A stretch of 64,000 nt of DNA from Niastella populi (GTDB lineage Bacteria > Bacteroidota > Bacteroidia > Chitinophagales > Chitinophagaceae): positions 186,001 through 250,000 of the forward strand of contig NZ_LWBP01000002.1 of assembly GCF_002078015.1 (NCBI RefSeq), read 5' to 3'. The first letter of the stretch is position 1, and the number at the start of each line of letters is the position of its first letter. A model generated the notes under the pieces. The model saw only the letters and a list, made by a program, of their open reading frames with translations. It was not told where the DNA came from and searched no databases. A program made the translations under genes and the position numbers. This document shows positions 1-64,000 of the stretch, piece by piece.

Positions 1-1203
1 ATGGCCGAGATTAATGAACGGGTACCACTGGTAATGCCGGGCCGTATCCTTACCCAGCCAGGGAGTAATGGTTTCTTCTTTTGAATAAGCGTATGCCGCC
101 GTCAGATGTTTTTTAGAACCGTTCATTGCGGCTATGGATGCACCAGCCAGCTCCATATCATCTGCCCAGTTGTCTTCCTCATAAAAATAGGGTGAGCGCC
201 CCGGTGCGGTTTGGCACACCCCCGGTTTATCAACTCCCAATGCCCAGGCCGATAAAGCCCGATCCTGTAACAACGGATCTTTAAATAATTGGTACCCCAA
301 TGCAAAAGCGCTGGCAAACTTTCCGGCAGTAGAAGCCAGCCCGGTTGACCGGTTCTTATATTTTCCAAACCCCTGGGGTGTGCTGGTGCAGAAATAAACC
401 GGCCGTTCATACCCGCGGCCATAAAAACTATCCTCTTTGGGTATCCGCATACCCTGGTGATCGCGGTCATCGGCAATCTGGTTGAACATCCAGTTGCTGC
501 GCGGATGCATTTTCAATAACCAGTTCAATCCCCACCGTGCTTCATCCAGCACATCGGCGCGGTTGTTGCTGCCAGGCAAACCATTTGCCTGGTGACCATC
601 GCCAAATACTTTCGGAAAATCGCGATAAGCTGCTAACAAATGCCAGGTGGCATTGGCCGAAGTGGTAACGTATTGCAGGTAATCCGATGCATCGTGCCAG
701 CCGCCGCTGGCATCGATACGCGTACTATCGGGCATGGGACCATATAACGTATAACCGTCGTGGGTGTGACAACTATCTTTCAGGAACGGGTTGAACCCGC
801 TGCGCTGCTGGCGCAGATAACGTAAACAGAAATCGGCCGATCCTTTATACACCCCGGCGCCAATGGTAAATGCAGAAGAAGTGGCTGCGCCTGCTTTTAT
901 AATATACCGGCCAGGTTTTGTAAAGTTCGAAAAGTTCAACCGGGCGGTAAGTGTAAACGGGCCATAACCGCCAAAGGTTTTTTCAACCTTTGCGGTATAC
1001 ACCGTTTTACCGGTAACGGCATCGGCAATGGAAAAATCTGTTACCGGCGTTTGCGCTTTACTGCACCATACCGCCACTTTGCTGCTACCGGGCTTATAAC
1101 CTAATAAATTTATACGCACCCAGCTATTGGTTTGTGCGTTTACGGTAAACCCGGTTATGCTCAACTGTAAAACCACTATCAGCGACAAAATACCCTTTTT
1201 CAT
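1..1203 (-). CDS. Glycoside hydrolase family 9 protein (C-terminus beyond window)
   Basis: Open frame of 401 codons running off the left edge, read directly from the reverse strand. A signal peptide occupies about residues 1-23 (ends VNAQ). A cellulase N-terminal Ig-like domain follows at about 26-115 (VRINLLGYKPGSSKVAVW). The GH9 (alpha/alpha)6 barrel starts near 118, with the catalytic-Asp segment GGWHDASDYLQY at 168-178; the two Asp of DASD would position the nucleophilic water. The proton-donor Glu lies in the missing part. Known family role: inverting endoglucanase or exo-glucosidase acting on beta-glucans; the substrate cannot be read here. The protein is probably exported to the periplasm or surface. 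The next upstream gene on the same strand ends 23 bp before the ATG, so the two are probably co-transcribed. Confidence 0.9.
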   Translation of the reverse strand, partial: MKKGILSLIVVLQLSITGFTVNAQTNSWVRINLLGYKPGSSKVAVWCSKAQTPVTDFSIADAVTGKTVYTAKVEKTFGGYGPFTLTARLNFSNFTKPGRYIIKAGAATSSAFTIGAGVYKGSADFCLRYLRQQRSGFNPFLKDSCHTHDGYTLYGPMPDSTRIDASGGWHDASDYLQYVTTSANATWHLLAAYRDFPKVFGDGHQANGLPGSNNRADVLDEARWGLNWLLKMHPRSNWMFNQIADDRDHQGMRIPKEDSFYGRGYERPVYFCTSTPQGFGKYKNRSTGLASTAGKFASAFALGYQLFKDPLLQDRALSAWALGVDKPGVCQTAPGRSPYFYEEDNWADDMELAGASIAAMNGSKKHLTAAYAYSKEETITPWLGKDTARHYQWYPFINLGH

Positions 1204-1226
1204 TTGCTGCATTCCTGATAATCTTT

Positions 1227-2474
1227 TTAATTATTATAATCGAACTGAAAAGCGCTCAGATCAGGCATATGTTTTCTTTTTCTTTTCAGCTCGTACTGAT
1301 AAATGATGTTTCCCATCTCTTTGAAAAAGGGATAGCCTGTTTCAACGTACTCGTATTTATCATCGTTTAAAACCCCATCGCTGTTTACGTAAATGGTGCC
1401 GCTTACCATAAACTCGATCCTGTTTTTAAAATCAACGATGTACGCCACATCGGTAAGGAAACCATACGACCAGCCGGTTTTGTTGAATACGCGGATGTAA
1501 GATGGAATTTTACTTCGCCATGCTTTGAACATAAAGAACTTGGTATAGCTGTCGAAGAATTCGGTAGTGTCGTAATGCGGGTGATCGCTTTCCGATGGCA
1601 GCCTGCTCATGCACTTATGCAGAAAAGTATAGTCATCGGCTTGCAGCCGGAAACGCTTTTCAGCAGGAATTGAATTGGGAAATAAAACCGACTGCAATAC
1701 CTGCTGCATATCTTCCAGCGGAAAATTATTATGCGTGGTGAAATCCATGGGTGATCTTATAAGGCTGTCGTGCCGGTTGTAATGCGCCCGCCCTACCTGT
1801 AATTTCTTTTTAAAATTGAACGGAACCGGGCTAAAACCCGCCAGTTGTGCATACAACAAACTATCGCCCTGCATAAACCTAATTGGATTGGTATGGCGGT
1901 TCTCATCTTCATTCATGGTCACAAAACGGCGGGTAATGCGGGTATCGTTATAACCCATTTGCCATAACCGCTCATTCAATCGCTGCTGACCAACAAATTC
2001 ATACAGGCGGTTATAGGCATCGTTATCGCTTACCAGGAAGATCTTTTTTACATAGTGGGCAACGGAGGGTAAATAGTTGGCCGCACTGCTGTCGTACCGC
2101 ACTTTTGTCTGGCGGCTGTAAGCGCTATCGGTAAACATGGTGGTGTATTTATCGACGCCATACTTACTCAGGGTATTTATTTTTTCCAGGGCCAGTACGG
2201 CGGTCGGCAGCTTTACCATCGATGCCGGGTTAAAGTATTCATTGCGGTTGAGCCTGAAATAATAGTTGGTGAAATGCGGCTGGTTATTTCTGTCGCGGTC
2301 GATCCTGGTATAGATGAACTGGTAATGAAATGTGTCGGGCTGGTTCAATATCTCTTTCAAAAACGGCGACGCCTGCTGCCTGATCATTTTTTCAAGCCAT
2401 GTATCGGTTTTGCTTTGCGCCAAAGCCACACATGCGGTTGCCAACAAAACCGTTATTAACACAGATTGTTTCAT
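1227..2474 (-). CDS. Class-A beta-lactamase-fold serine hydrolase, exported
   Basis: 415 residues from the ATG at 2474; a TTG two codons upstream is a less likely start. Signal peptide about 1-20 (ends VALAQ). The three serine-transferase motifs are visible: SMVK at 85-88 (nucleophile and general base), SDN in LVSDNDAYNRLYE, and KTG in NKTGWSYG. This matches the beta-lactamase2 / penicillin-binding-like family. Members include beta-lactamases and DD-peptidase-like hydrolases, and antibiotic hydrolysis cannot be inferred here: the protein is longer than class A enzymes (about 290 aa) and has a long insertion between SDN and KTG. It lies 23 bp before the GH9 gene on the same strand, so a shared transcript is likely. 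Confidence 0.85.
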   Translation of the reverse strand: MKQSVLITVLLATACVALAQSKTDTWLEKMIRQQASPFLKEILNQPDTFHYQFIYTRIDRDRNNQPHFTNYYFRLNRNEYFNPASMVKLPTAVLALEKINTLSKYGVDKYTTMFTDSAYSRQTKVRYDSSAANYLPSVAHYVKKIFLVSDNDAYNRLYEFVGQQRLNERLWQMGYNDTRITRRFVTMNEDENRHTNPIRFMQGDSLLYAQLAGFSPVPFNFKKKLQVGRAHYNRHDSLIRSPMDFTTHNNFPLEDMQQVLQSVLFPNSIPAEKRFRLQADDYTFLHKCMSRLPSESDHPHYDTTEFFDSYTKFFMFKAWRSKIPSYIRVFNKTGWSYGFLTDVAYIVDFKNRIEFMVSGTIYVNSDGVLNDDKYEYVETGYPFFKEMGNIIYQYELKRKRKHMPDLSAFQFDYNN

Positions 2475-2539
2475 GGGCAAAAGTTACAAACAAAATAAAC
2501 CGCGGGATAATTTTTTACAACGCAGAATCTTGCAAGGCG

Positions 2540-2705
2540 GTTGAAAAGTTGACAAGTTAACAGGTTGTTAAGGGCTTTAAATGCCTGCTTACCGACAAGT
2601 ACTGAGCAATCCGCCACCAGGCGCCAGCACTGACGGGTTTCCGCTAACAACTGAATAACTCAATAACTGAAAAACTCCCTCTATCAACCATATCAACTTT
2701 TCAAC
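2540..2705. repeat. Octamer repeat element with 13-bp terminal inverted repeats
   Basis: The left end reads GTTGAAAA GTTGACAA GTTAACAG GTTG in strict 8-bp register. The right end reads CAACTGAA TAACTCAA TAACTGAA and finishes TCAACTTTTCAAC. The outermost 13 bp (2540-2552 and 2693-2705) are exact reverse complements. The element fills the divergent gap between the serine hydrolase and the fumarylacetoacetate-hydrolase-family gene. The 20-mer GTTGACAAGTTAACAGGTTG recurs exactly at 15538-15557. Confidence 0.8.
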
Positions 2706-2735
2706 TACATTGCATCCTCTAAAATACTGCCATAC

Positions 2736-3770
2736 ATGAAACTTGTTTCTTATCTCAGCGAAGGTCACGACCGTGTAGCCATCCTGGTTGATGGATTACT
2801 ATATGATGCCGAAGTGCTGCACCCCGATCTGCCACAGAATATGAGTATGTTCCTAAGCTATTGGGAAGACGCTTATTCCATGGCGCTTGGCGGAGAAATG
2901 ATGATCAGGGAAGGAAAGATCCCCAAAAGCAAAGGTTTTGCGTACGATAGCGTCACTATCCTGGCGCCGGTTCCCTTTCCCACCTCCTGCCGCGACGGGT
3001 ATGCTTTCCGCCAGCATGTGGAAGCGGCCCGCCGCAACCGCAAAGCGCCCATGATCCCCGAGTTCGATCAATACCCCATCTTTTATTTTACCAATCATCA
3101 CAGTATACAGGGGCCAGGCAATATCCAATGCATGCCCGACCATTTCGAAAAACTCGATTTTGAACTGGAAGTAGCCATTGTCGTTTCAAAACAGGGCCGC
3201 AACATCAGGGCGGAAGAGGCAGATGAATATATTGGCGGACTGATGATCATGAACGATATGAGCGCCCGCCGTTTGCAAATGGAAGAAATGCTGCTGAACC
3301 TCGGTCCTGCCAAAGGAAAGGACTTCAGTACGGTAATTGGTCCCTGGCTGGTAACCCTCGATGAACTGGCCCCGTTTGAAGTACCGGCCCAGCCCGGACA
3401 TACCGGCAAAAACTTCAACCTGCGTATGCAATGCCGCGTAAATGGCAAACAGGTGAGCGATGGCAATATGAAAGATATGAACTGGACCTTTGCCGAGATC
3501 ATCGAGCGTGCATCTTATGGAGTTGACCTGTACCCCGGCGATGTAATTGGCAGTGGCACCGTTGGCACCGGATGTTTTCTTGAACTGAATGGCACGGGCA
3601 AACTGAACGACCCCAATTACCAGGAACAATGGCTGCAGCCCGGCGATGTGGTTGAACTGGAAATTGACGGACTGGGTATTCTCACCAACACCATTGTGCA
3701 GGAAGAAGACGATTTTTCACTGCTGGCCATAAAGAAATCCCAGGCGCCTGCGGATGGTAAAAACAATTAA
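2736..3770 (+). CDS. Fumarylacetoacetate hydrolase family protein
   Basis: 344 residues, cytoplasmic. The FAH C-terminal fold covers about 75-330. Metal-binding acidic residues are visible in LDFELEVAIVV (about 138-148), followed by MNDMSARRLQ and GKDFSTVIGPWLVT. Family members hydrolyse or decarboxylate beta-diketo acids using Mg2+ or Ca2+; true fumarylacetoacetase acts last in tyrosine/homogentisate degradation. The flavin reductase gene starts 28 bp downstream on the same strand, so an aromatic-degradation role is plausible. No homogentisate dioxygenase is in the window, so the exact substrate is open. Confidence 0.85.
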   Translation: MKLVSYLSEGHDRVAILVDGLLYDAEVLHPDLPQNMSMFLSYWEDAYSMALGGEMMIREGKIPKSKGFAYDSVTILAPVPFPTSCRDGYAFRQHVEAARRNRKAPMIPEFDQYPIFYFTNHHSIQGPGNIQCMPDHFEKLDFELEVAIVVSKQGRNIRAEEADEYIGGLMIMNDMSARRLQMEEMLLNLGPAKGKDFSTVIGPWLVTLDELAPFEVPAQPGHTGKNFNLRMQCRVNGKQVSDGNMKDMNWTFAEIIERASYGVDLYPGDVIGSGTVGTGCFLELNGTGKLNDPNYQEQWLQPGDVVELEIDGLGILTNTIVQEEDDFSLLAIKKSQAPADGKNN

Positions 3771-3798
3771 CTGACATTTATTATCACATTAGAGTATT

Positions 3799-4680
3799 AT
3801 GGTTTTAGATCTTAAAGAACTAACTCCGGTGCTGCGGCAGAATTACCTGCAGCGCGCTATTGCGCCGCGGCCTATCTGTTTTGCCAGTACAATTGACAAA
3901 GCGGGCAATGTAAACCTGAGCCCGTTCAGTTTTTTCAACTTATTCTCGAGCAACCCGCCGATAGTGATCTTTTCACCTTCCCGCCGGGTACGTGACAATA
4001 CAACCAAACACAGTTTGCAAAATGTACTGGAAGTGCCCGAAGTGGTGATCAATATTGTCGATTACGACATGGTGTACCAAACCAGTTTGGCCAGCTGCGA
4101 ATTCCCTAAAGAAGTGAATGAATTCACCAAGGCAGGTTTTACAGCCGAAGCGGCAACACTGGTAAAACCGCCGATGGTAAAGGAAAGCAAAATAAAAATG
4201 GAATGCCGGGTACAGGAAGTAAAACCCCTCGGTGCCGAAGGCGGCGCAGGCAACCTGGTCATTTGCGAAGTACTGCGTATGCATATTGCCGATGAACTGC
4301 TGAATGAAAACAAAATGATCGATCAGCGTAAACTGCATCACGTGGCAAGGCTGGGCGGCGACTGGTATTGCAAAGTTGATGAAACCAATCTTTTCCAGGT
4401 TGAAAAACCCAATACCCAACTGGGTATTGGAGTAGATGCGCTGCCCGCGCCCATCAAAAACAGTAAAATTCTTACCGGTAATAACCTCGGCCAGCTAGGC
4501 AATGTGCATGAAATGCCGGTTATCGATCCGGCTTTTGACGATGCCCAACTAAAAAACATTTTTCAGTATTACGCGGTAAACCCCGCCGATATGGAAATCG
4601 AATTACATACGTATGCCCAAAAACTGCTGAATGCAGGCAAAGTACAGGAAGCCTGGCAGGTGTTGCTGGCGCTTAACTAG
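3799..4680 (+). CDS. Flavin reductase family (FMN-binding split barrel) protein
   Basis: 293 residues. The flavin-reductase-like split barrel covers about 15-200, with the characteristic start RAIAPRPICFASTIDKAGNVNLSPFSFF and the S-x-x-P-x-x motif SSNPPIVIFSPS in the FMN site. The C-terminal ~90 residues carry no recognised domain. Proteins of this type reduce FMN with NAD(P)H, often to feed an oxygenase, or act as flavoprotein oxidoreductases. It follows the FAH-family gene by 28 bp, so both probably share a transcript. Its stop is immediately followed by a heptamer array instead of a T-tract terminator. Confidence 0.85.
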   Translation: MVLDLKELTPVLRQNYLQRAIAPRPICFASTIDKAGNVNLSPFSFFNLFSSNPPIVIFSPSRRVRDNTTKHSLQNVLEVPEVVINIVDYDMVYQTSLASCEFPKEVNEFTKAGFTAEAATLVKPPMVKESKIKMECRVQEVKPLGAEGGAGNLVICEVLRMHIADELLNENKMIDQRKLHHVARLGGDWYCKVDETNLFQVEKPNTQLGIGVDALPAPIKNSKILTGNNLGQLGNVHEMPVIDPAFDDAQLKNIFQYYAVNPADMEIELHTYAQKLLNAGKVQEAWQVLLALN

Positions 4681-4791
4681 TTACCAGTTACCGGCTGCCT
4701 GTTGCCAGGGCATTTACCCGGTAACCGGCAACTCGTAACCGGTGCTATTCTTCCGATAACCGGCCCCTTGTACCGGGTAACCTTTCCCCGG
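4681..4791. repeat. Heptamer array (TTACCGG type), inverted arms
   Basis: Starts at the base after the flavin reductase stop codon. The left arm reads TTACCAG TTACCGG CTGCCTG TTGCCAG in 7-bp register. The right arm has the complementary words CCGGTAA CCGGCAA CTCGTAA CCGGTGC and a further degenerate stretch (GATAACCGG, GGGTAACC). The array ends at the lysS promoter. The word GGTTACCGGG also occurs in the array at 61158-61236. Confidence 0.7.
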
Positions 4792-4822
4792 TTGTTTGTG
4801 TGCCCCGTAACAAGTACCTTTG
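4791..4822 (+). promoter_or_regulatory. Bacteroidota-type promoter of lysS
   Basis: The -33 element GTTG (4791-4794) is followed after 20 bp by TACCTTTG (4815-4822), matching the -7 consensus TAnnTTTG. The start site would fall near 4829, about 13 bp before the ATG at 4842. This rules against the upstream in-frame GTG at 4800 as the start. Confidence 0.65.
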
Positions 4823-4841
4823 CAGCCGCATTTGCAATTTT

Positions 4842-6392
4842 ATGAGTACACAACATTTGTCAGAACAGGAGATCATTCGACGCGAAAAATTACAGGAATT
4901 ACAAAAGCTGGGTATCGATCCTTACCCCGCGCCATTGTACCCCGTTAACACTACTGCTGCCTACATTCTGGAGCATTATAAGGGTGAAGAAAATAAAGCC
5001 GACTTTGCCAATGTATGCCTGGCCGGCCGTATCATGAGTATCAACGATATGGGCAAGGCTTCTTTTGCCAAGTTGCAGGATAGCACAGGAAGAATTCAAA
5101 TATACATTAAACGCGACGAGATTTGCCCCGGTGAAGACAAAACGCTGTATGCCAAAGTTTGGAAACACCTCACCGATATGGGAGATATCATTGGGGTTAA
5201 AGGATATGTTTTCACCACCAAAACCGGTGAAACCTCTGTACACGTTACCGAATTTACCTTCCTTACCAAATCGTTGAAACCATTACCTGTCGTAAAGGTA
5301 AAAGACGGGGAAGCTTTTGACGAAGTAACCGATCCCGAGTTCCGCTACCGCCAGCGATATGCCGACCTCATCATCAATCCGCAGGTGAAGGATACGTTTA
5401 CAAAACGCACCAGGCTCATCAATACCATTCGTGATTTCCTGAATGAACAGGGCGCGCTGGAAGTTGATACCCCGGTATTGCAATCCATTCCCGGTGGCGC
5501 CGCCGCCCGTCCGTTCGTTACGCATCACAATGCGCTCGATGTGCCTTTTTACCTGCGTATAGCCAATGAGCTGTACCTGAAACGCCTTATCGTAGGCGGG
5601 TTCGACTGGGTGTATGAATTCAGCCGCAACTTCCGCAATGAGGGTATGGACCGCACCCATAACCCCGAGTTTACCGTTCTTGAATGGTATACCGCCTACA
5701 AGGATTATTTCTGGATGATGGAGATCACAGAACAGTTGTTTGAAAAAATAGCGCTGGCGCTTCATGGCACCACAACCGTACAGGTAGGTGATAAAGAAAT
5801 AAACTTCAAAGCGCCGTTCAGGCGCATTAGCATATACGATGCCATTAAAGAACATACAGGCATCGACGTAAGCGCAATGAATGAAGAACAACTGCGCGAG
5901 GTATGTAAAAAGCTGAACATTCATACCGATGCAAGCATGGGTAAAGGGAAACTGATCGATGAACTGTTCGGCACAAAATGCGAAGGTCATTATGTGCAAC
6001 CTACATTCATCATCGACTACCCCATTGAAATGAGCCCGCTTACCAAAAAGCATCGCAGTAAACCGGGACTGGTTGAGCGTTTTGAGCTGATGGTTAATGG
6101 GAAAGAGATCGCCAATGCCTACACCGAGCTGAACGACCCCATCGATCAGCGCGAACGTTTTGAAGAACAGGCCGAGCTACTGAAACGCGGTGATGATGAA
6201 GCCATGTTTATCGACGGCGATTTTTTGCGGGCACTTGAATACGGTATGCCGCCCACATCGGGTATCGGTATTGGTATCGACCGCCTGGTTATGCTCATGA
6301 CCAACCAGCCATCCATCCAGGATGTATTGCTGTTCCCGCAAATGCGGCCTGAGAAAACAGGAGAGAAAACAACTGAAAAAACAGAACAATAG
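4842..6392 (+). CDS. lysS: Lysyl-tRNA synthetase, class II
   Basis: 516 residues, close to the bacterial LysRS length (about 505). It charges tRNA-Lys with lysine using ATP in the cytoplasm. An N-terminal OB-fold anticodon-binding domain covers about 45-160 (VCLAGRIMSINDMGKASFAKL). The class II catalytic domain follows with motif 2 (FRNEGMDRTHNPEFTVLEWY) and motif 3 (SGIGIGIDRLVMLM) near the C-terminus. The start at ATG 4842 gives the usual MSTQHLSEQEIIRREKL beginning and agrees with the promoter at 4791-4822. It is monocistronic, closed by hairpins downstream. The C-terminal tail is rich in Thr, Glu and Lys, as is common in this phylum. Confidence 0.97.
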   Translation: MSTQHLSEQEIIRREKLQELQKLGIDPYPAPLYPVNTTAAYILEHYKGEENKADFANVCLAGRIMSINDMGKASFAKLQDSTGRIQIYIKRDEICPGEDKTLYAKVWKHLTDMGDIIGVKGYVFTTKTGETSVHVTEFTFLTKSLKPLPVVKVKDGEAFDEVTDPEFRYRQRYADLIINPQVKDTFTKRTRLINTIRDFLNEQGALEVDTPVLQSIPGGAAARPFVTHHNALDVPFYLRIANELYLKRLIVGGFDWVYEFSRNFRNEGMDRTHNPEFTVLEWYTAYKDYFWMMEITEQLFEKIALALHGTTTVQVGDKEINFKAPFRRISIYDAIKEHTGIDVSAMNEEQLREVCKKLNIHTDASMGKGKLIDELFGTKCEGHYVQPTFIIDYPIEMSPLTKKHRSKPGLVERFELMVNGKEIANAYTELNDPIDQRERFEEQAELLKRGDDEAMFIDGDFLRALEYGMPPTSGIGIGIDRLVMLMTNQPSIQDVLLFPQMRPEKTGEKTTEKTEQ

Positions 6393-6423
6393 TTGCGCTG
6401 AAACAGCATCATAATATTCTCTA

Positions 6424-6457
6424 CAACCCCAGTGGCACCAGCTGTTGGGGTTTTTTA
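6424..6457 (+). terminator. Intrinsic terminator of lysS
   Basis: AACCCCA (6425-6431) pairs with TGGGGTT (6446-6452), followed by TTTTATTA. It lies 32 bp after the lysS stop. Confidence 0.75.
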
Positions 6458-6512
6458 TTATAGCCTTCCGGTAACGACAATCACATTAGAAGCCATGACT
6501 GGTACATATCGG

Positions 6513-6539
6513 GCCCCCCGATCAATCGGGGGGCTTTTT
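6513..6539. terminator. Strong GC hairpin between convergent lysS and SDR genes
   Basis: GCCCCCCGAT (6513-6522) and ATCGGGGGGC (6525-6534) form a perfect 10-bp inverted repeat followed by TTTTT. It is probably a second terminator for lysS; it lies 6 bp beyond the stop of the convergent SDR gene. Confidence 0.7.
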
Positions 6540-6545
6540 AATTTA

Positions 6546-7367
6546 CTATAAGAATAGATCGGGCATCAGCTTTTGACCGGGATTTACCGCATAATGTGTG
6601 AAATCGGTAATTCCCTGTTGTACCAGTATTTCTTCATCGATGAAGAAATTACCGGTACACTCCGCCGCCGGGCGTTGCATAATATGGTATGCGGCATCGG
6701 CTACGATCTCCGGTTTGCGGCTCCGTTGCACCATAATATCGCCGCCAACAATATTTTGAATAGCCGCAGTAGCAATGGTGGTCTTCGGCCACAGTGCATT
6801 TACCCCAATGCGGTGTGCTTTTAATTCTTCAGCAAGCCCCAATACGATCATGCTCATTCCAAACTTGCTGATAGTATAAGCCAGGAAACGGCCGAACCAT
6901 TCGGGATTTAATGTCAGCGGCGGAGATAGATTGAGGATATGCGCGTTGGTGCTTTTTTTCAACGCGGGTAAACACGTTTTGCTCATAAAAAAGGTGCCGC
7001 GAACATTTATGTCGTGCATCAGGTCCCAGCGTTTGGGTTCCATTTGTTCGGTAGGCAACAAATTAATGGCGCTTGCATTGTTGATCAGGATATCTATTCC
7101 GCCAAACTGGTCAACAGTTGTTTTCACTATCTGCTCGATGCTTTCTTCATAACGTATATCTCCCTGAATAGGAAGTACGCTGCCCGCGCCGGCTTTTAAG
7201 ATCTCTTCCGCTGCGGTGTAAATGGTTCCTTCAAGCTTAGGATGCGGTTCTGCTGTTTTTCCAACTATGGCAATATCGGCACCATCAGCTGCCAAACGCA
7301 ATGCGATCGCTTTTCCTATGCCGCGTGAACCTCCGGTAATAAGTACTTTCTTTCCTTTGAACTGCAT
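6546..7367 (-). CDS. Short-chain dehydrogenase/reductase (HSDL2-like)
   Basis: 273 residues, classical SDR length. The Rossmann cofactor motif TGGSRGIG is at 11-18, NNAS near residue 96, and the catalytic Tyr-x-x-x-Lys in YTISK near 168. The segment HILNLSPPLTLNP and the C-terminal pattern resemble the SDR part of human hydroxysteroid dehydrogenase-like protein 2, whose substrate is unclear. NAD(P)-dependent oxidation or reduction is expected in the cytoplasm. It stands alone, convergent with lysS, and a 750-bp gene-free gap lies upstream. Confidence 0.85.
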   Translation of the reverse strand: MQFKGKKVLITGGSRGIGKAIALRLAADGADIAIVGKTAEPHPKLEGTIYTAAEEILKAGAGSVLPIQGDIRYEESIEQIVKTTVDQFGGIDILINNASAINLLPTEQMEPKRWDLMHDINVRGTFFMSKTCLPALKKSTNAHILNLSPPLTLNPEWFGRFLAYTISKFGMSMIVLGLAEELKAHRIGVNALWPKTTIATAAIQNIVGGDIMVQRSRKPEIVADAAYHIMQRPAAECTGNFFIDEEILVQQGITDFTHYAVNPGQKLMPDLFL

Positions 7368-8117
7368 AGTATGTTGATTTTTTATTCGGGTGAATCAAAT
7401 GGAAGCGCGTTTACAAGTTATTCTAATTCAGTATCAAACAAAAACTAAAAGTATAAGCACATCAGCGCGCTCGTATATTTACTAGCTAATGGGTAATTTC
7501 TGAAATATATAAATCAAGCGTTTGTTCGCTTGCAAACACAAAATTTTAACAATATGTTTGTATACGTCAGATTGATCGATTCATAAGAACACCAATATCC
7601 AAACAAAAACCTCCCGATAATTATCGGGACCAACGATCCAAAGAAAAACCGAAAAAATCCAGAAAAACCAACCGGCCGTCCAACCGGTGAATCCAGATCC
7701 AACGAAAGACCAAAGTTCAAAAACCGATGTTCATGTAAAACCAGGTTCCTGAATCATTCAATTGATGACGCCAAAAATCCAGATTCGAAAAACCTAAGTC
7801 CAGGTATCCTTTGAAAATGAAGTAAAATTTGTACCTCCTGATGAACCCTGTTCCTTCTTGGTAAGGTTTAGTACAAACTTTTTGAACAATCCCGGAGTTC
7901 TTCCCGGGATTGTTTCTTTTTATACCTGTCCCAATTTACAAAAAACAAGAAGTCCGGAAGAAGCTGGCCGCTTTTGACGGTTTTACTTCTTCCGGACCCT
8001 CACCCTCATCTTACTTTACCCACACTCCTTCAGGCCAAACCCCCTTTCACTTTGTGGTTTTTCCGTACTCAGGCAGGGTGGTTTTTCAGGCTGATTATTT
8101 TTGCTCCGGTTCCGGCA
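7368..8117. other. Gene-free stretch with an orphan terminator
   Basis: No credible coding sequence on either strand. It holds a short palindrome (TCCCGATAATTATCGGGA, 7610-7627), a C/A-rich zone (about 7560-7810) with loosely repeated ATCCA, CCAA and AAAACC words that may be a decayed heptamer array, and a plus-strand terminator at 7885-7921 with no plus-strand gene in front of it. Confidence 0.6.
7885..7921 (+). terminator. Orphan intrinsic terminator, possible small RNA end
   Basis: AACAATCCCGG (7885-7895) and CCGGGATTGTT (7904-7914) form a perfect 11-bp stem with an 8-nt loop, followed by TCTTTTT. The U-tract exists only on the plus strand, yet both flanking genes are on the minus strand. 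An unannotated plus-strand transcript, perhaps a small RNA, may end here. Confidence 0.6.
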
Positions 8118-9665
8118 TTAATGCGCGTCGGTAACGATAACCGGTTTCTTTTTAAATTTCTGCAGGTAAATTACCGGGATGGCTGCCAGTACAAATACAC
8201 CTATGAGCATGTACATATGATCGTAGGTTACCAGCATGGTTTGCCTGATGATATTTCCTTCCATCATTTGATTGCTCGCCTGCTGGGCATCGAGTAAATT
8301 ATATCCTTTGCCCATCAACATCCGCACCAGGCCTTCCTTACGCTCAACATAAGCGGGGTTATACTGGTTTGCATTTCCAAGTAGCGCGGTACGCACCTCG
8401 CCCGATTTAACATGGATAAGCGTTGTGAGAATGGCCACACCAAAGGACCCGCCCAACTGGCGCATCATATTGTTCAAACCTGTTCCCTGCCCAATTTGTT
8501 TGCCCTGAAGCCCCTGAACCGCCAGCGTGGTCAATGGAACGAACAGGACGGCCATACCTATACCGCGAATGATCAGCGGCCAGAAGAAGTCGCCGGTGCC
8601 CGATTCCAGCGTGCTGTTCGACAACATCCAGCAAAACACAAAGAACAGGATAAAACCCCCGGTTGCCATAAACTGGGCCGGCACTCCTTTCTTTAACATG
8701 GCGCCTACGAAAGGCATCATTAAAATGGTTGCCAAACCACCGGGCAATAAGATCAGCCCGGTTTGCAGGGCGGTAAAGTGTAACAGGTTCTGACAAAATA
8801 CCGGGAATATGAATACCGACCCATACAATGCGAAGCCAAGCGCAAATGAGGTTATAATGCCTATTGCGAAGCTGCGGTTCTTCAGGATGCGAAAATCCAC
8901 TACCGGGTGATTGGTGCTTAATTCACGCCAGATAAAACCAATACCGGCCAATAAGGTCGTTATTGTAAGGAAGGCGATGTAGGGCGTCTGGAACCAGTCT
9001 TCGGTTTCTCCTTTCTCAAGCACTACCTGCAAACTACCTACGCCTATTGCCAGCAACAGGATGCCCCACCAGTCGATGGGTTTTCCCTTTTCAAACATCG
9101 GCGACTCCCGCACGAACATCGATACCAGGAAGGCGGCGATGGCGCCCACAGGTATATTCACATAGAAAATATACCGCCAGTTGGTATTGTCAACAATGTA
9201 ACCTCCGATGGTGGGGCCCAGGGTTGGGCCAACCACCGCACCCAAACCAAACAGCGCAGTTGCCATACCAATTTCTTCGCGGGGCCAGGTTTCCATCAAA
9301 ATGGCCTGTGCTGTTGACAGCAAACCACCGCCGGCCAAACCCTGCAACAGGCGGAAGAGAATGAGCTCGGTTAAAGAGCCCGCCTGACCGCACAAATAAG
9401 AGGCGGCTGTAAATATGAGAATGGAAGCCAGGAAATAATTCTTCCGGCCAAAACGGTCGCCCAGCCAGCCCGACATGGGAAGTACGATCACGTTAGCCAC
9501 CGCATAACCGGTAACCAGCCAGCCGGCATCTTCCAGCGTAGCGCCAAGGTTACCCATAATATCAGGCAGGGCCACGTTCACAATGGTGGTATCGATCAAC
9601 TCCAGCAGTGAAGCCATGATCACGGTAATGGTGATGATCCATTTCCTAAAACCTTGTTCTGCCAT
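8118..9665 (-). CDS. DHA2 family multidrug MFS transporter (EmrB/QacA type)
   Basis: 515 residues with about 14 hydrophobic segments, typical of DHA2 drug:H+ antiporters. Motif A is GWLGDRFGRKNYF near residues 64-76, and antiporter motif C is GLGAVVGPTLGPTIGG near 145-160. It is the last gene of tetR-tolC-hlyD-emrB. Together with the HlyD adaptor and TolC channel it should form a tripartite pump moving lipophilic drugs or toxic metabolites across both membranes. It begins 154 bp after the hlyD stop; that gap holds a heptamer stem-loop array, so its expression may differ from the genes upstream. Confidence 0.93.
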   Translation of the reverse strand: MAEQGFRKWIITITVIMASLLELIDTTIVNVALPDIMGNLGATLEDAGWLVTGYAVANVIVLPMSGWLGDRFGRKNYFLASILIFTAASYLCGQAGSLTELILFRLLQGLAGGGLLSTAQAILMETWPREEIGMATALFGLGAVVGPTLGPTIGGYIVDNTNWRYIFYVNIPVGAIAAFLVSMFVRESPMFEKGKPIDWWGILLLAIGVGSLQVVLEKGETEDWFQTPYIAFLTITTLLAGIGFIWRELSTNHPVVDFRILKNRSFAIGIITSFALGFALYGSVFIFPVFCQNLLHFTALQTGLILLPGGLATILMMPFVGAMLKKGVPAQFMATGGFILFFVFCWMLSNSTLESGTGDFFWPLIIRGIGMAVLFVPLTTLAVQGLQGKQIGQGTGLNNMMRQLGGSFGVAILTTLIHVKSGEVRTALLGNANQYNPAYVERKEGLVRMLMGKGYNLLDAQQASNQMMEGNIIRQTMLVTYDHMYMLIGVFVLAAIPVIYLQKFKKKPVIVTDAH

Positions 9666-9722
9666 TTTAAATAATTTACTTTTTAAGCTCGCGTCTGTAG
9701 TTTACCTCGCTATTATCTGCCT

Positions 9723-9819
9723 AAAGCTAAAAGTCGTAAGCCATAAGCAAAAGGCGCATGGTAAACGTAACGCAAAACTGTATTTGCTTACAGCTCTAGG
9801 CTTATAGCCTACAGCTGTA
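9723..9819. repeat. Heptamer array (NNTAAGC type) inside the efflux operon
   Basis: Left arm: AAAGCTA AAAGTCG TAAGCCA TAAGCAA AAGGCGC. Right arm: GCTTACA GCTCTAG GCTTATA GCCTACA GCTGTAT. Both hold a 7-bp register and are inverted relative to each other, so the transcript could fold into one long imperfect stem. On the minus strand the array starts directly at the hlyD stop codon with TAATACAGC. Confidence 0.8.
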
Positions 9820-10872
9820 TTATGATTTCTTAGTATCAACCACCACTTTGGCGCTCATCCCGGGACGCAGGCGGGTAAAAAGCTCAGCATCCGATTTATC
9901 GAGCTTCACGCGAACCGGAATGCGTTGCACCACTTTTACGAAGTTGCCGGTAGCGTTATCAGGCGGCAGCAAGGAAAACCTGGCGCCGGTTGCACCTGCA
10001 AACGATTCTACGGTTCCGTTTATCGGGTGACCCTCAAAAGCATCTACATCGATGTGTACGGTTTGTCCGATCTTAATATTCCCGATCTGTGTTTCTTTGA
10101 AGTTGGCTGTCAGGAACAAATTGCCATCGTTTACAATTGAGAACAATGACTGACCGGCCTGTACCAACTGACCGGGTTGAATGGTCTTTTTGGAAACGAT
10201 GCCATCAGCGGGAGCCGTAATAACAGTATAGCTCAATTGCAGTCTGGCATACTCGATATCCGCTTCACGCAAACCTATGTTGGAAGCCGTAGCCTGTACC
10301 TGCTGCCGGTTGGTGCTTACTTTTTCAGTTGCAACCGGAACCTGGGTTTGAGCGGCATGCAATGTTGCTTCAGCAGCATCTTTTTCAGCCCTGGCGGCAT
10401 CGTATTGCGCCTTGGTGATGGCATGGTCTTCATACAGGGCCTCATACCGTTTAAAATCTTCGGTTGCTTTCCACACACGCACCCTCGCGGTTTCTATATT
10501 GGCCTGTGCGGTTGCAATACCGGTTCTTGCCTCATTCACGGCAAACTGCTGTACGTTCACCGATTGTTTAGCCACTGCCAGTGCAGCCTGGGCCTGTTGC
10601 AATTTGATCTGAAAATCGCGGTCATCGAGCACAACGAGGGTATCGCCTGCTTTTACGAACTGGTTATCTTTAAACCGGATCTCTTTTATGTAACCGCTTA
10701 CCCGGGTAACAACAGGACTGATGTCTGCGTCTATCTGGGCATTATCGGTTTCTTCATGGCTTTTGCCATAGAAATATTCTTTGGCGGTGAAAGCCAGTGC
10801 GCCAACCAATACCAGACCGAGGATAACAGGGAAGATGATCTTTTTTCCTTTATTCTTTTTTGCTTCGCTCAT
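9820..10872 (-). CDS. HlyD/EmrA-type membrane fusion protein
   Basis: 350 residues. One N-terminal transmembrane anchor (about 10-30, IIFPVILGLVLVGALAF) precedes a biotinyl-lipoyl-like half (SPVVTRVSGYIKEIRFKDNQ, about 50-80). A long Ala/Gln/Glu-rich coiled-coil hairpin follows (about 85-215), then the second lipoyl half and beta-barrel (TVITAPADGIVSKKTIQPGQ). It is the periplasmic adaptor linking the EmrB-like inner-membrane pump to the TolC-like channel. It starts 33 bp after tolC. Its stop abuts the AATACAGC boundary of a heptamer array. Confidence 0.92.
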   Translation of the reverse strand: MSEAKKNKGKKIIFPVILGLVLVGALAFTAKEYFYGKSHEETDNAQIDADISPVVTRVSGYIKEIRFKDNQFVKAGDTLVVLDDRDFQIKLQQAQAALAVAKQSVNVQQFAVNEARTGIATAQANIETARVRVWKATEDFKRYEALYEDHAITKAQYDAARAEKDAAEATLHAAQTQVPVATEKVSTNRQQVQATASNIGLREADIEYARLQLSYTVITAPADGIVSKKTIQPGQLVQAGQSLFSIVNDGNLFLTANFKETQIGNIKIGQTVHIDVDAFEGHPINGTVESFAGATGARFSLLPPDNATGNFVKVVQRIPVRVKLDKSDAELFTRLRPGMSAKVVVDTKKS

Positions 10873-10905
10873 ACAATATCTCTTTAATTATTTTTTTAAA
10901 TGGTG

Positions 10906-12237
10906 TTAGGGTTGAATATGTCCGGTTGATTTCAAAAGGGTATAATAAGCGGCGGTAGCATCTGCTTTTGCCAGCTCGAGATTCAAACGCGACTGGTACA
11001 ACAGGGTTTGTGCATCGATACGGTCAGTGGTGGTAGCCAGGTTATTTTTGAATTTCGATTCTGTGATCCTTTCGTTTTCCGTAGCCTGCACCACTGCGTC
11101 ATTCAATAATTTAATTTTTTCGAGCGATTGCTGATACTGGTTGTAAGACCTGTTTACATCCATTTTCACCTGGTCGGTCAGCAACTCGCGGGTGGCAGCC
11201 ACTTCCTGTCTTTGCAGGTTGGCCTCCGTTAATTTGTTCTTGTTCTTAAAGAAACCAGTAATGTCCCAGCTTGCATTTACACCTACTACGAATGGCGCCA
11301 GGTAGGTTGCGCCTTTGGGGAACAATGCTTTTGTAGGATTGATGTAATAAAGGTTGCCGCCTACGCCAACGGTTGGCAGTTTTTCGTCATGTACCTTTTT
11401 TACATTTATTTCCGCCAGCTTGTCCTGGTAATTCAGCGAGCTGAATTCCTTTCTATCTTGCAGGGCCTGCTTCATGTAAACATCCGGTCTGTCATTCAAA
11501 TCCAGTTTGTAAACAACGTCCTGTACCTGTACTGTTGTGTTCTCTGGCAGACCCAGCAAGATATTCAGGTTATAATTCACCACTTTTAGGTTATTGTTCA
11601 GTTCAATTTCCTGTACCTGTATGTTCGATTTCTCTAATTGAAAGCGTAATACATCGTTCTTTGTGGCCAGGCCCTGGCTTTCGAATTTCTTCACTTCGGC
11701 CAGTTTCGATTCAACATCCTGCAGGTTCTGCGCTACGATCTTCTGGTTCTGCTGAATTTTATAGAAGTTGATATAGGCTCCGATGACATTGTATACGATT
11801 TCATCCCTGTCTGTTTCAGCATTCAGCTTGCTGCTTTGGATCAGCAGGTTGGCCGATTCGCGTGCATACCGGTAACGGTGACCCGCAATAATGGGCTGGT
11901 TAACGCTCAGGGTTGCCTGGTACAACGTATTGTCGAATGGGAACTTCATGCTTTTAGGGTCAGTGCCATCAGATGAAGGCAGGGCAAAGGAGCGCTGCAG
12001 CATCAGGGCGTGACTGTAGCCGCCGCTTATTTTGGCGGTAGGCAGTGTTTCATCTTTTGCCTGTTCCAGTTGCGAAACAGCCTGTTCTATTTTATTTTGT
12101 GCCAGCTTCAGTTGTTTGCTGTTCTGCACACCCAGGCGAACGGCTTCCTCCAGGCTTATGGTTCTGACCTGTGCTTCAGCAGAAAAAATGGTTAGTAATA
12201 AGGCCAATCCGGATACTATTTTCTTTTTCAGGTTCAT
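10906..12237 (-). CDS. TolC family outer membrane efflux protein
   Basis: 443 residues. Signal peptide about 1-22 (ends FSAEAQ). Two OEP repeats (about 25-220 and 235-435) with long alpha-helical coiled-coil stretches follow, for example RLGVQNSKQLKLAQNKIEQAVSQ. It forms the trimeric outer-membrane channel of the tripartite pump encoded with the downstream hlyD and emrB genes. It begins 19 bp after the tetR stop, so the regulator and pump are on one transcript. Confidence 0.92.
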   Translation of the reverse strand: MNLKKKIVSGLALLLTIFSAEAQVRTISLEEAVRLGVQNSKQLKLAQNKIEQAVSQLEQAKDETLPTAKISGGYSHALMLQRSFALPSSDGTDPKSMKFPFDNTLYQATLSVNQPIIAGHRYRYARESANLLIQSSKLNAETDRDEIVYNVIGAYINFYKIQQNQKIVAQNLQDVESKLAEVKKFESQGLATKNDVLRFQLEKSNIQVQEIELNNNLKVVNYNLNILLGLPENTTVQVQDVVYKLDLNDRPDVYMKQALQDRKEFSSLNYQDKLAEINVKKVHDEKLPTVGVGGNLYYINPTKALFPKGATYLAPFVVGVNASWDITGFFKNKNKLTEANLQRQEVAATRELLTDQVKMDVNRSYNQYQQSLEKIKLLNDAVVQATENERITESKFKNNLATTTDRIDAQTLLYQSRLNLELAKADATAAYYTLLKSTGHIQP

Positions 12238-12256
12238 GCGTTCTATATATTAAATG

Positions 12257-12898
12257 TTATTCTTCGTTTTTGAAATCCAGATGAGCCCGCATCATTTGCT
12301 TTAAATGTGTTTTTAACCGGGGAGCGATCTTCTTACGGTAAGTAAGATCATCTGTTTCATCGACCTTCATCAGGCGGCAATACAGGCTTTTTGAGTTCGT
12401 TATATGTGTCAACGTGCCAAACACACTCGCCATGGTGAGTTCTATATCTACCTTACAAAAGATCTTTTTCTTTTGACCGTCGGCGATCACTTTTTTGATC
12501 TGCTCGAGGTTGCGCATCTTTATATTTATTATTAACTCTTTTATTTCGGGCGACCGGGCATGATTGTATTGTTGCGACATGATACAATGGAACCGGAAGT
12601 TGTTGAATATCCTTTCTACATAAAAGTCAACCAGCTTATCGATCTTGTCCCAGGGAGTGAGCGTTTGGTTCTTGGCCAGCTCTTCAATTATTCCCAGCGT
12701 ATAACCGGCCCGGTCTTCGATCAATGCTTCCAGTAACTTCTCCTTTGATCCGAAGTAGTAAGATATCATGGCAAGATTTACGTTAGCGAGTTGCGCTATA
12801 TCCCGCACAGAAGTCCCATCAAATCCCTTGTCGGCAAACAACTGTTCGGCAACTGCCAGAATGTGTGCCCTTTTATCAACTTTTTCCGTGAGTGACAT
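12257..12898 (-). CDS. TetR family repressor of the efflux operon
   Basis: 213 residues from the ATG at 12898 (MSLTEKVDKRAHILAVAEQL). The frame stays open further upstream, but that extension would cross the promoter and operators. The N-terminal TetR HTH (about 9-55) includes GTSVRDIAQLANVNLAMISYYF; the C-terminal ligand domain is variable. It is the first gene of tetR-tolC-hlyD-emrB and sits just downstream of two tandem 17-bp repeats that overlap its promoter. Autorepression relieved by a pump substrate is the expected logic; this is inferred from layout. Confidence 0.92.
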   Translation of the reverse strand: MSLTEKVDKRAHILAVAEQLFADKGFDGTSVRDIAQLANVNLAMISYYFGSKEKLLEALIEDRAGYTLGIIEELAKNQTLTPWDKIDKLVDFYVERIFNNFRFHCIMSQQYNHARSPEIKELIINIKMRNLEQIKKVIADGQKKKIFCKVDIELTMASVFGTLTHITNSKSLYCRLMKVDETDDLTYRKKIAPRLKTHLKQMMRAHLDFKNEE

Positions 12899-12922
12899 AT
12901 ACAATCTTTTCGTTTGGAGCCC

Positions 12923-12958
12923 CAAAATTAAACAAACGTTTAAATTAAACAAACGTTT
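12923..12958 (-). promoter_or_regulatory. Promoter and tandem operators of the tetR-efflux operon
   Basis: On the minus strand a TTTG (12950-12953) is followed after exactly 19 bp by TAATTTTG (12923-12930), matching the Bacteroidota -33/-7 consensus. Superimposed are two adjacent copies of a 17-bp repeat, AAATTAAACAAACGTTT, at 12925-12941 and 12942-12958, each containing the palindrome AAACGTTT. A repressor bound there would cover both promoter elements. The predicted start lies about 18 bp before the tetR ATG. Confidence 0.75.
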
Positions 12959-13151
12959 AAATAATTTTGGTGCACGGCATTTGTGCACCCGGTTGAAAAT
13001 AACGAGCACCGATCTTTTACTAACAGTTATTCGTTAAACATGATATTTTATTGATTGCAAAGCACATCGGGAGTGTTCGAAGGGAATGACGAAGGAGAAA
13101 AAAAGAAATTGTATCAGGTGTTCCAATAACAATTAAATAACAAAGTGGAGA

Positions 13152-13178
13152 ATGGTCAATGGTGAATGGTTCCGACTT
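13152..13178. repeat. Short heptamer array (GTNAATG type)
   Basis: GAGAATG GTCAATG GTGAATG GTTCC keeps a 7-bp register. The same word returns at 14007-14036 as GGCAATG GTCAGTG GCCAGGG TACAATG, with complementary CATTGGTCAAC downstream near 14079. Confidence 0.55.
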
Positions 13179-13251
13179 GCTGAGATAACCACTGATCTTA
13201 CGCTTCCCGAATTTCGGGCCGATAGCCGGGGTGGGATATGCAGGAGTTGCC

Positions 13252-13326
13252 ATTTCACGTCAGCCGTTTAAACGGTAATCCCGAATGAAGGAAATCCTTT
13301 GACGTTTGCCGTTTCACGTTTCACGA
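13252..13326. repeat. Heptamer array (TTTCACG type)
   Basis: The first part reads TTTCACG TCAGCCG TTT. The second part reads TTTGACG TTTGCCG TTTCACG TTTCACG in perfect 7-bp register. The 16-mer ACGTTTGCCGTTTCAC is shared exactly with the array at 57660-57946, 44 kb away. Confidence 0.65.
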
Positions 13327-13447
13327 CAACGAGGCAGGCCACCTTTATAGATGTTGCGATCGCCGCAAACGCCCGCCCAGTCGGCGCATGAACATTGTTT
13401 GCAACTTTTTTATATTGCCTGAAAATTTTAGGTAATAACACATAATA

Positions 13448-13636
13448 AACGATACATAATATCGTTTCATTGAAGATTTAGACCAGTTCTGTTGACTGCA
13501 TGCCAATATCTATAACCTGTTTTAAGGCTATTGAAGGCAGAAAGTAAGAGCGGAGCGAAAGGTTATAATTCAGTCACTTAGTTCTCATTTAATAATATCA
13601 GGGTATGAACCGGCTTCTCTAAGCCGGTTTTCTTAT
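13448..13636 (+). ncRNA. Candidate structured small RNA with intrinsic terminator
   Basis: Several helices sit in order without an open frame. A hairpin AAACGAT/ATCGTTT spans 13448-13468. TGACTG (13493-13498) pairs with CAGTCA (13571-13576). Nested inside, TATAACCT (13511-13518) pairs with AGGTTATA (13560-13567). The end is a terminator, AACCGGCTT CTCT AAGCCGGTT plus TTCTTATTTT (13608-13636). No plus-strand gene follows, so this is not a leader. I cannot match it to a family: 6S-like is conceivable from the nested closing helices, and no SRP or tmRNA signature is visible. The 5' end is uncertain. Confidence 0.45.
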
Positions 13637-13707
13637 TTTATGCCCTCTTCACATTGACGTTCACTTCAACCGGCAATAGTGCTAATATTATTTAGCATAA
13701 AAAATAT

Positions 13708-13734
13708 GCCGCCCTTAAAAAAGGGCGGCCTTTT
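13708..13734. terminator. Bidirectional hairpin terminator
   Basis: GCCGCCCTT (13708-13716) and AAGGGCGGC (13721-13729) pair around AAAA. TTTT follows on the plus strand and a T-rich tract on the minus strand. No adjacent gene ends here. Confidence 0.6.
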
Positions 13735-14006
13735 GCCCTATGCACTATTTAACCCCTATTAGAAACTCTTAATAGTCTTTTCAATCTTTTGTGAATCATA
13801 CCACCGCCCGACTTTCGCCGGAGGTGCTGACTACATCAATCCAAAATATTTTTATTAAATACCTTTTTATAGCACTTTTGAAAACCGTACCTGTATGCAT
13901 GCGCTGATTCGTAATCGGGAATTATACTCCGGCATGAGTTGAAGATGGCCCTGGGCGGCCTGTTTGTTTTTCAGTAATAAAAGGGGCTGTGCTATACTAT
14001 TAAGTG

Positions 14007-14036
14007 CAGAGAGGCAATGGTCAGTGGCCAGGGTAC
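14007..14036. repeat. Degenerate heptamer array (GTCAATG type)
   Basis: GGCAATG GTCAGTG GCCAGGG TACAATG in 7-bp register, the same word family as 13152-13178. A partial inverted copy (CATTGGTCAAC) lies about 45 bp downstream. Confidence 0.5.
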
Positions 14037-14448
14037 AATGGGTCAACAAATACAGGAAAAGGTTTTTATCAGTTTTCATTGGTCAACGGATTTCTTTGCC
14101 AGGAAGCATCGTTCATTATCGCTTCCTTTCATTGCCAAAGATATTTAACCAGCAAATACCACACAATAGCATTATTACTTAGGAGCATTCTACGTACATG
14201 TCACCGTTAGTTGATGAATTTACCAGCGTGTACAAACACGCGTTGCCGCTCATATAACAAAAGCTTCCCTTACTCAATTAAATAATCCAATTAATAAACC
14301 TGTAATCGCATTTAACCCAACTGTTAACGTTAGAAATAAAAAATGTATTAAAGATAAATACCGTGTAACCGCATGCTTCAGTTATACACAAATAAAAACT
14401 ACCAATACGTCTTGCAGTCGATGTTGAGCCGTTATCTGGCAATCCCAA

Positions 14449-14478
14449 TAAAAAAACCCGCTGCAGCAGCAGCGGGTT
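14449..14478 (-). terminator. Terminator of the aldo/keto reductase gene
   Basis: AACCCGCTGC (14455-14464) and GCAGCGGGTT (14469-14478) pair around AGCA. On the minus strand a run of T follows the stem. It lies 35 bp after the reductase stop. Confidence 0.8.
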
Positions 14479-14512
14479 AATTGTTTTTCGTACAAATATT
14501 TATTGTAACCGG

Positions 14513-15499
14513 CTATTGCAGGTCCAAAAATGGTTTGTTCTGTAATATCTTTTCTATCTCTTCCATCACTTCTGCCGTCAATAAGGGCAATGCGGCTGTG
14601 GCTTTCAGGTTCTCTTCCAGTTGTTCTGTTTTGGTAGCGCCCAGTATGGCTGTGGTCACATTCGGGTTTTTTACTGTCCAGGCAATTGACAATGCCGCCA
14701 GCGAAACATTCAGCTTTTTAGCCAGCTCACCCAGTTGTTTTGCCTTGTTAAGCTTTTCTTCCTGCAGCCACCTGTTCTTTAACCAGTCGAAGCCTTTGAT
14801 GGCCAGCCGCGAATCTTCGGGTATACCATTATTATATTTACCGGTCAAAAAGCCGGCTGCCAGCGGGCTCCAGATGGTTGTACCCATACCAACATTCCTG
14901 AATACGGGCAGGTAGTCCATTTCCATTTTATGCCGCTCGAACATATTGTACTGGGGCTGTTCCATAACGGGCCCTATTAAACAATACTGTTGCGCCACCC
15001 GGTGGGCTTCCATAATTTCAGCGCCGCTCCACATACTGGTTCCCCAATAAAGGATCTTACCCTGCTGTACCAGGTTGTGCATGGTCCATACCACTTCCTC
15101 AACAGGCACAGCCGGGTCGGGCCGGTGGCAGAAGTAAAGATCGAGGTAGTCGTGTTGTAAACGTTCCAAAGCCTCATGGCAGGCTTCTACAATATGTTTC
15201 CTGCTTAAACCCGTTTGGTTCGGTTTGTTGTTCTTTCGCCAGCCGAAAAACACTTTCGACGAAATAACATATGACGTGCGGTCCCAGTTCTTTTTCTTCA
15301 ATACCCGGCCCATCATTCGCTCGCTTTCACCGTATGCATACCCCTCCGCATTATCAAAAAAGTTAATACCGGCATCGTAGGCCATGCCCATCAATGCATC
15401 GGCTATACTGTCGTCAATTTGTTTGTGAAAAGTTACCCAGCTGCCAAAGGAAAGAACACTCAATTGTAATCCCGATCGTCCAAGTCTTCTATATTCCAT
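14513..15499 (-). CDS. Aldo/keto reductase, Kv-beta-like (AKR6 type)
   Basis: 328 residues, a full (beta/alpha)8 AKR. Visible catalytic residues: Asp and Tyr in NFFDNAEGYAYGESE (about 51-65), Lys in ISSKVFFGW (about 84), and His in YFCHRPDP (about 125). The C-terminal NADPH-binding stretch is ILGATKTEQLEENL. The start MEYRRLGRSGLQLSVLSFG is standard for the Kv-beta/YghZ branch. The protein probably reduces aldehydes or ketones with NADPH in the cytoplasm; the substrate is unknown. It is a single gene with its own terminator; upstream lies an octamer array and then lptC. Confidence 0.92.
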   Translation of the reverse strand: MEYRRLGRSGLQLSVLSFGSWVTFHKQIDDSIADALMGMAYDAGINFFDNAEGYAYGESERMMGRVLKKKNWDRTSYVISSKVFFGWRKNNKPNQTGLSRKHIVEACHEALERLQHDYLDLYFCHRPDPAVPVEEVVWTMHNLVQQGKILYWGTSMWSGAEIMEAHRVAQQYCLIGPVMEQPQYNMFERHKMEMDYLPVFRNVGMGTTIWSPLAAGFLTGKYNNGIPEDSRLAIKGFDWLKNRWLQEEKLNKAKQLGELAKKLNVSLAALSIAWTVKNPNVTTAILGATKTEQLEENLKATAALPLLTAEVMEEIEKILQNKPFLDLQ

Positions 15500-15529
15500 A
15501 AAAATGTATTTAGGATAACAAATATAAGT

Positions 15530-15739
15530 TGACTGGTTGACAAGTTAACAGGTTGACTAGTCTTCCTGTGCGTCATAACAAATAATAGCAGAGAATTACA
15601 TTTTTCGAATAACATTAGCACAGTCAGCCAATCATTTAACTGGCCAGGTTATCAGTATGGCAATTCGTGGAGCCGTTAAAAATCGGGGGCTCCTTGTCAA
15701 CACGTCTACCTGTTAACCCGTCAACTTTCCAACTTGTCA
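15530..15739. repeat. Octamer array (GTTGACNN type), inverted arms, reaching the lptC stop
   Basis: Left arm: GTTGACTG GTTGACAA GTTAACAG GTTGACTA. Right arm: TTGTCAAC ACGTCTAC CTGTTAAC CCGTCAAC TTTCCAAC TTGTCA. Both run in 8-bp register in opposite orientation, about 130 bp apart. The last right-arm unit contains the lptC stop codon (TGA inside GTGACAA on the minus strand). It shares an exact 20-mer with 2548-2567. Confidence 0.8.
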
Positions 15740-16309
15740 CTGCGGCATTCCGTTGCTCGGCACCAGCATGGGGCCTGAACTGCTGTAGAAGGTATAGGAA
15801 GTGAGATTTTGCGCAGCCCGCAAACCATTTTTTGCAAAAATTATTTTGTCGCGCTGGTATACATGCGCGGGTTTATCGGTGTAGAATTCCTGCTTGTCCT
15901 GGTCCCACCACAACTCCTGGGTACGCAGGGTATCGCCATTTTTAATGCTTTGCACCAGCACGCTGTCGCGCAGCAATACTTTATGATCGTACTCTACATA
16001 TTTTGCATAGCGGGCATCCAGCGTACTTTCAACAACGGTACTGTCGTCATAAAAATCAACATGCAGGGTGCGGGGAAACTCCATATAGGCCGAATCGGCC
16101 TGGTAGCGTAACATAAACGGCGAAGTAAGTTTTGCCTTTACCGTGCCGCCCTGGCTCAGGTAGCTCACAATATCTTTGGCCTCTTCTATTGCCACTTTCT
16201 TTTTGAACAACGAATCAACTACTGCCTGGTCGTTTTCGCAGGACATAAAAAAACAACCCATTAAAAAGGCTGCTGCATACAAGTAATATCGTGTTCTTTT
16301 CTTGCGCAT
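15737..16309 (-). CDS. lptC: LPS export ABC transporter periplasmic protein LptC
   Basis: 190 residues. The N-terminal hydrophobic segment and lipobox-like FFMSC (Cys24) suggest a membrane lipoprotein. The LptC/OstA-like beta-jellyroll follows (YMEFPRTLHVDFYDDSTVVESTLDARYAKY). It would pass lipopolysaccharide from the LptBFG inner-membrane complex to LptA across the periplasm. It begins 26 bp after coaX on the same strand, a linkage commonly seen in Bacteroidota. Its stop codon lies inside the terminal unit of an octamer repeat array. Confidence 0.85.
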   Translation of the reverse strand: MRKKRTRYYLYAAAFLMGCFFMSCENDQAVVDSLFKKKVAIEEAKDIVSYLSQGGTVKAKLTSPFMLRYQADSAYMEFPRTLHVDFYDDSTVVESTLDARYAKYVEYDHKVLLRDSVLVQSIKNGDTLRTQELWWDQDKQEFYTDKPAHVYQRDKIIFAKNGLRAAQNLTSYTFYSSSGPMLVPSNGMPQ

Positions 16310-16335
16310 ATTTCACCTGCTATAACCTGGTTCCT

Positions 16336-17067
16336 TCACACATTATTGTGCTCGCTGATAGCATAAAGCCCTTTGAAGATCAGGTCAGGGTCTGCAAATA
16401 TCCTGTTTTTCAAATGATACACAAAATAGGGTGCATCGCCCCCGGTTAACACCACGTTAAAGTTCCCGTACCGGTCGGCATAGGCATCGATCATTCCATC
16501 AATTTCTTTGGCCATCCCCAGTATAACGCCGCTGAGTATATTGGTGCGGGTATCGTACCCTATCAATGGTAGGTTCCAGTCCTTTTCAACCAGCGGTAGT
16601 TTGGCGGTGAAGATATTCAGCGATTTGAACCGCATTTCCATACCCGGCGATATACCGCCGCCTAAAAACTCCCTGTATTTATTAACGAAGTTATAGGTGA
16701 TCGCGCTTCCCAATCCTATTATCAGATTATTATGATCGGGAAAAAGATCAACTGCCGCCGACATCAGCGCCAGCCTGTCGGCCCCTATATCCGACGGCTT
16801 ACCCACCGGGGTAGTTATGGGCAGCTTCGACAAATGATTCAATTTATGAAAGCGGCTAGCCGCGCCCAGCAGCATTTCAAGGCCGGGATTATGATCAATT
16901 ACAGAAGAAAGAATTGATTTGGCTGGTTTGTATTTTTCGATCAGGTGTTTAAAAGTGTCATCACTATCATTTTCCAGTATCAGCACTTCCTGTAAATCCC
17001 TGTTATTAAAAATGCCACATTTCAACCGGGTATTGCCGAAATCAAAACATAATGTTGTTTGAACCAA
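16336..17067 (-). CDS. coaX: Type III pantothenate kinase
   Basis: 243 residues. It phosphorylates pantothenate with ATP, the first step of coenzyme A synthesis, in the cytoplasm. ASKHA-fold signatures are visible: the phosphate-1 motif LCFDFGNTRLKCGIF (about 6-20), GADRLALMSAA (phosphate-2 region, GxDR) near 100, and GLGSAITYNF near 117. The typical PGxxMR segment ISPGMEMRFKSL is present. It lies upstream of lptC with 26 bp between them and 90 bp downstream of the LON-domain gene, so coaX-lptC may be one transcript. Confidence 0.93.
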   Translation of the reverse strand: MVQTTLCFDFGNTRLKCGIFNNRDLQEVLILENDSDDTFKHLIEKYKPAKSILSSVIDHNPGLEMLLGAASRFHKLNHLSKLPITTPVGKPSDIGADRLALMSAAVDLFPDHNNLIIGLGSAITYNFVNKYREFLGGGISPGMEMRFKSLNIFTAKLPLVEKDWNLPLIGYDTRTNILSGVILGMAKEIDGMIDAYADRYGNFNVVLTGGDAPYFVYHLKNRIFADPDLIFKGLYAISEHNNV

Positions 17068-17157
17068 TCTATATAGATTTTAACGGTTTACCGGATGAAG
17101 AAATGTGTTTTTTTTGTTTCTGCCAAAAAAGATTAGACGGTGAGTGATGAATGATGA

Positions 17158-17805
17158 CTACAATCCAAGGTCGAAATCAAACGCTGATAAATTGCGGAAA
17201 TGCCCGTTCAATTTTACTTTTTCCTTCAATTGTTCCATTTCAAGCAGCATGGGCAACACTTTTTGCAAATGCCTTTTAATGTATTCCTGTCGCTGTATCT
17301 CTTTCATCAATCCCAACAATTCATATTCTTCCTCGAGCGATAAACCGGCATGATGGCCAACATCATACGCTTTCAGCTGCTCTTCGGGCTTTTTAAAGTC
17401 CTTCGATATGTTCAGCAGCCGGTGCAATTGTTTTACCCCCATCACCACTTTCTGCATCAGCTCACGATTGCCGTAGTCATCGTTTTCAGGATAATTTACA
17501 ATGGCGCCGCTGTATAATTTTTCAGGGATCTGCTTTATCACCTCCAGAATGCGAAAAATGCGCAATCCCTCGGTTTTGATATCCATTTCACCATTTTCAT
17601 AGGTTTGCACAATTTCGGTCACCTGCACCAGGGTGCCCATTTCCTGCAGCCGGTTATTTACCACCGAAGGTATACCAAATGATTTTTTGGCTTCGAAACA
17701 TTCAGTTATCAGTTGTTTATAGCGGGGTTCGAAGATATGCAGATGCACTTTTTCACCGGGAAAAACCACAATACTCAGGGGGAAAATCGGAATGAAATTA
17801 GTCAT
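17158..17805 (-). CDS. LON substrate-binding domain protein
   Basis: 215 residues, made only of the Lon N-terminal (LAN/PUA-like) domain: it starts TNFIPIFPLSIVVFPGEKVHLHIFEPRYKQL, the classical Lon N-domain signature. An alpha-helical C-terminal part follows. The AAA and protease domains of Lon are absent, as in other stand-alone LON-domain proteins of bacteria, whose function is not settled; peptide or protein binding is inferred from the domain. It is divergent from the glycosyltransferase operon that begins 120 bp away. Confidence 0.85.
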   Translation of the reverse strand: MTNFIPIFPLSIVVFPGEKVHLHIFEPRYKQLITECFEAKKSFGIPSVVNNRLQEMGTLVQVTEIVQTYENGEMDIKTEGLRIFRILEVIKQIPEKLYSGAIVNYPENDDYGNRELMQKVVMGVKQLHRLLNISKDFKKPEEQLKAYDVGHHAGLSLEEEYELLGLMKEIQRQEYIKRHLQKVLPMLLEMEQLKEKVKLNGHFRNLSAFDFDLGL

Positions 17806-17871
17806 ATAAAATACGCGTTTTGCAATCTACCACAATGTTTTTAAACCTGTAAAATATATTCCACATTCAGC

Positions 17872-17879
17872 TACATTTG
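17872..17879 (+). promoter_or_regulatory. Probable -7 element of the glycosyltransferase-meaB operon
   Basis: TACATTTG fits TAnnTTTG and would start transcription near 17886, about 40 bp before the first ATG (17926). A clear TTTG at the -33 position is not visible. Confidence 0.4.
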
Positions 17880-17925
17880 CAGGGCATATTGTATCACTCT
17901 TTAACACCGTATTTAATTAAAAGTT

Positions 17926-18801
17926 ATGAAAATTTCGGGATTTATTATTATACGAAACGCAGTAATTAATGATTATCCCGTAACGGAAGCTATACGTTCT
18001 GTATTACCGATGGTCGATGAAATGATAGTAAGTATTGGCGATAGTGAAGATGATACCTCCGGCCTTATTCAGTCTATTTCCTCCGACAAGATCCGGATCG
18101 TACACTCTGTGTGGGACCCCGCTTTGCGCAAAGGCGGTGCGGTGCTGGCAGCAGAAACCGACAAGGCATTCGCACACATTTCACCCGATTCCGACTGGGC
18201 TTTTTATATTCAGGCCGATGAAGTGGTGCATGAAAAATACCACTCCGTTATTCTGGAAGCTGCCAGAAAATACAAAGACCAAAAAGAAGTGGAAGGCCTG
18301 TTATTCAAATACACCCATTTTTATGGAACCTACAATTATGTAGGCGACAGCCGTAAGTGGTACAACCGCGAGATCCGTTTGATACGCAATGATAAAAGTA
18401 TTCATTCCTATAAAGATGCGCAGGGCTTTCGCAAAGACGGCCGCAAATTGAACGTAAAACTCATAGACGCATACATATACCATTATGGCTGGGTAAAAAG
18501 CCCCAAACAAATGCTGCAAAAGCAAAAGAACCTCGGTAAATTCTGGCGCAGCGATGAAGAGTGGCAACAGTTCCTTTCAGAGTCGGATTTCTGGGATTTC
18601 AGCAATGAGTTCGACTCACTGGCAAAATTTACCGAAACGCATCCCGCGGTCATGCACGACCGCATTAAAAAACAGAACTGGAATATTGAAATGGATATAA
18701 GCCGCAAACGCTTTTCTTTCAAAAACCGCCTGTTGTATTATATCGAGAAAGCAACCGGCAAACGCCTGTTCGATTATAAGAACTATAAAATATTAAAATA
18801 A
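17926..18801 (+). CDS. Glycosyltransferase family 2 protein
   Basis: 291 residues. A GT-A fold is suggested by the start MKISGFIIIRNAVINDYPVTEAI and the nucleotide-sugar segment DEMIVSIGDSEDDTSGLI; FYIQADEVVHEKY stands where the metal-binding DxD normally sits (QADE). No membrane segment is seen, so it probably acts at the cytoplasmic face on lipid-linked saccharide or LPS core. It is the first of three consecutive GT2 genes. A 42-bp gap with the TTG/ATG start ambiguity follows before the next gene. Confidence 0.85.
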   Translation: MKISGFIIIRNAVINDYPVTEAIRSVLPMVDEMIVSIGDSEDDTSGLIQSISSDKIRIVHSVWDPALRKGGAVLAAETDKAFAHISPDSDWAFYIQADEVVHEKYHSVILEAARKYKDQKEVEGLLFKYTHFYGTYNYVGDSRKWYNREIRLIRNDKSIHSYKDAQGFRKDGRKLNVKLIDAYIYHYGWVKSPKQMLQKQKNLGKFWRSDEEWQQFLSESDFWDFSNEFDSLAKFTETHPAVMHDRIKKQNWNIEMDISRKRFSFKNRLLYYIEKATGKRLFDYKNYKILK

Positions 18802-18843
18802 TTCCAATACCTGTTGAGCAACTTCCAACATAAAAACAATTCA

Positions 18844-19605
18844 ATGAGCGCGGTTACAGCAGTGATCATCACCCATAATGAAGCCCGCAATATTCAACAA
18901 TGCCTGGCATCACTCAAAACAGTAGCCGATGAAATAATTGTGGTAGACTCATTCTCAACCGACGATACCGTAGCCATTTGCGAACGCGAAGGCGCCATTG
19001 TAAAACAACAGGCATGGCTTGGGTTCGGCCCGCAAAAGAACGTTGGCATTCAACTGGCAAAACATGAATACATTCTCTCGCTCGATGCCGATGAAGCCCT
19101 GGATGAAGTATTACAGGCAAGCATCCTGGCCGCCAAACAACAGGGCCTGCAGGGCATGTACGACTTTACCCGGTTAAATTTTTACTATGGTAAATTCTTA
19201 CGGCATGGGGTTGAATATCCCGATTACAAGATCCGCCTGTTCCCCAAAAGCATAGTGCGGTGGAATGATGAACTGGTACACGAAACCTTACAAATATCGC
19301 AGAACATACAACAAAACAGGCTGAAAGGCCATTTGTTGCATTATACTTATTTTGCCATTCGCGAGCACGTGGCCAAGGCCAATAAGTATACCGACCTTGG
19401 CGCCGAACTGAATTTCAAAAAAGGAAAACGGGCTTCGTGGTTTAAAATACTGTTCAGTCCGCTCTTTACCTTTATACAGGCCTATATTGTAAAAAGAGGT
19501 TTTCTCGATGGCAGACATGGATTTATCGTAGCCGTATTCCATGCCTATGGCGCATTTATGAAGTATACCAAACTGTGGATGTTAAATAACGAAAAAAAGA
19601 AATGA
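18844..19605 (+). CDS. Glycosyltransferase family 2, WaaE/KdtX-like
   Basis: 253 residues from ATG 18844; an in-frame TTG at 18814 is less likely. Typical GT2 start MSAVTAVIITHNEARNIQQCL; the nucleotide-binding region is EIIVVDSFSTDDTVAIC and the DxD region is LSLDADEALDE. The internal YYGKFLRHGVEYPDYKIRLF and the C-terminal FxxxYIxKRGFLDGxHGF pattern match LPS core beta-1,4-glucosyltransferase WaaE-like proteins. Its stop codon overlaps the next start (ATGA), indicating translational coupling. Confidence 0.88.
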   Translation: MSAVTAVIITHNEARNIQQCLASLKTVADEIIVVDSFSTDDTVAICEREGAIVKQQAWLGFGPQKNVGIQLAKHEYILSLDADEALDEVLQASILAAKQQGLQGMYDFTRLNFYYGKFLRHGVEYPDYKIRLFPKSIVRWNDELVHETLQISQNIQQNRLKGHLLHYTYFAIREHVAKANKYTDLGAELNFKKGKRASWFKILFSPLFTFIQAYIVKRGFLDGRHGFIVAVFHAYGAFMKYTKLWMLNNEKKK

Positions 19606-20405
19606 AGCATACGCCATCCTGTACATTACTAATTGCCACTTACAACTGGCCCGCGGCATTGGAGCAAACGCTGTTGAGCATAAAGCGGCAGGTAATGTTG
19701 CCCAGTGAGGTGATCATTGCCGATGATGGTTCAAAAGAAGAAACAACGAAACTGATCGCCGCTTACCAAACCGGGTTTCCCGTACCACTGCGCCACATCT
19801 GGCAACCCGATGAAGGCTTTAAGCTTGGCCAGATCCGTAACAAAGTCATTGCCGCCGCTACCGGAGAATATATAATACAGATCGATGGCGACCTTATACT
19901 GCACCCTTCATTCGTAAAAGATCATGTACACGCTGCACGCCCCAATCATTTTATCGGTGGCAGCCGGGTATTGCTGAGTGAAGCCTTATCGCAGGAGATC
20001 TTTAAAAGCAAACAGGCCGGCATTTCTCTTTTTCACAAAGGAGTGCGCAATAAGTTCAATGCCCTGCACGCCCCCGCGGTGGCCCGGTTCATTGAACTGT
20101 TCAAAAAAGAAAAAGGATTGTACAACTTACGCGGCTGTAATATGTCGTTCTGGCGAAAAGACCTGTTGGCTGTAAATGGTTACAACGAACAGATCACCGG
20201 CTGGGGCCGGGAAGATACCGAGCTCGTAATTCGGTTGTACAACAAAGGTATACAACGGGTATTTTTTAAATTACAGGGTATCGTATATCACCTGTACCAT
20301 AAGGAATACGACCGTACCAGCGTGTTGAAGAACGATGAAGTGGTGCAAGAGGCCATTGAAAATAAACTTACCTGGTGCGAAAAAGGAGTTGCTCAATATT
20401 TGTAA
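19602..20405 (+). CDS. Glycosyltransferase family 2 with C-terminal galactosyltransferase-like domain
   Basis: 267 residues. GT2 signatures TLLIATYNWPAALEQTLLSI and EVIIADDGSKEET; the DxD motif is in IIQIDGDLILHP (about 97-100). The C-terminal half carries a Glyco_transf_7C-type pattern (NLRGCNMSFWRKDLLAVNGYNE followed by GWGREDTELVIRL), whose Glu/Asp pair supplies the catalytic base. It starts in a 4-bp overlap with the previous glycosyltransferase and lies 12 bp before meaB. Probably LPS or surface glycan assembly. Confidence 0.88.
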   Translation: MKHTPSCTLLIATYNWPAALEQTLLSIKRQVMLPSEVIIADDGSKEETTKLIAAYQTGFPVPLRHIWQPDEGFKLGQIRNKVIAAATGEYIIQIDGDLILHPSFVKDHVHAARPNHFIGGSRVLLSEALSQEIFKSKQAGISLFHKGVRNKFNALHAPAVARFIELFKKEKGLYNLRGCNMSFWRKDLLAVNGYNEQITGWGREDTELVIRLYNKGIQRVFFKLQGIVYHLYHKEYDRTSVLKNDEVVQEAIENKLTWCEKGVAQYL

Positions 20406-20417
20406 TAGAATAATAAC

Positions 20418-21332
20418 ATGCATACGCAGGCGCCCGCCAACTGGCAGCAATTGCTGCAACAAATAAAGGAAGGATCGCAAAAAGCCATTTCCCGGTGTTT
20501 ATCACTGGTTGAAAATGAAGTGCCCGGTTATGCGCAGTTCCTGGCCGGCCTGCCCATTAATGAACATACGCAGATCATTGGTATAACCGGCCCGCCCGGC
20601 GCCGGCAAAAGCACTTTAACCGATGCCCTCATTGGCGAGCTGGTGGCAGCGCAAAAAAAAGTGGCCGTATTGTGTGTTGACCCCTCCTCACCTTTCAACC
20701 TGGGCGCTCTGCTGGGCGACCGCATAAGGATGAGCGAATGGTACAGCCACCCCAATGTGTTTATCCGTTCGCTGGCAACAAGAGGTTCGCTGGGCGGACT
20801 GCACCCTAAGATCATCGAGCTCACTGAAGTATTGAAGGCCGCGCCTTTTGATCATATAATTATTGAAACCGTAGGGGTGGGACAAAGCGAAGTGGAAATT
20901 GCCGGACTGGCCGATGTGACCGTAGTAGTGCTGGTGCCCGAAGCGGGTGATGAAGTACAGACCATGAAAGCCGGCCTTATGGAAATTGCCGATATTTTCG
21001 TGGTGAACAAAGCCGACCGCCCCGATGCCGATACTTTTTTCCGCAACCTGAAACTCATGCTGCAGCCCGCATTTCATGCAACTGCAGTAGACATCCCGGT
21101 TATAAAAACGGTGGCCTCGCAAAGGAAAGGTATAGCCGAACTATATGAAGCCATCGGTAAACAATTGAAGCAGGTGCAAACAACGGATAAGAAATTCAGG
21201 CTACTGGCCGATAAAGCGTATTACCTGTTGCAAAAGCACCGCATGAAGGACCTTACCAGGGAAGCCCTGCTGGCCGTTATTCAAAAAGAAAATATCACTA
21301 ACGTTTATTCGTTTATAACCAGGTTTTATTAA
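20418..21332 (+). CDS. meaB: Methylmalonyl-CoA mutase-associated GTPase MeaB
   Basis: 304 residues of the ArgK/MeaB family. The Walker A is GITGPPGAGKSTLTDAL near 52-68, with VLCVDPSSPFNLGALLGDRIRM after it, switch-region ETVGVGQSE, and the NKADRPDAD base-specificity motif near 195. MeaB gates adenosylcobalamin loading and protects methylmalonyl-CoA mutase. No mutase gene is in the window. It sits between glycosyltransferase genes with 12-bp and 18-bp spacing, apparently within their transcript. Confidence 0.95.
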   Translation: MHTQAPANWQQLLQQIKEGSQKAISRCLSLVENEVPGYAQFLAGLPINEHTQIIGITGPPGAGKSTLTDALIGELVAAQKKVAVLCVDPSSPFNLGALLGDRIRMSEWYSHPNVFIRSLATRGSLGGLHPKIIELTEVLKAAPFDHIIIETVGVGQSEVEIAGLADVTVVVLVPEAGDEVQTMKAGLMEIADIFVVNKADRPDADTFFRNLKLMLQPAFHATAVDIPVIKTVASQRKGIAELYEAIGKQLKQVQTTDKKFRLLADKAYYLLQKHRMKDLTREALLAVIQKENITNVYSFITRFY

Positions 21333-21350
21333 AACCCGACAGAAGTAGAT

Positions 21351-22229
21351 ATGCATATATTGTATTGCACATTTGGAAACCGTTTTTCGAATCACCTGCA
21401 GGCGGCGTTCTCAGCCATGTCGTTCCTGCAACAGCCTGATGAAGTAAAGTCTGTAAATATAATAACCGACGCGGCGCCATTCTATCAACACCTGGCGAAG
21501 CATGCCAATATAATTGCCGTTACGCCTGAAAAAATTAAGGAATGGAAGGGCCCGCACGATTTCTTCTGGCGTGTTAAAATAAAAGCCATCCAACACATAA
21601 CCGAAATGTATAATGGCAGCCCGGTTATCTATTGCGATACCGATACCTTTCTGTACAGCAATATTTCTTCGCTGAAAGCCGAACTGCTGGGCGGTAAAGC
21701 CTATATGCATGAGGACGAAGGCGCATTGTCGACCCTGAAAGACAAAACCAGTAAAAGAACGTGGCGGGCGTTGAAGGGCAGGCAGTTTGGCGGATTGACC
21801 ATGCAACCTACCGATCATATGTACAATGCCGGTGTGGTATCAACGCCAAATAACCAAAACGGAAAAGACATAGCGCTGGCGCTGCAGATCTGTGATGAGA
21901 TGTGTGCGGGCGGCGTACCGTTCAGGTTAGTTGAACAATATTCGCTTTCGCTGGCCCTTAACCATATTTATACCCTTGGCGATGCCACCCCCTGGATCGC
22001 ACATTACTGGCGCAACAAGGAAGACTGGAACCCGTTCATACTAGAATGGATAGCCGAGCAACAGTTCAAAGGCAAAAGTTTTGAAGAAATGCTGGCTGGT
22101 TTTGCCGGGCTCGATCTGAGCCAGGTACCGGTGATCATTAAAAGAAAATATACCGCGGTAAAATGGCACCGTGCCGTTGACTGGCTTTTCCCGCCAAGAA
22201 ATCATCAGTATGTAAAAAAGAACATGTGA
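21351..22229 (+). CDS. Nucleotide-diphospho-sugar transferase-like protein
   Basis: 292 residues. The start MHILYCTFGNRFSNHLQAAFSAMSFL and the metal-binding DxD in PVIYCDTDTFLYSNI (about 95-101) place it among GT-A-type transferases; the family resembles small capsular or core glycosyltransferases of Bacteroidota. HMYNAGVVST and APWIAHYWRNKEDW probably shape the acceptor site. No signal or membrane segment. It is the last gene of the 17.9-22.2 kb cluster, 18 bp after meaB. The specific sugar is not deducible. Confidence 0.75.
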   Translation: MHILYCTFGNRFSNHLQAAFSAMSFLQQPDEVKSVNIITDAAPFYQHLAKHANIIAVTPEKIKEWKGPHDFFWRVKIKAIQHITEMYNGSPVIYCDTDTFLYSNISSLKAELLGGKAYMHEDEGALSTLKDKTSKRTWRALKGRQFGGLTMQPTDHMYNAGVVSTPNNQNGKDIALALQICDEMCAGGVPFRLVEQYSLSLALNHIYTLGDATPWIAHYWRNKEDWNPFILEWIAEQQFKGKSFEEMLAGFAGLDLSQVPVIIKRKYTAVKWHRAVDWLFPPRNHQYVKKNM

Positions 22230-22392
22230 TGCGGGTTGGAAAAACTGCCGGAAGGCTAGATAAGTTGAAAAAACGCCTTCCTGCAAATTTGAGCAGGTAT
22301 ACAAAAAAAACAATACATCAAACCGGCCGTTTTGGCAACCGGGAAGAAAAAAATGGCTGGGTGACAGTTATAACTAATTCAGAAGCAATTTT

Positions 22393-22605
22393 TTAATGCT
22401 CGCTTTTCCACCAGCGATAGCCAATGTAACCCATAACGATCAATGGGGTAAGGCCGAGGTAGATAATGCCCATATTCAACGCCTTTGCAGGCTTTTCACC
22501 TAATTGCTGCGCTGTTTTGGTACAGATGCTACATTGCGCCGAAACATCTGCCGGAACCACGAAAAACAGCATTAACAGTACAAATAATATCACGCATCCT
22601 CTCAT
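22393..22605 (-). CDS. Small membrane protein with CxxC motif
   Basis: 70 residues. Signal peptide about 1-23 (ends DVSAQ), then CSICTKTAQQLGEKPAKALN with a CxxC pair, a single transmembrane helix (GIIYLGLTPLIVMGYIGYRWW) and a charged end. Proteins with this CSICTKTA signature are frequent in Bacteroidota; I know of no function. The CxxC faces the periplasm by topology. It stands alone between the convergent glycosyltransferase operon and typA. Confidence 0.75.
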   Translation of the reverse strand: MRGCVILFVLLMLFFVVPADVSAQCSICTKTAQQLGEKPAKALNMGIIYLGLTPLIVMGYIGYRWWKSEH

Positions 22606-22816
22606 GGTAATTCAAATTACCATACAAAAATACAACAAAAGCCGGTGCCGAAAAAAGGCATGACACTCCGAAATTTGAAAAATGCAAGCGCTGTGAACAC
22701 CCGCAAACAACTGACCAAAGCAGGCTGATATCATCTTAATTCACCTTCTCATCCGCTCCATCAAACGCCTTCTCCCCATCGTTCAAACAGCTATTTTACC
22801 AGCTACCTTAAATAAA

Positions 22817-22846
22817 AATGGAACCGCTTTTGAAAACGGTTCCATT
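22817..22846 (-). terminator. Intrinsic terminator of typA
   Basis: AATGGAACCG (22817-22826) pairs with CGGTTCCATT (22837-22846); on the minus strand TTTTTATTT follows. It lies 25 bp beyond the typA stop. Confidence 0.8.
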
Positions 22847-22870
22847 ATATAAAGAATGTTTTGAACTTTC

Positions 22871-24679
22871 TTATGCTTCAGCTTTCATTGACTTAGCCTG
22901 TTTCTTTCTTTCTTCTTCATTGAGTATGGTTTTACGCATACGAATGAAGTTAGGCGTAACCTCAATACACTCATCGTGCTGGATGTACTCCATGCATTCT
23001 TCGAGGGTAAGCTGAATTTTAGGAGCAATGTTGGTTGCAGCATCGCTACCGCTTGCGCGCATGTTCGTGAGTTTTTTTCCTTCGGTGATCTGAACCACCA
23101 GGTCGCCTGGTTTAATATGCTCGCCAATGATCTGGCCTGCATATATTTCTTCACCCGGATCGATAAAGAATGAACCCCTATCCTGCAGTTTATCGAGTGA
23201 GTAACCGGTTGAAGAACCATTTTCCTTTGCCAGCAACACGCCGTTATTACGGCCGGGAATTACACCTTTCCAGGGTTTATATTCGCTGAAGCGGTGAGCC
23301 ATTACAGCTTCGCCTTGTGTGTTGGTCAGCATTTGCGTACGCAAGCCGATCAAACCGCGTGAAGGGATCTCAAACTCCAGGTGCTGCATTTCGCCTTTGG
23401 TTTCCATTATCAGCATTTCACCTTTACGGCGGGTTACCAGGTCAATTACTTTTGAAGCAAACTCCTGCGGTACATCTACCACCAGAATTTCGTATGGCTC
23501 GCATTTTTTGCCATCTATCTGTTTTACGATAACCTGAGGTTGTCCTACAGTTAATTCATATCCTTCACGACGCATGGTCTCTATCAATACGCCTAAGTGC
23601 AGGATACCGCGGCCATATACAACGAATGCATCGCCGCCATCGCTATCTACCACTCTCAATGCGAGGTTCTTTTCAGTTTCTTTCATCAAACGGTCGCGCA
23701 GGTGGCGGCTCGTTACGAACTTACCATCTTTACCATAGAAAGGTGAGTTGTTGATCGAGAACAACATGTTCATGGTTGGCTCATCAACACTGATAACCGG
23801 TAACGCTTCGGGGTTTTCAAAATCGGCAATGGTATCGCCAATATTGAATCCTTCAATACCTACAACGGCGCACAGGTCACCGGCAACTACTTCGGTTACT
23901 TTTTTCTTGCCCATGCCTTCAAACACATACAGTTCTTTTACACGGGTCTTTTTTATACTGCCATCGCCCTGTACCAGGGAAATGGGCTGGTTTTCTTTTA
24001 TAACTCCACGCGATACCCTTCCTACCGCAATACGGCCGAGGAACGATGAATAATCGAGTGAAGTGATCTGCAATTGCAGGGTGCCTTCGCTTACTTTTGG
24101 TGGTGGTACATGTTTCAGGATACCATCGAGCAGCGGGTTAATATTTTCGCTGGGTGTTAATGAATCGTTGAACCAGCCGTTTCTGCCGCTACCGTAGTAG
24201 GTAGGGAAATCGAGCTGCTCTTCGGTAGCATCGAGGTTGAAGAATAATTCAAACACCGCATCGTGTACTTCATCGGGACGGCAGTTAGGCTTATCCACTT
24301 TGTTGATGATCACAATCGGGCGCAGGTTCAGCTGTAACGCCTTTTGTAATACGAACCGGGTTTGTGGCATGGGGCCTTCAAAGGCATCCACCAGCAAACA
24401 CACACCATCGGCCATTTTCAGTACGCGCTCAACCTCACCACCAAAGTCGGCGTGGCCCGGGGTATCAATTACATTGATCTTTACATCTTTGTATGTTACC
24501 GCTGCGTTCTTACTGAAGATGGTGATACCTCTTTCTCTTTCCAGATCATTACTGTCCATGATCAGATCACCAGTTTCCTGGTTCTCACGAAACACTTTGG
24601 TAGCGTGTAAGATCTTGTCTACCAGGGTTGTTTTTCCGTGGTCTACGTGGGCAATAATGGCGATATTTCTGATATCCAT
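22871..24679 (-). CDS. typA: Translational GTPase TypA/BipA
   Basis: 602 residues, standard TypA length. The G domain has G1 AHVDHGKTTL (about 11-20), G2 RERGITI (about 49-55), G3 DTPGHADFGGEV (about 72-83) and G4 NKVDKP (about 126-131). EF-G-like domains II, III and V and the BipA-specific C-terminal domain (GSSTGYSLDKLQDRGSFF, NMRASGSDAA) follow. It binds the 70S ribosome and aids ribosome assembly and stress growth. Monocistronic, with a 324-bp upstream gap and a terminator downstream. Confidence 0.97.
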   Translation of the reverse strand: MDIRNIAIIAHVDHGKTTLVDKILHATKVFRENQETGDLIMDSNDLERERGITIFSKNAAVTYKDVKINVIDTPGHADFGGEVERVLKMADGVCLLVDAFEGPMPQTRFVLQKALQLNLRPIVIINKVDKPNCRPDEVHDAVFELFFNLDATEEQLDFPTYYGSGRNGWFNDSLTPSENINPLLDGILKHVPPPKVSEGTLQLQITSLDYSSFLGRIAVGRVSRGVIKENQPISLVQGDGSIKKTRVKELYVFEGMGKKKVTEVVAGDLCAVVGIEGFNIGDTIADFENPEALPVISVDEPTMNMLFSINNSPFYGKDGKFVTSRHLRDRLMKETEKNLALRVVDSDGGDAFVVYGRGILHLGVLIETMRREGYELTVGQPQVIVKQIDGKKCEPYEILVVDVPQEFASKVIDLVTRRKGEMLIMETKGEMQHLEFEIPSRGLIGLRTQMLTNTQGEAVMAHRFSEYKPWKGVIPGRNNGVLLAKENGSSTGYSLDKLQDRGSFFIDPGEEIYAGQIIGEHIKPGDLVVQITEGKKLTNMRASGSDAATNIAPKIQLTLEECMEYIQHDECIEVTPNFIRMRKTILNEEERKKQAKSMKAEA

Positions 24680-25003
24680 AAAATCCTTATCCCTGACAGG
24701 AATTGTTTTTTTAATTTCTTAATAATGAATGCCTTACTATGCTTTAATTTTCGCAATGGCAAACGAGGCGCAAAGGTACGCCAAATCAATGGGCGGGGCA
24801 AGCAAAAGCGGAAACTTTATGTACAATTAATTCGGGCTTATAAAGGTTTTTATGGTGCATAATCCCTTATAAACCCTGATACAACGAATTAATTTTTTAT
24901 GGCAGCATGCTAAACAGATAGCAGTCACAGATTTATAACCGCAAATGTGCAAAAAAGACCTTGCAGTAGGCAATGTCAGATGTTGTAATATAATAATCCT
25001 CTG
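24680..25003. other. Intergenic region between typA and the DUF5009 gene
   Basis: 324 bp. I see no gene, hairpin or periodic repeat. It must hold the typA promoter on its left side, but I could not recognise a convincing TTTG/TAnnTTTG pair. Confidence 0.5.
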
Positions 25004-26107
25004 TTAAACGCGGATATATATTTTTCTTTTATCCATATACCAGCCCGCCAGCCAGCAAAAGAGCGTGAAACAAATGGCAAAAAGCAGGGAACCCAGATAC
25101 ATGCCGGCAAATTTGAATATGTGATCATAGATGCGGCCATAAACATGCGCAGCCCGTAACAGGATAGCCGCTACTTCCGACAGCAGGTAAATGAAGAGGG
25201 CGTTCTTTCCAAAAACCTCAAAAAAGTAAGCCAGGCGGTCTTGCCGCAAAAAGTCATTTACGTAAATAACGCCGGCAAGAATAAGGCAGTCGAGCCCAAC
25301 CGTAAGCAATACAAATGAACCTGTCCACAGGTTCTTGTTTATAGGAAGCCACTCGTTCCAGCCCAAAGCCAGGATGGCAAGGCCGGAGCCCACCGATACA
25401 AGGCGCATCAGCATACCTGTGGTTTTTCCTTTTTGCTGAAGGAACCGCCCCGTAAGGTAACCGGCAACTACATTCGCAACGGCGGGCAGGGTGCCCAACA
25501 AGCCTTCCGCTTCAAAAGGAATTGCTTCGGTATGGTTCATGTGACCGGGCCCCAGCAACCACAGGTCTAACCGGGTACCTGCATTGCCCGCCATCGTAAG
25601 CTCCTGCCCCGGCATACCAAACCAAAATAAAATGAACTGGTAGGCGATCAATAAAAACACGGCGGTAATGAGCGCGCCGGTAGCTTTTACGTAATACACC
25701 AGCAGAGCGGCTATACAGTAACATAAAGCAATCCGCTGTAATACACCCAATACTCTTGTTTCAGCAAAAGATTTAAATACGATCCCGCTTTCTCCCCTTT
25801 GCACAAATGGAAACCAATATAACAGGAACCCGAGCAGGAACAGCAGCAGGCTGCGTTTGAAAATTTTGACCAGCACCTGCGCCTGTGTCATCTTTGCCCA
25901 TTTTTCAGCGGCAAAACACAATGCATTGCCTACCGCAAACAGAAAGGAAGGATAAACCAGGTCGGCCGGCGTAAAGCCATGCCAGGCAGCATGTTGCAAG
26001 GGTGCATAGATAGTATCATGATTGCCTGGTGTATTTACGATGATCATTAAACAAATGGTAAGACCACGAAATACATCCAACGCAATGAACCGGTTGGTTG
26101 CCATCAT
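25004..26107 (-). CDS. DUF5009 / heparan-alpha-glucosaminide N-acetyltransferase-like membrane protein
   Basis: 367 residues with about 10 hydrophobic segments. The N-terminus RFIALDVFRGLTICLMIIVNTPG and HGFTPADLVYPSFLFAVGNA are the signatures of the NagX/HGSNAT-like acyltransferase superfamily. The human relative transfers acetyl groups across a membrane to glucosamine; bacterial members are thought to act on cell-wall or polysaccharide amino sugars. MMA at the start leaves a choice between ATG 26107 and 26104. Upstream is the largest heptamer array of the window. Confidence 0.8.
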   Translation of the reverse strand: MMATNRFIALDVFRGLTICLMIIVNTPGNHDTIYAPLQHAAWHGFTPADLVYPSFLFAVGNALCFAAEKWAKMTQAQVLVKIFKRSLLLFLLGFLLYWFPFVQRGESGIVFKSFAETRVLGVLQRIALCYCIAALLVYYVKATGALITAVFLLIAYQFILFWFGMPGQELTMAGNAGTRLDLWLLGPGHMNHTEAIPFEAEGLLGTLPAVANVVAGYLTGRFLQQKGKTTGMLMRLVSVGSGLAILALGWNEWLPINKNLWTGSFVLLTVGLDCLILAGVIYVNDFLRQDRLAYFFEVFGKNALFIYLLSEVAAILLRAAHVYGRIYDHIFKFAGMYLGSLLFAICFTLFCWLAGWYMDKRKIYIRV

Positions 26108-26211
26108 AAACGCTATAAATAAGGCCCGCTAAGGCGTTACAAAGGAATTGAAAAATTACCAAAAGTATAATAAAGAAACTCTGTGCGGCAGCCTGGTTAA
26201 CAACCAGGTAA

Positions 26212-26531
26212 CAAAAGGCTGAAAGCTGAAGGCTGAAGGCTCAAGGCAGGAGACTCAAGGCGGAAAGCTAACAGCGAAACGCGGAAAGCGACTTGAGATT
26301 TATTACCTGCTGCCTGTTTGGAAGCATTGATAAGGAAGGCATGCAGCACCTGCGGCCATAAGCGTTGCGCGTTTTGCGTTCGGCTTTCAGCTTTCGGCTG
26401 TATTTGTATTTGCGTTAAGCGTTCGGCGTTCAGCTGTATTTGTATTTGCTTTGGGCTTTGGGCTGTATTTGTATTTGCGTTTGGCGTTAAGCATTCGGCG
26501 TTCAGCGTTAAGCGTTAAGCGTTCAGCTGTA
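26212..26531. repeat. Largest heptamer array (NNAARGC / GCGTTNN), inverted arms
   Basis: Left arm (26213-26290): AAAAGGC TGAAAGC TGAAGGC TGAAGGC TCAAGGC AGGAGAC TCAAGGC GGAAAGC TAACAGC GAAACGC GGAAAGC. Right arm (26361-26531): complementary words such as GCGTTCG GCTTTCA GCTTTCG and GCGTTAA GCGTTCA. Three exact copies of GCTGTATTTGTATTTGC sit in the right arm (26397, 26433, 26462). On the minus strand the array begins about 10 bp after the DUF2905 stop with GAATACAGC. Confidence 0.85.
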
Positions 26532-26539
26532 TTCACCTT

Positions 26540-26764
26540 TTACAGGAACCTGCGGATCAGGCTTATAATTACCGTTAGCAGAACGCTGAACAGGATCATA
26601 GTGGTTATGGGAATATAAAAGCGAAAGTTCTCCTTTTCGATGCGGATATCGCCCGGCAAATGACCTATCCAATGCAGTTTATCGTGAAAGAAATAGATGA
26701 TCAACCCAATAACTACCACCGCACCCCCGATGAGCATGATGTATTTGCCGGTATCGGAATTCAT
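26540..26764 (-). CDS. DUF2905 family membrane protein
   Basis: 74 residues from ATG 26764 (MNSDTGKYIMLIGGAV); the frame continues upstream but without family similarity. Two transmembrane helices (about 8-25 and 50-69) surround the conserved loop KLHWIGHLPGDIRIEKENFRFYIP, the DUF2905 hallmark. The function is unknown; short two-helix inner-membrane proteins of this family occur widely. It is divergent from the alpha/beta hydrolase, with 78 bp between starts, and its stop is followed by the large heptamer array. Confidence 0.85.
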   Translation of the reverse strand: MNSDTGKYIMLIGGAVVVIGLIIYFFHDKLHWIGHLPGDIRIEKENFRFYIPITTMILFSVLLTVIISLIRRFL

Positions 26765-26842
26765 AAAAATTATTTTTAAAATTAGCCTGCAATGCTTTCC
26801 CAGGTAATAAAAAGCCGTTAATTTCAACACCAAATTTACGAC

Positions 26843-27838
26843 ATGCGTAAAATAAAATGGGTCCTGATCGCTCTGGCAATTGTAGCTATTGTTTATCTCT
26901 TAGGACCAAACCCCTCTACCCCGGTATATTCAACCACTATGCCGGCTGTTCCGGCCGAACCAACCGCCCTTGTAAACTATATTAAACAACAGGAAGCCGC
27001 CCACAGCATTAAACCCGATAATGAAGCCCGGGTTGTATGGGCCAATGATTCTGTAAACAACAAGACCGAGTACGCGTTGGTATACCTGCACGGCTTTACG
27101 GCTTCGCAGGGCGAAGGCGACCCCGTTCACCGCAACCTGGCCAAAAAGTTCGGTTGTAATTTATATTTATCCCGGCTGGCCGAACATGGCATAGATACAA
27201 CGGAGCCCATGGTAAACCTTACCGCCGATAATCTTTGGGAAACAGCGAAACAGGCGCTGGCCATTGGCAAACAGATCGGTAACAAAGTGATTCTGGTGGG
27301 CACCTCCACCGGCGGTACGCTGGCATTGAAACTGGCTGCCGAATACCCCAATATTCATGCATTGATCCTGATGTCGCCCAATATTGCCATCAACGATCCT
27401 ACAGCCTGGATACTGAACAACCCCTGGGGGCTGCAGATAGCCCGGCTGGTTACCGGATCGAAATACCTCGATTCAGAGGACACCCGCGAGGCTTATCGTA
27501 AATACTGGACACACCACTACCGGATTGAAGCTGCGGTAAACCTGGAAGAACTGGTTGAAACGAGCATGAATAAAGAAACATTTGAACGGGTTAAGCAACC
27601 TACGCTTGTATTATATTATTATAAAAATGAAGTTCACCAGGACAGCACAGTGAAAGTAAGCGCCATCAGGGAAATGTTCAGCCAGCTGGGCACACCGGCT
27701 GATAAGAAACGCGAAAAAGCCATGCCCAATACCGGCAATCATGTCATTGGTTCGTGGATAAGATCGAAAGATATACCGGGTGTTGAACAAGAAATAGCGT
27801 TGTTCATGACCGAAGTGCTTGGCATAAAGCCCATATAA
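26843..27838 (+). CDS. Alpha/beta hydrolase, membrane-anchored or exported
   Basis: 331 residues. The N-terminal hydrophobic helix (about 6-20, WVLIALAIVAIVYLLG) is an anchor or signal. The alpha/beta hydrolase fold has the oxyanion-side YLHGFTASQGEG (about 77-88), the nucleophile elbow GTSTGG (Ser about 154), a likely acid in the VLYYYKNEVHQDS region, and the catalytic His in NTGNHVIGSW (about 300). This resembles monoacylglycerol lipase/carboxylesterase-type enzymes; the substrate is unknown. Single gene with two strong hairpins behind it. Confidence 0.85.
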   Translation: MRKIKWVLIALAIVAIVYLLGPNPSTPVYSTTMPAVPAEPTALVNYIKQQEAAHSIKPDNEARVVWANDSVNNKTEYALVYLHGFTASQGEGDPVHRNLAKKFGCNLYLSRLAEHGIDTTEPMVNLTADNLWETAKQALAIGKQIGNKVILVGTSTGGTLALKLAAEYPNIHALILMSPNIAINDPTAWILNNPWGLQIARLVTGSKYLDSEDTREAYRKYWTHHYRIEAAVNLEELVETSMNKETFERVKQPTLVLYYYKNEVHQDSTVKVSAIREMFSQLGTPADKKREKAMPNTGNHVIGSWIRSKDIPGVEQEIALFMTEVLGIKPI

Positions 27839-27844
27839 ATTATA

Positions 27845-27877
27845 AAGTGTGCCACACCTTCGGGGTGTGGCACACTT
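27845..27877. terminator. 14-bp hairpin after the alpha/beta hydrolase
   Basis: AAGTGTGCCACACC (27845-27858) and GGTGTGGCACACTT (27864-27877) are exact reverse complements around a 5-nt TTCGG loop. There is no U-tract directly after it. Confidence 0.7.
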
Positions 27878-27883
27878 ACCTGC

Positions 27884-27920
27884 ATAAAAAAAGGCCCCGC
27901 CATAAGCGGGACCCTTTTTA
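27884..27920. terminator. Bidirectional terminator between convergent genes
   Basis: An imperfect GC stem (left CCCCGC, right GCGGG) is flanked by AAAAAAA on the left and TTTTTA on the right, so it can terminate the hydrolase on the plus strand and the secreted-protein gene on the minus strand. Confidence 0.75.
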
Positions 27921-27937
27921 TTAATGAAACCCTGCTG

Positions 27938-28381
27938 TTAGTATCTTCCGTAGTTATTATTTCTGCCATTGTTATTTCTGTCGTTCCTGTCGTTATCGTA
28001 CCGGCCATCATTCCCCCTGTTGTTACGGCTGTTACGATCGAAGGCGTAGTTCGATGTTGTTTTAACCACTACCTTGCCTGAACGGTTGATATCGATATTG
28101 ACCAACTGGGCAGCATTAATAAACATCGTGCTGTTGTAGATCACCTGTGTCTTTTTTCTAAAACCGAAACTTTCCGTTTTGTAGATAGTGATCGAGTGGT
28201 TACCTGAGCGAATGTTATCCAGTACAAACGTATTGTTCAGATTATACATCACACCGTTTATCTTCACCTGCATCATTGCACGATCGTTACTTGAGATGGC
28301 TATTTTAGAAGTTCTTGGGCCGGGAGCAGCAAAAGTGGTTATGCTAAACAATACCGCGATAAGTGTAAAGATCTTTTTCAT
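27938..28381 (-). CDS. Secreted small protein, PEGA-like domain and Asn/Arg/Asp-rich tail (paralogue A)
   Basis: 147 residues. Signal peptide about 1-19 (ends TFAAP). A PEGA-like beta-sandwich follows (MQVKINGVMYNLNNTFVLDNIRSGNHSITIYK, about 36-68). The tail from about 113 is low-complexity, rich in N, R, D and G. It is a clear paralogue of the next gene upstream (28630-29076), sharing VxIDNIRSGxHxIxxYK and the signal sequence. I recognise no function; export to the periplasm or cell surface is inferred. A GGAGG sits 9 nt before the ATG, unusual in this phylum. Confidence 0.75.
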   Translation of the reverse strand: MKKIFTLIAVLFSITTFAAPGPRTSKIAISSNDRAMMQVKINGVMYNLNNTFVLDNIRSGNHSITIYKTESFGFRKKTQVIYNSTMFINAAQLVNIDINRSGKVVVKTTSNYAFDRNSRNNRGNDGRYDNDRNDRNNNGRNNNYGRY

Positions 28382-28422
28382 ATACTGTTTCCTCCATTGT
28401 TTTTATACAGTAATAGATTGCG
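28380..28422 (-). promoter_or_regulatory. Conserved 5' leader with Shine-Dalgarno, copy A
   Basis: A 42-nt segment containing the start codon is identical to 29075-29116 in front of the paralogue. On the minus strand it holds ACTGTAT, then GGAGG 9 nt before ATG, then ACAGTAT. The ACTGT/ACAGT pair could form a hairpin presenting GGAGG in its loop. A strong Shine-Dalgarno is atypical for Bacteroidota. Confidence 0.65.
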
Positions 28423-28460
28423 TTTAAGGCAGCACGTTTACTAAGGAGGTGTTAAAGAGG

Positions 28461-28528
28461 AGAACGCTGAACGCAAATACAAATACAGCCGAACGCCATA
28501 AGCCGAACGTAAATCCGAATACGGCTTC
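28461..28528. repeat. Heptamer array related to the 26.2-26.5 kb array
   Basis: GAACGC TGAACGC AAATACAAATACAGC CGAACGC CATAAGC CGAACGT and a degenerate end. Its reverse complement shares an unbroken 23-bp stretch with the right arm of the 26.2-26.5 kb array (the TGTATTTGTATTTGC segment with flanking heptamers). It lies between two minus-strand genes and is in the opposite orientation. Confidence 0.7.
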
Positions 28529-28568
28529 AGGCAGTGGTTTACACAATTCCTTTAATCGCGTATTATGC

Positions 28569-28601
28569 AAAAAAATGACCCCTCCGTTGTGGAGAGGCCA
28601 T
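28569..28601 (-). terminator. Terminator of paralogue B
   Basis: On the minus strand an imperfect stem built on CTCC/GGAG is followed by TTTTTTT (AAAAAAA at 28570-28576). It lies 30-60 bp beyond the stop at 28630. Confidence 0.65.
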
Positions 28602-28629
28602 TGCTACCTGGTATAGCGTTTAGCGCTTG

Positions 28630-29076
28630 TTATTTGTAATACCGGCCATCGCGGTCACGATCGTTATAGTCGGGTCTGTAGTCACGTCCCTGGCCATAAT
28701 CCCTGGCATTACGTCTGCGGTCGTTATGATCGAAACGGGTGTCTACCCAAACTCTTTCCCTACGATCGATGCCAATGTTCAAAGATTCCCAGGGTTTAAC
28801 AACCATTACATTGCTGTACACCCGCTGCGGTCTTTTCCTGAACATTCCGTAGTTATCTATTTTGTACACTTCTATGCGGTGACGGCCCGAGCGAATGTTA
28901 TCAATTACAAAACCGTTCCGGTTAATGTTATATTGCTTACCATCGATGAACACCTGTATGAAGGCGTCGCTGCTACTACGGATGGCTAACTTACTATCAT
29001 CGGGGCGAGGGTTACCGTTAGCTGCAAAAGTTGTTACGCTGAACAAAATGGCTGCAAGTGTAAAGATTCTTTTCAT
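28630..29076 (-). CDS. Secreted small protein, PEGA-like domain and Arg/Asp-rich tail (paralogue B)
   Basis: 148 residues. Signal peptide about 1-19 (TTFAANG). PEGA-like core FIQVFIDGKQYNINRNGFVIDNIRSGRHRIEVYKI (about 38-72), then a strand-rich middle and an Asp/Arg/Tyr-rich tail from about 112. It is about 40 percent similar by eye to paralogue A, with an identical 42-nt leader, so the pair arose by tandem duplication that included the control region. The function is unknown. The highly charged tail suggests binding to polyanions, peptidoglycan or metal, which is speculative. Confidence 0.75.
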   Translation of the reverse strand: MKRIFTLAAILFSVTTFAANGNPRPDDSKLAIRSSSDAFIQVFIDGKQYNINRNGFVIDNIRSGRHRIEVYKIDNYGMFRKRPQRVYSNVMVVKPWESLNIGIDRRERVWVDTRFDHNDRRRNARDYGQGRDYRPDYNDRDRDGRYYK

Positions 29077-29116
29077 ATACTGTTTCCTCCATTGTTTTTA
29101 TACAGTAATAGATTGA
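29075..29116 (-). promoter_or_regulatory. Conserved 5' leader with Shine-Dalgarno, copy B
   Basis: Identical over 42 nt to the leader at 28380-28422, including GGAGG 9 nt before the ATG and the ACTGT/ACAGT arms around it. Confidence 0.65.
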
Positions 29117-29210
29117 AAACAGTTAATGCCGTTTACAAACGGTATGTTAAAGAACTAACACTTGTTAACCTTTGCCCTTAACCATCCTTTGGCAGCTTTT
29201 ACACGCCTTG

Positions 29211-29750
29211 TTATCCTTTTTTAAACTCTTCCAGCACATCCATTTCACCCTGGCAAACCCTTACTTTCTTCCAGTCTTTTTCTCCCTGCAGATGTATGAT
29301 GTATACAGCGGGCCTGTCGGGCATTTCTATCTCCTGTATCACATAGATCTTATAGTCGTAGTAAGTGCTTTTTACCTGTGCGCGTATATTGCGGGCCATT
29401 CGTTTTTCTTCATAATACTTCATGATAAAGTTCAGATCGCCGCGGCTGGTGTACACCACGCGGTGCTGAACACTGTCGCGGAAGAACACGGCAATAAAGC
29501 TGCTATTGGTGTTATGCCACTTTACATTTTCCGCATCACCATAGCGGCCCACGAAATCGCGCATGGCCCGCACATTGATGTCGTTCAGATAATCGCTTTT
29601 CGATTTCAATGATCTAACGGCAGCTTCTGATGTAGCATTGGCGTTCGACTTTACATTGGCGGTTGCCAGCGCATGTGCGCTTTGCTGCGAATAAACACAG
29701 CCAGTTAGTACCACGACGGTGATGCCCGTGGCGATCAATAATTTTTTCAT
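29211..29750 (-). CDS. Secreted small protein, BLIP/PepSY-like (paralogue C)
   Basis: 179 residues. The N-terminal signal includes LTGCVYSQQ, so it may be a lipoprotein (Cys18). The mature part (about 60-178) contains INVRAMRDFVGRYGDAENVKW, then a run of beta strands, MARNIRAQVKSTYYDYKIYVIQEIE and VRVCQGEMDVLEEFKK. The alpha/beta pattern resembles the PepSY-like/BLIP-like secreted proteins of Bacteroidota. It is a paralogue of the gene at 30910-31416. No specific function known. Confidence 0.75.
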   Translation of the reverse strand: MKKLLIATGITVVVLTGCVYSQQSAHALATANVKSNANATSEAAVRSLKSKSDYLNDINVRAMRDFVGRYGDAENVKWHNTNSSFIAVFFRDSVQHRVVYTSRGDLNFIMKYYEEKRMARNIRAQVKSTYYDYKIYVIQEIEMPDRPAVYIIHLQGEKDWKKVRVCQGEMDVLEEFKKG

Positions 29751-30244
29751 TGCTATACTTTATTTAGAATTAAACAATCCAACGCAATATATTCGCTTAC
29801 ATAAGCAATTATTATAAATTGGTATTTATGCCGGTCACATGATAAGCTCTGCCAAACACGCTAGAATAGTTGACCGGAAAATATCCGCCAGGTATATGCA
29901 GCATATCCACTCCTGAACAGCATTTGCGAAATGTTTCGCCACGTTACTGATTTACGGTTAAGGTTATGTTAATAAGGAATTATGGAAAACCTCACTGCAC
30001 CTGCATAATATGTACAACAAACGCTTATTATTTTTCAAAGTCCTCAAACGTACAATGGCAGACTATATTGAAAAACTCCCGCCATTTATTTACATGTAAG
30101 GTCACCACCCTGAAACCGGTACGCTGAAAACTGCGCTACATCAAGGATTTTGCACCCGTCGTGTAACAAATAGTGTAGGGCCGCCGGTATTGTATTGCTT
30201 TGTTATGGTAAACACACAATTTTTCATAACCTAAAACATTCATT
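29751..30244. other. Gene-free divergent region
   Basis: 494 bp between divergent secreted-protein genes. I see no open frame, strong hairpin or periodic repeat. It should carry promoters for both neighbours, but none is clear enough to call. Confidence 0.5.
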
Positions 30245-30757
30245 ATGCAAAGCAGCTCATTTAAAACCTTATTGGTTTTGCTTCTTACAACCACAATGGC
30301 GTGCCTGCAATCATTTACAATAGCAGGAGGCGAGGTATTTGAGATCTATCTCAACAATAAACTAATAATTTCGCAGGCAGTACATAAACCTTTTACACTG
30401 CAGAGTTTACAGTTAGATAAAGCCAATAAGAACGATCAGCTGGTGATCTATTACCACCATTGCGGGCATACCGGTAAAGACAGAACTATTGTTATTAAAG
30501 ACGATAAAGGCAATACCATTAAAGAATGGAAATTTGCTGATGCATCCGGCTCTAAAAAGGGTATGACGATACCGGTAAAGGATTTGTTACAACTGGAGAA
30601 AAATTATTCGGGTTCAAACCTGAACATCGTTTATTATGCGCAACAATTGCCGAAAGGCAGGGCGCTTTCAGCAATTCGGTTTAACGGTAAAAGCACTACC
30701 TGGCGCATGCAGCAGGAGTTATGGCCGGTAGGCAATGCCAGTTTCATCAGGAAATAA
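30245..30757 (+). CDS. Hypothetical exported protein
   Basis: 170 residues. Signal peptide about 1-27 (LLVLLLTTTMACLQSFTIAGG; Cys20 could be a lipobox, but its position is weak). The mature part looks all-beta (VFEIYLNNKLIISQAV, QLVIYYHHCGHTGKDRTIVIKDDKGNTIKEWKF, LNIVYYAQQLPKGRALSAIRF). I do not recognise a family. It lies between two divergently placed members of the PepSY-like pair and is followed 25 bp later by a heptamer array starting GAATACAGC. Confidence 0.7.
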   Translation: MQSSSFKTLLVLLLTTTMACLQSFTIAGGEVFEIYLNNKLIISQAVHKPFTLQSLQLDKANKNDQLVIYYHHCGHTGKDRTIVIKDDKGNTIKEWKFADASGSKKGMTIPVKDLLQLEKNYSGSNLNIVYYAQQLPKGRALSAIRFNGKSTTWRMQQELWPVGNASFIRK

Positions 30758-30782
30758 CAAGCGCCTGATGAATGCAAATAAA

Positions 30783-30876
30783 GAATACAGCCACAGGCTG
30801 CAAGCTAAAGGCCGTAAGCAACACAAACGTATTTACCCGCGCCGATGGCTTGCAGCCTGCAGCTGCATCCTGAATG
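30783..30876. repeat. Heptamer array (NNNARGC type), inverted arms
   Basis: Left arm: AATACAGC CACAGGC TGCAAGC TAAAGGC CGTAAGC. Right arm: GCTTGCA GCCTGCA GCTGCAT. CAGGCTGCAAGC in the left arm is exactly complementary to a right-arm segment (12 bp). It sits between convergent genes. Confidence 0.75.
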
Positions 30877-30909
30877 TAACTACCCTATGCCTGTTCTGAA
30901 CCTGTTGTT

Positions 30910-31416
30910 CTAAAAGGTCTTTTTATACTCTTCCACCACCTCCATTTCTTTTTCGCATACACGAACATTCTTTAACGTAGTGGCGTCTTCGAGGTGCACT
31001 ACGTATACCAATGGTTTCATGCGCGCTTCAATTTCCTCAATCAGGGTAATGGCATAATCGTAATACTGGCTTTTTACCATGCCCCGTACATCGCGGGGCA
31101 TAACGTTTTCGTGATACTGCCTGATGGTATAGGCAAACGCTCCCCTGCTGTTGTATACGGTTCTGCAACGGCTGTTGTTTTTGCCCGTATACTTTACCAC
31201 ATACCCGGTTTCTATCAGCATCCATTCGGCATTGGAAGCTTCTTTATCGCGCTTCAGAAAATCGCGCATAGCCTTTACATGAACTTTGTTGATGGGCAGG
31301 CTGTTCATGTGCAACGAATGCAAATTATCAGTTAACGCAGGACGGCTGGCTTGTTGCGCTGTTGCCGCTCCGTAAAGCAGCACAACAGTGATACTTGTTA
31401 AAATTACATTTTTCAT
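30910..31416 (-). CDS. Secreted small protein, BLIP/PepSY-like (paralogue D)
   Basis: 168 residues. Signal peptide about 1-20 (YGAATAQQ). The mature part aligns by eye with paralogue C over about 110 residues: VHVKAMRDFLKRDKEASNAEW, VVYNSRG-like strands, MPRDVRGMVKSQYYDYAITLIEEIE, VRVCEKEMEVVEEYKK. Periplasmic or surface location inferred; function unknown. It is separated from its paralogue by an unrelated exported-protein gene in opposite orientation, so the duplication was followed by an insertion or inversion. Confidence 0.75.
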   Translation of the reverse strand: MKNVILTSITVVLLYGAATAQQASRPALTDNLHSLHMNSLPINKVHVKAMRDFLKRDKEASNAEWMLIETGYVVKYTGKNNSRCRTVYNSRGAFAYTIRQYHENVMPRDVRGMVKSQYYDYAITLIEEIEARMKPLVYVVHLEDATTLKNVRVCEKEMEVVEEYKKTF

Positions 31417-31649
31417 GGCTGTATTTTTTTGTATATGATCTGCGTTCTTTGCAACAAAGCAACTTAATTATCGGCCACCTGTTTTTTTAAATTAGATGAA
31501 CCCAACGGCTTTTCGGCAACCGTATAAAAAACGGCAATTATGGCGTTTGACCGGGAAAATGGTCGTTTGTCGAAATTGAGGGTATCAGGAAAAGAAGCCA
31601 AGGCCGGGAGGTAATAAAAAGATAAAATTGAAAGCAGGCATAATCATAT

Positions 31650-31680
31650 ACAGGTTAACCTGTCATGAACGTTATCTTTG
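31650..31680 (+). promoter_or_regulatory. Promoter with perfect 14-bp palindrome before the lipid kinase
   Basis: TATCTTTG (31673-31680) fits the -7 consensus and lies 20 bp before the ATG. ACAGGTTAACCTGT (31650-31663) is a perfect palindrome occupying the -33 position, where a clear TTTG is missing. A dimeric regulator could bind there. Confidence 0.5.
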
Positions 31681-31699
31681 CCTTTTGTAATCTGATAAC

Positions 31700-32602
31700 A
31701 TGCAGCGAAAGATCATATATTTAATTAACCCCATTTCCGGTACCAAAGGAAAATCTTCTTTGAAAGAGTTGATTGCCACTGAAACAACCAATCGCCACAT
31801 CCCCTTTGAGATATTACCTACGGCTGCAGATGGCGATTACAGTTCAATAAAACATAAAATAGAGTTGGAACATGTTACAGATGTGGTTATTTGCGGCGGC
31901 GATGGTACGGTGAACCAGGTAGTAAAAGCGCTGGCGGCTACCAATGTGCAATTTGGCATTATTCCCATGGGCTCGGGCAACGGGCTGGCGCTGGCGGCCG
32001 GTATTCCAAAAGCCAGTGCAAAAGCCCTGGAGATCGTATTTACAGGAAAGGCCGTTTTAACCGACGGTTTTATGGTGAATGAACATTTTGCCTGTATGTT
32101 GTGCGGCCTGGGTTTCGACGCCCAGGTGGCTCACCAGTTTGCCGATCAGCCCAAAAGAGGTTTGGGCACTTATGCCTCGCTTACCACCCGGCATTTCTTC
32201 AATGCCAAACCATACCCGTTCAGGGTAATTGCCAATAAACTCGAATTCAGCACGGAAGCTTTTTTTCTGAGTATCGCCAACAGCAACCAGTTCGGAAACA
32301 ACTTTACCATTGCCCCGCAGGCTATCTTAAGCGATGGTTTGCTCGATGTGGTGATCGTAAAAAAGATTGCCAAGCCATTGCTGTTACTTACAGTTATGCA
32401 ACAGGTGCTGGCAGGCCGTATAAGACGGATAGAGAATTCGATGAATTCGCCGGTCATTTACTTTCAAACCAGCGAACTTTTTATCAGCAATCCCGCCGAA
32501 GCGCCCATCCATATCGACGGGGAGCCGTGGGAATGTCAACGGCAACTTCATATCAGGGTTTTACCGCAATACTTTAAACTGATACACGCCGCTAACGGAT
32601 AG
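31700..32602 (+). CDS. Diacylglycerol/lipid kinase family protein (YegS/BmrU-like)
   Basis: 300 residues. N-terminal nucleotide-binding half with the glycine-rich VVICGGDGTVNQVV (about 63-76) and GIIPMGSGNGLALAAGIP (about 91-108), hallmark motifs of DAGK-catalytic-domain proteins. The C-terminal beta-sandwich includes ISNPAEAPIHIDGEPWE. It should phosphorylate diacylglycerol, sphingoid or related lipids with ATP at the membrane face. Its 3' end overlaps the patatin gene on the opposite strand by 11 bp. Confidence 0.92.
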   Translation: MQRKIIYLINPISGTKGKSSLKELIATETTNRHIPFEILPTAADGDYSSIKHKIELEHVTDVVICGGDGTVNQVVKALAATNVQFGIIPMGSGNGLALAAGIPKASAKALEIVFTGKAVLTDGFMVNEHFACMLCGLGFDAQVAHQFADQPKRGLGTYASLTTRHFFNAKPYPFRVIANKLEFSTEAFFLSIANSNQFGNNFTIAPQAILSDGLLDVVIVKKIAKPLLLLTVMQQVLAGRIRRIENSMNSPVIYFQTSELFISNPAEAPIHIDGEPWECQRQLHIRVLPQYFKLIHAANG

Positions 32603-34838
32603 TAAGCGGGTGAGGTTTGCTTATGAGCCGGGTGAACTGGGTAAATGTTTGCTGGTTACCGGCGCTGCCCAATGCCCCGGCAATATCTTTTTTCTCGCTT
32701 TTGGTAAGGTGAAAATTCAGAGCAGCGCGGGCGTCGCTTTTTTCAGGTACATATTGAAAACAAAAGCTGTAAAAATAATTCCCCATCATCGATCGCGCCA
32801 GCCCCATGAGATCGTTCTGGCTATACTCCTGCATTTTGAACCAGTTGTACTCGAGTAACAACATAGGTTTGGTGGCTATTTCGGTTATACTGGTCGATTC
32901 ATACGGATGCTCCCAGCCGCCGGTCTTCCGGTCGCGGATATGGATCAGCACTACGCCCGATGTATTATCCCGGATCCATTGCTGAAATACCTGAATAAAC
33001 CGAAGCGCGGTTTCCTGGCCGTAATTATCGCGTATACCGGCGTCCATTACATCGATAACAGGATCGCTGGGCAGCCATACGTTTGGCAATACATACGGGA
33101 ACGTTGCATTCATGCGCAGGGCGGTGAGCATGCGAAGGTTCAGGGGGTCCTGTTTTGAGAACAATGCCTGGTAATCCACCGCATCGGGATCGGCATCGAG
33201 CACATGATTTGTATCGTAGGCCGGGCGCATCAAAAAGCTCATGGGCTGGGTGCTGATGATCATTTTGCGGCCATCGCGGGTGACTACCGAATTGAAGAGC
33301 ATCAACGGTATGCGTGCATTCTTTTCATCGTCGTACCAGTCTTTCAACTGCTTATTCAACATGCCGCGGGTATTCGAATTCAGCTTTTGCTCAAAGGCAT
33401 AGCCCCGGTCTTTTATATACTCATACGGCCCTACTTTGAACCGTTGCGCCGGCGCCGCCAGATCGCGGGCCACAAAGGAAGTGAACAAGGGGTTCAGCAG
33501 ATCGTTTGCAATATCGTTCTGCCAGGTTTTATCCTGCAAATCGATCTTTTGTCCGGCCGCACGTGCCCTGCTCAGCTCCCTGAAATAGGAAGCGCCCAGC
33601 ATGCCGCCCGAGGCCCCGGTAATGAGCACCGTTTTGTTCATCAGTTCCCCATGCGTTAAACTATCGAGACGCTGCAGCACATTCATGGTAAAAGTGGCGC
33701 TGCGGTTACCGCCGCCGCTTGTGGTGATCACGAACATCAGCGGTTTTTCACTGGTTTGTTTCTTTTTCCAGTTCTCCAGAATAGAGATCATGTGTTGTTT
33801 GTCGTTCCGTATTTTTTCAGGCGTGCACAGCGATAGCAAGGATTCGGATGTGTAAAGCGGCCGCTGATCCTTGTTCTTATAATTCAACCCGTATGCTTTA
33901 TTGCTGGGGTCAATTATTTCATAACGGTATAATACATTGGTGAGAAGGAACAGCACAATGACAAACGGAATGCTCCAGCTTTGCAGAAAATACGAAAAAG
34001 CGCCCGAAACGGCGATCAAAATAGCAAAGAACAGGGTAATGCCGGCGGCGGCGGGCAACTGGAACAGTGGATTATCTAAACAAAAACCCAGTAGTATGAG
34101 CCCTATAAAAGCAATGAAAATGGAAACTACCGCGGCAAAGTGGTGCCGGCTGAAAATGGTTTCAATAAATTCCCGGCTGTAGTGCGATACGTCGCGTACC
34201 TTTTTAAGCCTGAACATGGCGTTCAGATACCACTCCACTTTTATGAGGCGGCTTTGGTTAAGCCGGGTTTCATCTTTTTTGAACTGGGCCTTGAACAATT
34301 GCGGGTTGCTGATAACGGGAGTAAGCCGCCGGATGATATTCTTATCGGCCCTGAAAAAATAAAAGAGCGAAAACATTATGATGAGGATCAAACCGCTCAG
34401 GAAACCCAGCACCAGCAAGGTGATCTCTCCGTACGTCATCAGTTCCTTGTTACGTTCAAACGCTACCGCTTTTATGAAATAGAAAACAAGGAAAATGGCG
34501 GGTATGCCGCCGTTATTGATGCAATATTTTAAGAATGGGTTGGAAGTGGTGGCCAAAAACCTGAAATGGCGGCTGAACAAAATGAAGGTGGTAATGTTCC
34601 AGCTCATGATGAAAACGCCGATGGCCATTCCAACGAACAGCGAGGCCAGTATACTTACATTGCCCAGGTATTCGGGGGCCAGGTACAGCGAGTCGGCGCC
34701 GAATGTCTTCATAAAAGTACCATTCACCGTACTGAACAACACGAACCAGAAGATCAGCAGCACCTGAAATTTTTTAAAGTGCAACATGAGCAACTGAACA
34801 GGAAACGAATGATATAACCCCTTCCAAAAAAGTTTCAT
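32592..34838 (-). CDS. Patatin-like phospholipase with N-terminal membrane domain
   Basis: 748 residues. The first ~325 residues hold about 7 to 8 transmembrane segments. The C-terminal half is a patatin fold with a glycine-rich oxyanion segment (TSGGGNRSA, about 366), the nucleophile elbow GASGG (Ser about 409) and the catalytic Asp in DAGIRDNYG (about 597; DAG in place of DGG or DGA). It is predicted to be a membrane-anchored serine lipase or phospholipase. The neighbouring convergent lipid kinase acts on possible lipase products (diacylglycerol), which suggests a link, although the genes are not co-transcribed. Convergent 11-bp overlap at the 3' ends. Confidence 0.85.
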   Translation of the reverse strand: MKLFWKGLYHSFPVQLLMLHFKKFQVLLIFWFVLFSTVNGTFMKTFGADSLYLAPEYLGNVSILASLFVGMAIGVFIMSWNITTFILFSRHFRFLATTSNPFLKYCINNGGIPAIFLVFYFIKAVAFERNKELMTYGEITLLVLGFLSGLILIIMFSLFYFFRADKNIIRRLTPVISNPQLFKAQFKKDETRLNQSRLIKVEWYLNAMFRLKKVRDVSHYSREFIETIFSRHHFAAVVSIFIAFIGLILLGFCLDNPLFQLPAAAGITLFFAILIAVSGAFSYFLQSWSIPFVIVLFLLTNVLYRYEIIDPSNKAYGLNYKNKDQRPLYTSESLLSLCTPEKIRNDKQHMISILENWKKKQTSEKPLMFVITTSGGGNRSATFTMNVLQRLDSLTHGELMNKTVLITGASGGMLGASYFRELSRARAAGQKIDLQDKTWQNDIANDLLNPLFTSFVARDLAAPAQRFKVGPYEYIKDRGYAFEQKLNSNTRGMLNKQLKDWYDDEKNARIPLMLFNSVVTRDGRKMIISTQPMSFLMRPAYDTNHVLDADPDAVDYQALFSKQDPLNLRMLTALRMNATFPYVLPNVWLPSDPVIDVMDAGIRDNYGQETALRFIQVFQQWIRDNTSGVVLIHIRDRKTGGWEHPYESTSITEIATKPMLLLEYNWFKMQEYSQNDLMGLARSMMGNYFYSFCFQYVPEKSDARAALNFHLTKSEKKDIAGALGSAGNQQTFTQFTRLISKPHPLTIR

Positions 34839-34934
34839 ACTAACCCAGGCATTAATGTATTATTCTTGCAGCAAAAGGCGCTTTTTGAACGGCTTTCCCC
34901 AATATACTACATAAACGAAAAGACAGTGCCAAGA

Positions 34935-36020
34935 TTATGATGATTGCTTAAAAGATGGGTTTCGGGTCAGAAATAACATGGCAACCAGGCTCAGCAACAA
35001 CAACATTCCGGTAACCTGGTGTAATTGTGCCATCCACTCGAAGGTTCCCCAGCGATTGGGAACTATTCCCGTACTGGTTAACACGGAGAAAATTCCCAGT
35101 ATTACCTGTAGAATTACGAAAATGAGCGGCCAGCTGCGAAGTTTGCTGAAGAGCACGCTGGAAGTAGGCGCGCGAAAAAGCTTTATAGAATAACTTATTA
35201 TCAATATTAATAACGTATATGCCAGTCCCCTATGCACAAAGTGTATGGTGGTTTTATTCTCAAAAAAATTGAGGGTTACAGGCTCTTCTTTTAACATTCC
35301 GGCAGGCACCCAGCTACCGTTGATGGTTGGCCAGGTAGGCGCCGCGGTGGCTGCCTTATGACCGGCCATCAACGCACCGAACATCAGTTGCACGAATACG
35401 ATGGCGATAAGCACCCAGGTCCAGTTATTCAGGTTTGGAAGATCCAGGCGTTTTCGCGCCGGAATTTTAATACGCAGCCCGATCCAGAAGGCGTAGGCAA
35501 TTAAAGCAAGGGCAAAAATGAAGTGCATGGCCAGCCTGGTGGGCCGCACATACACCGCATCGCCGGTAAGGCCGCTGGCAACCATGATCCAGCCGATGGC
35601 TCCCTGAAAAGCGCCAAAGAAAAAGAGGAAGAGCAGGGAATTGATGAATTCCCTTTTTATATATTTTTTTGCCAGCAGGTACACGAATCCTATTACAAAT
35701 GCCACGGCAATCAGGCGCGCCCAAAGGCGGTGGAACCATTCCCAAAAAAAGATGAATTTAAAATCAGCGAGGGTGAAATCGGTATTCAGTAACCGGTATT
35801 GAGGCGTTTGCTGGTATTTGACAAACTTTTCGGTCCATTGCTGTTCGTTCAGCGGGGGCAATGCGCCCGTAACTACGTCCCATTCGGTAATTGATAACCC
35901 CGAACCGGTGAGGCGGGTAACGCCGCCCAAAACCACCTGCACCAATAACATGATCACGCCTAAAAATATCCAGTTGGATACCGCCCGGTTGGCCCGTTGT
36001 TCAAAAGATATGGTAATCAT
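34935..36020 (-). CDS. ctaA: COX15/CtaA family haem A synthase
   Basis: 361 residues with 8 transmembrane helices. The family signature is VQVVLGGVTRLTGSGLSITEWDVVTGALPP near the N-terminus, and conserved haem-ligand His residues occur in FFWEWFHRLWAR, LAMHFIFA, TIHFVHRGLAYT and AQLHQVTGMLL. It oxidises the C8 methyl of haem O to formyl, giving haem A for cytochrome aa3-type oxidases. It follows the sulfur island on the same strand, with an octamer array between it and dsrE. No cytochrome oxidase genes are in the window. Confidence 0.95.
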   Translation of the reverse strand: MITISFEQRANRAVSNWIFLGVIMLLVQVVLGGVTRLTGSGLSITEWDVVTGALPPLNEQQWTEKFVKYQQTPQYRLLNTDFTLADFKFIFFWEWFHRLWARLIAVAFVIGFVYLLAKKYIKREFINSLLFLFFFGAFQGAIGWIMVASGLTGDAVYVRPTRLAMHFIFALALIAYAFWIGLRIKIPARKRLDLPNLNNWTWVLIAIVFVQLMFGALMAGHKAATAAPTWPTINGSWVPAGMLKEEPVTLNFFENKTTIHFVHRGLAYTLLILIISYSIKLFRAPTSSVLFSKLRSWPLIFVILQVILGIFSVLTSTGIVPNRWGTFEWMAQLHQVTGMLLLLSLVAMLFLTRNPSFKQSS

Positions 36021-36045
36021 CGCGGCGCAAAGATAGGAAGCCTAA

Positions 36046-36186
36046 TTTGATAATGTGATAATTGAATACAGGTTCGCTACATCCGGGACTGATAACCTAC
36101 CTTGCGCCGCCCGAAGATCATTGCCTTTTTGCCTTTGTATTTTGTATTTCATTATCACATTATCACATCGGTAAATTATCACATTA
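36046..36186. repeat. Octamer array (ATTATCAC type), inverted arms, supplying the dsrE stop
   Basis: Left arm: TTGATAAT GTGATAAT TG. Right arm: ATTATCAC ATTATCAC ATCGGTAA ATTATCAC ATTA. Both run in 8-bp register and inverted orientation. On the minus strand the dsrE stop (ATG TGA) is read from the last unit. The same word makes up the array at 44911-44956. Confidence 0.75.
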
Positions 36187-36592
36187 CTTTAATGTACCCC
36201 CATCCCTCGTGCTGTTTGCTCACGATTTCAAAAATGGCATCGGGCACCACATCTACACCGGGAAGCAACTGGCTTTTATCAATATTATGCCGCTTCATGG
36301 TGGCGGCGCATACTTTAAAACTCGCCTTTTTATTACGGCTCAATTCCTGCACGGCCTCCGCAATAATCGATTTATCTTTCATTACCATGGACAGTGCATT
36401 GCCATAGATGGCCACTTCCAGTTGCGCATCGGGGCGCGATTGTGAAATACCACGCATTTGCCTGATAACGGTTTTGTGTGCAGCCGTATCGTCGCTGGTT
36501 ATATCGAAGATCACTTTGTATGCGTTTGATTGCGCCATTGAAAACACCGGTATCAATACCAGTGCGGCTATAATTATACTGTTCTTTTTCAT
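36179..36592 (-). CDS. Sec-exported DsrE-family protein
   Basis: 137 residues. Signal peptide about 1-21 (VFSMAQ). The DsrE/F fold follows: YKVIFDITSDDTAAHKTVIRQMRGIS, VAIYGNALSMVMKD, then ASFKVCAATMKRHNIDKSQLLPGVDVVPDAIFEIV. Cys95 occupies the conserved sulfur-carrier position of DsrE-type persulfide proteins. Export to the periplasm is noteworthy, since classical DsrE is cytoplasmic. It lies 34 bp downstream of the TsdA-like cytochrome, so it probably relays sulfane sulfur in the periplasm. The last residues VM and the stop are encoded by an octamer repeat. Confidence 0.85.
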   Translation of the reverse strand: MKKNSIIIAALVLIPVFSMAQSNAYKVIFDITSDDTAAHKTVIRQMRGISQSRPDAQLEVAIYGNALSMVMKDKSIIAEAVQELSRNKKASFKVCAATMKRHNIDKSQLLPGVDVVPDAIFEIVSKQHEGWGYIKVM

Positions 36593-36626
36593 ATCGATGT
36601 TTTACAATTCAAAAAAGAAAATCCGG

Positions 36627-37625
36627 TTAGTTCTTCCTGCCCGCTTTTGCCTGTTGAATAGGATCGAACGGGCCAAACTTATGCTGCTGTGCAGAAAAAG
36701 TATCGGCATATGGGCCAAAAGGGTAATCCATGGGTTTGGCATCTATTTTCGGCCAGTCTTTCGAAAGATCTTTATCGGGGCGCGGCTGCGCATTTATGAA
36801 TGCCGCCACATCCCAGGCCTGCTCATCGGTCAACTGTGAATTACCGTGAGAAACGCCATACGGCATATTATCTTTTACGTAACCGGCCATCCTCGACAAC
36901 CGGTACAATCCGGCACCAATATTATAACTACCGGGCCCCCACAGGGGCGGATACAGGTAACCCACATTGGTTATGGTATCGGGTTGGCCGGCGCCATCTG
37001 CACCATGGCATAAACCGCATTTTTCTGCAAATACAATTTTCCCCTTTTCAGGGTCTGCCGGGCGGTTGAGGCTCTTTAATGAAGAAATGCCAACGCCCAA
37101 TGGCTTTTTGCCTTTTTCCACGTTTGCCCCCAGCCAGTGCATGTACGCTACTATGGCGCGCATTTCGCGGCTGTTGCTATCCAGTGGTTTTCCGTTGAGG
37201 CTTCTTTCGAGGCAATCGTTCACGCGTTTCTCAATCGATTCAACTGTACCGCTGCGATCCCGGTAGCGCGGATAAGTGGAAGCTACCGCGCTGTAATTAT
37301 TTCCCCAGGGTTTGGTGCCCGCCGCCAGGTGACAGTTCTGGCAGTTCATACCATTTGAAATATGAGCTACTTTTCCTTTGGGACCGAAATAGTAGGATGT
37401 TCGGGCAATAAGATCGCGGCCATAACGTACCTGGTCACCCGCAGCAGTATGGGGTATACTGTTTGAATCGGGTGCCTGCCAGGGCATTTCCGGCACATCA
37501 CGTGGTTGCAGGTTAGCCGTTTGTTTAGCTATTGCAGGGTTGCCGTTCTTACGCGGGCTAACATTCAGCCAAATGGCAACAGGCACTGCTATTGCCAATA
37601 ATCCATATACCCAATTACGGTTCAT
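36627..37625 (-). CDS. Dihaem cytochrome c, TsdA-like thiosulfate dehydrogenase
   Basis: 332 residues from ATG 37625; an in-frame start 7 codons earlier lacks support. N-terminal anchor or signal (about 5-21). Two haem sites: CQNCH (95-99) and CGLCH (203-207). Between them VNDCLERSLNGKPL carries Cys138 at the place where TsdA uses a Cys as axial haem ligand. The end, DYPFGPYADTFSAQQHKFGPFDPI, is also TsdA-like. TsdA joins two thiosulfate to tetrathionate, or the reverse, passing electrons to cytochromes. It sits between two exported DsrE-like genes of the sulfur island. Confidence 0.85.
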   Translation of the reverse strand: MNRNWVYGLLAIAVPVAIWLNVSPRKNGNPAIAKQTANLQPRDVPEMPWQAPDSNSIPHTAAGDQVRYGRDLIARTSYYFGPKGKVAHISNGMNCQNCHLAAGTKPWGNNYSAVASTYPRYRDRSGTVESIEKRVNDCLERSLNGKPLDSNSREMRAIVAYMHWLGANVEKGKKPLGVGISSLKSLNRPADPEKGKIVFAEKCGLCHGADGAGQPDTITNVGYLYPPLWGPGSYNIGAGLYRLSRMAGYVKDNMPYGVSHGNSQLTDEQAWDVAAFINAQPRPDKDLSKDWPKIDAKPMDYPFGPYADTFSAQQHKFGPFDPIQQAKAGRKN

Positions 37626-37778
37626 GATAAAGCAGGCAAGGTGCATGAAGGCTCATGCTGCATACCGGGCATTACCGGCATGCAACATGTAACCCGTATA
37701 AATAAGGGGTTTAAAAATAAAGTTTGTCGCTACCAGGTGTGCTGCGCTTCGAAAGTGTGGCAACCTGTTTAATTGTTC

Positions 37779-38471
37779 TTAACCGGCAAAGCAGTAGGAA
37801 CAGCCTTTTTCCTGCGCCCGGCCCAATGCCCATACGCCCGATGGAACAACCTGTATATTGGGCAATACGCCGGCCACCCATTCTTTCTTAACTGTTTCAG
37901 CATCCATTTTCATCATATCGGCAGCCACTGCACTATACACAGTCATAGCCATGTCGCATACACAGAACATAACGCCGGTATCCTGCAATTGATTGATAGC
38001 AATGGGCACAGCGCCAACACCAGGTATTTTATAATCTTCTTTTGGCTTCCAGAATGGATTTTGCGTTGCCCATTCCTTTGTTACAGGATCATGGGCTTTG
38101 AACAATTCACCCATTTTGTATTTAGCCCACAGATCGCTTTGCAGGGCATATGGAATGGCATCGTGCCTGAGCACAACCACCACACTGCAATCTTTTTCAG
38201 GTGTTCCGGTGGCGGCATTTGTTAACAAAAAAACCTTTGGCCAGGCAAATGGCATCAATTCGTGCGGTTGTGTAGCATCGAAGACAATGCGGTGTTTTCC
38301 TTTTATCTTATTGAACCATGCTTCCACATCGCCAAATTCATGATCGGCAAAAGCCTGGTTTGCCTGCGCCTCAAAAGGAGCAAGAGAAGCTGTACCAAGC
38401 GCTGCTGCACCAGCGGCAATTTTTCCCAAAAAGTTACGGCGTGATTCGGCGTTTAAATTGTTGGTTTGCAT
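37779..38471 (-). CDS. Tat-exported DsrE-like protein with four C-terminal cysteines
   Basis: 230 residues. Twin-arginine signal SRRNFLGKIAAGAAALGTASL (about 10-30; the RRNFL motif is clear). The C-terminal half follows the DsrE pattern seen in the 36179-36592 protein: a Cys at the carrier position (FCVCDMAM, Cys170/172), then EWVAGVLPNIQVVPSGVWALGRAQEKG and a closing CSYC (Cys224/227). Tat export implies folding, and perhaps cofactor or metal loading, before transport. Role inferred from context: periplasmic sulfane-sulfur handling with the TsdA-like cytochrome downstream. Annotation pipelines would probably call it hypothetical. Confidence 0.75.
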   Translation of the reverse strand: MQTNNLNAESRRNFLGKIAAGAAALGTASLAPFEAQANQAFADHEFGDVEAWFNKIKGKHRIVFDATQPHELMPFAWPKVFLLTNAATGTPEKDCSVVVVLRHDAIPYALQSDLWAKYKMGELFKAHDPVTKEWATQNPFWKPKEDYKIPGVGAVPIAINQLQDTGVMFCVCDMAMTVYSAVAADMMKMDAETVKKEWVAGVLPNIQVVPSGVWALGRAQEKGCSYCFAG

Positions 38472-38910
38472 ATACTGCCAGGTTTTAGTTTATAGAAAAG
38501 AGAATGAAGAATCATATAATTGAACCTGCACTTTCTTACACTACGTGTTCATTGAACCCAAACAGGTATGGGCCGGTTAACATACCGGCATGGGGCTGGA
38601 TAAACTCATTCATGGAGTAGGTACAATACTTCGTTACATTCCTGATGATGCTGCTAATAAGAATCCCCGGGTATAAATCAATTCCCCTGTGGTTATTCAG
38701 TCAATTGGTGAGGGTTGGGTGCTACCGGAACTGCTTACATAATAGAAAGGAAAAGGTTCTGCATACAATATCGTTTTTAAAGGAAGGAATATCCGTTCTG
38801 TAGATATGAAATACGCGGCTACATTAAATCCATATTAAAGATAGTTATATTACGTATTAGCAGCCAAATTTATTAAAAGAAGGGTTGTCCCATTAAATTA
38901 TCTGTTATTG
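38472..38910. other. Upstream region of the Tat-DsrE gene
   Basis: About 440 bp without a gene. An inverted repeat GCCGGT/ACCGGC with 6-bp spacer (38572-38589) lies about 100 bp before the Tat-DsrE ATG and could be a regulator site or hairpin. The rest is AT-rich and unremarkable until the 21-bp array begins. Confidence 0.45.
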
Positions 38911-39095
38911 TAATTGAATTTTCCGGCTTTGTAATTCAATTGAACGGCTTTGTAATTGAATTAGCCGGACTTCTAATTCAATTGAACCGGTGATTCAATT
39001 GAACCGTGTGGTAATTCAATTCAACTGTGCGGTAATTGAATTAAACAAACGGGTAATTCAATTGAATTGTGTGGAAATTGAAGTGGACGGGCTTC
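38911..39095. repeat. Nine-unit degenerate 21-bp tandem array (3 x 7 bp)
   Basis: Units start at 38911, 38932, 38953, 38974, 38991, 39012, 39033, 39054 and 39075. Eight units are exactly 21 bp; the fourth is 17 bp. Each begins TAATTCA or TAATTGA, continues ATTGAAC or a variant, and ends with a variable G/C-rich heptamer. The AATTCAATTGAA core is self-complementary, so neighbouring units could pair. It ends 10 bp before the stop of the downstream half-YeeE gene. Confidence 0.85.
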
Positions 39096-39104
39096 GAAAA
39101 AACG

Positions 39105-39629
39105 CTAATGCGGCAGTTTTTCACGCAGGCGGCCATATACCCAGGTGCCCACAATAGCACTTAACAAGGTGACTATGATAACGGTAGCGCCGGTCCCTAT
39201 CAATGCGTACAAAGGACCCGGGCAGGCGCCCGTTAAAGCCCAACCGGCGCCAAATAACAATCCGCCATAGATCTGGCCCTTATTGAATTGTTTGGAATGC
39301 AACTCAATGGGTTCGCCATATATTGTATTCACTTTGAATTTTTTAATGAGCCAAACCGAAATGATACCAGTTACAACAGCGGTTCCTATAACCCCGTACA
39401 TATGAAAACTCTGCAGCCTGAACATTTCCTGTATCCGGAACCAGGAAACCACTTCCGATTTAATTAACAGAATTCCAAAGAGCAAACCGGCCACCAGGTA
39501 TTTTATTGAATGCCACCACGGATGCCTGATCTGCGACTCATTTATGCAAATGGTATCCAGTGAGCGTACTTCAAAATCGGTATTGGCTTCTTTTATGATC
39601 GTTGGTTGTTTTTTTTCTCTCGCTTCCAT
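39105..39629 (-). CDS. YeeE/YedE-type half permease (DUF6691, PmpB-like)
   Basis: 174 residues with about 4 hydrophobic segments after a soluble N-terminal stretch of ~38 residues. The signature GLLFGAGWALTGACPGPLYALIGTG (about 121-145) is one of the two Cys-containing pore motifs of YeeE/YedE thiosulfate-type permeases. Its partner, the other half, lies 10 bp upstream. Paired half-size proteins of this kind (PmpA/PmpB) move sulfur-containing ions across the inner membrane. Probable import of thiosulfate or sulfane sulfur for the adjoining rhodanese enzyme. Confidence 0.88.
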   Translation of the reverse strand: MEAREKKQPTIIKEANTDFEVRSLDTICINESQIRHPWWHSIKYLVAGLLFGILLIKSEVVSWFRIQEMFRLQSFHMYGVIGTAVVTGIISVWLIKKFKVNTIYGEPIELHSKQFNKGQIYGGLLFGAGWALTGACPGPLYALIGTGATVIIVTLLSAIVGTWVYGRLREKLPH

Positions 39630-39639
39630 TGTGTGGTCT

Positions 39640-40209
39640 TTACAGGTTTAAGATGACTGGAAGAATGAGGTTAGCGGTAACAAAGCCGCCGGCCATAAAG
39701 CAACAGGTTGCCACCAGCGATGGCCATTGCAAATTGGAAAGCCCCATAATGGCATGGCCCGATGTGCAGCCGCCGGCATACCGGGTACCAAAGCCCACCA
39801 GAAAACCACCGGCAACCATCAATAAAAAGCCGCGCAGCGTAAACAGCGAAGGCCAGTTGAACAGGTCGACCGGAATAATGGACGAATAGTCGTGAATGTT
39901 ATATTGCTGAAGTTCGTTCACCAGTTTGGGATCTACCACTATCGGTTCGCCGCTGCTCAACCATTGGGTTGCCATAGCGGCACCCAGCACTATCCCTGCT
40001 ACAAAGAACAGGTTCCAGCTTTCTTTACGCCAGTCGTATTTGAAAAATGGAATGTTAGCCGGAACACATGCCGCACAAATATGCCGTAATGAGGAGGAAA
40101 CGCCGAATGTTTTATTACCCAAAATCAGCAGCAACGGCACCGTTAACCCTATCAGCGGTCCGGCCACATACCAGGGCCAGGGCTGTTTGATCCATTCCCA
40201 GAGTTGCAT
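39640..40209 (-). CDS. YeeE/YedE-type half permease (PmpA-like)
   Basis: 189 residues with about 5 hydrophobic segments. The signature [27 protein letters not shown] (about 140-166) is the second Cys pore motif of the YeeE/YedE family; another Cys pair is in ICAACVP near residue 45. It should assemble with the protein from the next gene into a full permease. Its start is 116 bp after the MBL-rhodanese stop, with a terminator hairpin between them, so the pair probably has its own promoter. Confidence 0.9.
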
Positions 40210-40242
40210 GTTGTATAAATTTTTGTAAAAATGGTTCTTTCA

Positions 40243-40275
40243 TAAAAAAAGCTGTGCGACATAAATCACACAGCT
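40243..40275 (-). terminator. Terminator of the MBL-rhodanese gene
   Basis: AGCTGTG (40250-40256) and CACAGCT (40269-40275) pair; on the minus strand TTTTTTT follows (40243-40249). The stem lies about 50 bp beyond the stop. Confidence 0.8.
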
Positions 40276-40325
40276 ATAAGTTAATTAAATTTTAGTTTAT
40301 CGGCTTACCCGGTGCGCTCTTACCA

Positions 40326-41744
40326 TTACAGCATGGTGGTAGGGCATACATAATCGGTAACCGGGAATTTTCCCGATTCCTTTATGGCTTTGAACCCGCC
40401 TTTAATATCGATCAGGTTATCGAAACCACGGGCCTTTAAAACTGAAATAAAGATCATTGACCGGTACCCGCCGGCACAATGTACATACCAGGTTTTGTTT
40501 TTATCAACCAGTTGCATGCTGTCGTTCACATAGTCAAGACTGGCATTTACCGCCCCTTTAACGTGCTCAGAATCGTATTCGCTTTGCTTGCGCACATCAA
40601 GCACATTGATGTTGGAACCGGCTTCAGCTGCCGCGGCCATTTCTGCAACAGAAACAGAGGTGATGCTATCGATCTCTTTGTTTGCATTTTTCCATGCCTC
40701 GAAACCGCCCTGCAGATATCCTATTGCATGATCGTAACCAACCCGGGCCAAACGGGTAACCACTTCTTCCTGGCGGCCTTCTTCCGCAACAATTAAAATA
40801 GCCTGTTTTATGTCGGGGATCAGTGCTCCTACCCAGGGCGCAAAATTGCCGTCGATGCCAATATTTATTGAGTTGGGAATAAATCCTTTTGCAAAAGTTT
40901 GCGGGTCGCGGGTATCGAGAACGAGTGCATTGGTTTCATTGGCTGCCGCTTCAAAGGCTTCAACGCCCAGTGGGTGTGTGCCTTTCCTGATCACTTCATT
41001 TATACTTTCATAACCCTGTTTGTTCAGCTGCACATTCAAAGGGAAATATTGAGGCGGGGCCATCAGGCCGGTTGTCACTTCTTTCACAAACTCATCTTTG
41101 GTCATATTCGCCCGCAGCGCATAATTCGTTTCTTTCTGATGGCCTAAAGTATCGGTTGTTTCCTTGCTCATGTTCTTACCACAGGCGCTGCCTGCTCCAT
41201 GGGCAGGGTACACAGTTACCGAATCGGGCAGTGGCATTATCTTATTACGCAATGAATCGAACAACAAACCGGCCAGGTCTTCCTGGGTAAGATGCGCAGC
41301 TTTTTGAGCCAGGTCGGGACGGCCAACGTCGCCAATGAACAGCGTATCGCCGCTGAACAATGCTACTTCTTTTCCCTGTTCGTCTTTGAGCAGGTAACAG
41401 GTGCTTTCCATGGTATGCCCCGGGGTATGCAATACCGTGAACGTTATTTTACCCAGTTTAAATACTTCGCCATCGGTGGCAATATGCGCATCGAATGAAG
41501 GCGTAGCAGTAGGGCCATATACAATGCCTGCACCGGTTGCTTTAGCCAAGTCGACGTGACCCGATACAAAATCGGCATGAAAATGGGTTTCAAAAACGTA
41601 TTTTATAGTGGCGCCATTACGCGTAGCTTTTTGTACATATGGGTCTATTTCGCGCAAAGGGTCAATTACCACAGCTTCACCTTCACTTTCTACATAATAA
41701 GCGCCCTGCGCGAGGCAACCGGTATAAATTTGTTCAATCTTCAT
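40326..41744 (-). CDS. CstB-like MBL-fold / pseudo-rhodanese / rhodanese fusion enzyme
   Basis: 472 residues, cytoplasmic. The metallo-beta-lactamase domain (about 1-245) carries THFHADFVSGH: His54, His56, Asp58 and His63, a mononuclear-iron persulfide dioxygenase pattern. A first rhodanese domain (about 260-360) lacks the active Cys (LIVAEEGRQEEV). The second (about 370-465) has HCAGGYRS with Cys423. This order equals staphylococcal CstB, which oxidises persulfides and makes thiosulfate. In the sulfur island it would detoxify or process sulfane sulfur brought in by the YeeE pair. A Crp-like site lies 53-68 bp upstream. Confidence 0.9.
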   Translation of the reverse strand: MKIEQIYTGCLAQGAYYVESEGEAVVIDPLREIDPYVQKATRNGATIKYVFETHFHADFVSGHVDLAKATGAGIVYGPTATPSFDAHIATDGEVFKLGKITFTVLHTPGHTMESTCYLLKDEQGKEVALFSGDTLFIGDVGRPDLAQKAAHLTQEDLAGLLFDSLRNKIMPLPDSVTVYPAHGAGSACGKNMSKETTDTLGHQKETNYALRANMTKDEFVKEVTTGLMAPPQYFPLNVQLNKQGYESINEVIRKGTHPLGVEAFEAAANETNALVLDTRDPQTFAKGFIPNSINIGIDGNFAPWVGALIPDIKQAILIVAEEGRQEEVVTRLARVGYDHAIGYLQGGFEAWKNANKEIDSITSVSVAEMAAAAEAGSNINVLDVRKQSEYDSEHVKGAVNASLDYVNDSMQLVDKNKTWYVHCAGGYRSMIFISVLKARGFDNLIDIKGGFKAIKESGKFPVTDYVCPTTML

Positions 41745-41796
41745 TGTCTGTCTAGTTTAATAATCAACGTAATTTCTGAATAATGGTTTTAAAAGA

Positions 41797-41812
41797 ATAT
41801 GACATTTATCAC
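41797..41812 (-). promoter_or_regulatory. Crp/Fnr-like site before the MBL-rhodanese gene
   Basis: TATGA-CATTTA-TCACA matches the Crp-type TGTGA-N6-TCACA pattern with one mismatch. It is centred 60 bp before the ATG and about 38 bp upstream of a weak -7-like element (TACGTTGA on the minus strand). A Crp/Fnr gene lies 1.1 kb upstream. Confidence 0.5.
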
Positions 41813-41840
41813 AGAACAGGCTAATAATAAGCAGTGCCTG

Positions 41841-42632
41841 TTAAATACAACATAATTCATGTATCAGAATAAACAACCCTATTGCCATCACAAACCAGCC
41901 AAATCCTTTCTTCAACAACATTCCCGGTATCTTATCAGAAAAAGCGGTTCCCACAAAAATGCCCAATACGGCAATGCCGGTAAATGACAGTAACTGCGCC
42001 CAGTTAATGGTATAATGCGACAGGGTGCTGAAAAACCCAAAAAAAGAACTGAGGGCCATAATGGTCAGTGAAGTGCCAACCGCTATTTTCATGGGCAGCC
42101 TGCTGATGAGCACTAATGCGGGAATGATCAAAAATCCGCCGCCTGCGCCCAGTAAACCGGTAATTGCGCCAATCAGTAAACCCTGTATTAACAATCCGCC
42201 TCTTCGTTCTTTGCCAATTGCAGGCACGGGCGTTTTACTTTCCGAACGTATCATTGAAACAGCTGCAGCCAGCATTAACATGGCAAACAGCACCATCAGG
42301 AAAACACCTTTTGTTACTATCAAATTGCCTATGGTGAATAAATGTTCGGGTATCACCGGTAAAACGAACCGGCGAACCGCAAAAACCGATAACAGCGAAG
42401 GCAGGCCGAAATAAAGCACTACGTGGAAATCGATCAATCTTTTAAAATATGCGCGGGCGCCGCCGACTAAACTGCAACTGCCTACTACAAAAAGTGAATA
42501 CGTTGTTGCCAACACCGGCTGCACATGCAGCAGGTACACAAATACGGGCACAGTAAGTATCGATCCTCCTCCACCTATTAAACCTAGCGATACGCCAATC
42601 AATACGGCTGATAAATAACCGGCTATTTCCAT
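41841..42632 (-). CDS. TauE/SafE family sulfite/organosulfonate permease
   Basis: 263 residues with about 8 transmembrane helices. Two half-repeats carry the TauE/SafE signatures GVSLGLIGGGGSILTVPVFVYL (about 13-34) and AITGLLGAGGGFLIIPALVLI (about 155-175). The family exports or imports sulfite, sulfonates or related anions across the inner membrane. It is 96 bp upstream of the MBL-rhodanese gene and downstream of the Crp gene; tandem Crp-like sites precede it. Probable export of sulfite produced by persulfide oxidation. Confidence 0.92.
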   Translation of the reverse strand: MEIAGYLSAVLIGVSLGLIGGGGSILTVPVFVYLLHVQPVLATTYSLFVVGSCSLVGGARAYFKRLIDFHVVLYFGLPSLLSVFAVRRFVLPVIPEHLFTIGNLIVTKGVFLMVLFAMLMLAAAVSMIRSESKTPVPAIGKERRGGLLIQGLLIGAITGLLGAGGGFLIIPALVLISRLPMKIAVGTSLTIMALSSFFGFFSTLSHYTINWAQLLSFTGIAVLGIFVGTAFSDKIPGMLLKKGFGWFVMAIGLFILIHELCCI

Positions 42633-42759
42633 TTAATAATAAATAATTCGGTAAAACAACTACAGACAAGTTTTAATGATCATGTAACAGTTAACCGGGT
42701 ATTGGCATACTGAACCATGCAATCATAAGGTGAAGGTGCGGGAAATTATAACTCCGGTA

Positions 42760-42796
42760 GGTGACGAAGGTCACAATAAGCATGATTGTGGTCAAA
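42760..42796 (-). promoter_or_regulatory. Two Crp/Fnr-like sites 21 bp apart before the TauE/SafE gene
   Basis: GGTGA-CGAAGG-TCACA (42760-42775) and CATGA-TTGTGG-TCAAA (42781-42796) both have TGA-N6-TCA. Their centres are 21 bp apart, two helical turns, so two dimers would sit on the same face of DNA. They lie 130-165 bp before the tauE-like ATG, just after the Crp gene stop. Confidence 0.5.
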
Positions 42797-42907
42797 AATG
42801 TTTTCGCAGGCAAAAGGCGGCAACAGCATTTCTAATGCTTTCAACAATAAACAGCAGTTGCATTAAAACAACCGGCATTATTGTCAATAGTGTTTAATAT
42901 TCTTCGG

Positions 42908-43540
42908 CTATAATTGAATAATTTCAATAGCATTGCGGTGCAGCTTCAACTTTCCGAACTGCTCCATTTTTTTCAACAGGCGCGAAATAACCTCACGCGA
43001 AGAATTCAATTCATTGGCAATTTCCTGGTGATTGATGGTAATATGGTTGGTACGCATGGTTTCCTGGTGTTTTTTTAAATAGAACTCCAGCCGTTCATCC
43101 ATGCCGCGAAAGGCAATATGATCGATGGTGCTTAATAATTCTTCGAAACGCGCCCTGTATGTAGTGATCACGAAATAACTCCAGCTTCTGTATTTTCCCA
43201 TCCATTCTTCCATTAAATGAAGAGGAATGGCTATGATTTCGGTATCCTTTACCGCCTTTGCCATAATGGCACTTCGTTTATGTTCGGCTGCGCACACCAT
43301 CGATAATGCACATGCCTGGCCGGGTTGCAGGTAATACATGAAAAATTCATTGCCGTCATCGTCTTCCCGGTATATTTTAACCAATCCGTTAAGGATTAAC
43401 ATGGTTGAACGGAAATACTGGCCGGTGCGCATCAGCTGCTCATCGGTTTTGAACGAACGGATCTCACCCTGCTCCTCGATCTCACGCTGCAGTTCCTTTT
43501 CAAAAGCCGGGAATAGCTGGGGTATTGTGCTTATTTCCAT
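42908..43540 (-). CDS. Crp/Fnr family transcription regulator
   Basis: 210 residues from ATG 43540 (MEISTIPQLFPAFEKEL); the open frame extends upstream without similarity. Cyclic-nucleotide-binding-like domain about 20-125 (FKTDEQLMRTGQYFRSTMLILNGLVKIYRED), then a C-terminal HTH (NHQEIANELNSSREVISRLLKKMEQFGKLKL, about 168-198). No N-terminal Fe-S cysteine cluster is seen, so it is not a classical Fnr. It opens the minus-strand sulfur island and probably controls it through TGA-N6-TCA sites. Divergent from rnhB. Confidence 0.9.
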   Translation of the reverse strand: MEISTIPQLFPAFEKELQREIEEQGEIRSFKTDEQLMRTGQYFRSTMLILNGLVKIYREDDDGNEFFMYYLQPGQACALSMVCAAEHKRSAIMAKAVKDTEIIAIPLHLMEEWMGKYRSWSYFVITTYRARFEELLSTIDHIAFRGMDERLEFYLKKHQETMRTNHITINHQEIANELNSSREVISRLLKKMEQFGKLKLHRNAIEIIQL

Positions 43541-43602
43541 ATTGGGAATGTGATGTGTAAAAAAACAAAGTTGATAAATAAAATTTAAATACGGGCATCC
43601 CT

Positions 43603-43610
43603 TATTTTTG
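43603..43610 (+). promoter_or_regulatory. Probable -7 element of rnhB
   Basis: TATTTTTG fits TAnnTTTG. The start site would be near 43617, downstream of the TTG at 43608, which argues that translation starts at the TTG at 43632. Confidence 0.45.
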
Positions 43611-43631
43611 GGCCGACAAACCAACCTCCCT

Positions 43632-44234
43632 TTGCTGAAACTATTTTACCAGACTGAACTCGTTGAAGCCGGCTGCGATGAAGCAGGGCGCGGCTGTTTG
43701 GCCGGACCCGTGTTTGCAGCAGCAGTTATTCTTCCCGAAGGGTTTTACCACGAAAAACTGAACGATTCGAAACAGGTTACCGAAGAAGACCGGTACGAAT
43801 TGAGGGGCTATATTGAAGAAAATGCCATTTGTTACCAGGTGGCCATGGTAGATCATGAAGAAATTGACCGCATCAATATCCTCAACGCTTCTTTCAAGGC
43901 CATGCACCTGGCCATTGAAAAATTAAAAAAGAAAGCCCAGTTCCTGATCATTGACGGGAACCGGTTCACCAAATACAAACGCATTCCCCATGCGTGCATT
44001 ATACAGGGCGACGCACATTACGCCTCTATTGCGGCCGCCAGCATTCTGGCGAAAACCTACCGCGACGATTTTATGCGCAACCTGCACCCCGAATTCCCGG
44101 CATATAAATGGATCACCAACAAAGGGTATGGCACCAAAGAGCATCGTAAAGCCATCGAAGCGTTTGGTTTAACACCTTATCACCGCCGCTCGTTCCAATG
44201 TACTTCTTCCCAGCTGGAGCTCGATATGGAGTAG
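43632..44234 (+). CDS. rnhB: Ribonuclease HII
   Basis: 200 residues from a TTG at 43632; no in-frame ATG precedes the first motif, so the start codon is non-ATG. It removes ribonucleotides and RNA primers from RNA-DNA hybrids in the cytoplasm. The active-site acids are in LVEAGCDEAGRGCLAGPV (Asp-Glu pair), LIIDGNRF and GDAHYASIAAASILAKTYRD. The C-terminus GYGTKEHRKAIEAFGLTPYHRRSF is typical. Divergent from the Crp gene; convergent with the GNAT gene, whose stop is 1 bp away. Confidence 0.93.
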   Translation: MLKLFYQTELVEAGCDEAGRGCLAGPVFAAAVILPEGFYHEKLNDSKQVTEEDRYELRGYIEENAICYQVAMVDHEEIDRINILNASFKAMHLAIEKLKKKAQFLIIDGNRFTKYKRIPHACIIQGDAHYASIAAASILAKTYRDDFMRNLHPEFPAYKWITNKGYGTKEHRKAIEAFGLTPYHRRSFQCTSSQLELDME

Positions 44235-44235
44235 C

Positions 44236-44838
44236 CTACAACATTTCAGAAAAAAAATGCTGTTTTCTTTCCTGCCATTCACTTCTGATAATGCTGAAAA
44301 AAATTGAATCCCTTCGCCGGTTACTATGCATTTGCATATGGCTGCGCAATACGCCCTCGGGTTTCATCCCAACTTTAAGCAGGGCCGCCTTGGCGCGCTC
44401 GTTTAAATTGTCGGTCTTTACTTCAACCCTTTCCATTTTCATTACATCAAATGCAAAGGACAACAATGCAAATTTAGCCTCGCGGTTCACGCCGGTGCCT
44501 ATGAATGGCGTGCCCAGCCAGGTACTGCCTATTTCAAGCCGTTTATCGTAAAATGAGATATTGAGAAAACTGGTACCGCCGCACACTTCATGTGTATGTT
44601 TGTCGATCACCGTGAACGGCATTCTCGTTTCCTGCTGTCTTTCGGTAAGCAATTGCTGCATCCAGGTTTTTAACTCCTGTTCATCGCTGAGGTCTTTTAC
44701 AAAGTATTTCCATATTTCAGCCTCTTTCGACAGGGGCAGGAACACTTCATAATCCTGCATGGTCATCAGTCGTAACAATACCCTGGGCGTTTCGAGTGTA
44801 AAGTGGTCGGGGAAGAATGTCTGGTACTCGGTCTTCAT
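44236..44838 (-). CDS. GNAT acetyltransferase, RimJ/RimL type
   Basis: 200 residues. The GNAT fold has LETPRVLLRLMTMQDYEVFLPLS at the N-terminus and the acetyl-CoA-binding region GSTWLGTPFIGTGVNREAKFALLSFAF (about 106-132), followed by RVEVKTDNLNERAKAALLKVGMKPEGVLRSHM, typical of the RimJ/RimL group that acetylates protein N-termini or small amines. The actual substrate is unknown. It lies downstream of the TsaC-like gene on the same strand with a repeat-containing 100-bp gap. Confidence 0.85.
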   Translation of the reverse strand: MKTEYQTFFPDHFTLETPRVLLRLMTMQDYEVFLPLSKEAEIWKYFVKDLSDEQELKTWMQQLLTERQQETRMPFTVIDKHTHEVCGGTSFLNISFYDKRLEIGSTWLGTPFIGTGVNREAKFALLSFAFDVMKMERVEVKTDNLNERAKAALLKVGMKPEGVLRSHMQMHSNRRRDSIFFSIIRSEWQERKQHFFSEML

Positions 44839-44910
44839 GTTTGTGCAAGCTTCTTTTTCGTAAAATTAAGGCTTATGTATCTCGAACCTTTTCAAAATAT
44901 GGTGTATTTA

Positions 44911-44956
44911 ATTATCACATTATCTCATTATCACATTATCACATTATCACATTGGT
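44911..44956. repeat. Octamer array ATTATCAC, supplying the tsaC-like stop
   Basis: ATTATCAC ATTATCTC ATTATCAC ATTATCAC ATTATCAC ATTGG: five nearly perfect 8-bp units. On the minus strand the final codons of the Sua5/YrdC gene (AAT GTG ATA ATG TGA) are read from this array. The same word occurs at 36151-36186. Only one arm is seen here. Confidence 0.85.
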
Positions 44957-45559
44957 CTCCCACACGCCGGCTCCCTGGCGCACCAACACGGGTTCATCGC
45001 CGGTGCAATCGATAACGGTAGAAGGAACCATGCCGCCAATTCCGCCGTCGGCCACTACATCAACCAGTTTTTCAAAATTATCGTGCATGATCTCAGGATC
45101 GGTATATTCTTCGACCATAGAACCAGGCAAAGTAGTACTTAAGATCGGACGGCCCAGTTCTTTCACAATGGTACGGGCAATCAGGTTATCGGGAATACGC
45201 AGGCCGATCGTATTTTTTTTGCTTTGCAGTATTTTGGGCACTTCCTTACTGGCCGGCAAAATGAATGTATATGGCCCCGGCAAATAGTGTTTTAACATCC
45301 TGTACATCGGCGTGCTGATGCTTTTTGTATACCTGCTTAAATCGCTGAGGTCGTAACATACGAAGGAAAGCTGCGCCTTTTGCGGATCGATATTTTTGAT
45401 GCGGCAAATGCGCTCGATCGCTTTGTGCTGAAAAATATCGCAACCCAAACCATAGATCGTATCGGTGGGATAAATAATTATTCCGCCTTTCGACAAAACT
45501 TTTATGATTGTAGAAATGTTTCGCGGTTGTGGATTTTCAGGATGAAGATGTAACAACAT
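44939..45559 (-). CDS. L-threonylcarbamoyladenylate synthase family protein (Sua5/YciO/YrdC)
   Basis: 206 residues, a single YrdC-like domain. Signatures: GGIIIYPTDTIYGLGCDIFQHKAIERI (about 26-52), SFVCYDLSDLSRYT and GLRIPDN. Sua5/TsaC proteins make threonylcarbamoyl-AMP from threonine, bicarbonate and ATP for t6A37 of tRNA; the YciO branch is less certain, and the N-terminus with HLHPENPQPRNI suggests that branch is possible. The C-terminal residues NVIM and the stop codon are encoded by an octamer repeat array. Confidence 0.85.
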   Translation of the reverse strand: MLLHLHPENPQPRNISTIIKVLSKGGIIIYPTDTIYGLGCDIFQHKAIERICRIKNIDPQKAQLSFVCYDLSDLSRYTKSISTPMYRMLKHYLPGPYTFILPASKEVPKILQSKKNTIGLRIPDNLIARTIVKELGRPILSTTLPGSMVEEYTDPEIMHDNFEKLVDVVADGGIGGMVPSTVIDCTGDEPVLVRQGAGVWETNVIM

Positions 45560-45703
45560 ATCGGCAAATTATAGTTTTTAATGTAAGCCACATAACTCTA
45601 ACGGCAAAATGTGCGCCCGGGTGTCACATTTCATATTTTATAAAAATGTTAAAGCCGTTTATGTAATCCTTACCTCTTTATACAGTGGGCATGATTTTAA
45701 TAT

Positions 45704-45711
45704 TAAATTTG
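45704..45711 (+). promoter_or_regulatory. Probable -7 element of the cupin gene
   Basis: TAAATTTG fits TAnnTTTG and lies 15 bp before the ATG at 45726, supporting that start over the longer open frame beginning at 45609. Confidence 0.4.
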
Positions 45712-45725
45712 TGCAAACTTTTTTC

Positions 45726-46613
45726 ATGCAGCTACAACATGTTGACCGCGTAGATAAGATCAGCGCAGAAGACTTTCAGCAGTATTTTTACATGCCGCTG
45801 AAACCAGTTGTCATTTCCAGCCTGGCACACCACTGGCCGGCCTATAACAAATGGAACTGGCAATATTTCAAGGACATTGTAGGCAGTAAAAGAGTTGGGC
45901 TGTACAATAACGTTAAAAGCGACGCCTACACACCAATCAACACCGCTGATGATTACAAGACCTTTGGTGAATATGTTGATATGATCAGCAAGGGGCCTGC
46001 AGGTTGGCGTATCTTCCTTTTTAATATTTTTGATCATGCACCACAGTTAACACAGGATTTCACCTGGCCCGATCATTTATTGAAAGGATTCGTGAAAAAA
46101 TACCCCATGTTGTTTGTGGGCGGGGCCAGCAGCATAACACATATGCACTTCGACATTGACATGTCGCACATTTTGCATACCCAGTTTGCAGGCCGTAAAA
46201 AAGTGCTTCTCTTCCCTTTTGAAGAACAACATAAGCTTTACCGTAAGCCTTTCGAGGTATTGAGCCTGGCCGATTTTTCTAACTATGATCAGGAAAACAA
46301 ACCCGATTATACCCAGTTCCCCGCATTGAAACTCGCCCGGGGTTATGAAGTGATCCTCAACCATGGCGATACCCTCTTTATGCCTGCCGGTTACTGGCAT
46401 CATATGGAATACCTCGATAGCGGTTTTGCCATGAGCCTTAGAGCTTTACAATCCTCTATCGGTGGCAAGCTCAAAGGAGCCTGGAATCTGTTTGGAATGC
46501 GTAATATCGATACGCTGATGAAAAGAACAGCGCCCAAATGGTGGTACGAGTACAAAAAGACCAGTCTTTTGAAGGCCGCCGAAAAAGAATTGGAAGCTTT
46601 TGACGCCAGATAA
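45726..46613 (+). CDS. Cupin-like / JmjC-type 2-oxoglutarate oxygenase
   Basis: 295 residues from ATG 45726. The cupin_8/JmjC fold is suggested by KPVVISSLAHHWPAYNKWNW, the iron-binding HxD in ITHMHFDIDMSH (about 137-143), a Lys/Arg region for 2-oxoglutarate (GRKKVLLFPFEEQHKLY), and a distal His in GDTLFMPAGYWHHMEYL (about 223). Such enzymes hydroxylate proteins (ribosomal or other) or RNA; the target is unknown. It is a single gene followed by an 827-bp gap. Confidence 0.85.
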   Translation: MQLQHVDRVDKISAEDFQQYFYMPLKPVVISSLAHHWPAYNKWNWQYFKDIVGSKRVGLYNNVKSDAYTPINTADDYKTFGEYVDMISKGPAGWRIFLFNIFDHAPQLTQDFTWPDHLLKGFVKKYPMLFVGGASSITHMHFDIDMSHILHTQFAGRKKVLLFPFEEQHKLYRKPFEVLSLADFSNYDQENKPDYTQFPALKLARGYEVILNHGDTLFMPAGYWHHMEYLDSGFAMSLRALQSSIGGKLKGAWNLFGMRNIDTLMKRTAPKWWYEYKKTSLLKAAEKELEAFDAR

Positions 46614-47277
46614 AAAAAGATGGACTTTTTAATTGTCATTTGATCGAACTTAAGAAAACTGCCAGGAAGCGCGGACATTAAAAAATTTTAAGAAAAATAT
46701 TGATTTTTAGCAAAACAGTCTTTATTTTTACCGGGCTATGTGCTGAAGTAATATTCTCACCGGCAGCGCACTCTGATGTTCTAATCCAATCTCCGGTTTT
46801 CCAACCATCCAATTTCCGTTAACCCTCCAATTTCCCATATAAATCATAAATAACTTTTTTAAGTACGGATATTCACATGTTCGTACCATAATTGTCCGCC
46901 ACCCTTTTTAATTATATCTCTGTTTATCGTGCTGCTGATCCTTTGTGCTTAGAAACTGCAAATAAAAGATTGTACCAATAACTGAAACTAACTGCTTTTA
47001 CTCCTGTATCAGCAGTCAATTTTCTAAAATACTATCGTAGAAGCAGGGAGTTCGCCCAGGCATGCAAAAGGCCTTTTGCCGGCATGTACCGATGCATTTC
47101 CTTCCGCTACAGTGTGATACCAGGTTTGTCCATCATCCATTGAACCCCGCTTCAATTAAATTATTATATAACAACAGATAGCTTAACTTCTTTCTTTTTG
47201 TGGTTTCAGAGGTAAGCACAGGCCGGCGATATCCATCGCTGGCTCCTTTTTTTACAGGGGTCGTAATGGCTGAAAAT
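46614..47277. other. Gene-free region downstream of the cupin gene
   Basis: No coding signal. It holds a C-rich degenerate array (46785-46838, words TCCAA and TTTCC with about 8-bp spacing) and a perfect 16-bp palindrome GCAAAAGGCCTTTTGC at 47064-47079, itself inside a longer imperfect CATGC/GCATG hairpin. The rest is unremarkable. Confidence 0.5.
46785..46838. repeat. Degenerate array (TCCAA/TTTCC words)
   Basis: The words ATCTCCGG TTTTCCAA CCATCCAA TTTCCGTT recur with about 8-bp spacing. A second arm is not evident. Confidence 0.45.
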
Positions 47278-47306
47278 AAAAAAGCCCGCCCGTTTTACGG
47301 GAAGGC
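47278..47306 (-). terminator. Terminator of korB
   Basis: GCCCGCCCGT (47284-47293) pairs imperfectly with ACGGGAAGGC (47297-47306). On the minus strand TTTTTT follows. It lies 135 bp beyond the korB stop. Confidence 0.65.
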
Positions 47307-47440
47307 CATCTATATTTTACCGAAAAGAAATTTCAATTACTGATTACCGTCATCTTTCTATACCAAAACACCCGCACTGGTAACTGGGTATTTTTGTTTC
47401 ACAATGAAAGGCCGCATTGTATTGAGCGGAGTTAGAAGGA

Positions 47441-48466
47441 TTACGCAATGGTCCAGGTTTCTTTGCCACGCAACAGTTTGTCCAGGTCTCCTTTTCCTTT
47501 CGCCATCACTTCATCTATTTGCATTTGCATGCCATCTTCATAACACGGACGGTCGGTTTCATAAAACACGCCGAACGGGCGGGGCAAATGATCGGGTAAA
47601 CGGGGATCGTCGAACATCCGCACAAGTATTTGCGCCTTGTAGAAATCTCTTTCATCATGAACCCACAGGTCGTTTACAGAAGCGCCCGCGTTCAAATCAA
47701 CAACCACAGGTTTAAAACCTTCCAGCTTTATGCCTTTGTCCTGTTTGGCGCCAAATACAAGTGGGTTGCCATGTTCGAGGAAAAGCGTGTTATCGGGTTT
47801 GCTTGATTTTTCAGTAAACACTTCAAATGCACCATCATTAAAGATGTTACAGTTTTGATAGATCTCCAGGAAAGAAGCGCCTTTATGTTTATGGCTTCTT
47901 ATCAATGCTTCCTGCAGGTGTTTGGGATCGCGGTCCATTGAACGGGCAATGAACGTGGCATCTGCCCCCATTGCCAATGCCAGCGGGTTGAACGGATGAT
48001 CGATACTACCGAATGGCGTTGACTTGGTTACTTTGTTTTCTTCCGATGTCGGCGAGTACTGGCCTTTTGTTAACCCGTAGATCTGGTTATTGAAGAGCAT
48101 TACATTCACATCGAAATTGCGGCGCAGCAAATGAATGGTATGGTTGCCACCAATGCTCAATCCATCGCCATCGCCCGTAACGATCCATACACTCAATTCA
48201 GGACGGGTAGCTTTCAATCCACTGGCAATAGCTGTAGCACGGCCATGGATCGAGTGCATACCATACGTGTTCATATAATAGGGGAAACGGCTGCTGCAGC
48301 CGATACCTGAAATGATAACGATGTTCTCCTTTGGAATACCCAAACCCGGCATGATCTTTTGCACCTGTGCCAAAATTGAATAGTCGCCGCAACCGGGGCA
48401 CCACCGTACTTCCTGGTCGGTGGCAAAATCCTTTGGCGTCAGAGCGGGCGCTGTAGTTTCACTCAT
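47441..48466 (-). CDS. korB: 2-oxoacid:ferredoxin oxidoreductase, beta subunit
   Basis: 341 residues. The Fe-S ligand motif CPGCGDYS (Cys23, Cys26), SGIGCSSRFPYYMN and the thiamine-diphosphate site GDGDGLSIGGNHTIHLLRRN followed by NNQIYGLTKGQYSPT define the 2-oxoglutarate/pyruvate ferredoxin oxidoreductase beta chain. It converts a 2-oxoacid plus CoA to acyl-CoA and CO2 while reducing ferredoxin. The alpha (or fused alpha-gamma) partner is normally adjacent, but the neighbours here are a divergent S9 peptidase and a gene-free gap, so the partner must be elsewhere. Confidence 0.93.
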   Translation of the reverse strand: MSETTAPALTPKDFATDQEVRWCPGCGDYSILAQVQKIMPGLGIPKENIVIISGIGCSSRFPYYMNTYGMHSIHGRATAIASGLKATRPELSVWIVTGDGDGLSIGGNHTIHLLRRNFDVNVMLFNNQIYGLTKGQYSPTSEENKVTKSTPFGSIDHPFNPLALAMGADATFIARSMDRDPKHLQEALIRSHKHKGASFLEIYQNCNIFNDGAFEVFTEKSSKPDNTLFLEHGNPLVFGAKQDKGIKLEGFKPVVVDLNAGASVNDLWVHDERDFYKAQILVRMFDDPRLPDHLPRPFGVFYETDRPCYEDGMQMQIDEVMAKGKGDLDKLLRGKETWTIA

Positions 48467-48552
48467 AGTTATATTATTACTGCAAAATTATCGGAATAAC
48501 GAACATTGAACAAGGAATATTAATAGCATGGAACGTTAATATGACAAAGGGG

Positions 48553-48565
48553 TGACCGCCGGTCA
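48553..48565. promoter_or_regulatory. Perfect 13-bp palindrome between korB and the S9 peptidase
   Basis: TGACCG-C-CGGTCA is a perfect inverted repeat in the 165-bp divergent gap, 87 bp from the korB ATG and 67 bp from the peptidase ATG. It could be an operator for either gene. Its TGA and TCA halves are 7 bp apart rather than 6, so it is not a clean Crp-type site. Confidence 0.4.
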
Positions 48566-48631
48566 TAATTTGTTGGTTTTTAAGGCGGAAATAAGGCTGA
48601 ATTCGTACATTCAACGCCTAAAATCCATCGC

Positions 48632-50779
48632 ATGCAAAGGCTCGCATTTTTAATTTGTTTGCTCATTTCTGTTTCGGTGTGCGCGCAAGATAAACAACCT
48701 GTTTCCGTTACGGATATGCTTAAAATCAAATCTATCGGCAATGTGACCCTATCGCCCGATGGTAGCAGGGCCGCATTTACGGTGACCGAAATAGAAAATG
48801 ATGGCGACAGCAAATGGGATTACAGGTACGTTACCCGGCTTTGGATGGTACCCACCGATGGCAGTTCCGCTCCCCGGCAACTGACCACCCGCGACAACGC
48901 TTCACAACCTGCCTGGAGCCCCGATGGAAAACAACTGGCCTTTACCCGCGCCGCTGATGGAAAAGCCCAGATCTTCCTGCTTTCCCTCGATGGCGGCGAG
49001 GCCAGGCAATTGACGAAATATAAATATGGCGCCAGTTCGCCCAGGTGGAGCCCCGATGGAAAACAAATACTGTTTGCCTGCAACATTCCCATGGCCGATC
49101 TTATAAAGGATTCTGTTTTGAACCCCGAAGGAAAAATTCCCGTGTGGCCTTACGAAAAACCAGGGTTCGATCGCAATGAACAACTCAGGCCATTAACTGC
49201 AAAAGCCAACCCCGATGGTTCAATTGAAGAAGTAAGAGCCTACCTCAATAATAACGTGACCGACAAAAAAGCAAGGGTCATCAATAAACTCAATTTTCAG
49301 GATGAGCTCAATATCAATGGCGACCTTGGCTTTATTCATTTCTTCGTTACCGGCACACAACCCGGCGATTCGCCGGTGGCGGTAACGCATGGATTTTACT
49401 CTTTTGCCTCCGCCGGTTATACCCCTGATGGCAAACAGCTTGTACTATCGGCGCATATCGATTCACTGCAACATCCCAACAGGGCGCTGGAAAACGAGAT
49501 CTATATTGCCAATGCAGATGGCAGTGGTTTGCGCAGGATCATTGGCAAAGACAAAATGGTGTATTCTTCACCAACCATTTCCCCTTCGGGCAAATGGATG
49601 GCATTCCAGGTTTCCGAAACCTCATTTGTACGGGTGCCGCAACTGGCTGTAATGCCGGTGAATGGGTCAGAAAAAGATATCGTTTATATTCCGTTCGATC
49701 GGTCGAAAGCCAATATTACCTGGAGCGGGGATGAAAATTATTTGTACATCACCGCTCCCGCCAATGGCGGTTTTCCACTTTACCGGGTGAATGTAAAAAC
49801 CAAACAGGTTGAACAATTAACCGATTATAATTCGGGCATCGGCAGTTTCGATATCGTCAACAACAAACTGGTTTTTGTAAAAACAGAGGTGGCCAGTCCT
49901 TTTGAGTTATACCTGGCCGACGGCAGTGCAAAGAATGCCAAACGCATCAGCAGCTTCAATTACGATTGGGTGAAAACCAAACAACTTTCTTTCCCTGAGA
50001 AAAAAACATTTACCAACGATAAGGGAATGACCATCGAGTACTGGATGATGAAACCGGCCAATTATACACCCGGCAAAAAATATCCTGTTGTACTTGAAAT
50101 TCATGGCGGCCCTTCAGCTATGTGGGGGCCCGGCGAAAGCTCTATGTGGCACGAATACCAGTTCTTTTGCAGTAAAGGGTATGGCGTTGTGTATTGCAAC
50201 CCACGCGGCAGTGGCGGGTATGGCGAAAAATTCCTTCGCGCCAACATCAACGACTGGGGCAGGGGCCCTTCTGGCGATGTATTGACCGCATTGGACAAAA
50301 CAGTTAAAGAAGGGTGGATCGACACCTCGAAAATGGTAGTCACCGGCGGATCATATGCCGGCTACCTGGTGGCCTGGATCATTGCACATGATCACCGGTT
50401 TAAAGCGGCCTGCTCACAGCGGGGCGTATACGATCTAAGCACATTCTTCGGCGAAGGCAATGCCTGGCGGCTGGTACCTAATTATTTTGGCGGCTATCCC
50501 TGGGAGGCGGCCGCAAAAGCCAACCTGCAACGTGAATCGCCCATCACTTATGTACAAAACATCAAAACACCATATATCATCTTTCACGGCGACAATGACC
50601 GCCGTACCGGTTTTGTAGAAAGCGAAATGTTGTACCGCAGCCTGAAAGTCCTGGGCCGCCCCGTTGAATATGTACGGCATCCCAATGCTAGCCATGAAAT
50701 TACCCGCAGCGGCGATAACCGCCAACGCATAGACCAGATGTTACGCACCTGGGAATTCTTTGAACGCTGGATCAAATAA
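48632..50779 (+). CDS. S9 family prolyl-oligopeptidase-type serine peptidase, exported
   Basis: 715 residues. Signal peptide about 1-19 (ISVSVCAQ). A beta-propeller made of TolB-like repeats (SPDGSRAAFTV, AWSPDGKQLAFTR, RWSPDGKQILFAC) covers about 25-440. The peptidase domain (about 460-715) has HGGPSAMWG for the oxyanion region, nucleophile GGSYAGY (Ser about 573), Asp in HGDNDRRTGF (about 653) and His in NASHEITRSG (about 687). It trims peptides or dipeptides in the periplasm. Monocistronic, divergent from korB. Confidence 0.93.
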   Translation: MQRLAFLICLLISVSVCAQDKQPVSVTDMLKIKSIGNVTLSPDGSRAAFTVTEIENDGDSKWDYRYVTRLWMVPTDGSSAPRQLTTRDNASQPAWSPDGKQLAFTRAADGKAQIFLLSLDGGEARQLTKYKYGASSPRWSPDGKQILFACNIPMADLIKDSVLNPEGKIPVWPYEKPGFDRNEQLRPLTAKANPDGSIEEVRAYLNNNVTDKKARVINKLNFQDELNINGDLGFIHFFVTGTQPGDSPVAVTHGFYSFASAGYTPDGKQLVLSAHIDSLQHPNRALENEIYIANADGSGLRRIIGKDKMVYSSPTISPSGKWMAFQVSETSFVRVPQLAVMPVNGSEKDIVYIPFDRSKANITWSGDENYLYITAPANGGFPLYRVNVKTKQVEQLTDYNSGIGSFDIVNNKLVFVKTEVASPFELYLADGSAKNAKRISSFNYDWVKTKQLSFPEKKTFTNDKGMTIEYWMMKPANYTPGKKYPVVLEIHGGPSAMWGPGESSMWHEYQFFCSKGYGVVYCNPRGSGGYGEKFLRANINDWGRGPSGDVLTALDKTVKEGWIDTSKMVVTGGSYAGYLVAWIIAHDHRFKAACSQRGVYDLSTFFGEGNAWRLVPNYFGGYPWEAAAKANLQRESPITYVQNIKTPYIIFHGDNDRRTGFVESEMLYRSLKVLGRPVEYVRHPNASHEITRSGDNRQRIDQMLRTWEFFERWIK

Positions 50780-50844
50780 GCGCTCAGTATGCAAGTGTTG
50801 GAAGAAATGATAACGGCACAATCAGGATATCGCCTGCAAAAAAA

Positions 50845-50880
50845 AGAGTGGGTCTCCGCCAACCGGCCGAAACCCACTCT
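50845..50880 (-). terminator. Terminator between S9 peptidase and outer-membrane protein
   Basis: AGAGTGGGT (50845-50853) pairs with ACCCACTCT (50872-50880); on the minus strand a run of eight T follows, so it serves the outer-membrane protein gene. Confidence 0.8.
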
Positions 50881-50917
50881 GTATTGCAACGGGCTGCTGT
50901 ATGCCAGCCGTTCCGAA

Positions 50918-51487
50918 TTATTTAAAACTGAAAGCAACGCCTATCTGACCTACACGGTTCGAATAATCGGGCAAATTGTTTTTCGAAATATCAGCTAATC
51001 CCAGATTGTAGCGCGCATAAAAACCTACACTGCGGGTAGCCTGAATGCCAACGCCGAATCCAAGGCCGATATCTACTTTTTTGAAGTTTTGGTCTCCTTC
51101 CCATTTATCATCATCGTTTTTATAATTTGCTGCCAGCAAAAAACCTAATTGCGGCCCAAATTCCAAATAAAACTTTTTTATGGGATGAAACTGGAACATC
51201 ACCGGCAACTGCAGGTAACTCAGCGCCAGCGTATATTCATCGCCTAAAGAAATAAATTGCTGACCCTGTCCTGAATACAGCAACTCGGGTTGAATGCGCC
51301 ATTGCGAACTGAGGCGGCCATTTAAAAAAACGCCCACATGCCCGCTCAACCTGTTATCGCCATTGAAACCTGCAATGTCTGAGATATTAAGTCCGCCTTT
51401 TATTCCTACGGTCATAATTTTTCTTTGGGCTTGCGTACTCATACCAAGTATAAGAAACATGGTAAGGGCTAAAACATCTTTTTTCAT
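50918..51487 (-). CDS. Outer membrane beta-barrel protein (porin family)
   Basis: 189 residues. Signal peptide about 1-20 (GMSTQAQ). The mature chain alternates amphipathic strands with Gly and aromatic residues: VGIKGGLNISDIAGFNG, WRIQPELLYSGQGQQF, LSYLQLPVMFQFHP, FYLEFGPQLGFLLAANYK, and it ends in VAFSFK, the aromatic C-terminal signature of outer-membrane barrels. This is the PorT/OmpW-like PF13568 type common in Bacteroidota. A small 8-strand pore or scaffold; ligand unknown. Confidence 0.88.
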   Translation of the reverse strand: MKKDVLALTMFLILGMSTQAQRKIMTVGIKGGLNISDIAGFNGDNRLSGHVGVFLNGRLSSQWRIQPELLYSGQGQQFISLGDEYTLALSYLQLPVMFQFHPIKKFYLEFGPQLGFLLAANYKNDDDKWEGDQNFKKVDIGLGFGVGIQATRSVGFYARYNLGLADISKNNLPDYSNRVGQIGVAFSFK

Positions 51488-51565
51488 GTTGAAAGGTAGT
51501 TTAGTTTATTGCGTCCAAGGCGGGCAAAGCTTATGCCATTTAATGTTATGTGTTGAAGCAACCTG

Positions 51566-52843
51566 TTAATTCATTGAGAGTGTTTGCACAACACCCATAT
51601 TAACCGTATTGAGCTGTTGTTGTTGTTTAAGTACATAGCCTGAAAAGCGGGTCATTACCGAATCAGGTAAGGGAACCGAAGGAGGAAATGTTTGCTGAAG
51701 CGGATTAACCTGTTTACCGTTTTTCCAGAAGCGATAACATACGTGCGGGCCGGTAGCCAAACCGGTGCTGCCCACATATCCTATTACCTGTCCCTGCCGT
51801 ACACTTTGACCGGCGCGAACCGCCTGTTTGGTCATGTGCAGGTATTGGGTTGAATAGGTATCATCATGTTTGATCTTAACGAAATTACCATTGTTGTTAG
51901 TGAACTCCGATTCAATAACTACACCATCACCGGTAGCGATAATAGGCGTTCCTTCGGGCGCAGCATAATCTGTACCCAAATGCGTTTTCCATCTTTTTTG
52001 TACAGGATGAAAACGCCTTAATGAATAACCTGAAGTTATATGGCTGAATTTAAGCGGCGCCTTTAAAAACGATTTACGCAGGCTTTTTCCTTTTTCATCA
52101 TAATAGTCGCCTGCTTCTGTTGTATCGGATCTGTAATAAAAGGCATAGAACTTTTCACCGTTATGCGAAAACACAGCCGACTGAATAGCGCCTGTTTCAA
52201 CCGGTTCATCTTTTATATACCGTTGTTCGTATAATATTTTGAAATAGTCGCCATCGTGTATTGAATAAAAATCTACCGTATAGGCGTACAGGTCGGCCAT
52301 TTTCATCGCCAGTGAGGGATCGATGCCCGATCTTTGAAATGTTTCATATACCGATCCGTCGATAATGCCTGAAGCTGTTTCCAGCCGGGCGGTAACCTGT
52401 CTTTTTCCGGCAACCACTTTTACCGAATCGCGCAGGTCGTACATAACATAGTCGATAGCGTTAGGCTGGTAAACGAAGTAACATACTTTATGTGTAGTGT
52501 CTTTTGATGCAAACACGGTGTATTGCGCACCGGCTTTCATTTTACGTACATCGTAAACGTATTTCGATTTCGCCTGCAGCCTCGATATCGTATTGGTATC
52601 TACATTATACAATTCCAGTATGGAAGCCAGGTATTCATTGCGTTGAATAACGCTTTCGGTAACGTTAAATGAATCGAGCGGAAGGCCGAACCGGCGCGGA
52701 ATTATTTTTTCAGTTGAATCTTTTTTTGCCTGGGGTGCTCTTTCGCCCGGTAAAGAAAGGTTCAAACTGCTCAATACAATTACCGCCACAATTAAGATGG
52801 CCATAAGTGAAAAAGCAATGCCCCAATCCCTGTGTGTAAACAT
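51566..52843 (-). CDS. M23 family metallopeptidase with variant zinc ligand
   Basis: 425 residues. N-terminal transmembrane anchor (about 9-27), a LysM-like or helical middle, and a C-terminal LytM/M23 domain. The first zinc motif HLGTD (about 286-290) and YLHMTK are normal. The final HxH is HVC in ATGPHVCYRFWKNGKQ (about 365-367), so a zinc-ligand His is replaced by Cys. M23 enzymes cut peptide cross-links of peptidoglycan. Catalysis is possible since Cys can bind zinc, but it is unproven. A single gene, 79 bp from the barrel gene. Confidence 0.88.
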   Translation of the reverse strand: MFTHRDWGIAFSLMAILIVAVIVLSSLNLSLPGERAPQAKKDSTEKIIPRRFGLPLDSFNVTESVIQRNEYLASILELYNVDTNTISRLQAKSKYVYDVRKMKAGAQYTVFASKDTTHKVCYFVYQPNAIDYVMYDLRDSVKVVAGKRQVTARLETASGIIDGSVYETFQRSGIDPSLAMKMADLYAYTVDFYSIHDGDYFKILYEQRYIKDEPVETGAIQSAVFSHNGEKFYAFYYRSDTTEAGDYYDEKGKSLRKSFLKAPLKFSHITSGYSLRRFHPVQKRWKTHLGTDYAAPEGTPIIATGDGVVIESEFTNNNGNFVKIKHDDTYSTQYLHMTKQAVRAGQSVRQGQVIGYVGSTGLATGPHVCYRFWKNGKQVNPLQQTFPPSVPLPDSVMTRFSGYVLKQQQQLNTVNMGVVQTLSMN

Positions 52844-53123
52844 ATATGTTTAATTGCCGGTTTTGTTAAGCGGCTTGTTAGCGCAAAAACAATGCCCGGC
52901 GGTGTTTTAACGTATGCCTTTTTTATTTCATTTTAAAGTCAGGCAGTTACAGTAATTAATTAAGCATGATATATGCCTGCCATTTGCCGGCATCCATTGG
53001 CAGGAATCGTAAAAATACGTTAGCCGGCCTTAATTTACATGCCAGCTGCAATACGGTTAAGAACGGAAATGTGTTCGGGATTATTTATTGATCGCGGTTT
53101 TTTTAAAAATGAATTAACATCCC

Positions 53124-53495
53124 CTATCCTATTACATTCCTGCTGAATGGTAACAGAGACAGTTCCATTAATTTCAAATGCTGGCGGCCGAAAGGAATTC
53201 CAATGATAGTGATATAAAAAATGGCGGCAAACACTAAATGAACGATTGCCGTATATAGTCCGCCACATACCAGCCAGATGATATTGAATAATAGCGGCAG
53301 GCATCCTTCGCCACCCTGTTTAGGTACGATACTTTTACCAAAAGGCCATAATACCACACCGGCTAGTTTAAAACACTGCAAACCCCAGGGAATGCCAATG
53401 ATGGTAATGCATAGGACGAAACCGCCTACTATATATCCGATGGCGGCCAAAAAGCCGCCAAATACCAGCCAGATGATATTACCTAGAAAATTCAT
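53124..53495 (-). CDS. YccF domain inner membrane protein
   Basis: 123 residues with two tandem YccF repeats, each carrying NIIWLVFGG / NIIWLVCGG and [10 protein letters not shown] / [10 protein letters not shown], and about 4 hydrophobic segments. The function of the family is unknown. Its ATG overlaps the MFS stop (ATGA), so the two are translationally coupled; the MFS gene is upstream. A 280-bp gap without genes follows, containing an inverted repeat CCTGCCA/TGGCAGG near 52977-53005. Confidence 0.9.
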
Positions 53496-54724
53496 TTCGA
53501 TGTTTGTATTATTTGTTTTTCTTTATATAAAGAACGGTATGCAAACAACGCGCTCAACAGCATCAGTGCACCGCCCAAAACAAATGGCGCGCCGGCAAAC
53601 TCTATGGGAGCCGATTTCTTTGTAAAATAATTAAAAAGCTGCGTCATTAACAATGGACCAACTATCGACGTTAAACTCATCAAACTGGTAAGTATACCCT
53701 GTAATTCACCCTGCGCATTCGGCGGCACATGGCTCGATATGGTAGCCTGTAATGCCGGCCCCGCAATACCGCCGAGGCAATAAGGTACTAAAAAAACAAA
53801 CATCATCCACGATTGGGTGGCAAATGCAAACAGGAACATTCCTGCAGAATACAATAAAAGGCCGATATAAATGCTTCGGGTATTACCCAGTATCGGATGC
53901 ACCTTCCCCATCAGCCAGGTTTGTACAAGCGCCACAAGCACACCTACAACACCCAGCGAAAAACCGATCATTCTTTCACTCCAGTTGAATTTGTAAACGG
54001 TAAAATAGTTCCAGTTGCTTTGCACGGCATGGGCGGCAATATATACAAGCACCATCGAAAGCACCAGGCCGCTTATGCCGGGATAATTTTTCAATTGCAT
54101 TAACGCACCTGACGGGTATGCACGTTTCCATTCGAATTGACGGCGGTGCGCTTTATCGAGTGATTCGGGTAAAACAAAATAGCCGTATAACCAATTCACC
54201 AAACACAAAACAGCTGCAGCGTAAAATGGCGCACGCAGCCCGAACCCGCCTAACAAACCGCCTATAACGGGGCCAATAATAAATCCCAATCCAAATGCCG
54301 CACCGATCATTCCAAAATTCTTCGCCCTGTTATCGGCATCGCTTATGTCGGCGATGTAGGCAGAGGCCGTTGTAAAACTGGCGCCCGTTATGCCTGAAAT
54401 AACCCGGCCAACGAACAGCCAGGCATATGTTGGGGCAAAGGCCATAAACAAATAATCGATCCCAAAACCAAATAATGAAAACAGCAGCACGGGCCGGCGG
54501 CCATACTTGTCGCTTAAAGCGCCCAATAAAGGAGCTATCAAAAATTGCATAAGCGCATATACCGTTACCAACCAGCCGCCGTATTTACTGGTTTCACCTG
54601 CCGGTATATGTAAAAGCTCCGATATAAGGTTGGGCATTACAGGAATAATCAATCCCCAGCCAATAACATCTACCAGAATGGTAATGAAGATAAATTTCAA
54701 TGCTGCTGAGCGTCCTGTTTTCAT
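53492..54724 (-). CDS. MFS transporter, TetA-like (DHA1 12-TMS)
   Basis: 410 residues with 12 hydrophobic helices. Motif A is [13 protein letters not shown] (about 66-78), the antiporter motif C region is [16 protein letters not shown] (about 141-156), and the N-terminus [18 protein letters not shown] resembles the tetracycline-resistance TCR/Tet group. A drug or metabolite:H+ antiporter is expected in the inner membrane; actual resistance cannot be inferred. Followed in an ATGA overlap by the YccF gene. Confidence 0.9.
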
Positions 54725-54827
54725 ATATTACAAAGTTGCTGCAAAGTAAAAGGCTTTTTTTAACTATGGTGGTATAATTATTTTAGTATATGCAACATTA
54801 CTAATTTGAAATAAGCCACGTAAAACA

Positions 54828-55559
54828 ATGTCCAACCCGCAATGGCATATCGGTTGTTCGGGATTTCATTATAAGGAATGGAAAGAAATATTTTACCCCA
54901 AAGGGCTGCCTCAGCGTTTGTGGCTCGATCACTATTGTAAACATTTCAATACACTTGAGCTGAACGTTACTTTTTACCGCTTTCCGCAATTATCTTTTTT
55001 ACTTAACTGGTATCAGAAAACACCTGCAAATTTTTCATTTGCAGTAAAAGCGCCCCGCCTTATCACACATTACAAAAAGTTCAAAGCCGTGGAATCGCCG
55101 CTTGGCGATTTTTACGCAACCATACAGGAAGGTTTAAAAGAAAAATTAGGCTGTGTTTTATTTCAGTTGCCCGCACAAATTCATTTCTCCGAAGAAGTAT
55201 TGCAAAAGATCGTACAGCACCTGAACCCTGCTTTTGTTAACGTCGTTGAGTTCCGGCATAGTTCGTGGTGGCAAATGAAAGTTAGGGATACATTGAGCAG
55301 GCATAACATAAGTTTTTGCGGCATCAGCCACCCCTTATTGCCCGATGACGTGGTTGTAAATACTGAAACAGTTTATTACCGCTTTCATGGTGTTCCGCAT
55401 TTATATTACTCTGTTTACAATGATAGTTTTTTACAACTGGTTGTAAATGCTATACAAAAAGCTAAACAGGCAAAACAGATATTTATATACTTCAATAACA
55501 CGGCGCAAACCGCTGCTATACAAAATGCTCAATATGTGCAACAGCTTTTGACATCATAA
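54828..55559 (+). CDS. DUF72 domain-containing protein
   Basis: 243 residues. DUF72 TIM-barrel hallmarks: WHIGCSGFHYKEWKEIFYPKGLP, FNTLELNVTFYRFP, PANFSFAVKAPRLITHYKKF, LGCVLFQLPAQIHFSEE and FVNVVEFRHSSWW. The C-terminal FIYFNNTAQTAAIQNAQYVQQLL completes the fold. A function is not established for the family; relatives have been proposed to act in nucleic-acid or sugar metabolism. Divergent from the MFS-YccF pair with 103 bp between starts. Confidence 0.92.
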   Translation: MSNPQWHIGCSGFHYKEWKEIFYPKGLPQRLWLDHYCKHFNTLELNVTFYRFPQLSFLLNWYQKTPANFSFAVKAPRLITHYKKFKAVESPLGDFYATIQEGLKEKLGCVLFQLPAQIHFSEEVLQKIVQHLNPAFVNVVEFRHSSWWQMKVRDTLSRHNISFCGISHPLLPDDVVVNTETVYYRFHGVPHLYYSVYNDSFLQLVVNAIQKAKQAKQIFIYFNNTAQTAAIQNAQYVQQLLTS

Positions 55560-55854
55560 GCTGCGGTAATTTGCCGGTAGTGTTATGCCGCCGTACTTTG
55601 TAATTACTTTCCCCTCTGTAAAAACCTGCATTACATATAAACATGTATACGCTGAACTTGATTTATGCTAAGAAAAAAGAGATTTTGAAAAGAAGATATC
55701 CTCAACTGTCTTTTTCACACTTTAAGTTCGTTAATTTGCCTTGCACTTTTTTTATACGAAGTCCATGGTTAAGGTCCTGAAAATTTTTACAATCCGTACT
55801 ACGTTTTAATTGTACCCTGTGAAGCATAATTACATTTAATTAAAGTCCCTTTGT

Positions 55855-56307
55855 ATGAAAAGCCTGATGCAATTAACTCACACCGTACCATCCTCTCAAA
55901 CCGTAACAGAACCTGTTCCCCTTCACCGGCTTATTGATCAACTAATGGTAGGCCTATTACCGCTTGTAACCGGTAAAAAGAGCTTCATTATCAATGACGT
56001 CGACCAAACATTCCACCTTCAGGCCGATGAGAATTTGCTGGCCTATGTGCTGGGCAACCTGCTAAGCGGCGCAATTAATGGTTCTGAAAATGTATGTATA
56101 AGGGTTGAAGCAATCTGTAATAAGGAGGGGGTACAGGTACGTGTTCGTAATAATGGTACTTATTTCTACAGTACAGTTTCGAACGGTTTTTCGCACGTGG
56201 TGCAGGCTGCCCGGCAACTAGGCGGCAATATCAGCATCTACAATCAGCACAACGAGGGCACTACGCTCACTTTTTCAATGGCTGTACCCGTTCAAACAAT
56301 TTGCTAA
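55855..56307 (+). CDS. Orphan histidine-kinase-like ATPase domain protein
   Basis: 150 residues with only an HATPase_c-like domain. The N-box resemblance is ADENLLAYVLGNLLSGAINGSENVCIRVEA (about 57-86), a degenerate G1 box reads VRVRNNGTYF, and a G2-like GTTLTFSM ends the domain. The N-box has Gly where kinases have the key Asn (NLLxNA becomes NLLSGA), and no dimerisation/phosphoacceptor His domain exists. It may be a remnant or an anti-kinase-type binder. A 295-bp gene-free gap lies upstream. Confidence 0.6.
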   Translation: MKSLMQLTHTVPSSQTVTEPVPLHRLIDQLMVGLLPLVTGKKSFIINDVDQTFHLQADENLLAYVLGNLLSGAINGSENVCIRVEAICNKEGVQVRVRNNGTYFYSTVSNGFSHVVQAARQLGGNISIYNQHNEGTTLTFSMAVPVQTIC

Positions 56308-56359
56308 GGCAGCTTCGCCCTGTTCAATTTTATTCGCCGGTCAAACACATAATAAAAAA

Positions 56360-56379
56360 CCCCGACGGTACCGTCGGGG
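56360..56379. terminator. Perfect 20-bp palindromic terminator of the RRM gene
   Basis: CCCCGACGGT ACCGTCGGGG is fully self-complementary. On the minus strand TTTTTTATT follows, ending the RRM gene; the plus side has a weaker T-tract for the ATPase-domain gene. Confidence 0.8.
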
Positions 56380-56401
56380 CTAATATTTTAACCTAACAGG
56401 A

Positions 56402-56716
56402 TTAATAACGGTTGTTATAGCTGTTGTTACGGCTAAATGAACGTTTTTCACCACCGCCATTGCTACCACGCTCTTCGCGAGGACGAGCTTCGGCAACTTT
56501 GATCTCCCGGCCTTCTACTCTTCCGCCATCCAGTTCAGCGATTGCCTTTCTGGCAGCTTCATCATTAGGCATTTCAACAAAACCAAATCCACGGCTTTTG
56601 CCAGTGAATTTATCGGTGATTACACGGGCAGAAGAAACTTCGCCATACTCAGCAAAAAAGCCTTCCAAGTCGTCATCTGTTACGTTGAAACTTAAATTCG
56701 AAACATAAATGTTCAT
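56402..56716 (-). CDS. RRM-type RNA-binding protein
   Basis: 104 residues. A single RRM (about 1-80) with RNP2 MNIYVSNLSF and RNP1 KSRGFGFVEM (aromatic stacking residues intact), followed by a Gly/Arg/Asn-rich tail (REERGSNGGGEKRSFSRNNSYNNRY). Rbp-type glycine-rich RRM proteins of Bacteroidota and cyanobacteria bind RNA and regulate many transcripts post-transcriptionally, often in cold or other stress. Own terminator; a 480-bp gene-free gap upstream may include a long leader. Confidence 0.95.
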   Translation of the reverse strand: MNIYVSNLSFNVTDDDLEGFFAEYGEVSSARVITDKFTGKSRGFGFVEMPNDEAARKAIAELDGGRVEGREIKVAEARPREERGSNGGGEKRSFSRNNSYNNRY

Positions 56717-57197
56717 ACTACTAACTAAAATTGGTTAAAAATTTTTAATGGATCTGAGGAAAAGCAGGGAGAAAATGAAGACTAACAACTATTAGCAGAA
56801 ATGCGTAGCGAGATATATCGTTCACTTACCATATGCTATTATCACTCAAATGTGGAGGCAAAGATACTTTATTCACGTTGAATTACAATGCGCATCCGGG
56901 TTCCCGGAACGTTAATTTATTCCAACACATGTTTCCCGCTTCAAAAACATCTAATGGTTTACAACGGAACTGAAATTCGTACAATCGATGCAATAATCGA
57001 TTGCAGCCGGTTTCAAAAAACATAAGCGGTTACCATTACCAAAATTGGCGGTTTTTACTATAACCGCATTACATCTGTTATCAGATCGCGTTGGTTTTCG
57101 CTGCCTTCCGAAACCCGCGTCTTGCGTTGTAACATGAATCCTGTATCTTGTATTTAATCGTTTTTTAACCCATTCAATAGCTAAAACACCATCCGCT
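56717..57197. other. Gene-free region between the RRM and cytochrome genes
   Basis: 481 bp. I see no open frame, periodic array or strong hairpin. The right end must contain the cytochrome promoter; a long RRM leader is possible on the left. Confidence 0.45.
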
Positions 57198-57647
57198 ATG
57201 CTTTTCAAAAAGAAAATTACGGTTGCCGGCACGTTGGTTGCCCTGGTAGTACTGGGTATTGCAGCCAGCGCTCCTGCCGAACCCACTTACAAAAACCTGA
57301 AAGTACTGCCTAAAAATATTAGTCACGACGAGCTTGACAGCGTCATGCACCAGTTCAACAGTTCGCTGGGGGTTAAATGTAATTTTTGCCATGCTTCCCA
57401 AAAAGACAATCCCCGTAAGCTTGATTTTGCAAGCGATGAAAAAGGTGAAAAGAACGTAACCCGCGATATGATGCGTATGACCGACCGCATCAACAAAAAA
57501 TTCTTCAATTTCAAAAAAGGCGATCAACAAAGTATTCCGCCGGTAGGTTGTATGACCTGTCATCATGGTAGCCCGCACCCTGAAGCGCAGGCGCCGAAAG
57601 CAGAAAGAAAAGCGCCGCCGGCAGTTCCGCAAACCGCCGGTAAATAA
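57198..57647 (+). CDS. Exported dihaem cytochrome c, reaction-centre cytochrome-like
   Basis: 149 residues. Signal peptide or anchor about 1-27. Two haem sites: CNFCH (about 66-70) and CMTCH (about 117-121). The segment YKNLKVLPKNISHDELDSVMHQFNSSLGVKCNFCH is typical of the PRC-cytochrome-c-like (CytoC_RC) family of non-photosynthetic Bacteroidota; the C-terminus is Pro/Ala-rich. An electron carrier in the periplasm is inferred; the partner is not known. A heptamer array starts about 10 bp after its stop. Confidence 0.85.
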   Translation: MLFKKKITVAGTLVALVVLGIAASAPAEPTYKNLKVLPKNISHDELDSVMHQFNSSLGVKCNFCHASQKDNPRKLDFASDEKGEKNVTRDMMRMTDRINKKFFNFKKGDQQSIPPVGCMTCHHGSPHPEAQAPKAERKAPPAVPQTAGK

Positions 57648-57659
57648 CATTGCATAAAA

Positions 57660-57946
57660 TGTGAAACGGCAGCCGTGAAACATGAAGGCTCGCGATATTC
57701 GAAATTAAATTTCCAACCTTGTACTGCCAAAGATCTTTTAACGCTTTGCACCCGCCTTGCGCCACCGCTAAAGCTATGGCGGCACGCGGTCGCTTACGCT
57801 GTGGGCAGACAAGGATTGCCGATCTGTTCGCGCCGCCGGCAAAGCCTTTGGCGATGCACGGCTGAAGCCCTGGCATAGGCGGATTGCCAATTGCCAATCA
57901 TGAGTCATGCGTACGGACTTTCACGTTTGCCGTTTCACCTTTCACA
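57660..57946. repeat. Heptamer array (TTTCACG / CGTGAAA), inverted arms
   Basis: Left arm (57660-57690): TGTGAAA CGGCAGC CGTGAAA CATGAAG. Right arm (57917-57946): CTTTCAC GTTTGCC GTTTCAC CTTTCAC. GTGAAACGGCA in the left arm is exactly complementary in the right arm, and the match extends to about 20 bp with two mismatches. The sequence between the arms holds no gene. It shares a 16-mer with the array at 13252-13326. Confidence 0.75.
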
Positions 57947-58117
57947 GCCTGCCCCAATGGAGTCGGGGATTGCTTGTTCCGCAAACGTTTACGTTAGATA
58001 AACCCAAACTATTTCTTGAATAATGGTTTGTGTTTCGCCATCCGGCTGCAACATTGCAGGCAGTAATTTGATAATTTTCAAATTTCGCATTCCCCTCCCC
58101 CCTATTTGCAATTTACC

Positions 58118-58125
58118 TACTTTTG
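58118..58125 (+). promoter_or_regulatory. Probable -7 element of the gnd-zwf-pgl operon
   Basis: TACTTTTG fits TAnnTTTG and lies 18 bp before the gnd ATG at 58144; no clear -33 TTTG is seen at the right distance. Confidence 0.4.
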
Positions 58126-58143
58126 CAACCTTATCTATTTGCA

Positions 58144-59562
58144 ATGAGTGCACAACAATTTGATTTTGGCATGATTGGCCTCGGCGTTATGGGCAGAAAT
58201 TTTCTGTTGAACATGGCCGACCACGGTTTTAAAGTAATCGGTTTCGACAAAGACAATCAGAAAACCTCGGCCCTTGAATCGGATGCTACCGCAGGTACTA
58301 CGGTAAAAGGCGTTGGTTCGTTACAGGATATGATCAGCCAGCTGGCAGTTCCGCGGAAGATCATGATGCTGGTGCCTGCCGGCAAACCCGTTGACGATGT
58401 CATTGAAAGCCTGCTGCCCCTGGTGCAAAAAGGCGATATCATTATCGACGGTGGGAACAGTCATTTTACCGATACGCTGAGACGTGTTACCTGGCTGCAG
58501 GGCAAAGGCATTCATTTTATGGGTATAGGCGTTTCAGGCGGCGAACAGGGTGCACGTACCGGTCCAAGCATTATGCCCGGCGGCGATCCCGAAGCATATC
58601 CGCATGTACGTCCCATGCTCGAGGCCGTTGCCGCCAAAGTTGATTCAATTCCCTGCGTGGCCCACCTCGGAAAAGGCGCTGCCGGCCACTATGTTAAAAT
58701 GGTGCACAACGGCATAGAGTATGCCATCATGCAACTGATAAGCGAAAGCTACGACCTGCTGCACCGCGGTCTTGGATTGAGCAATGATGAACTGCATACC
58801 GTTTTCGATTCGTGGAATAAAGGAGATCTGCGTTCTTTCCTTATAGAGATCACTGCCGACATATTTTTACAACCCGATGATAAAACGCCTAACCGCCTTG
58901 TTGACATGATCCTCGATAAAGCCGGCGCAAAAGGCACCGGTAAATGGACATCACAGGACGCTATGGACCTGGGCGTTCCCATTCCCACTATCGATATGGC
59001 CGTTACCATGCGTAACCTGTCGGCTTTAAAAAATGAACGGGTTCACGCCTCTACTTTGTACCCTGAAAACAGGAGTTTGATTGGCGTGCCTAAAGAACAA
59101 TTTATTCAACAGGTGCACGACGCCCTGCTGTTTGCCACCATCATCAGTTATGCACAGGGGCTGGCGCAACTGCACAAAGCAAGCACCGAGCTCGATATGC
59201 AGATACCCATGCCGCAGGTTGTAAGCGTTTGGCGCGGCGGCTGTATTATCCGTTCCACCCTGCTCGGTCTTTTTGGAAACGCTTACAAAACGAACCCTCA
59301 GTTGTCGAATTTGTTATTAGATGGCGGTGTTGCCAAAATACTGCAGGAAAAAGCAGCCGGTCTTCGCGCGGTAGCGGCGCTGGCCATTCAGCACAGCATA
59401 CCTGCGGGGGCATTGATGAGCGCACTGAGCTATTTCGAAACCTACAGAAGCAATCAATTACCTATTAACCTGCTGCAGGCGCAACGCGATTATTTTGGCG
59501 CACATACCTATCAGCGTATCGACCAGGAAGGCAGTTTCCATACATCCTGGGGTAAGAAATAA
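58144..59562 (+). CDS. gnd: 6-phosphogluconate dehydrogenase, decarboxylating
   Basis: 472 residues from ATG 58144 (MSAQQFDFGMIGLGVMGRNF); a TTG 7 codons earlier is in frame. Converts 6-phosphogluconate and NADP+ to ribulose 5-phosphate, CO2 and NADPH. The cofactor motif is GLGVMG (about 12-17); the substrate region is DGGNSHFTDTLRR and GVSGGEQGARTGPSIMPGG, with the catalytic Lys in HYVKMVHNGIEYAIMQ. The C-terminal helical domain is complete. It heads the oxidative pentose phosphate operon and is followed by zwf after 52 bp. Confidence 0.97.
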   Translation: MSAQQFDFGMIGLGVMGRNFLLNMADHGFKVIGFDKDNQKTSALESDATAGTTVKGVGSLQDMISQLAVPRKIMMLVPAGKPVDDVIESLLPLVQKGDIIIDGGNSHFTDTLRRVTWLQGKGIHFMGIGVSGGEQGARTGPSIMPGGDPEAYPHVRPMLEAVAAKVDSIPCVAHLGKGAAGHYVKMVHNGIEYAIMQLISESYDLLHRGLGLSNDELHTVFDSWNKGDLRSFLIEITADIFLQPDDKTPNRLVDMILDKAGAKGTGKWTSQDAMDLGVPIPTIDMAVTMRNLSALKNERVHASTLYPENRSLIGVPKEQFIQQVHDALLFATIISYAQGLAQLHKASTELDMQIPMPQVVSVWRGGCIIRSTLLGLFGNAYKTNPQLSNLLLDGGVAKILQEKAAGLRAVAALAIQHSIPAGALMSALSYFETYRSNQLPINLLQAQRDYFGAHTYQRIDQEGSFHTSWGKK

Positions 59563-59614
59563 CGATCGTTAAAGCAGACAGGAGCTAATAAGAAAAGATA
59601 TTTCAATTCAGCAT

Positions 59615-61144
59615 ATGACAAACCATAAATGCCCGCCGGCCTCATTGCTATTTATCTTTGGTGGCAGTGGCGATTTGAACCAGCGTAAACTTTCACCCGC
59701 TTTATATAACCTGTTCATCGATAACTGGATGCCCGAAAAGTTCCATATTGTGGGCATCGGCAGAACGGCTTATTCCGATGACAGTTTCAGAAAACATTTA
59801 CACGACGGCATTCAGCAGTTCTCGCGCCGTAAAGACGATCAGAACGGCAAATGGCAGGAATTTTCAAAAAACCTCACCTACCTGCAAATGGATGCCGGCA
59901 ATGAAGCCGATTACCAGAAAATTGCCGACATCGTAAAACAAAAAGAACAGGAGTTTGGCGAACACCCCAATGTTATCTTCTACATGTCTGTAGCCCCGCA
60001 CCTGGTACCCCAAATTGCCAGCAAACTGGGCGCTTTAAATATTTGTCACGATACCAAATGCACCCGCATAGTGGTTGAAAAACCATTCGGTCATGATCTT
60101 AAAAGCGCTCATGAACTGAACGGTTTACTTACCTCCATGTTCGATGAAACACAGATCTACCGCATAGATCACTACCTCGGTAAAGAAACCGTTCAAAACA
60201 TTCTTGCGTTGCGTTTTGCCAATGCGCTGTTTGAACCGATCTGGAACCGGAACTACATTGACCATATTCAAATTACCGCTGCCGAAACCGTTGGCCTTGA
60301 AAACCGCGGCGATTATTACGAACGCTCCGGGGCGCTGCGCGATATGGTGCAGAACCACATTCTGCAATTGTTGTGCATGATAGCCATGGAAGCGCCGGTT
60401 TCATTCGACGCCAACGAGATCAGAAATAAAAAAGTAGATGTATTGAACGCCATTCGCAAATACAGCAAAGAAGAGGTGCATAAGTATGCAGTACGCGGAC
60501 AGTATTCCGATGGCTGGATGCAGGGCAAAAAAGTTCCCGGCTATCGCAATGAAGGCAAGGTGAACCCCGGCTCGCCCACCGATACGTTTGCAGCAGTAAA
60601 ATTTTATATCGACAACTGGCGCTGGCAGGATGTTCCTTTTTATGTACGCACCGGTAAACGCCTGCATGAAAAATCAACCATCATTACCATTCAGTTCAAA
60701 CCGGCGCCCAACTATGCCTTCCCGCAGGAAGCGGCACTTACCTGGAGGCCCAACAGGCTTACCATCAGCATTCAGCCCGAAATGGATATCCGCTTACGCT
60801 TCCAGGCAAAACGCCCCGGACAAACCGTAACGCTGAACCCGGTTGATATGATCTTCAATTATAAAGACACTTACGGCGACGATGATCCCGAAGCATATGA
60901 AACCCTGTTGCTCGATGTAATGGAAGGCAACGCTACGTTATTCATGCGCAGCGACCAGGTTGAAGCTGCATGGAAAGTGGTAATGCCCATTCAGGAAGCA
61001 TGGGAAACCCGGCCGCCGGTTGATTTCCCTAACTATGCACCCGATAGCTGGGGCCCTGAAGATGCAGAAGCGCTTATTGCCCGCGATGGCCGCAACTGGA
61101 TCACATTGCCGGCGGCTCACCAGGGAGTACAGGCAGGTCATTAA
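59615..61144 (+). CDS. zwf: Glucose-6-phosphate 1-dehydrogenase
   Basis: 509 residues. First enzyme of the oxidative pentose phosphate pathway: glucose 6-phosphate plus NAD(P)+ to 6-phosphogluconolactone. Rossmann start LFIFGGSGDLNQRKLSPALYNL (about 11-32), EKPFGHDLKSA (about 151-161), and the active-site signature IYRIDHYLGKETVQNI (about 181-196; catalytic His follows in DMVQNHILQLL). The middle gene of gnd-zwf-pgl. The 100-bp gap to pgl is filled by a heptamer array. Confidence 0.97.
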   Translation: MTNHKCPPASLLFIFGGSGDLNQRKLSPALYNLFIDNWMPEKFHIVGIGRTAYSDDSFRKHLHDGIQQFSRRKDDQNGKWQEFSKNLTYLQMDAGNEADYQKIADIVKQKEQEFGEHPNVIFYMSVAPHLVPQIASKLGALNICHDTKCTRIVVEKPFGHDLKSAHELNGLLTSMFDETQIYRIDHYLGKETVQNILALRFANALFEPIWNRNYIDHIQITAAETVGLENRGDYYERSGALRDMVQNHILQLLCMIAMEAPVSFDANEIRNKKVDVLNAIRKYSKEEVHKYAVRGQYSDGWMQGKKVPGYRNEGKVNPGSPTDTFAAVKFYIDNWRWQDVPFYVRTGKRLHEKSTIITIQFKPAPNYAFPQEAALTWRPNRLTISIQPEMDIRLRFQAKRPGQTVTLNPVDMIFNYKDTYGDDDPEAYETLLLDVMEGNATLFMRSDQVEAAWKVVMPIQEAWETRPPVDFPNYAPDSWGPEDAEALIARDGRNWITLPAAHQGVQAGH

Positions 61145-61157
61145 AACATTGTTTCAA

Positions 61158-61236
61158 GGTACAGGTCTCAGGTTACCGGGTTGTTTTAGGTGCATTTCCT
61201 TGTAACCTGAAACCTGTAACCTGAAACCTAAACACA
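61158..61236. repeat. Heptamer array (AACCTGN / AGGTTNC), inverted arms, in the operon
   Basis: Left arm: CAGGTCT CAGGTTA CCGGGTT. Right arm: GTAACCT GAAACCT GTAACCT GAAACCT, a perfect 7-bp register over four units. TCAGGTTAC in the left arm has an exact complement in the right. It lies between zwf and pgl, starting 14 bp after the zwf stop and ending 9 bp before the pgl ATG. Confidence 0.8.
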
Positions 61237-61244
61237 GAATCGAT

Positions 61245-61970
61245 ATGCTTCATATATACAAAAGTACTGACCAACTTAGCCATGCCCTTGCAGAATGGAT
61301 TACCCAGGCCATTGAAACCACCCTGCAAAAACAGGATCGTTTTACCTGGGTAGTAACAGGCGGTAATTCGCCCAAACAACTGTACGAACTGCTGGCCGCT
61401 TCGCCTTACCGTGAGCGTATAAACTGGAGCAAACTGCATATTTTCTGGGGCGATGAACGTGCAGTTCCATTCGACGATAGCCGCAACAACGCAAAAATGG
61501 CCTTTGAGCATTTGCTCAGTAAAGTGCCGGTTGTTCTCGAGCAGGTACATATAATGAACACTACCCTTTCGCCCAACGATTCAGCCAAAGCCTACGAAGC
61601 TATATTACATCGCTACTTCGGCAATGAAGGCGCCAGCTTCGACCTGGTGTTGAACGGCATGGGCGACGATGGCCATACTTTATCACTGTTCCCTCATACC
61701 CCGGTCATTCACGAAAAACAAGCCTGGGTCAGCTCCTTCTACCTCGAGCCCCAACAGATGCACCGCATCACCTTAACCGCCCCCATAGTGAACCGGGCTG
61801 CAAAAGTGGCCTTTCTCACTTTTGGCGCCAACAAAGCCAATGCCTTGTTTGAAGTTTTAAAAGGCGCCCGCAATATTGACCAATACCCATCGCAGATCAT
61901 TCAGCCGGCCAGCGGCGAACTGCACTGGTTTGTTGATGAAGCGGCCGCCAGCCTGGTAAAACAACCGTAG
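61245..61970 (+). CDS. pgl: 6-phosphogluconolactonase
   Basis: 241 residues, SugarP_isomerase/NagB-like fold. Hydrolyses 6-phosphogluconolactone to 6-phosphogluconate, linking zwf and gnd products. Visible motifs: TWVVTGGNSPKQLYELL (about 27-43), HIFWGDERAVPFDDSRNN (about 65-82), and LNGMGDDGHTLSLFPHTP (about 136-153). The last gene of the operon; a 329-bp gap follows with an inverted repeat. The array between zwf and pgl may modulate its relative expression. Confidence 0.95.
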   Translation: MLHIYKSTDQLSHALAEWITQAIETTLQKQDRFTWVVTGGNSPKQLYELLAASPYRERINWSKLHIFWGDERAVPFDDSRNNAKMAFEHLLSKVPVVLEQVHIMNTTLSPNDSAKAYEAILHRYFGNEGASFDLVLNGMGDDGHTLSLFPHTPVIHEKQAWVSSFYLEPQQMHRITLTAPIVNRAAKVAFLTFGANKANALFEVLKGARNIDQYPSQIIQPASGELHWFVDEAAASLVKQP

Positions 61971-62299
61971 TTGTTTTTTTCCCAAATCATACTTTTCTGC
62001 TAATCAAATCAATAGACTTAGTTTTTAAAGTGGCTCAATAATTAATGAAATTTTTATCCTGACTGGACAAAAATTTACCTCTTTCTGCATAGGGGAAAAT
62101 GCAGAAAGGCTGTTATTATAAGTAGTTATTGAGATGTTAACACCCACCAGCGTTTCCCCAAAGCGTACATACAAAAACTTGCCAGGAACACACTTGCAGG
62201 CCGGCTGTTTATTGCAATATACTTTCCTGCTTTCATCCCGCATACTATCGGCTGTTTATGCTTCATTCCCGATCGTTGATCCTCAAAATCAATTGAAGC
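61971..62299. other. Gap after pgl with a 10-bp inverted repeat
   Basis: No gene. CTTTCTGCAT (62081-62090) and ATGCAGAAAG (62099-62108) are perfect reverse complements around AGGGGAAA; no T-run follows, so an operator or RNA hairpin is as likely as a terminator. Otherwise unremarkable AT-rich sequence. Confidence 0.5.
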
Positions 62300-63256
62300 A
62301 TGGCTAAGCTGGTTTCCATAGTAGTTCCGGTTCATAACGAAAAAGATAATGTGACCGTAATGGCAAAAGCCATCAAGCGCACGTTTGCAGGTTTGCCTTA
62401 TCGTTACCATCTCGTTTTTATCGATGACGGAAGCACCGATTTAACGTTACACGAAATAAAGAAACTGGCCCTGCAGGATGAACATATCAGGTTTATTTCA
62501 TTTTCACGGAACTTCGGTCACCAGGCCGCGCTCAAAGCCGGGCTCGATAAAGCAGAGGGCGATTGCGTGATCTCGATGGATGGCGATTTGCAACATCCGC
62601 CTCAATTGATACCGCAATTGCTTGAGAAATGGGAAGAAGGCTACGACATGGTTTACACGGTTCGTAAAGAAGATAAAAACCTGCCATTCACAAAAAGAGT
62701 GACATCCAATCTTTTTTACCGGCTCATCAACTGGCTCAGTGATATCAAAATTGAAAAAGGCACTGCTGATTTCAGGTTGATGAACCGCAACGTTGTGGAT
62801 GTGTTGCGTAATTTGCAGGAGTTCGAGCCTTTTTTCAGAGGGCTGGTAAAATGGGCGGGCTTCAAACAAACGCCGGTTGAATACGACCCCGATCAGCGCA
62901 AATCGGGCGCCACAAAATATACATCAAAAAGGATGATAAGGTTTGCCCTGCAGGGCATTACCTCTTTCAGCATCAGGCCGTTGTATGCAGCCACGTATAT
63001 TGGTTTTTCGTTTGCCGCCCTGTCGGTATTATACTTCCCTTACGCGTTATACAGTTATTATTTCGGGTATACGATTTCCGGTTGGACCTCTGTAATTGTT
63101 ACCATCGTGTTCTTTGGCGGCCTGCAGCTGATGATCCTCGGCATCATTGGCATTTACCTTGGCAAGCTGTTCATGCAGAACAAACACCGACCTATTTACA
63201 TTGTTAAAGAATCAAATATTCATGAGCCGTCAGCGATACATATTAATGAGTTTTGA
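62300..63256 (+). CDS. DPM1-like glycosyltransferase family 2 membrane protein
   Basis: 318 residues. GT2 catalytic domain about 1-230 with LVSIVVPVHNEKDNVTVM, IDDGSTDLTLHE, SRNFGHQAALKAGLDKAEGD and the DxD-type DGDLQHPPQ (about 93-101). Two C-terminal transmembrane helices (about 235-258 and 265-292) complete the polyprenyl-phosphate glycosyltransferase architecture (ArnC/GtrB-like). It would load a sugar onto undecaprenyl phosphate at the inner membrane. It overlaps the polysaccharide deacetylase gene by up to 35 bp, so the two are coupled. Confidence 0.92.
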   Translation: MAKLVSIVVPVHNEKDNVTVMAKAIKRTFAGLPYRYHLVFIDDGSTDLTLHEIKKLALQDEHIRFISFSRNFGHQAALKAGLDKAEGDCVISMDGDLQHPPQLIPQLLEKWEEGYDMVYTVRKEDKNLPFTKRVTSNLFYRLINWLSDIKIEKGTADFRLMNRNVVDVLRNLQEFEPFFRGLVKWAGFKQTPVEYDPDQRKSGATKYTSKRMIRFALQGITSFSIRPLYAATYIGFSFAALSVLYFPYALYSYYFGYTISGWTSVIVTIVFFGGLQLMILGIIGIYLGKLFMQNKHRPIYIVKESNIHEPSAIHINEF

Positions 63257-64000
63257 TGTAGAAGAATTTGATATGCCGTTAGAGTATGATCAAACGCTTA
63301 CCGTTTACGAACAAATGGAAACCGGTTTCAAGGGGCTGGAGGCCACGATGTCGGTTATAAACGGCAGTGATGCACTATGTACGTTCTTTACCACGGCACA
63401 TTTTGCCAACTGGTATCCCGACAGCATCAGACAAATATCGCGCAGGCATGAAATTGCGTCCCATACCTTCTTTCATACCCAATATAAAACGGCCGATCTT
63501 TTACAAAGCAGGCTCGAGCTTGAAAACATAACCGCGCAACCCGTGTATGGGTTGAGAATGCCGCGTTTGAAGAAAGTGCCTATGCAGGATGTCATTCAGG
63601 CTGGTTATAGTTACGATTCATCTATAAACCCAACATGGATCCCGGGGCGGTACAACGATCTTTCCCTGCCGCGCACTATGTATTATGATGAAAATATGCT
63701 GCGGGTGCCCGCATCGGTTAGTCCGGGCCTGCGCATACCGCTGTTCTGGCTGGCCTTTAAGAATATGCCTTACAGCCTTTTCAAATACCTGTGTATACAA
63801 ACGCTGAAAAAAGACGGGTACCTGTGCCTGTATTTTCACCCCTGGGAGTTCACCGATATCTGGGAATTCAAAATACCGGGGTATGCAAAAAGATGGTCGG
63901 GCGAGAAATTACAACAGCGCCTGCACCGGCTTATAAAAGACCTGAAAACAGAAGGTGATTTTACCACTATGTGGCAAATGGTTTCAGCCGCCAAACCTCC
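63222..64000 (+). CDS. Polysaccharide deacetylase family protein (C-terminus beyond window)
   Basis: 259 complete codons up to the right edge, read directly from the sequence. NodB-fold signatures: RYILMSFDVEEFD (about 6-18) with the first catalytic/metal Asp, HEIASHTFFHTQY with the His-x-x-x-His pair (about 84-88), GLRMPRLKK, and LYFHPWEF near 222-229. It removes N- or O-acetyl groups from polysaccharide or deacetylates a lipid-linked sugar. ATG 63222 keeps the first beta strand; ATG 63246 is an alternative. Paired with the DPM1-like transferase, as in ArnC-ArnD-type modules. Confidence 0.85.
   Translation, partial: MSRQRYILMSFDVEEFDMPLEYDQTLTVYEQMETGFKGLEATMSVINGSDALCTFFTTAHFANWYPDSIRQISRRHEIASHTFFHTQYKTADLLQSRLELENITAQPVYGLRMPRLKKVPMQDVIQAGYSYDSSINPTWIPGRYNDLSLPRTMYYDENMLRVPASVSPGLRIPLFWLAFKNMPYSLFKYLCIQTLKKDGYLCLYFHPWEFTDIWEFKIPGYAKRWSGEKLQQRLHRLIKDLKTEGDFTTMWQMVSAAKP

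Follow-up and report, generated by a model that had tools for sequence, protein, structure and literature searches.

A nine-unit 21-bp tandem array between yeeE and dsrE of Niastella populi belongs to a class of repeats with constant unit size and variable sequence

The spacer between a half-YeeE gene and a DsrE-like gene of Niastella populi contains a genuine tandem array of nine 21-bp units, far above chance, at positions 38911–39095 of the analyzed DNA (a 64,000-nucleotide stretch of contig NZ_LWBP01000002.1, positions 186,001–250,000, assembly GCF_002078015.1; hereafter the window). The array is not assigned to a strand; its unit is read on the plus strand. It belongs to a class of bacterial tandem repeats with a constant unit size of 20–21 nt and a variable sequence, as each of the tested features of that class was found in it. 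Niastella harbors a dispersed class of such intergenic arrays, whose period is fixed at 21 bp (or 20–20.5 bp) while the sequence varies; they contain dyads and tend to lie at boundaries of transcription units.

Structure and setting of the array

The units start at positions 38910, 38931, 38952, 38973, 38990, 39011, 39032, 39053 and 39074, and the resulting spacings are 21, 21, 21, 17, 21, 21, 21 and 21 bp. Within the array the self-match was 0.63 at lag 21 and 0.61 at lag 42, compared to 0.27 in dinucleotide shuffles, and the lag-21 value (z = 10) was reached by none of 2,000 shuffles. The unit map and the lag-21 signal bear out the initial annotation, which had counted eight units of 21 bp and one of 17 bp. 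A probable decayed tenth unit, CATTAAATTATCTGTTATTG, was found by pattern matching at 38889–38909 (no strand assigned); it has two mismatches and continues the 21-bp phase of the nine. The self-match was only 0.16 at lag 7 and likewise at lag 14, which is below the shuffles (0.27; z about −3). The description of the unit as three heptads could therefore not be upheld, and an origin of the array from heptads was rejected on the same lag-7 depletion (0.16 vs. 0.27 expected). Nor does the array follow the 7-bp rule of other arrays in the window, as had been proposed: those at 26212, 26419 and 61151 show a lag-7 signal (0.48–0.61) and this one does not. Because of their 7-bp period, the arrays at 26.2–26.5 kb and 61.2 kb were assigned to another class. 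The region 26179–26565 holds two heptad arrays with true 7-bp periodicity, one of the AAGGCTG type and one of the GCGTTAA type, and an octamer array, ATTATCAC, is located at 44911–44953; 8-bp arrays are the second commonest intergenic class in the sampled genomes.

The plus-strand consensus of the unit is GTAATTSAATTGAACnGTnyg. It consists of a near-palindromic, conserved core, AATTNAATT, and a looser spacer (GAACnGTnyg in N. populi). A core AATTGAATT and its neighbor AATTCAATT are perfectly complementary when one is read in reverse, in agreement with the self-complementarity across units reported initially, and their center base mostly alternates between G and C. The units are contiguous and their spacers recur, so that the array lacks the unique spacers of a CRISPR, as had also been noted; the neighbors are sulfur and housekeeping genes without cas, and a CRISPR was rejected.

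The array ends 10 bp from the stop codon of the half-YeeE gene (Sulf_transp / DUF6691; 39105–39629, minus strand), as had been noted initially. Orthologues of this gene in nine other genomes of the genus are 86–90% identical, and a second half-YeeE copy in N. populi is 72% identical (L064, G000:C184:106941-107420). On the other side of the array lies a promoter-like sequence, TTTG-N21-TATCTTTA (38836–38868, minus strand), which resembles the Bacteroidota consensus. This sequence lies upstream of the Tat-signal DsrE-like gene (37779–38471, minus strand), which has no Pfam match; both the promoter-like sequence and this neighbor were present in all ten genomes compared. The array thus sits between the yeeE stop codon and the promoter-like sequence of dsrE. 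The long dsrE leader (38472–38868), which extends for about 370 nt beyond the promoter-like sequence, contains the blocks CTGAATAACCA, TACTCCATGAA and CTGTATATGCAAAC, which are conserved in nearly all ten genomes and have no Rfam match; it is a possible regulatory leader. Nothing was seen that links the array to sulfur metabolism; the same units occur behind unrelated genes.

The unit, the site and the period across the genus

Units of the GTAATTSAATTGAACnGTnyg type form five further intergenic arrays in N. populi, behind unrelated genes (C187 at 65.5, 265.5 and 387 kb; C198 at 294 kb; C145 at 142 kb), and units with the AATTNAATT core are also arrayed in N. vici and N. caeni. When units from six N. 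populi, two N. caeni and three N. vici loci were aligned, 65 of the 74 unit pairs were spaced by exactly 21 bp. The A/T columns matched the consensus in 95% of cases in the core and in 66% outside it, the core value being somewhat inflated because units were chosen partly by their core. Overall the units are diverged, with 5.6 mismatches per unit, and the spacer of N. caeni and N. vici is ACGGyCTG as opposed to GAACnGTnyg in N. populi, the core being common to all three species. Across eight arrays, including one from N. vici and one from N. caeni, the center base alternated in 23 cases and was equal in 7 (p = 0.003); alternation was missing in other arrays of the family (L270, nearly all G; L271, all C). 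The spacers of alternating arrays showed no 42-bp signal, and simple dimer duplication therefore does not explain the alternation, which could have been inherited from one alternating founder. Two other proposals were rejected: a family-wide spread of the AATTSAATT form, as exact double units were found in only 8 of 296 genomes, and growth by hairpin copying, as the spacers all have one orientation.

The yeeE–dsrE site was compared in ten genomes, including that of N. populi, which lies among Niastella and Longitalea species. All ten have kept the gene order. Eight have no array, and the promoter-like sequence follows directly after the yeeE stop codon. Only two species have an array between stop codon and promoter-like sequence: N. 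populi and Niastella sp. OAS944, which a tree of four genes placed closest to it (92% support). The OAS944 array is about 400 bp long, has periods of 21, 42 and 63 bp, and contains no unit similar to those of N. populi. Conservation of the 21-bp phase among relatives that keep the gene order, which the initial annotation had set as its refuting condition, thus gave a mixed result: the phase recurs in OAS944, in other letters, and not in the eight arrayless genomes. Both inserts have a short right-hand edge, CCTTCTTTTWAWA, in common, which weakly suggests that they go back to a single original insertion.

The mscS and nth sites gave a similar picture, with 21- or 41/42-bp arrays of unrelated letters in both N. 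populi and OAS944 and no arrays in either Longitalea species. Arrays of 21 or 42 bp also follow nth in N. caeni, N. vici, N. koreensis and a Niastella MAG, and arrays of other periods were seen at some other nth sites of the genus. The genome scan also returned further genera of the Chitinophagaceae, and in these no 21-bp array was found after nth. The N. populi array after the nth stop codon (L198, G000:C2, at about 87.6 kb) has a 41-bp period and strong inverted repeats, CTGTCAGCGC...GCGCTAACAG, and at least six Niastella species carry arrays at this place, mostly of unrelated letters. A long 21-bp array of OAS944 (L052:3112-3555) is traversed by an open frame of 147 codons that would encode seven-residue repeats; this probably reflects chance openness, the period being divisible by three.

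An unbiased census of intergenic arrays was made on samples, not complete genomes, totaling 2.34 Mb (336 kb noncoding) from five Niastella and Longitalea genomes. It yielded 98 loci with a period of 7 bp, 45 with 8, 11 with 11 and 36 with 21, in addition to multiples of these periods and a 20/41 variant; other periods were almost absent. The 36 loci at lag 21, 17 of which are not heptad-based, compare to 0–4 at each of the lags 17–20 and 22–27. After removal of the heptad cases, 17 loci remained at 21, and 26 partly overlapping entries when 20, 41 and 42 were included. The non-heptad unit sequences vary between loci (TTTTCATGAAAA, TTTCNCATGNGAAA, GCAACGGA, CTGTCAGCGC and others), and several unrelated ones occur within N. 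populi as well as within OAS944. For 14 arrays the surrounding spacer is flanked by a stop codon on one side or both, and nine of them lay within 60 bp of it, compared to 4.7 under uniform placement (P = 0.003; array limits were judged by eye). The same preference could result if purifying selection removed arrays from promoters. A near-perfect 43-bp array of about nine copies, each made of heptads plus one base, was also observed (G000:C187:336538-336960).

A DNA-level role and its alternatives

The inverted-repeat content of the arrays was assessed by folding, with controls in which the unit columns were permuted so that period and composition were kept. The predicted folding energy was below these controls in about 20 of 26 arrays, and for the array at 38911–39095 the z-scores on the two strands were −3.5 and −5.3. 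The complementarity runs over the whole array. Adjacent pairs were not favored over distant ones in most arrays, and neither RNA strand was consistently the more stable. This pattern is more in keeping with sites of dyad symmetry in the DNA than with RNA hairpins shaped by evolution, although it proves neither. Intrinsic curvature, predicted with wedge parameters, was rejected as a shared property, as this array ranked at the 30th percentile; strong curvature was predicted for the N. koreensis mscS array and for an N. caeni array (109 kb of the sample).

Our preferred reading, a tentative one that we call possible rather than probable, is that the array works at the DNA level via helically phased protein binding. 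Near-palindromic, AT-rich cores recurring every two helical turns would all lie on one face of the duplex, which would allow cooperative binding along the array by a protein of the nucleoid type, dimeric or of loose specificity. The bound array would mark the boundary of two transcription units and separate yeeE from the dsrE promoter. If the spacing carried the function, the letters could drift or be replaced while the period persisted. Arrays would originate through local duplication, later duplications in steps of 21 bp or its multiples would preserve their register, and they would now and then be copied elsewhere in the genome. That 21 bp corresponds to two helical turns and would allow phased binding had been pointed out in the initial annotation; this suggestion and the 21-bp phase itself were judged right. 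The DNA-level role is suggested by the quantized period (36 loci against 0–4 at neighboring lags), by the exact spacing of 65 of 74 unit pairs together with the 95% vs. 66% conservation of the core, and by the inverted-repeat content, in which about 20 of 26 arrays surpass the controls that keep the period. It is further suggested by the array-wide complementarity that favors neither RNA strand, by the three array sites that the sister species share with different letters, and by the position between stop codon and promoter-like sequence, with nine of 14 arrays near stop codons. Counted against it were the ordinary predicted curvature and the several unrelated families per genome, which could not be accounted for by one protein with sequence specificity. 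Placement behind a stop codon, moreover, may simply mark the sole harmless place for an insertion.

The close rival is a non-functional minisatellite, in which duplication slippage of about two turns makes and homogenizes the arrays. Founders would occasionally be copied to other places, and only arrays at harmless sites, such as between a stop codon and the next promoter, would persist; the common period would then reflect the duplication mechanism or common descent. We regard this as a serious possibility, short of probable. The lack of an array at the yeeE–dsrE site in eight of ten genomes counts for it and against a DNA-level role, and it is also favored by array growth in 42- and 63-bp steps, by the free turnover of letters between sister species and by the shared spacers of the N. 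populi family units, as expected of recent copying. The divergence of the units and the difference between the sister species are compatible with neutral drift and homogenization within arrays. The neutral explanation accounts almost as well as the DNA-level role for absence and letter turnover, but less well for the unequal conservation of core and remaining A/T columns (95% vs. 66%) and for the dyad excess over period-preserving controls, both of which are unexpected from slippage alone. Nor are we aware of a slippage mechanism that would favor exactly 21 bp and skip 17–20 and 22–27.

The same complementarity might instead act in RNA, as an array of hairpins at the 3' end of the yeeE mRNA in which adjacent units pair (stems of 9–10 bp, loops of about 12 nt), ending transcription or protecting the mRNA. 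The mostly alternating center base, by which neighbors pair perfectly, and the lack of a 42-bp signal in the spacers speak for such hairpins, as does the predicted energy of the yeeE-sense strand (−49 kcal/mol, z = −5.3 vs. column permutations). However, that strand is the less stable one here, no strand is favored across arrays, L270 and L271 do not alternate, most arrays have no excess of adjacent over distant pairing, and no known structured RNA family was matched in Rfam within the window, which together make this alternative unlikely. Hairpins kept by compensatory change from one unit to the next were rejected, given the missing adjacent-pair excess in most arrays and an alternation largely limited to those of N. 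populi. Translation of the array as a decaying or active seven-residue repeat (VIELNGF-VIQLNGF, 21 bp being seven codons) was likewise considered, as the xI[EQ]LNxx frame continues without a stop through several units, both in this array and in those of further species such as N. koreensis. The 17-bp unit shifts this frame, the center base is T, which creates a TAA stop, no less often than it is A, the variability is not at third codon positions, and neither a gene start nor a homologue was seen; a coding role is thus largely refuted and very improbable.

Relation to known repeats and significance

Bacterial tandem repeats with a constant size of 20–21 or 52 nt and a variable, species-specific sequence were described by Subirana and Messeguer, 2021 (PMC8161180). 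These repeats are mostly non-coding, are found in many bacterial groups, unrelated ones among them, can form several families of unrelated sequence within one genome, and have a short signal conserved in all units; two helical turns were noted by the authors and a protein polymerizing on DNA was proposed. The array at 38911–39095 has the constant length (21 bp, nine units, as compared with at least four units of 20–21 nt) and the short conserved signal in its AATTNAATT core, and it lies between two genes with a broken frame, stop codons and no third-position bias. Several families of the same length and unrelated, species-specific sequence occur in N. populi and OAS944. In contrast to the described class, the Niastella units are highly diverged. 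The detailed cases of that study are from Bacillus, and Bacteroidetes, Chitinophaga and Niastella are unmentioned, while the authors' first survey may already list Bacteroidota. New here are the Niastella case, the finding that sister species have arrays of different letters at one and the same site, the preference for positions just behind stop codons, the promoter boundary, the inverted-repeat excess over a period-preserving control and the high divergence of the units.

REP/BIME elements are located at gene ends, consist of palindromic units whose orientation alternates, and are associated with a RAYT transposase that they flank. The array resembles them in being extragenic, palindromic and close to 3' ends, with alternating complementary units; it differs in its shorter cores, its strict 21-bp tandem register, its direct spacers and a unit that varies between loci. 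Mobility driven by RAYT was rejected, as neither of the two Y1_Tnp matches in the N. populi genome is flanked by 21-bp arrays or core motifs. Plasmid or chromosomal iterons would have an initiator (Rep) gene and DnaA boxes beside the repeats; an informal look at the neighboring ORFs revealed no replication gene. Heptanucleotide intergenic repeats include the STRR of cyanobacteria. Others are the TAACTGA type of Beggiatoaceae and some Bacteroidetes (PMC4679880) and G-rich heptads (PMC4692102). Like the array, heptad repeats are intergenic, tandem and abundant in the same genomes (98 lag-7 loci), whereas the array has no 7-bp periodicity.

The arrays might represent elements coded by length and not by letters, in which dyad sites two helical turns apart are kept at fixed slots between transcription units, the sequence is exchanged entirely between sister species, and some protein or process senses the spacing; we consider this wider idea doubtful. 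For annotators, the array is a warning that sequence-based repeat families miss a class defined by its period. The Niastella array bears on the function of bacterial tandem repeats of fixed size and free sequence, and the genus offers a natural comparison, since the same gene order occurs with no array, with this array and with an unrelated array of the same period. The species to be compared are named and mostly isolated, and the roles of spacing, letters and position can thus be separated by experiment.
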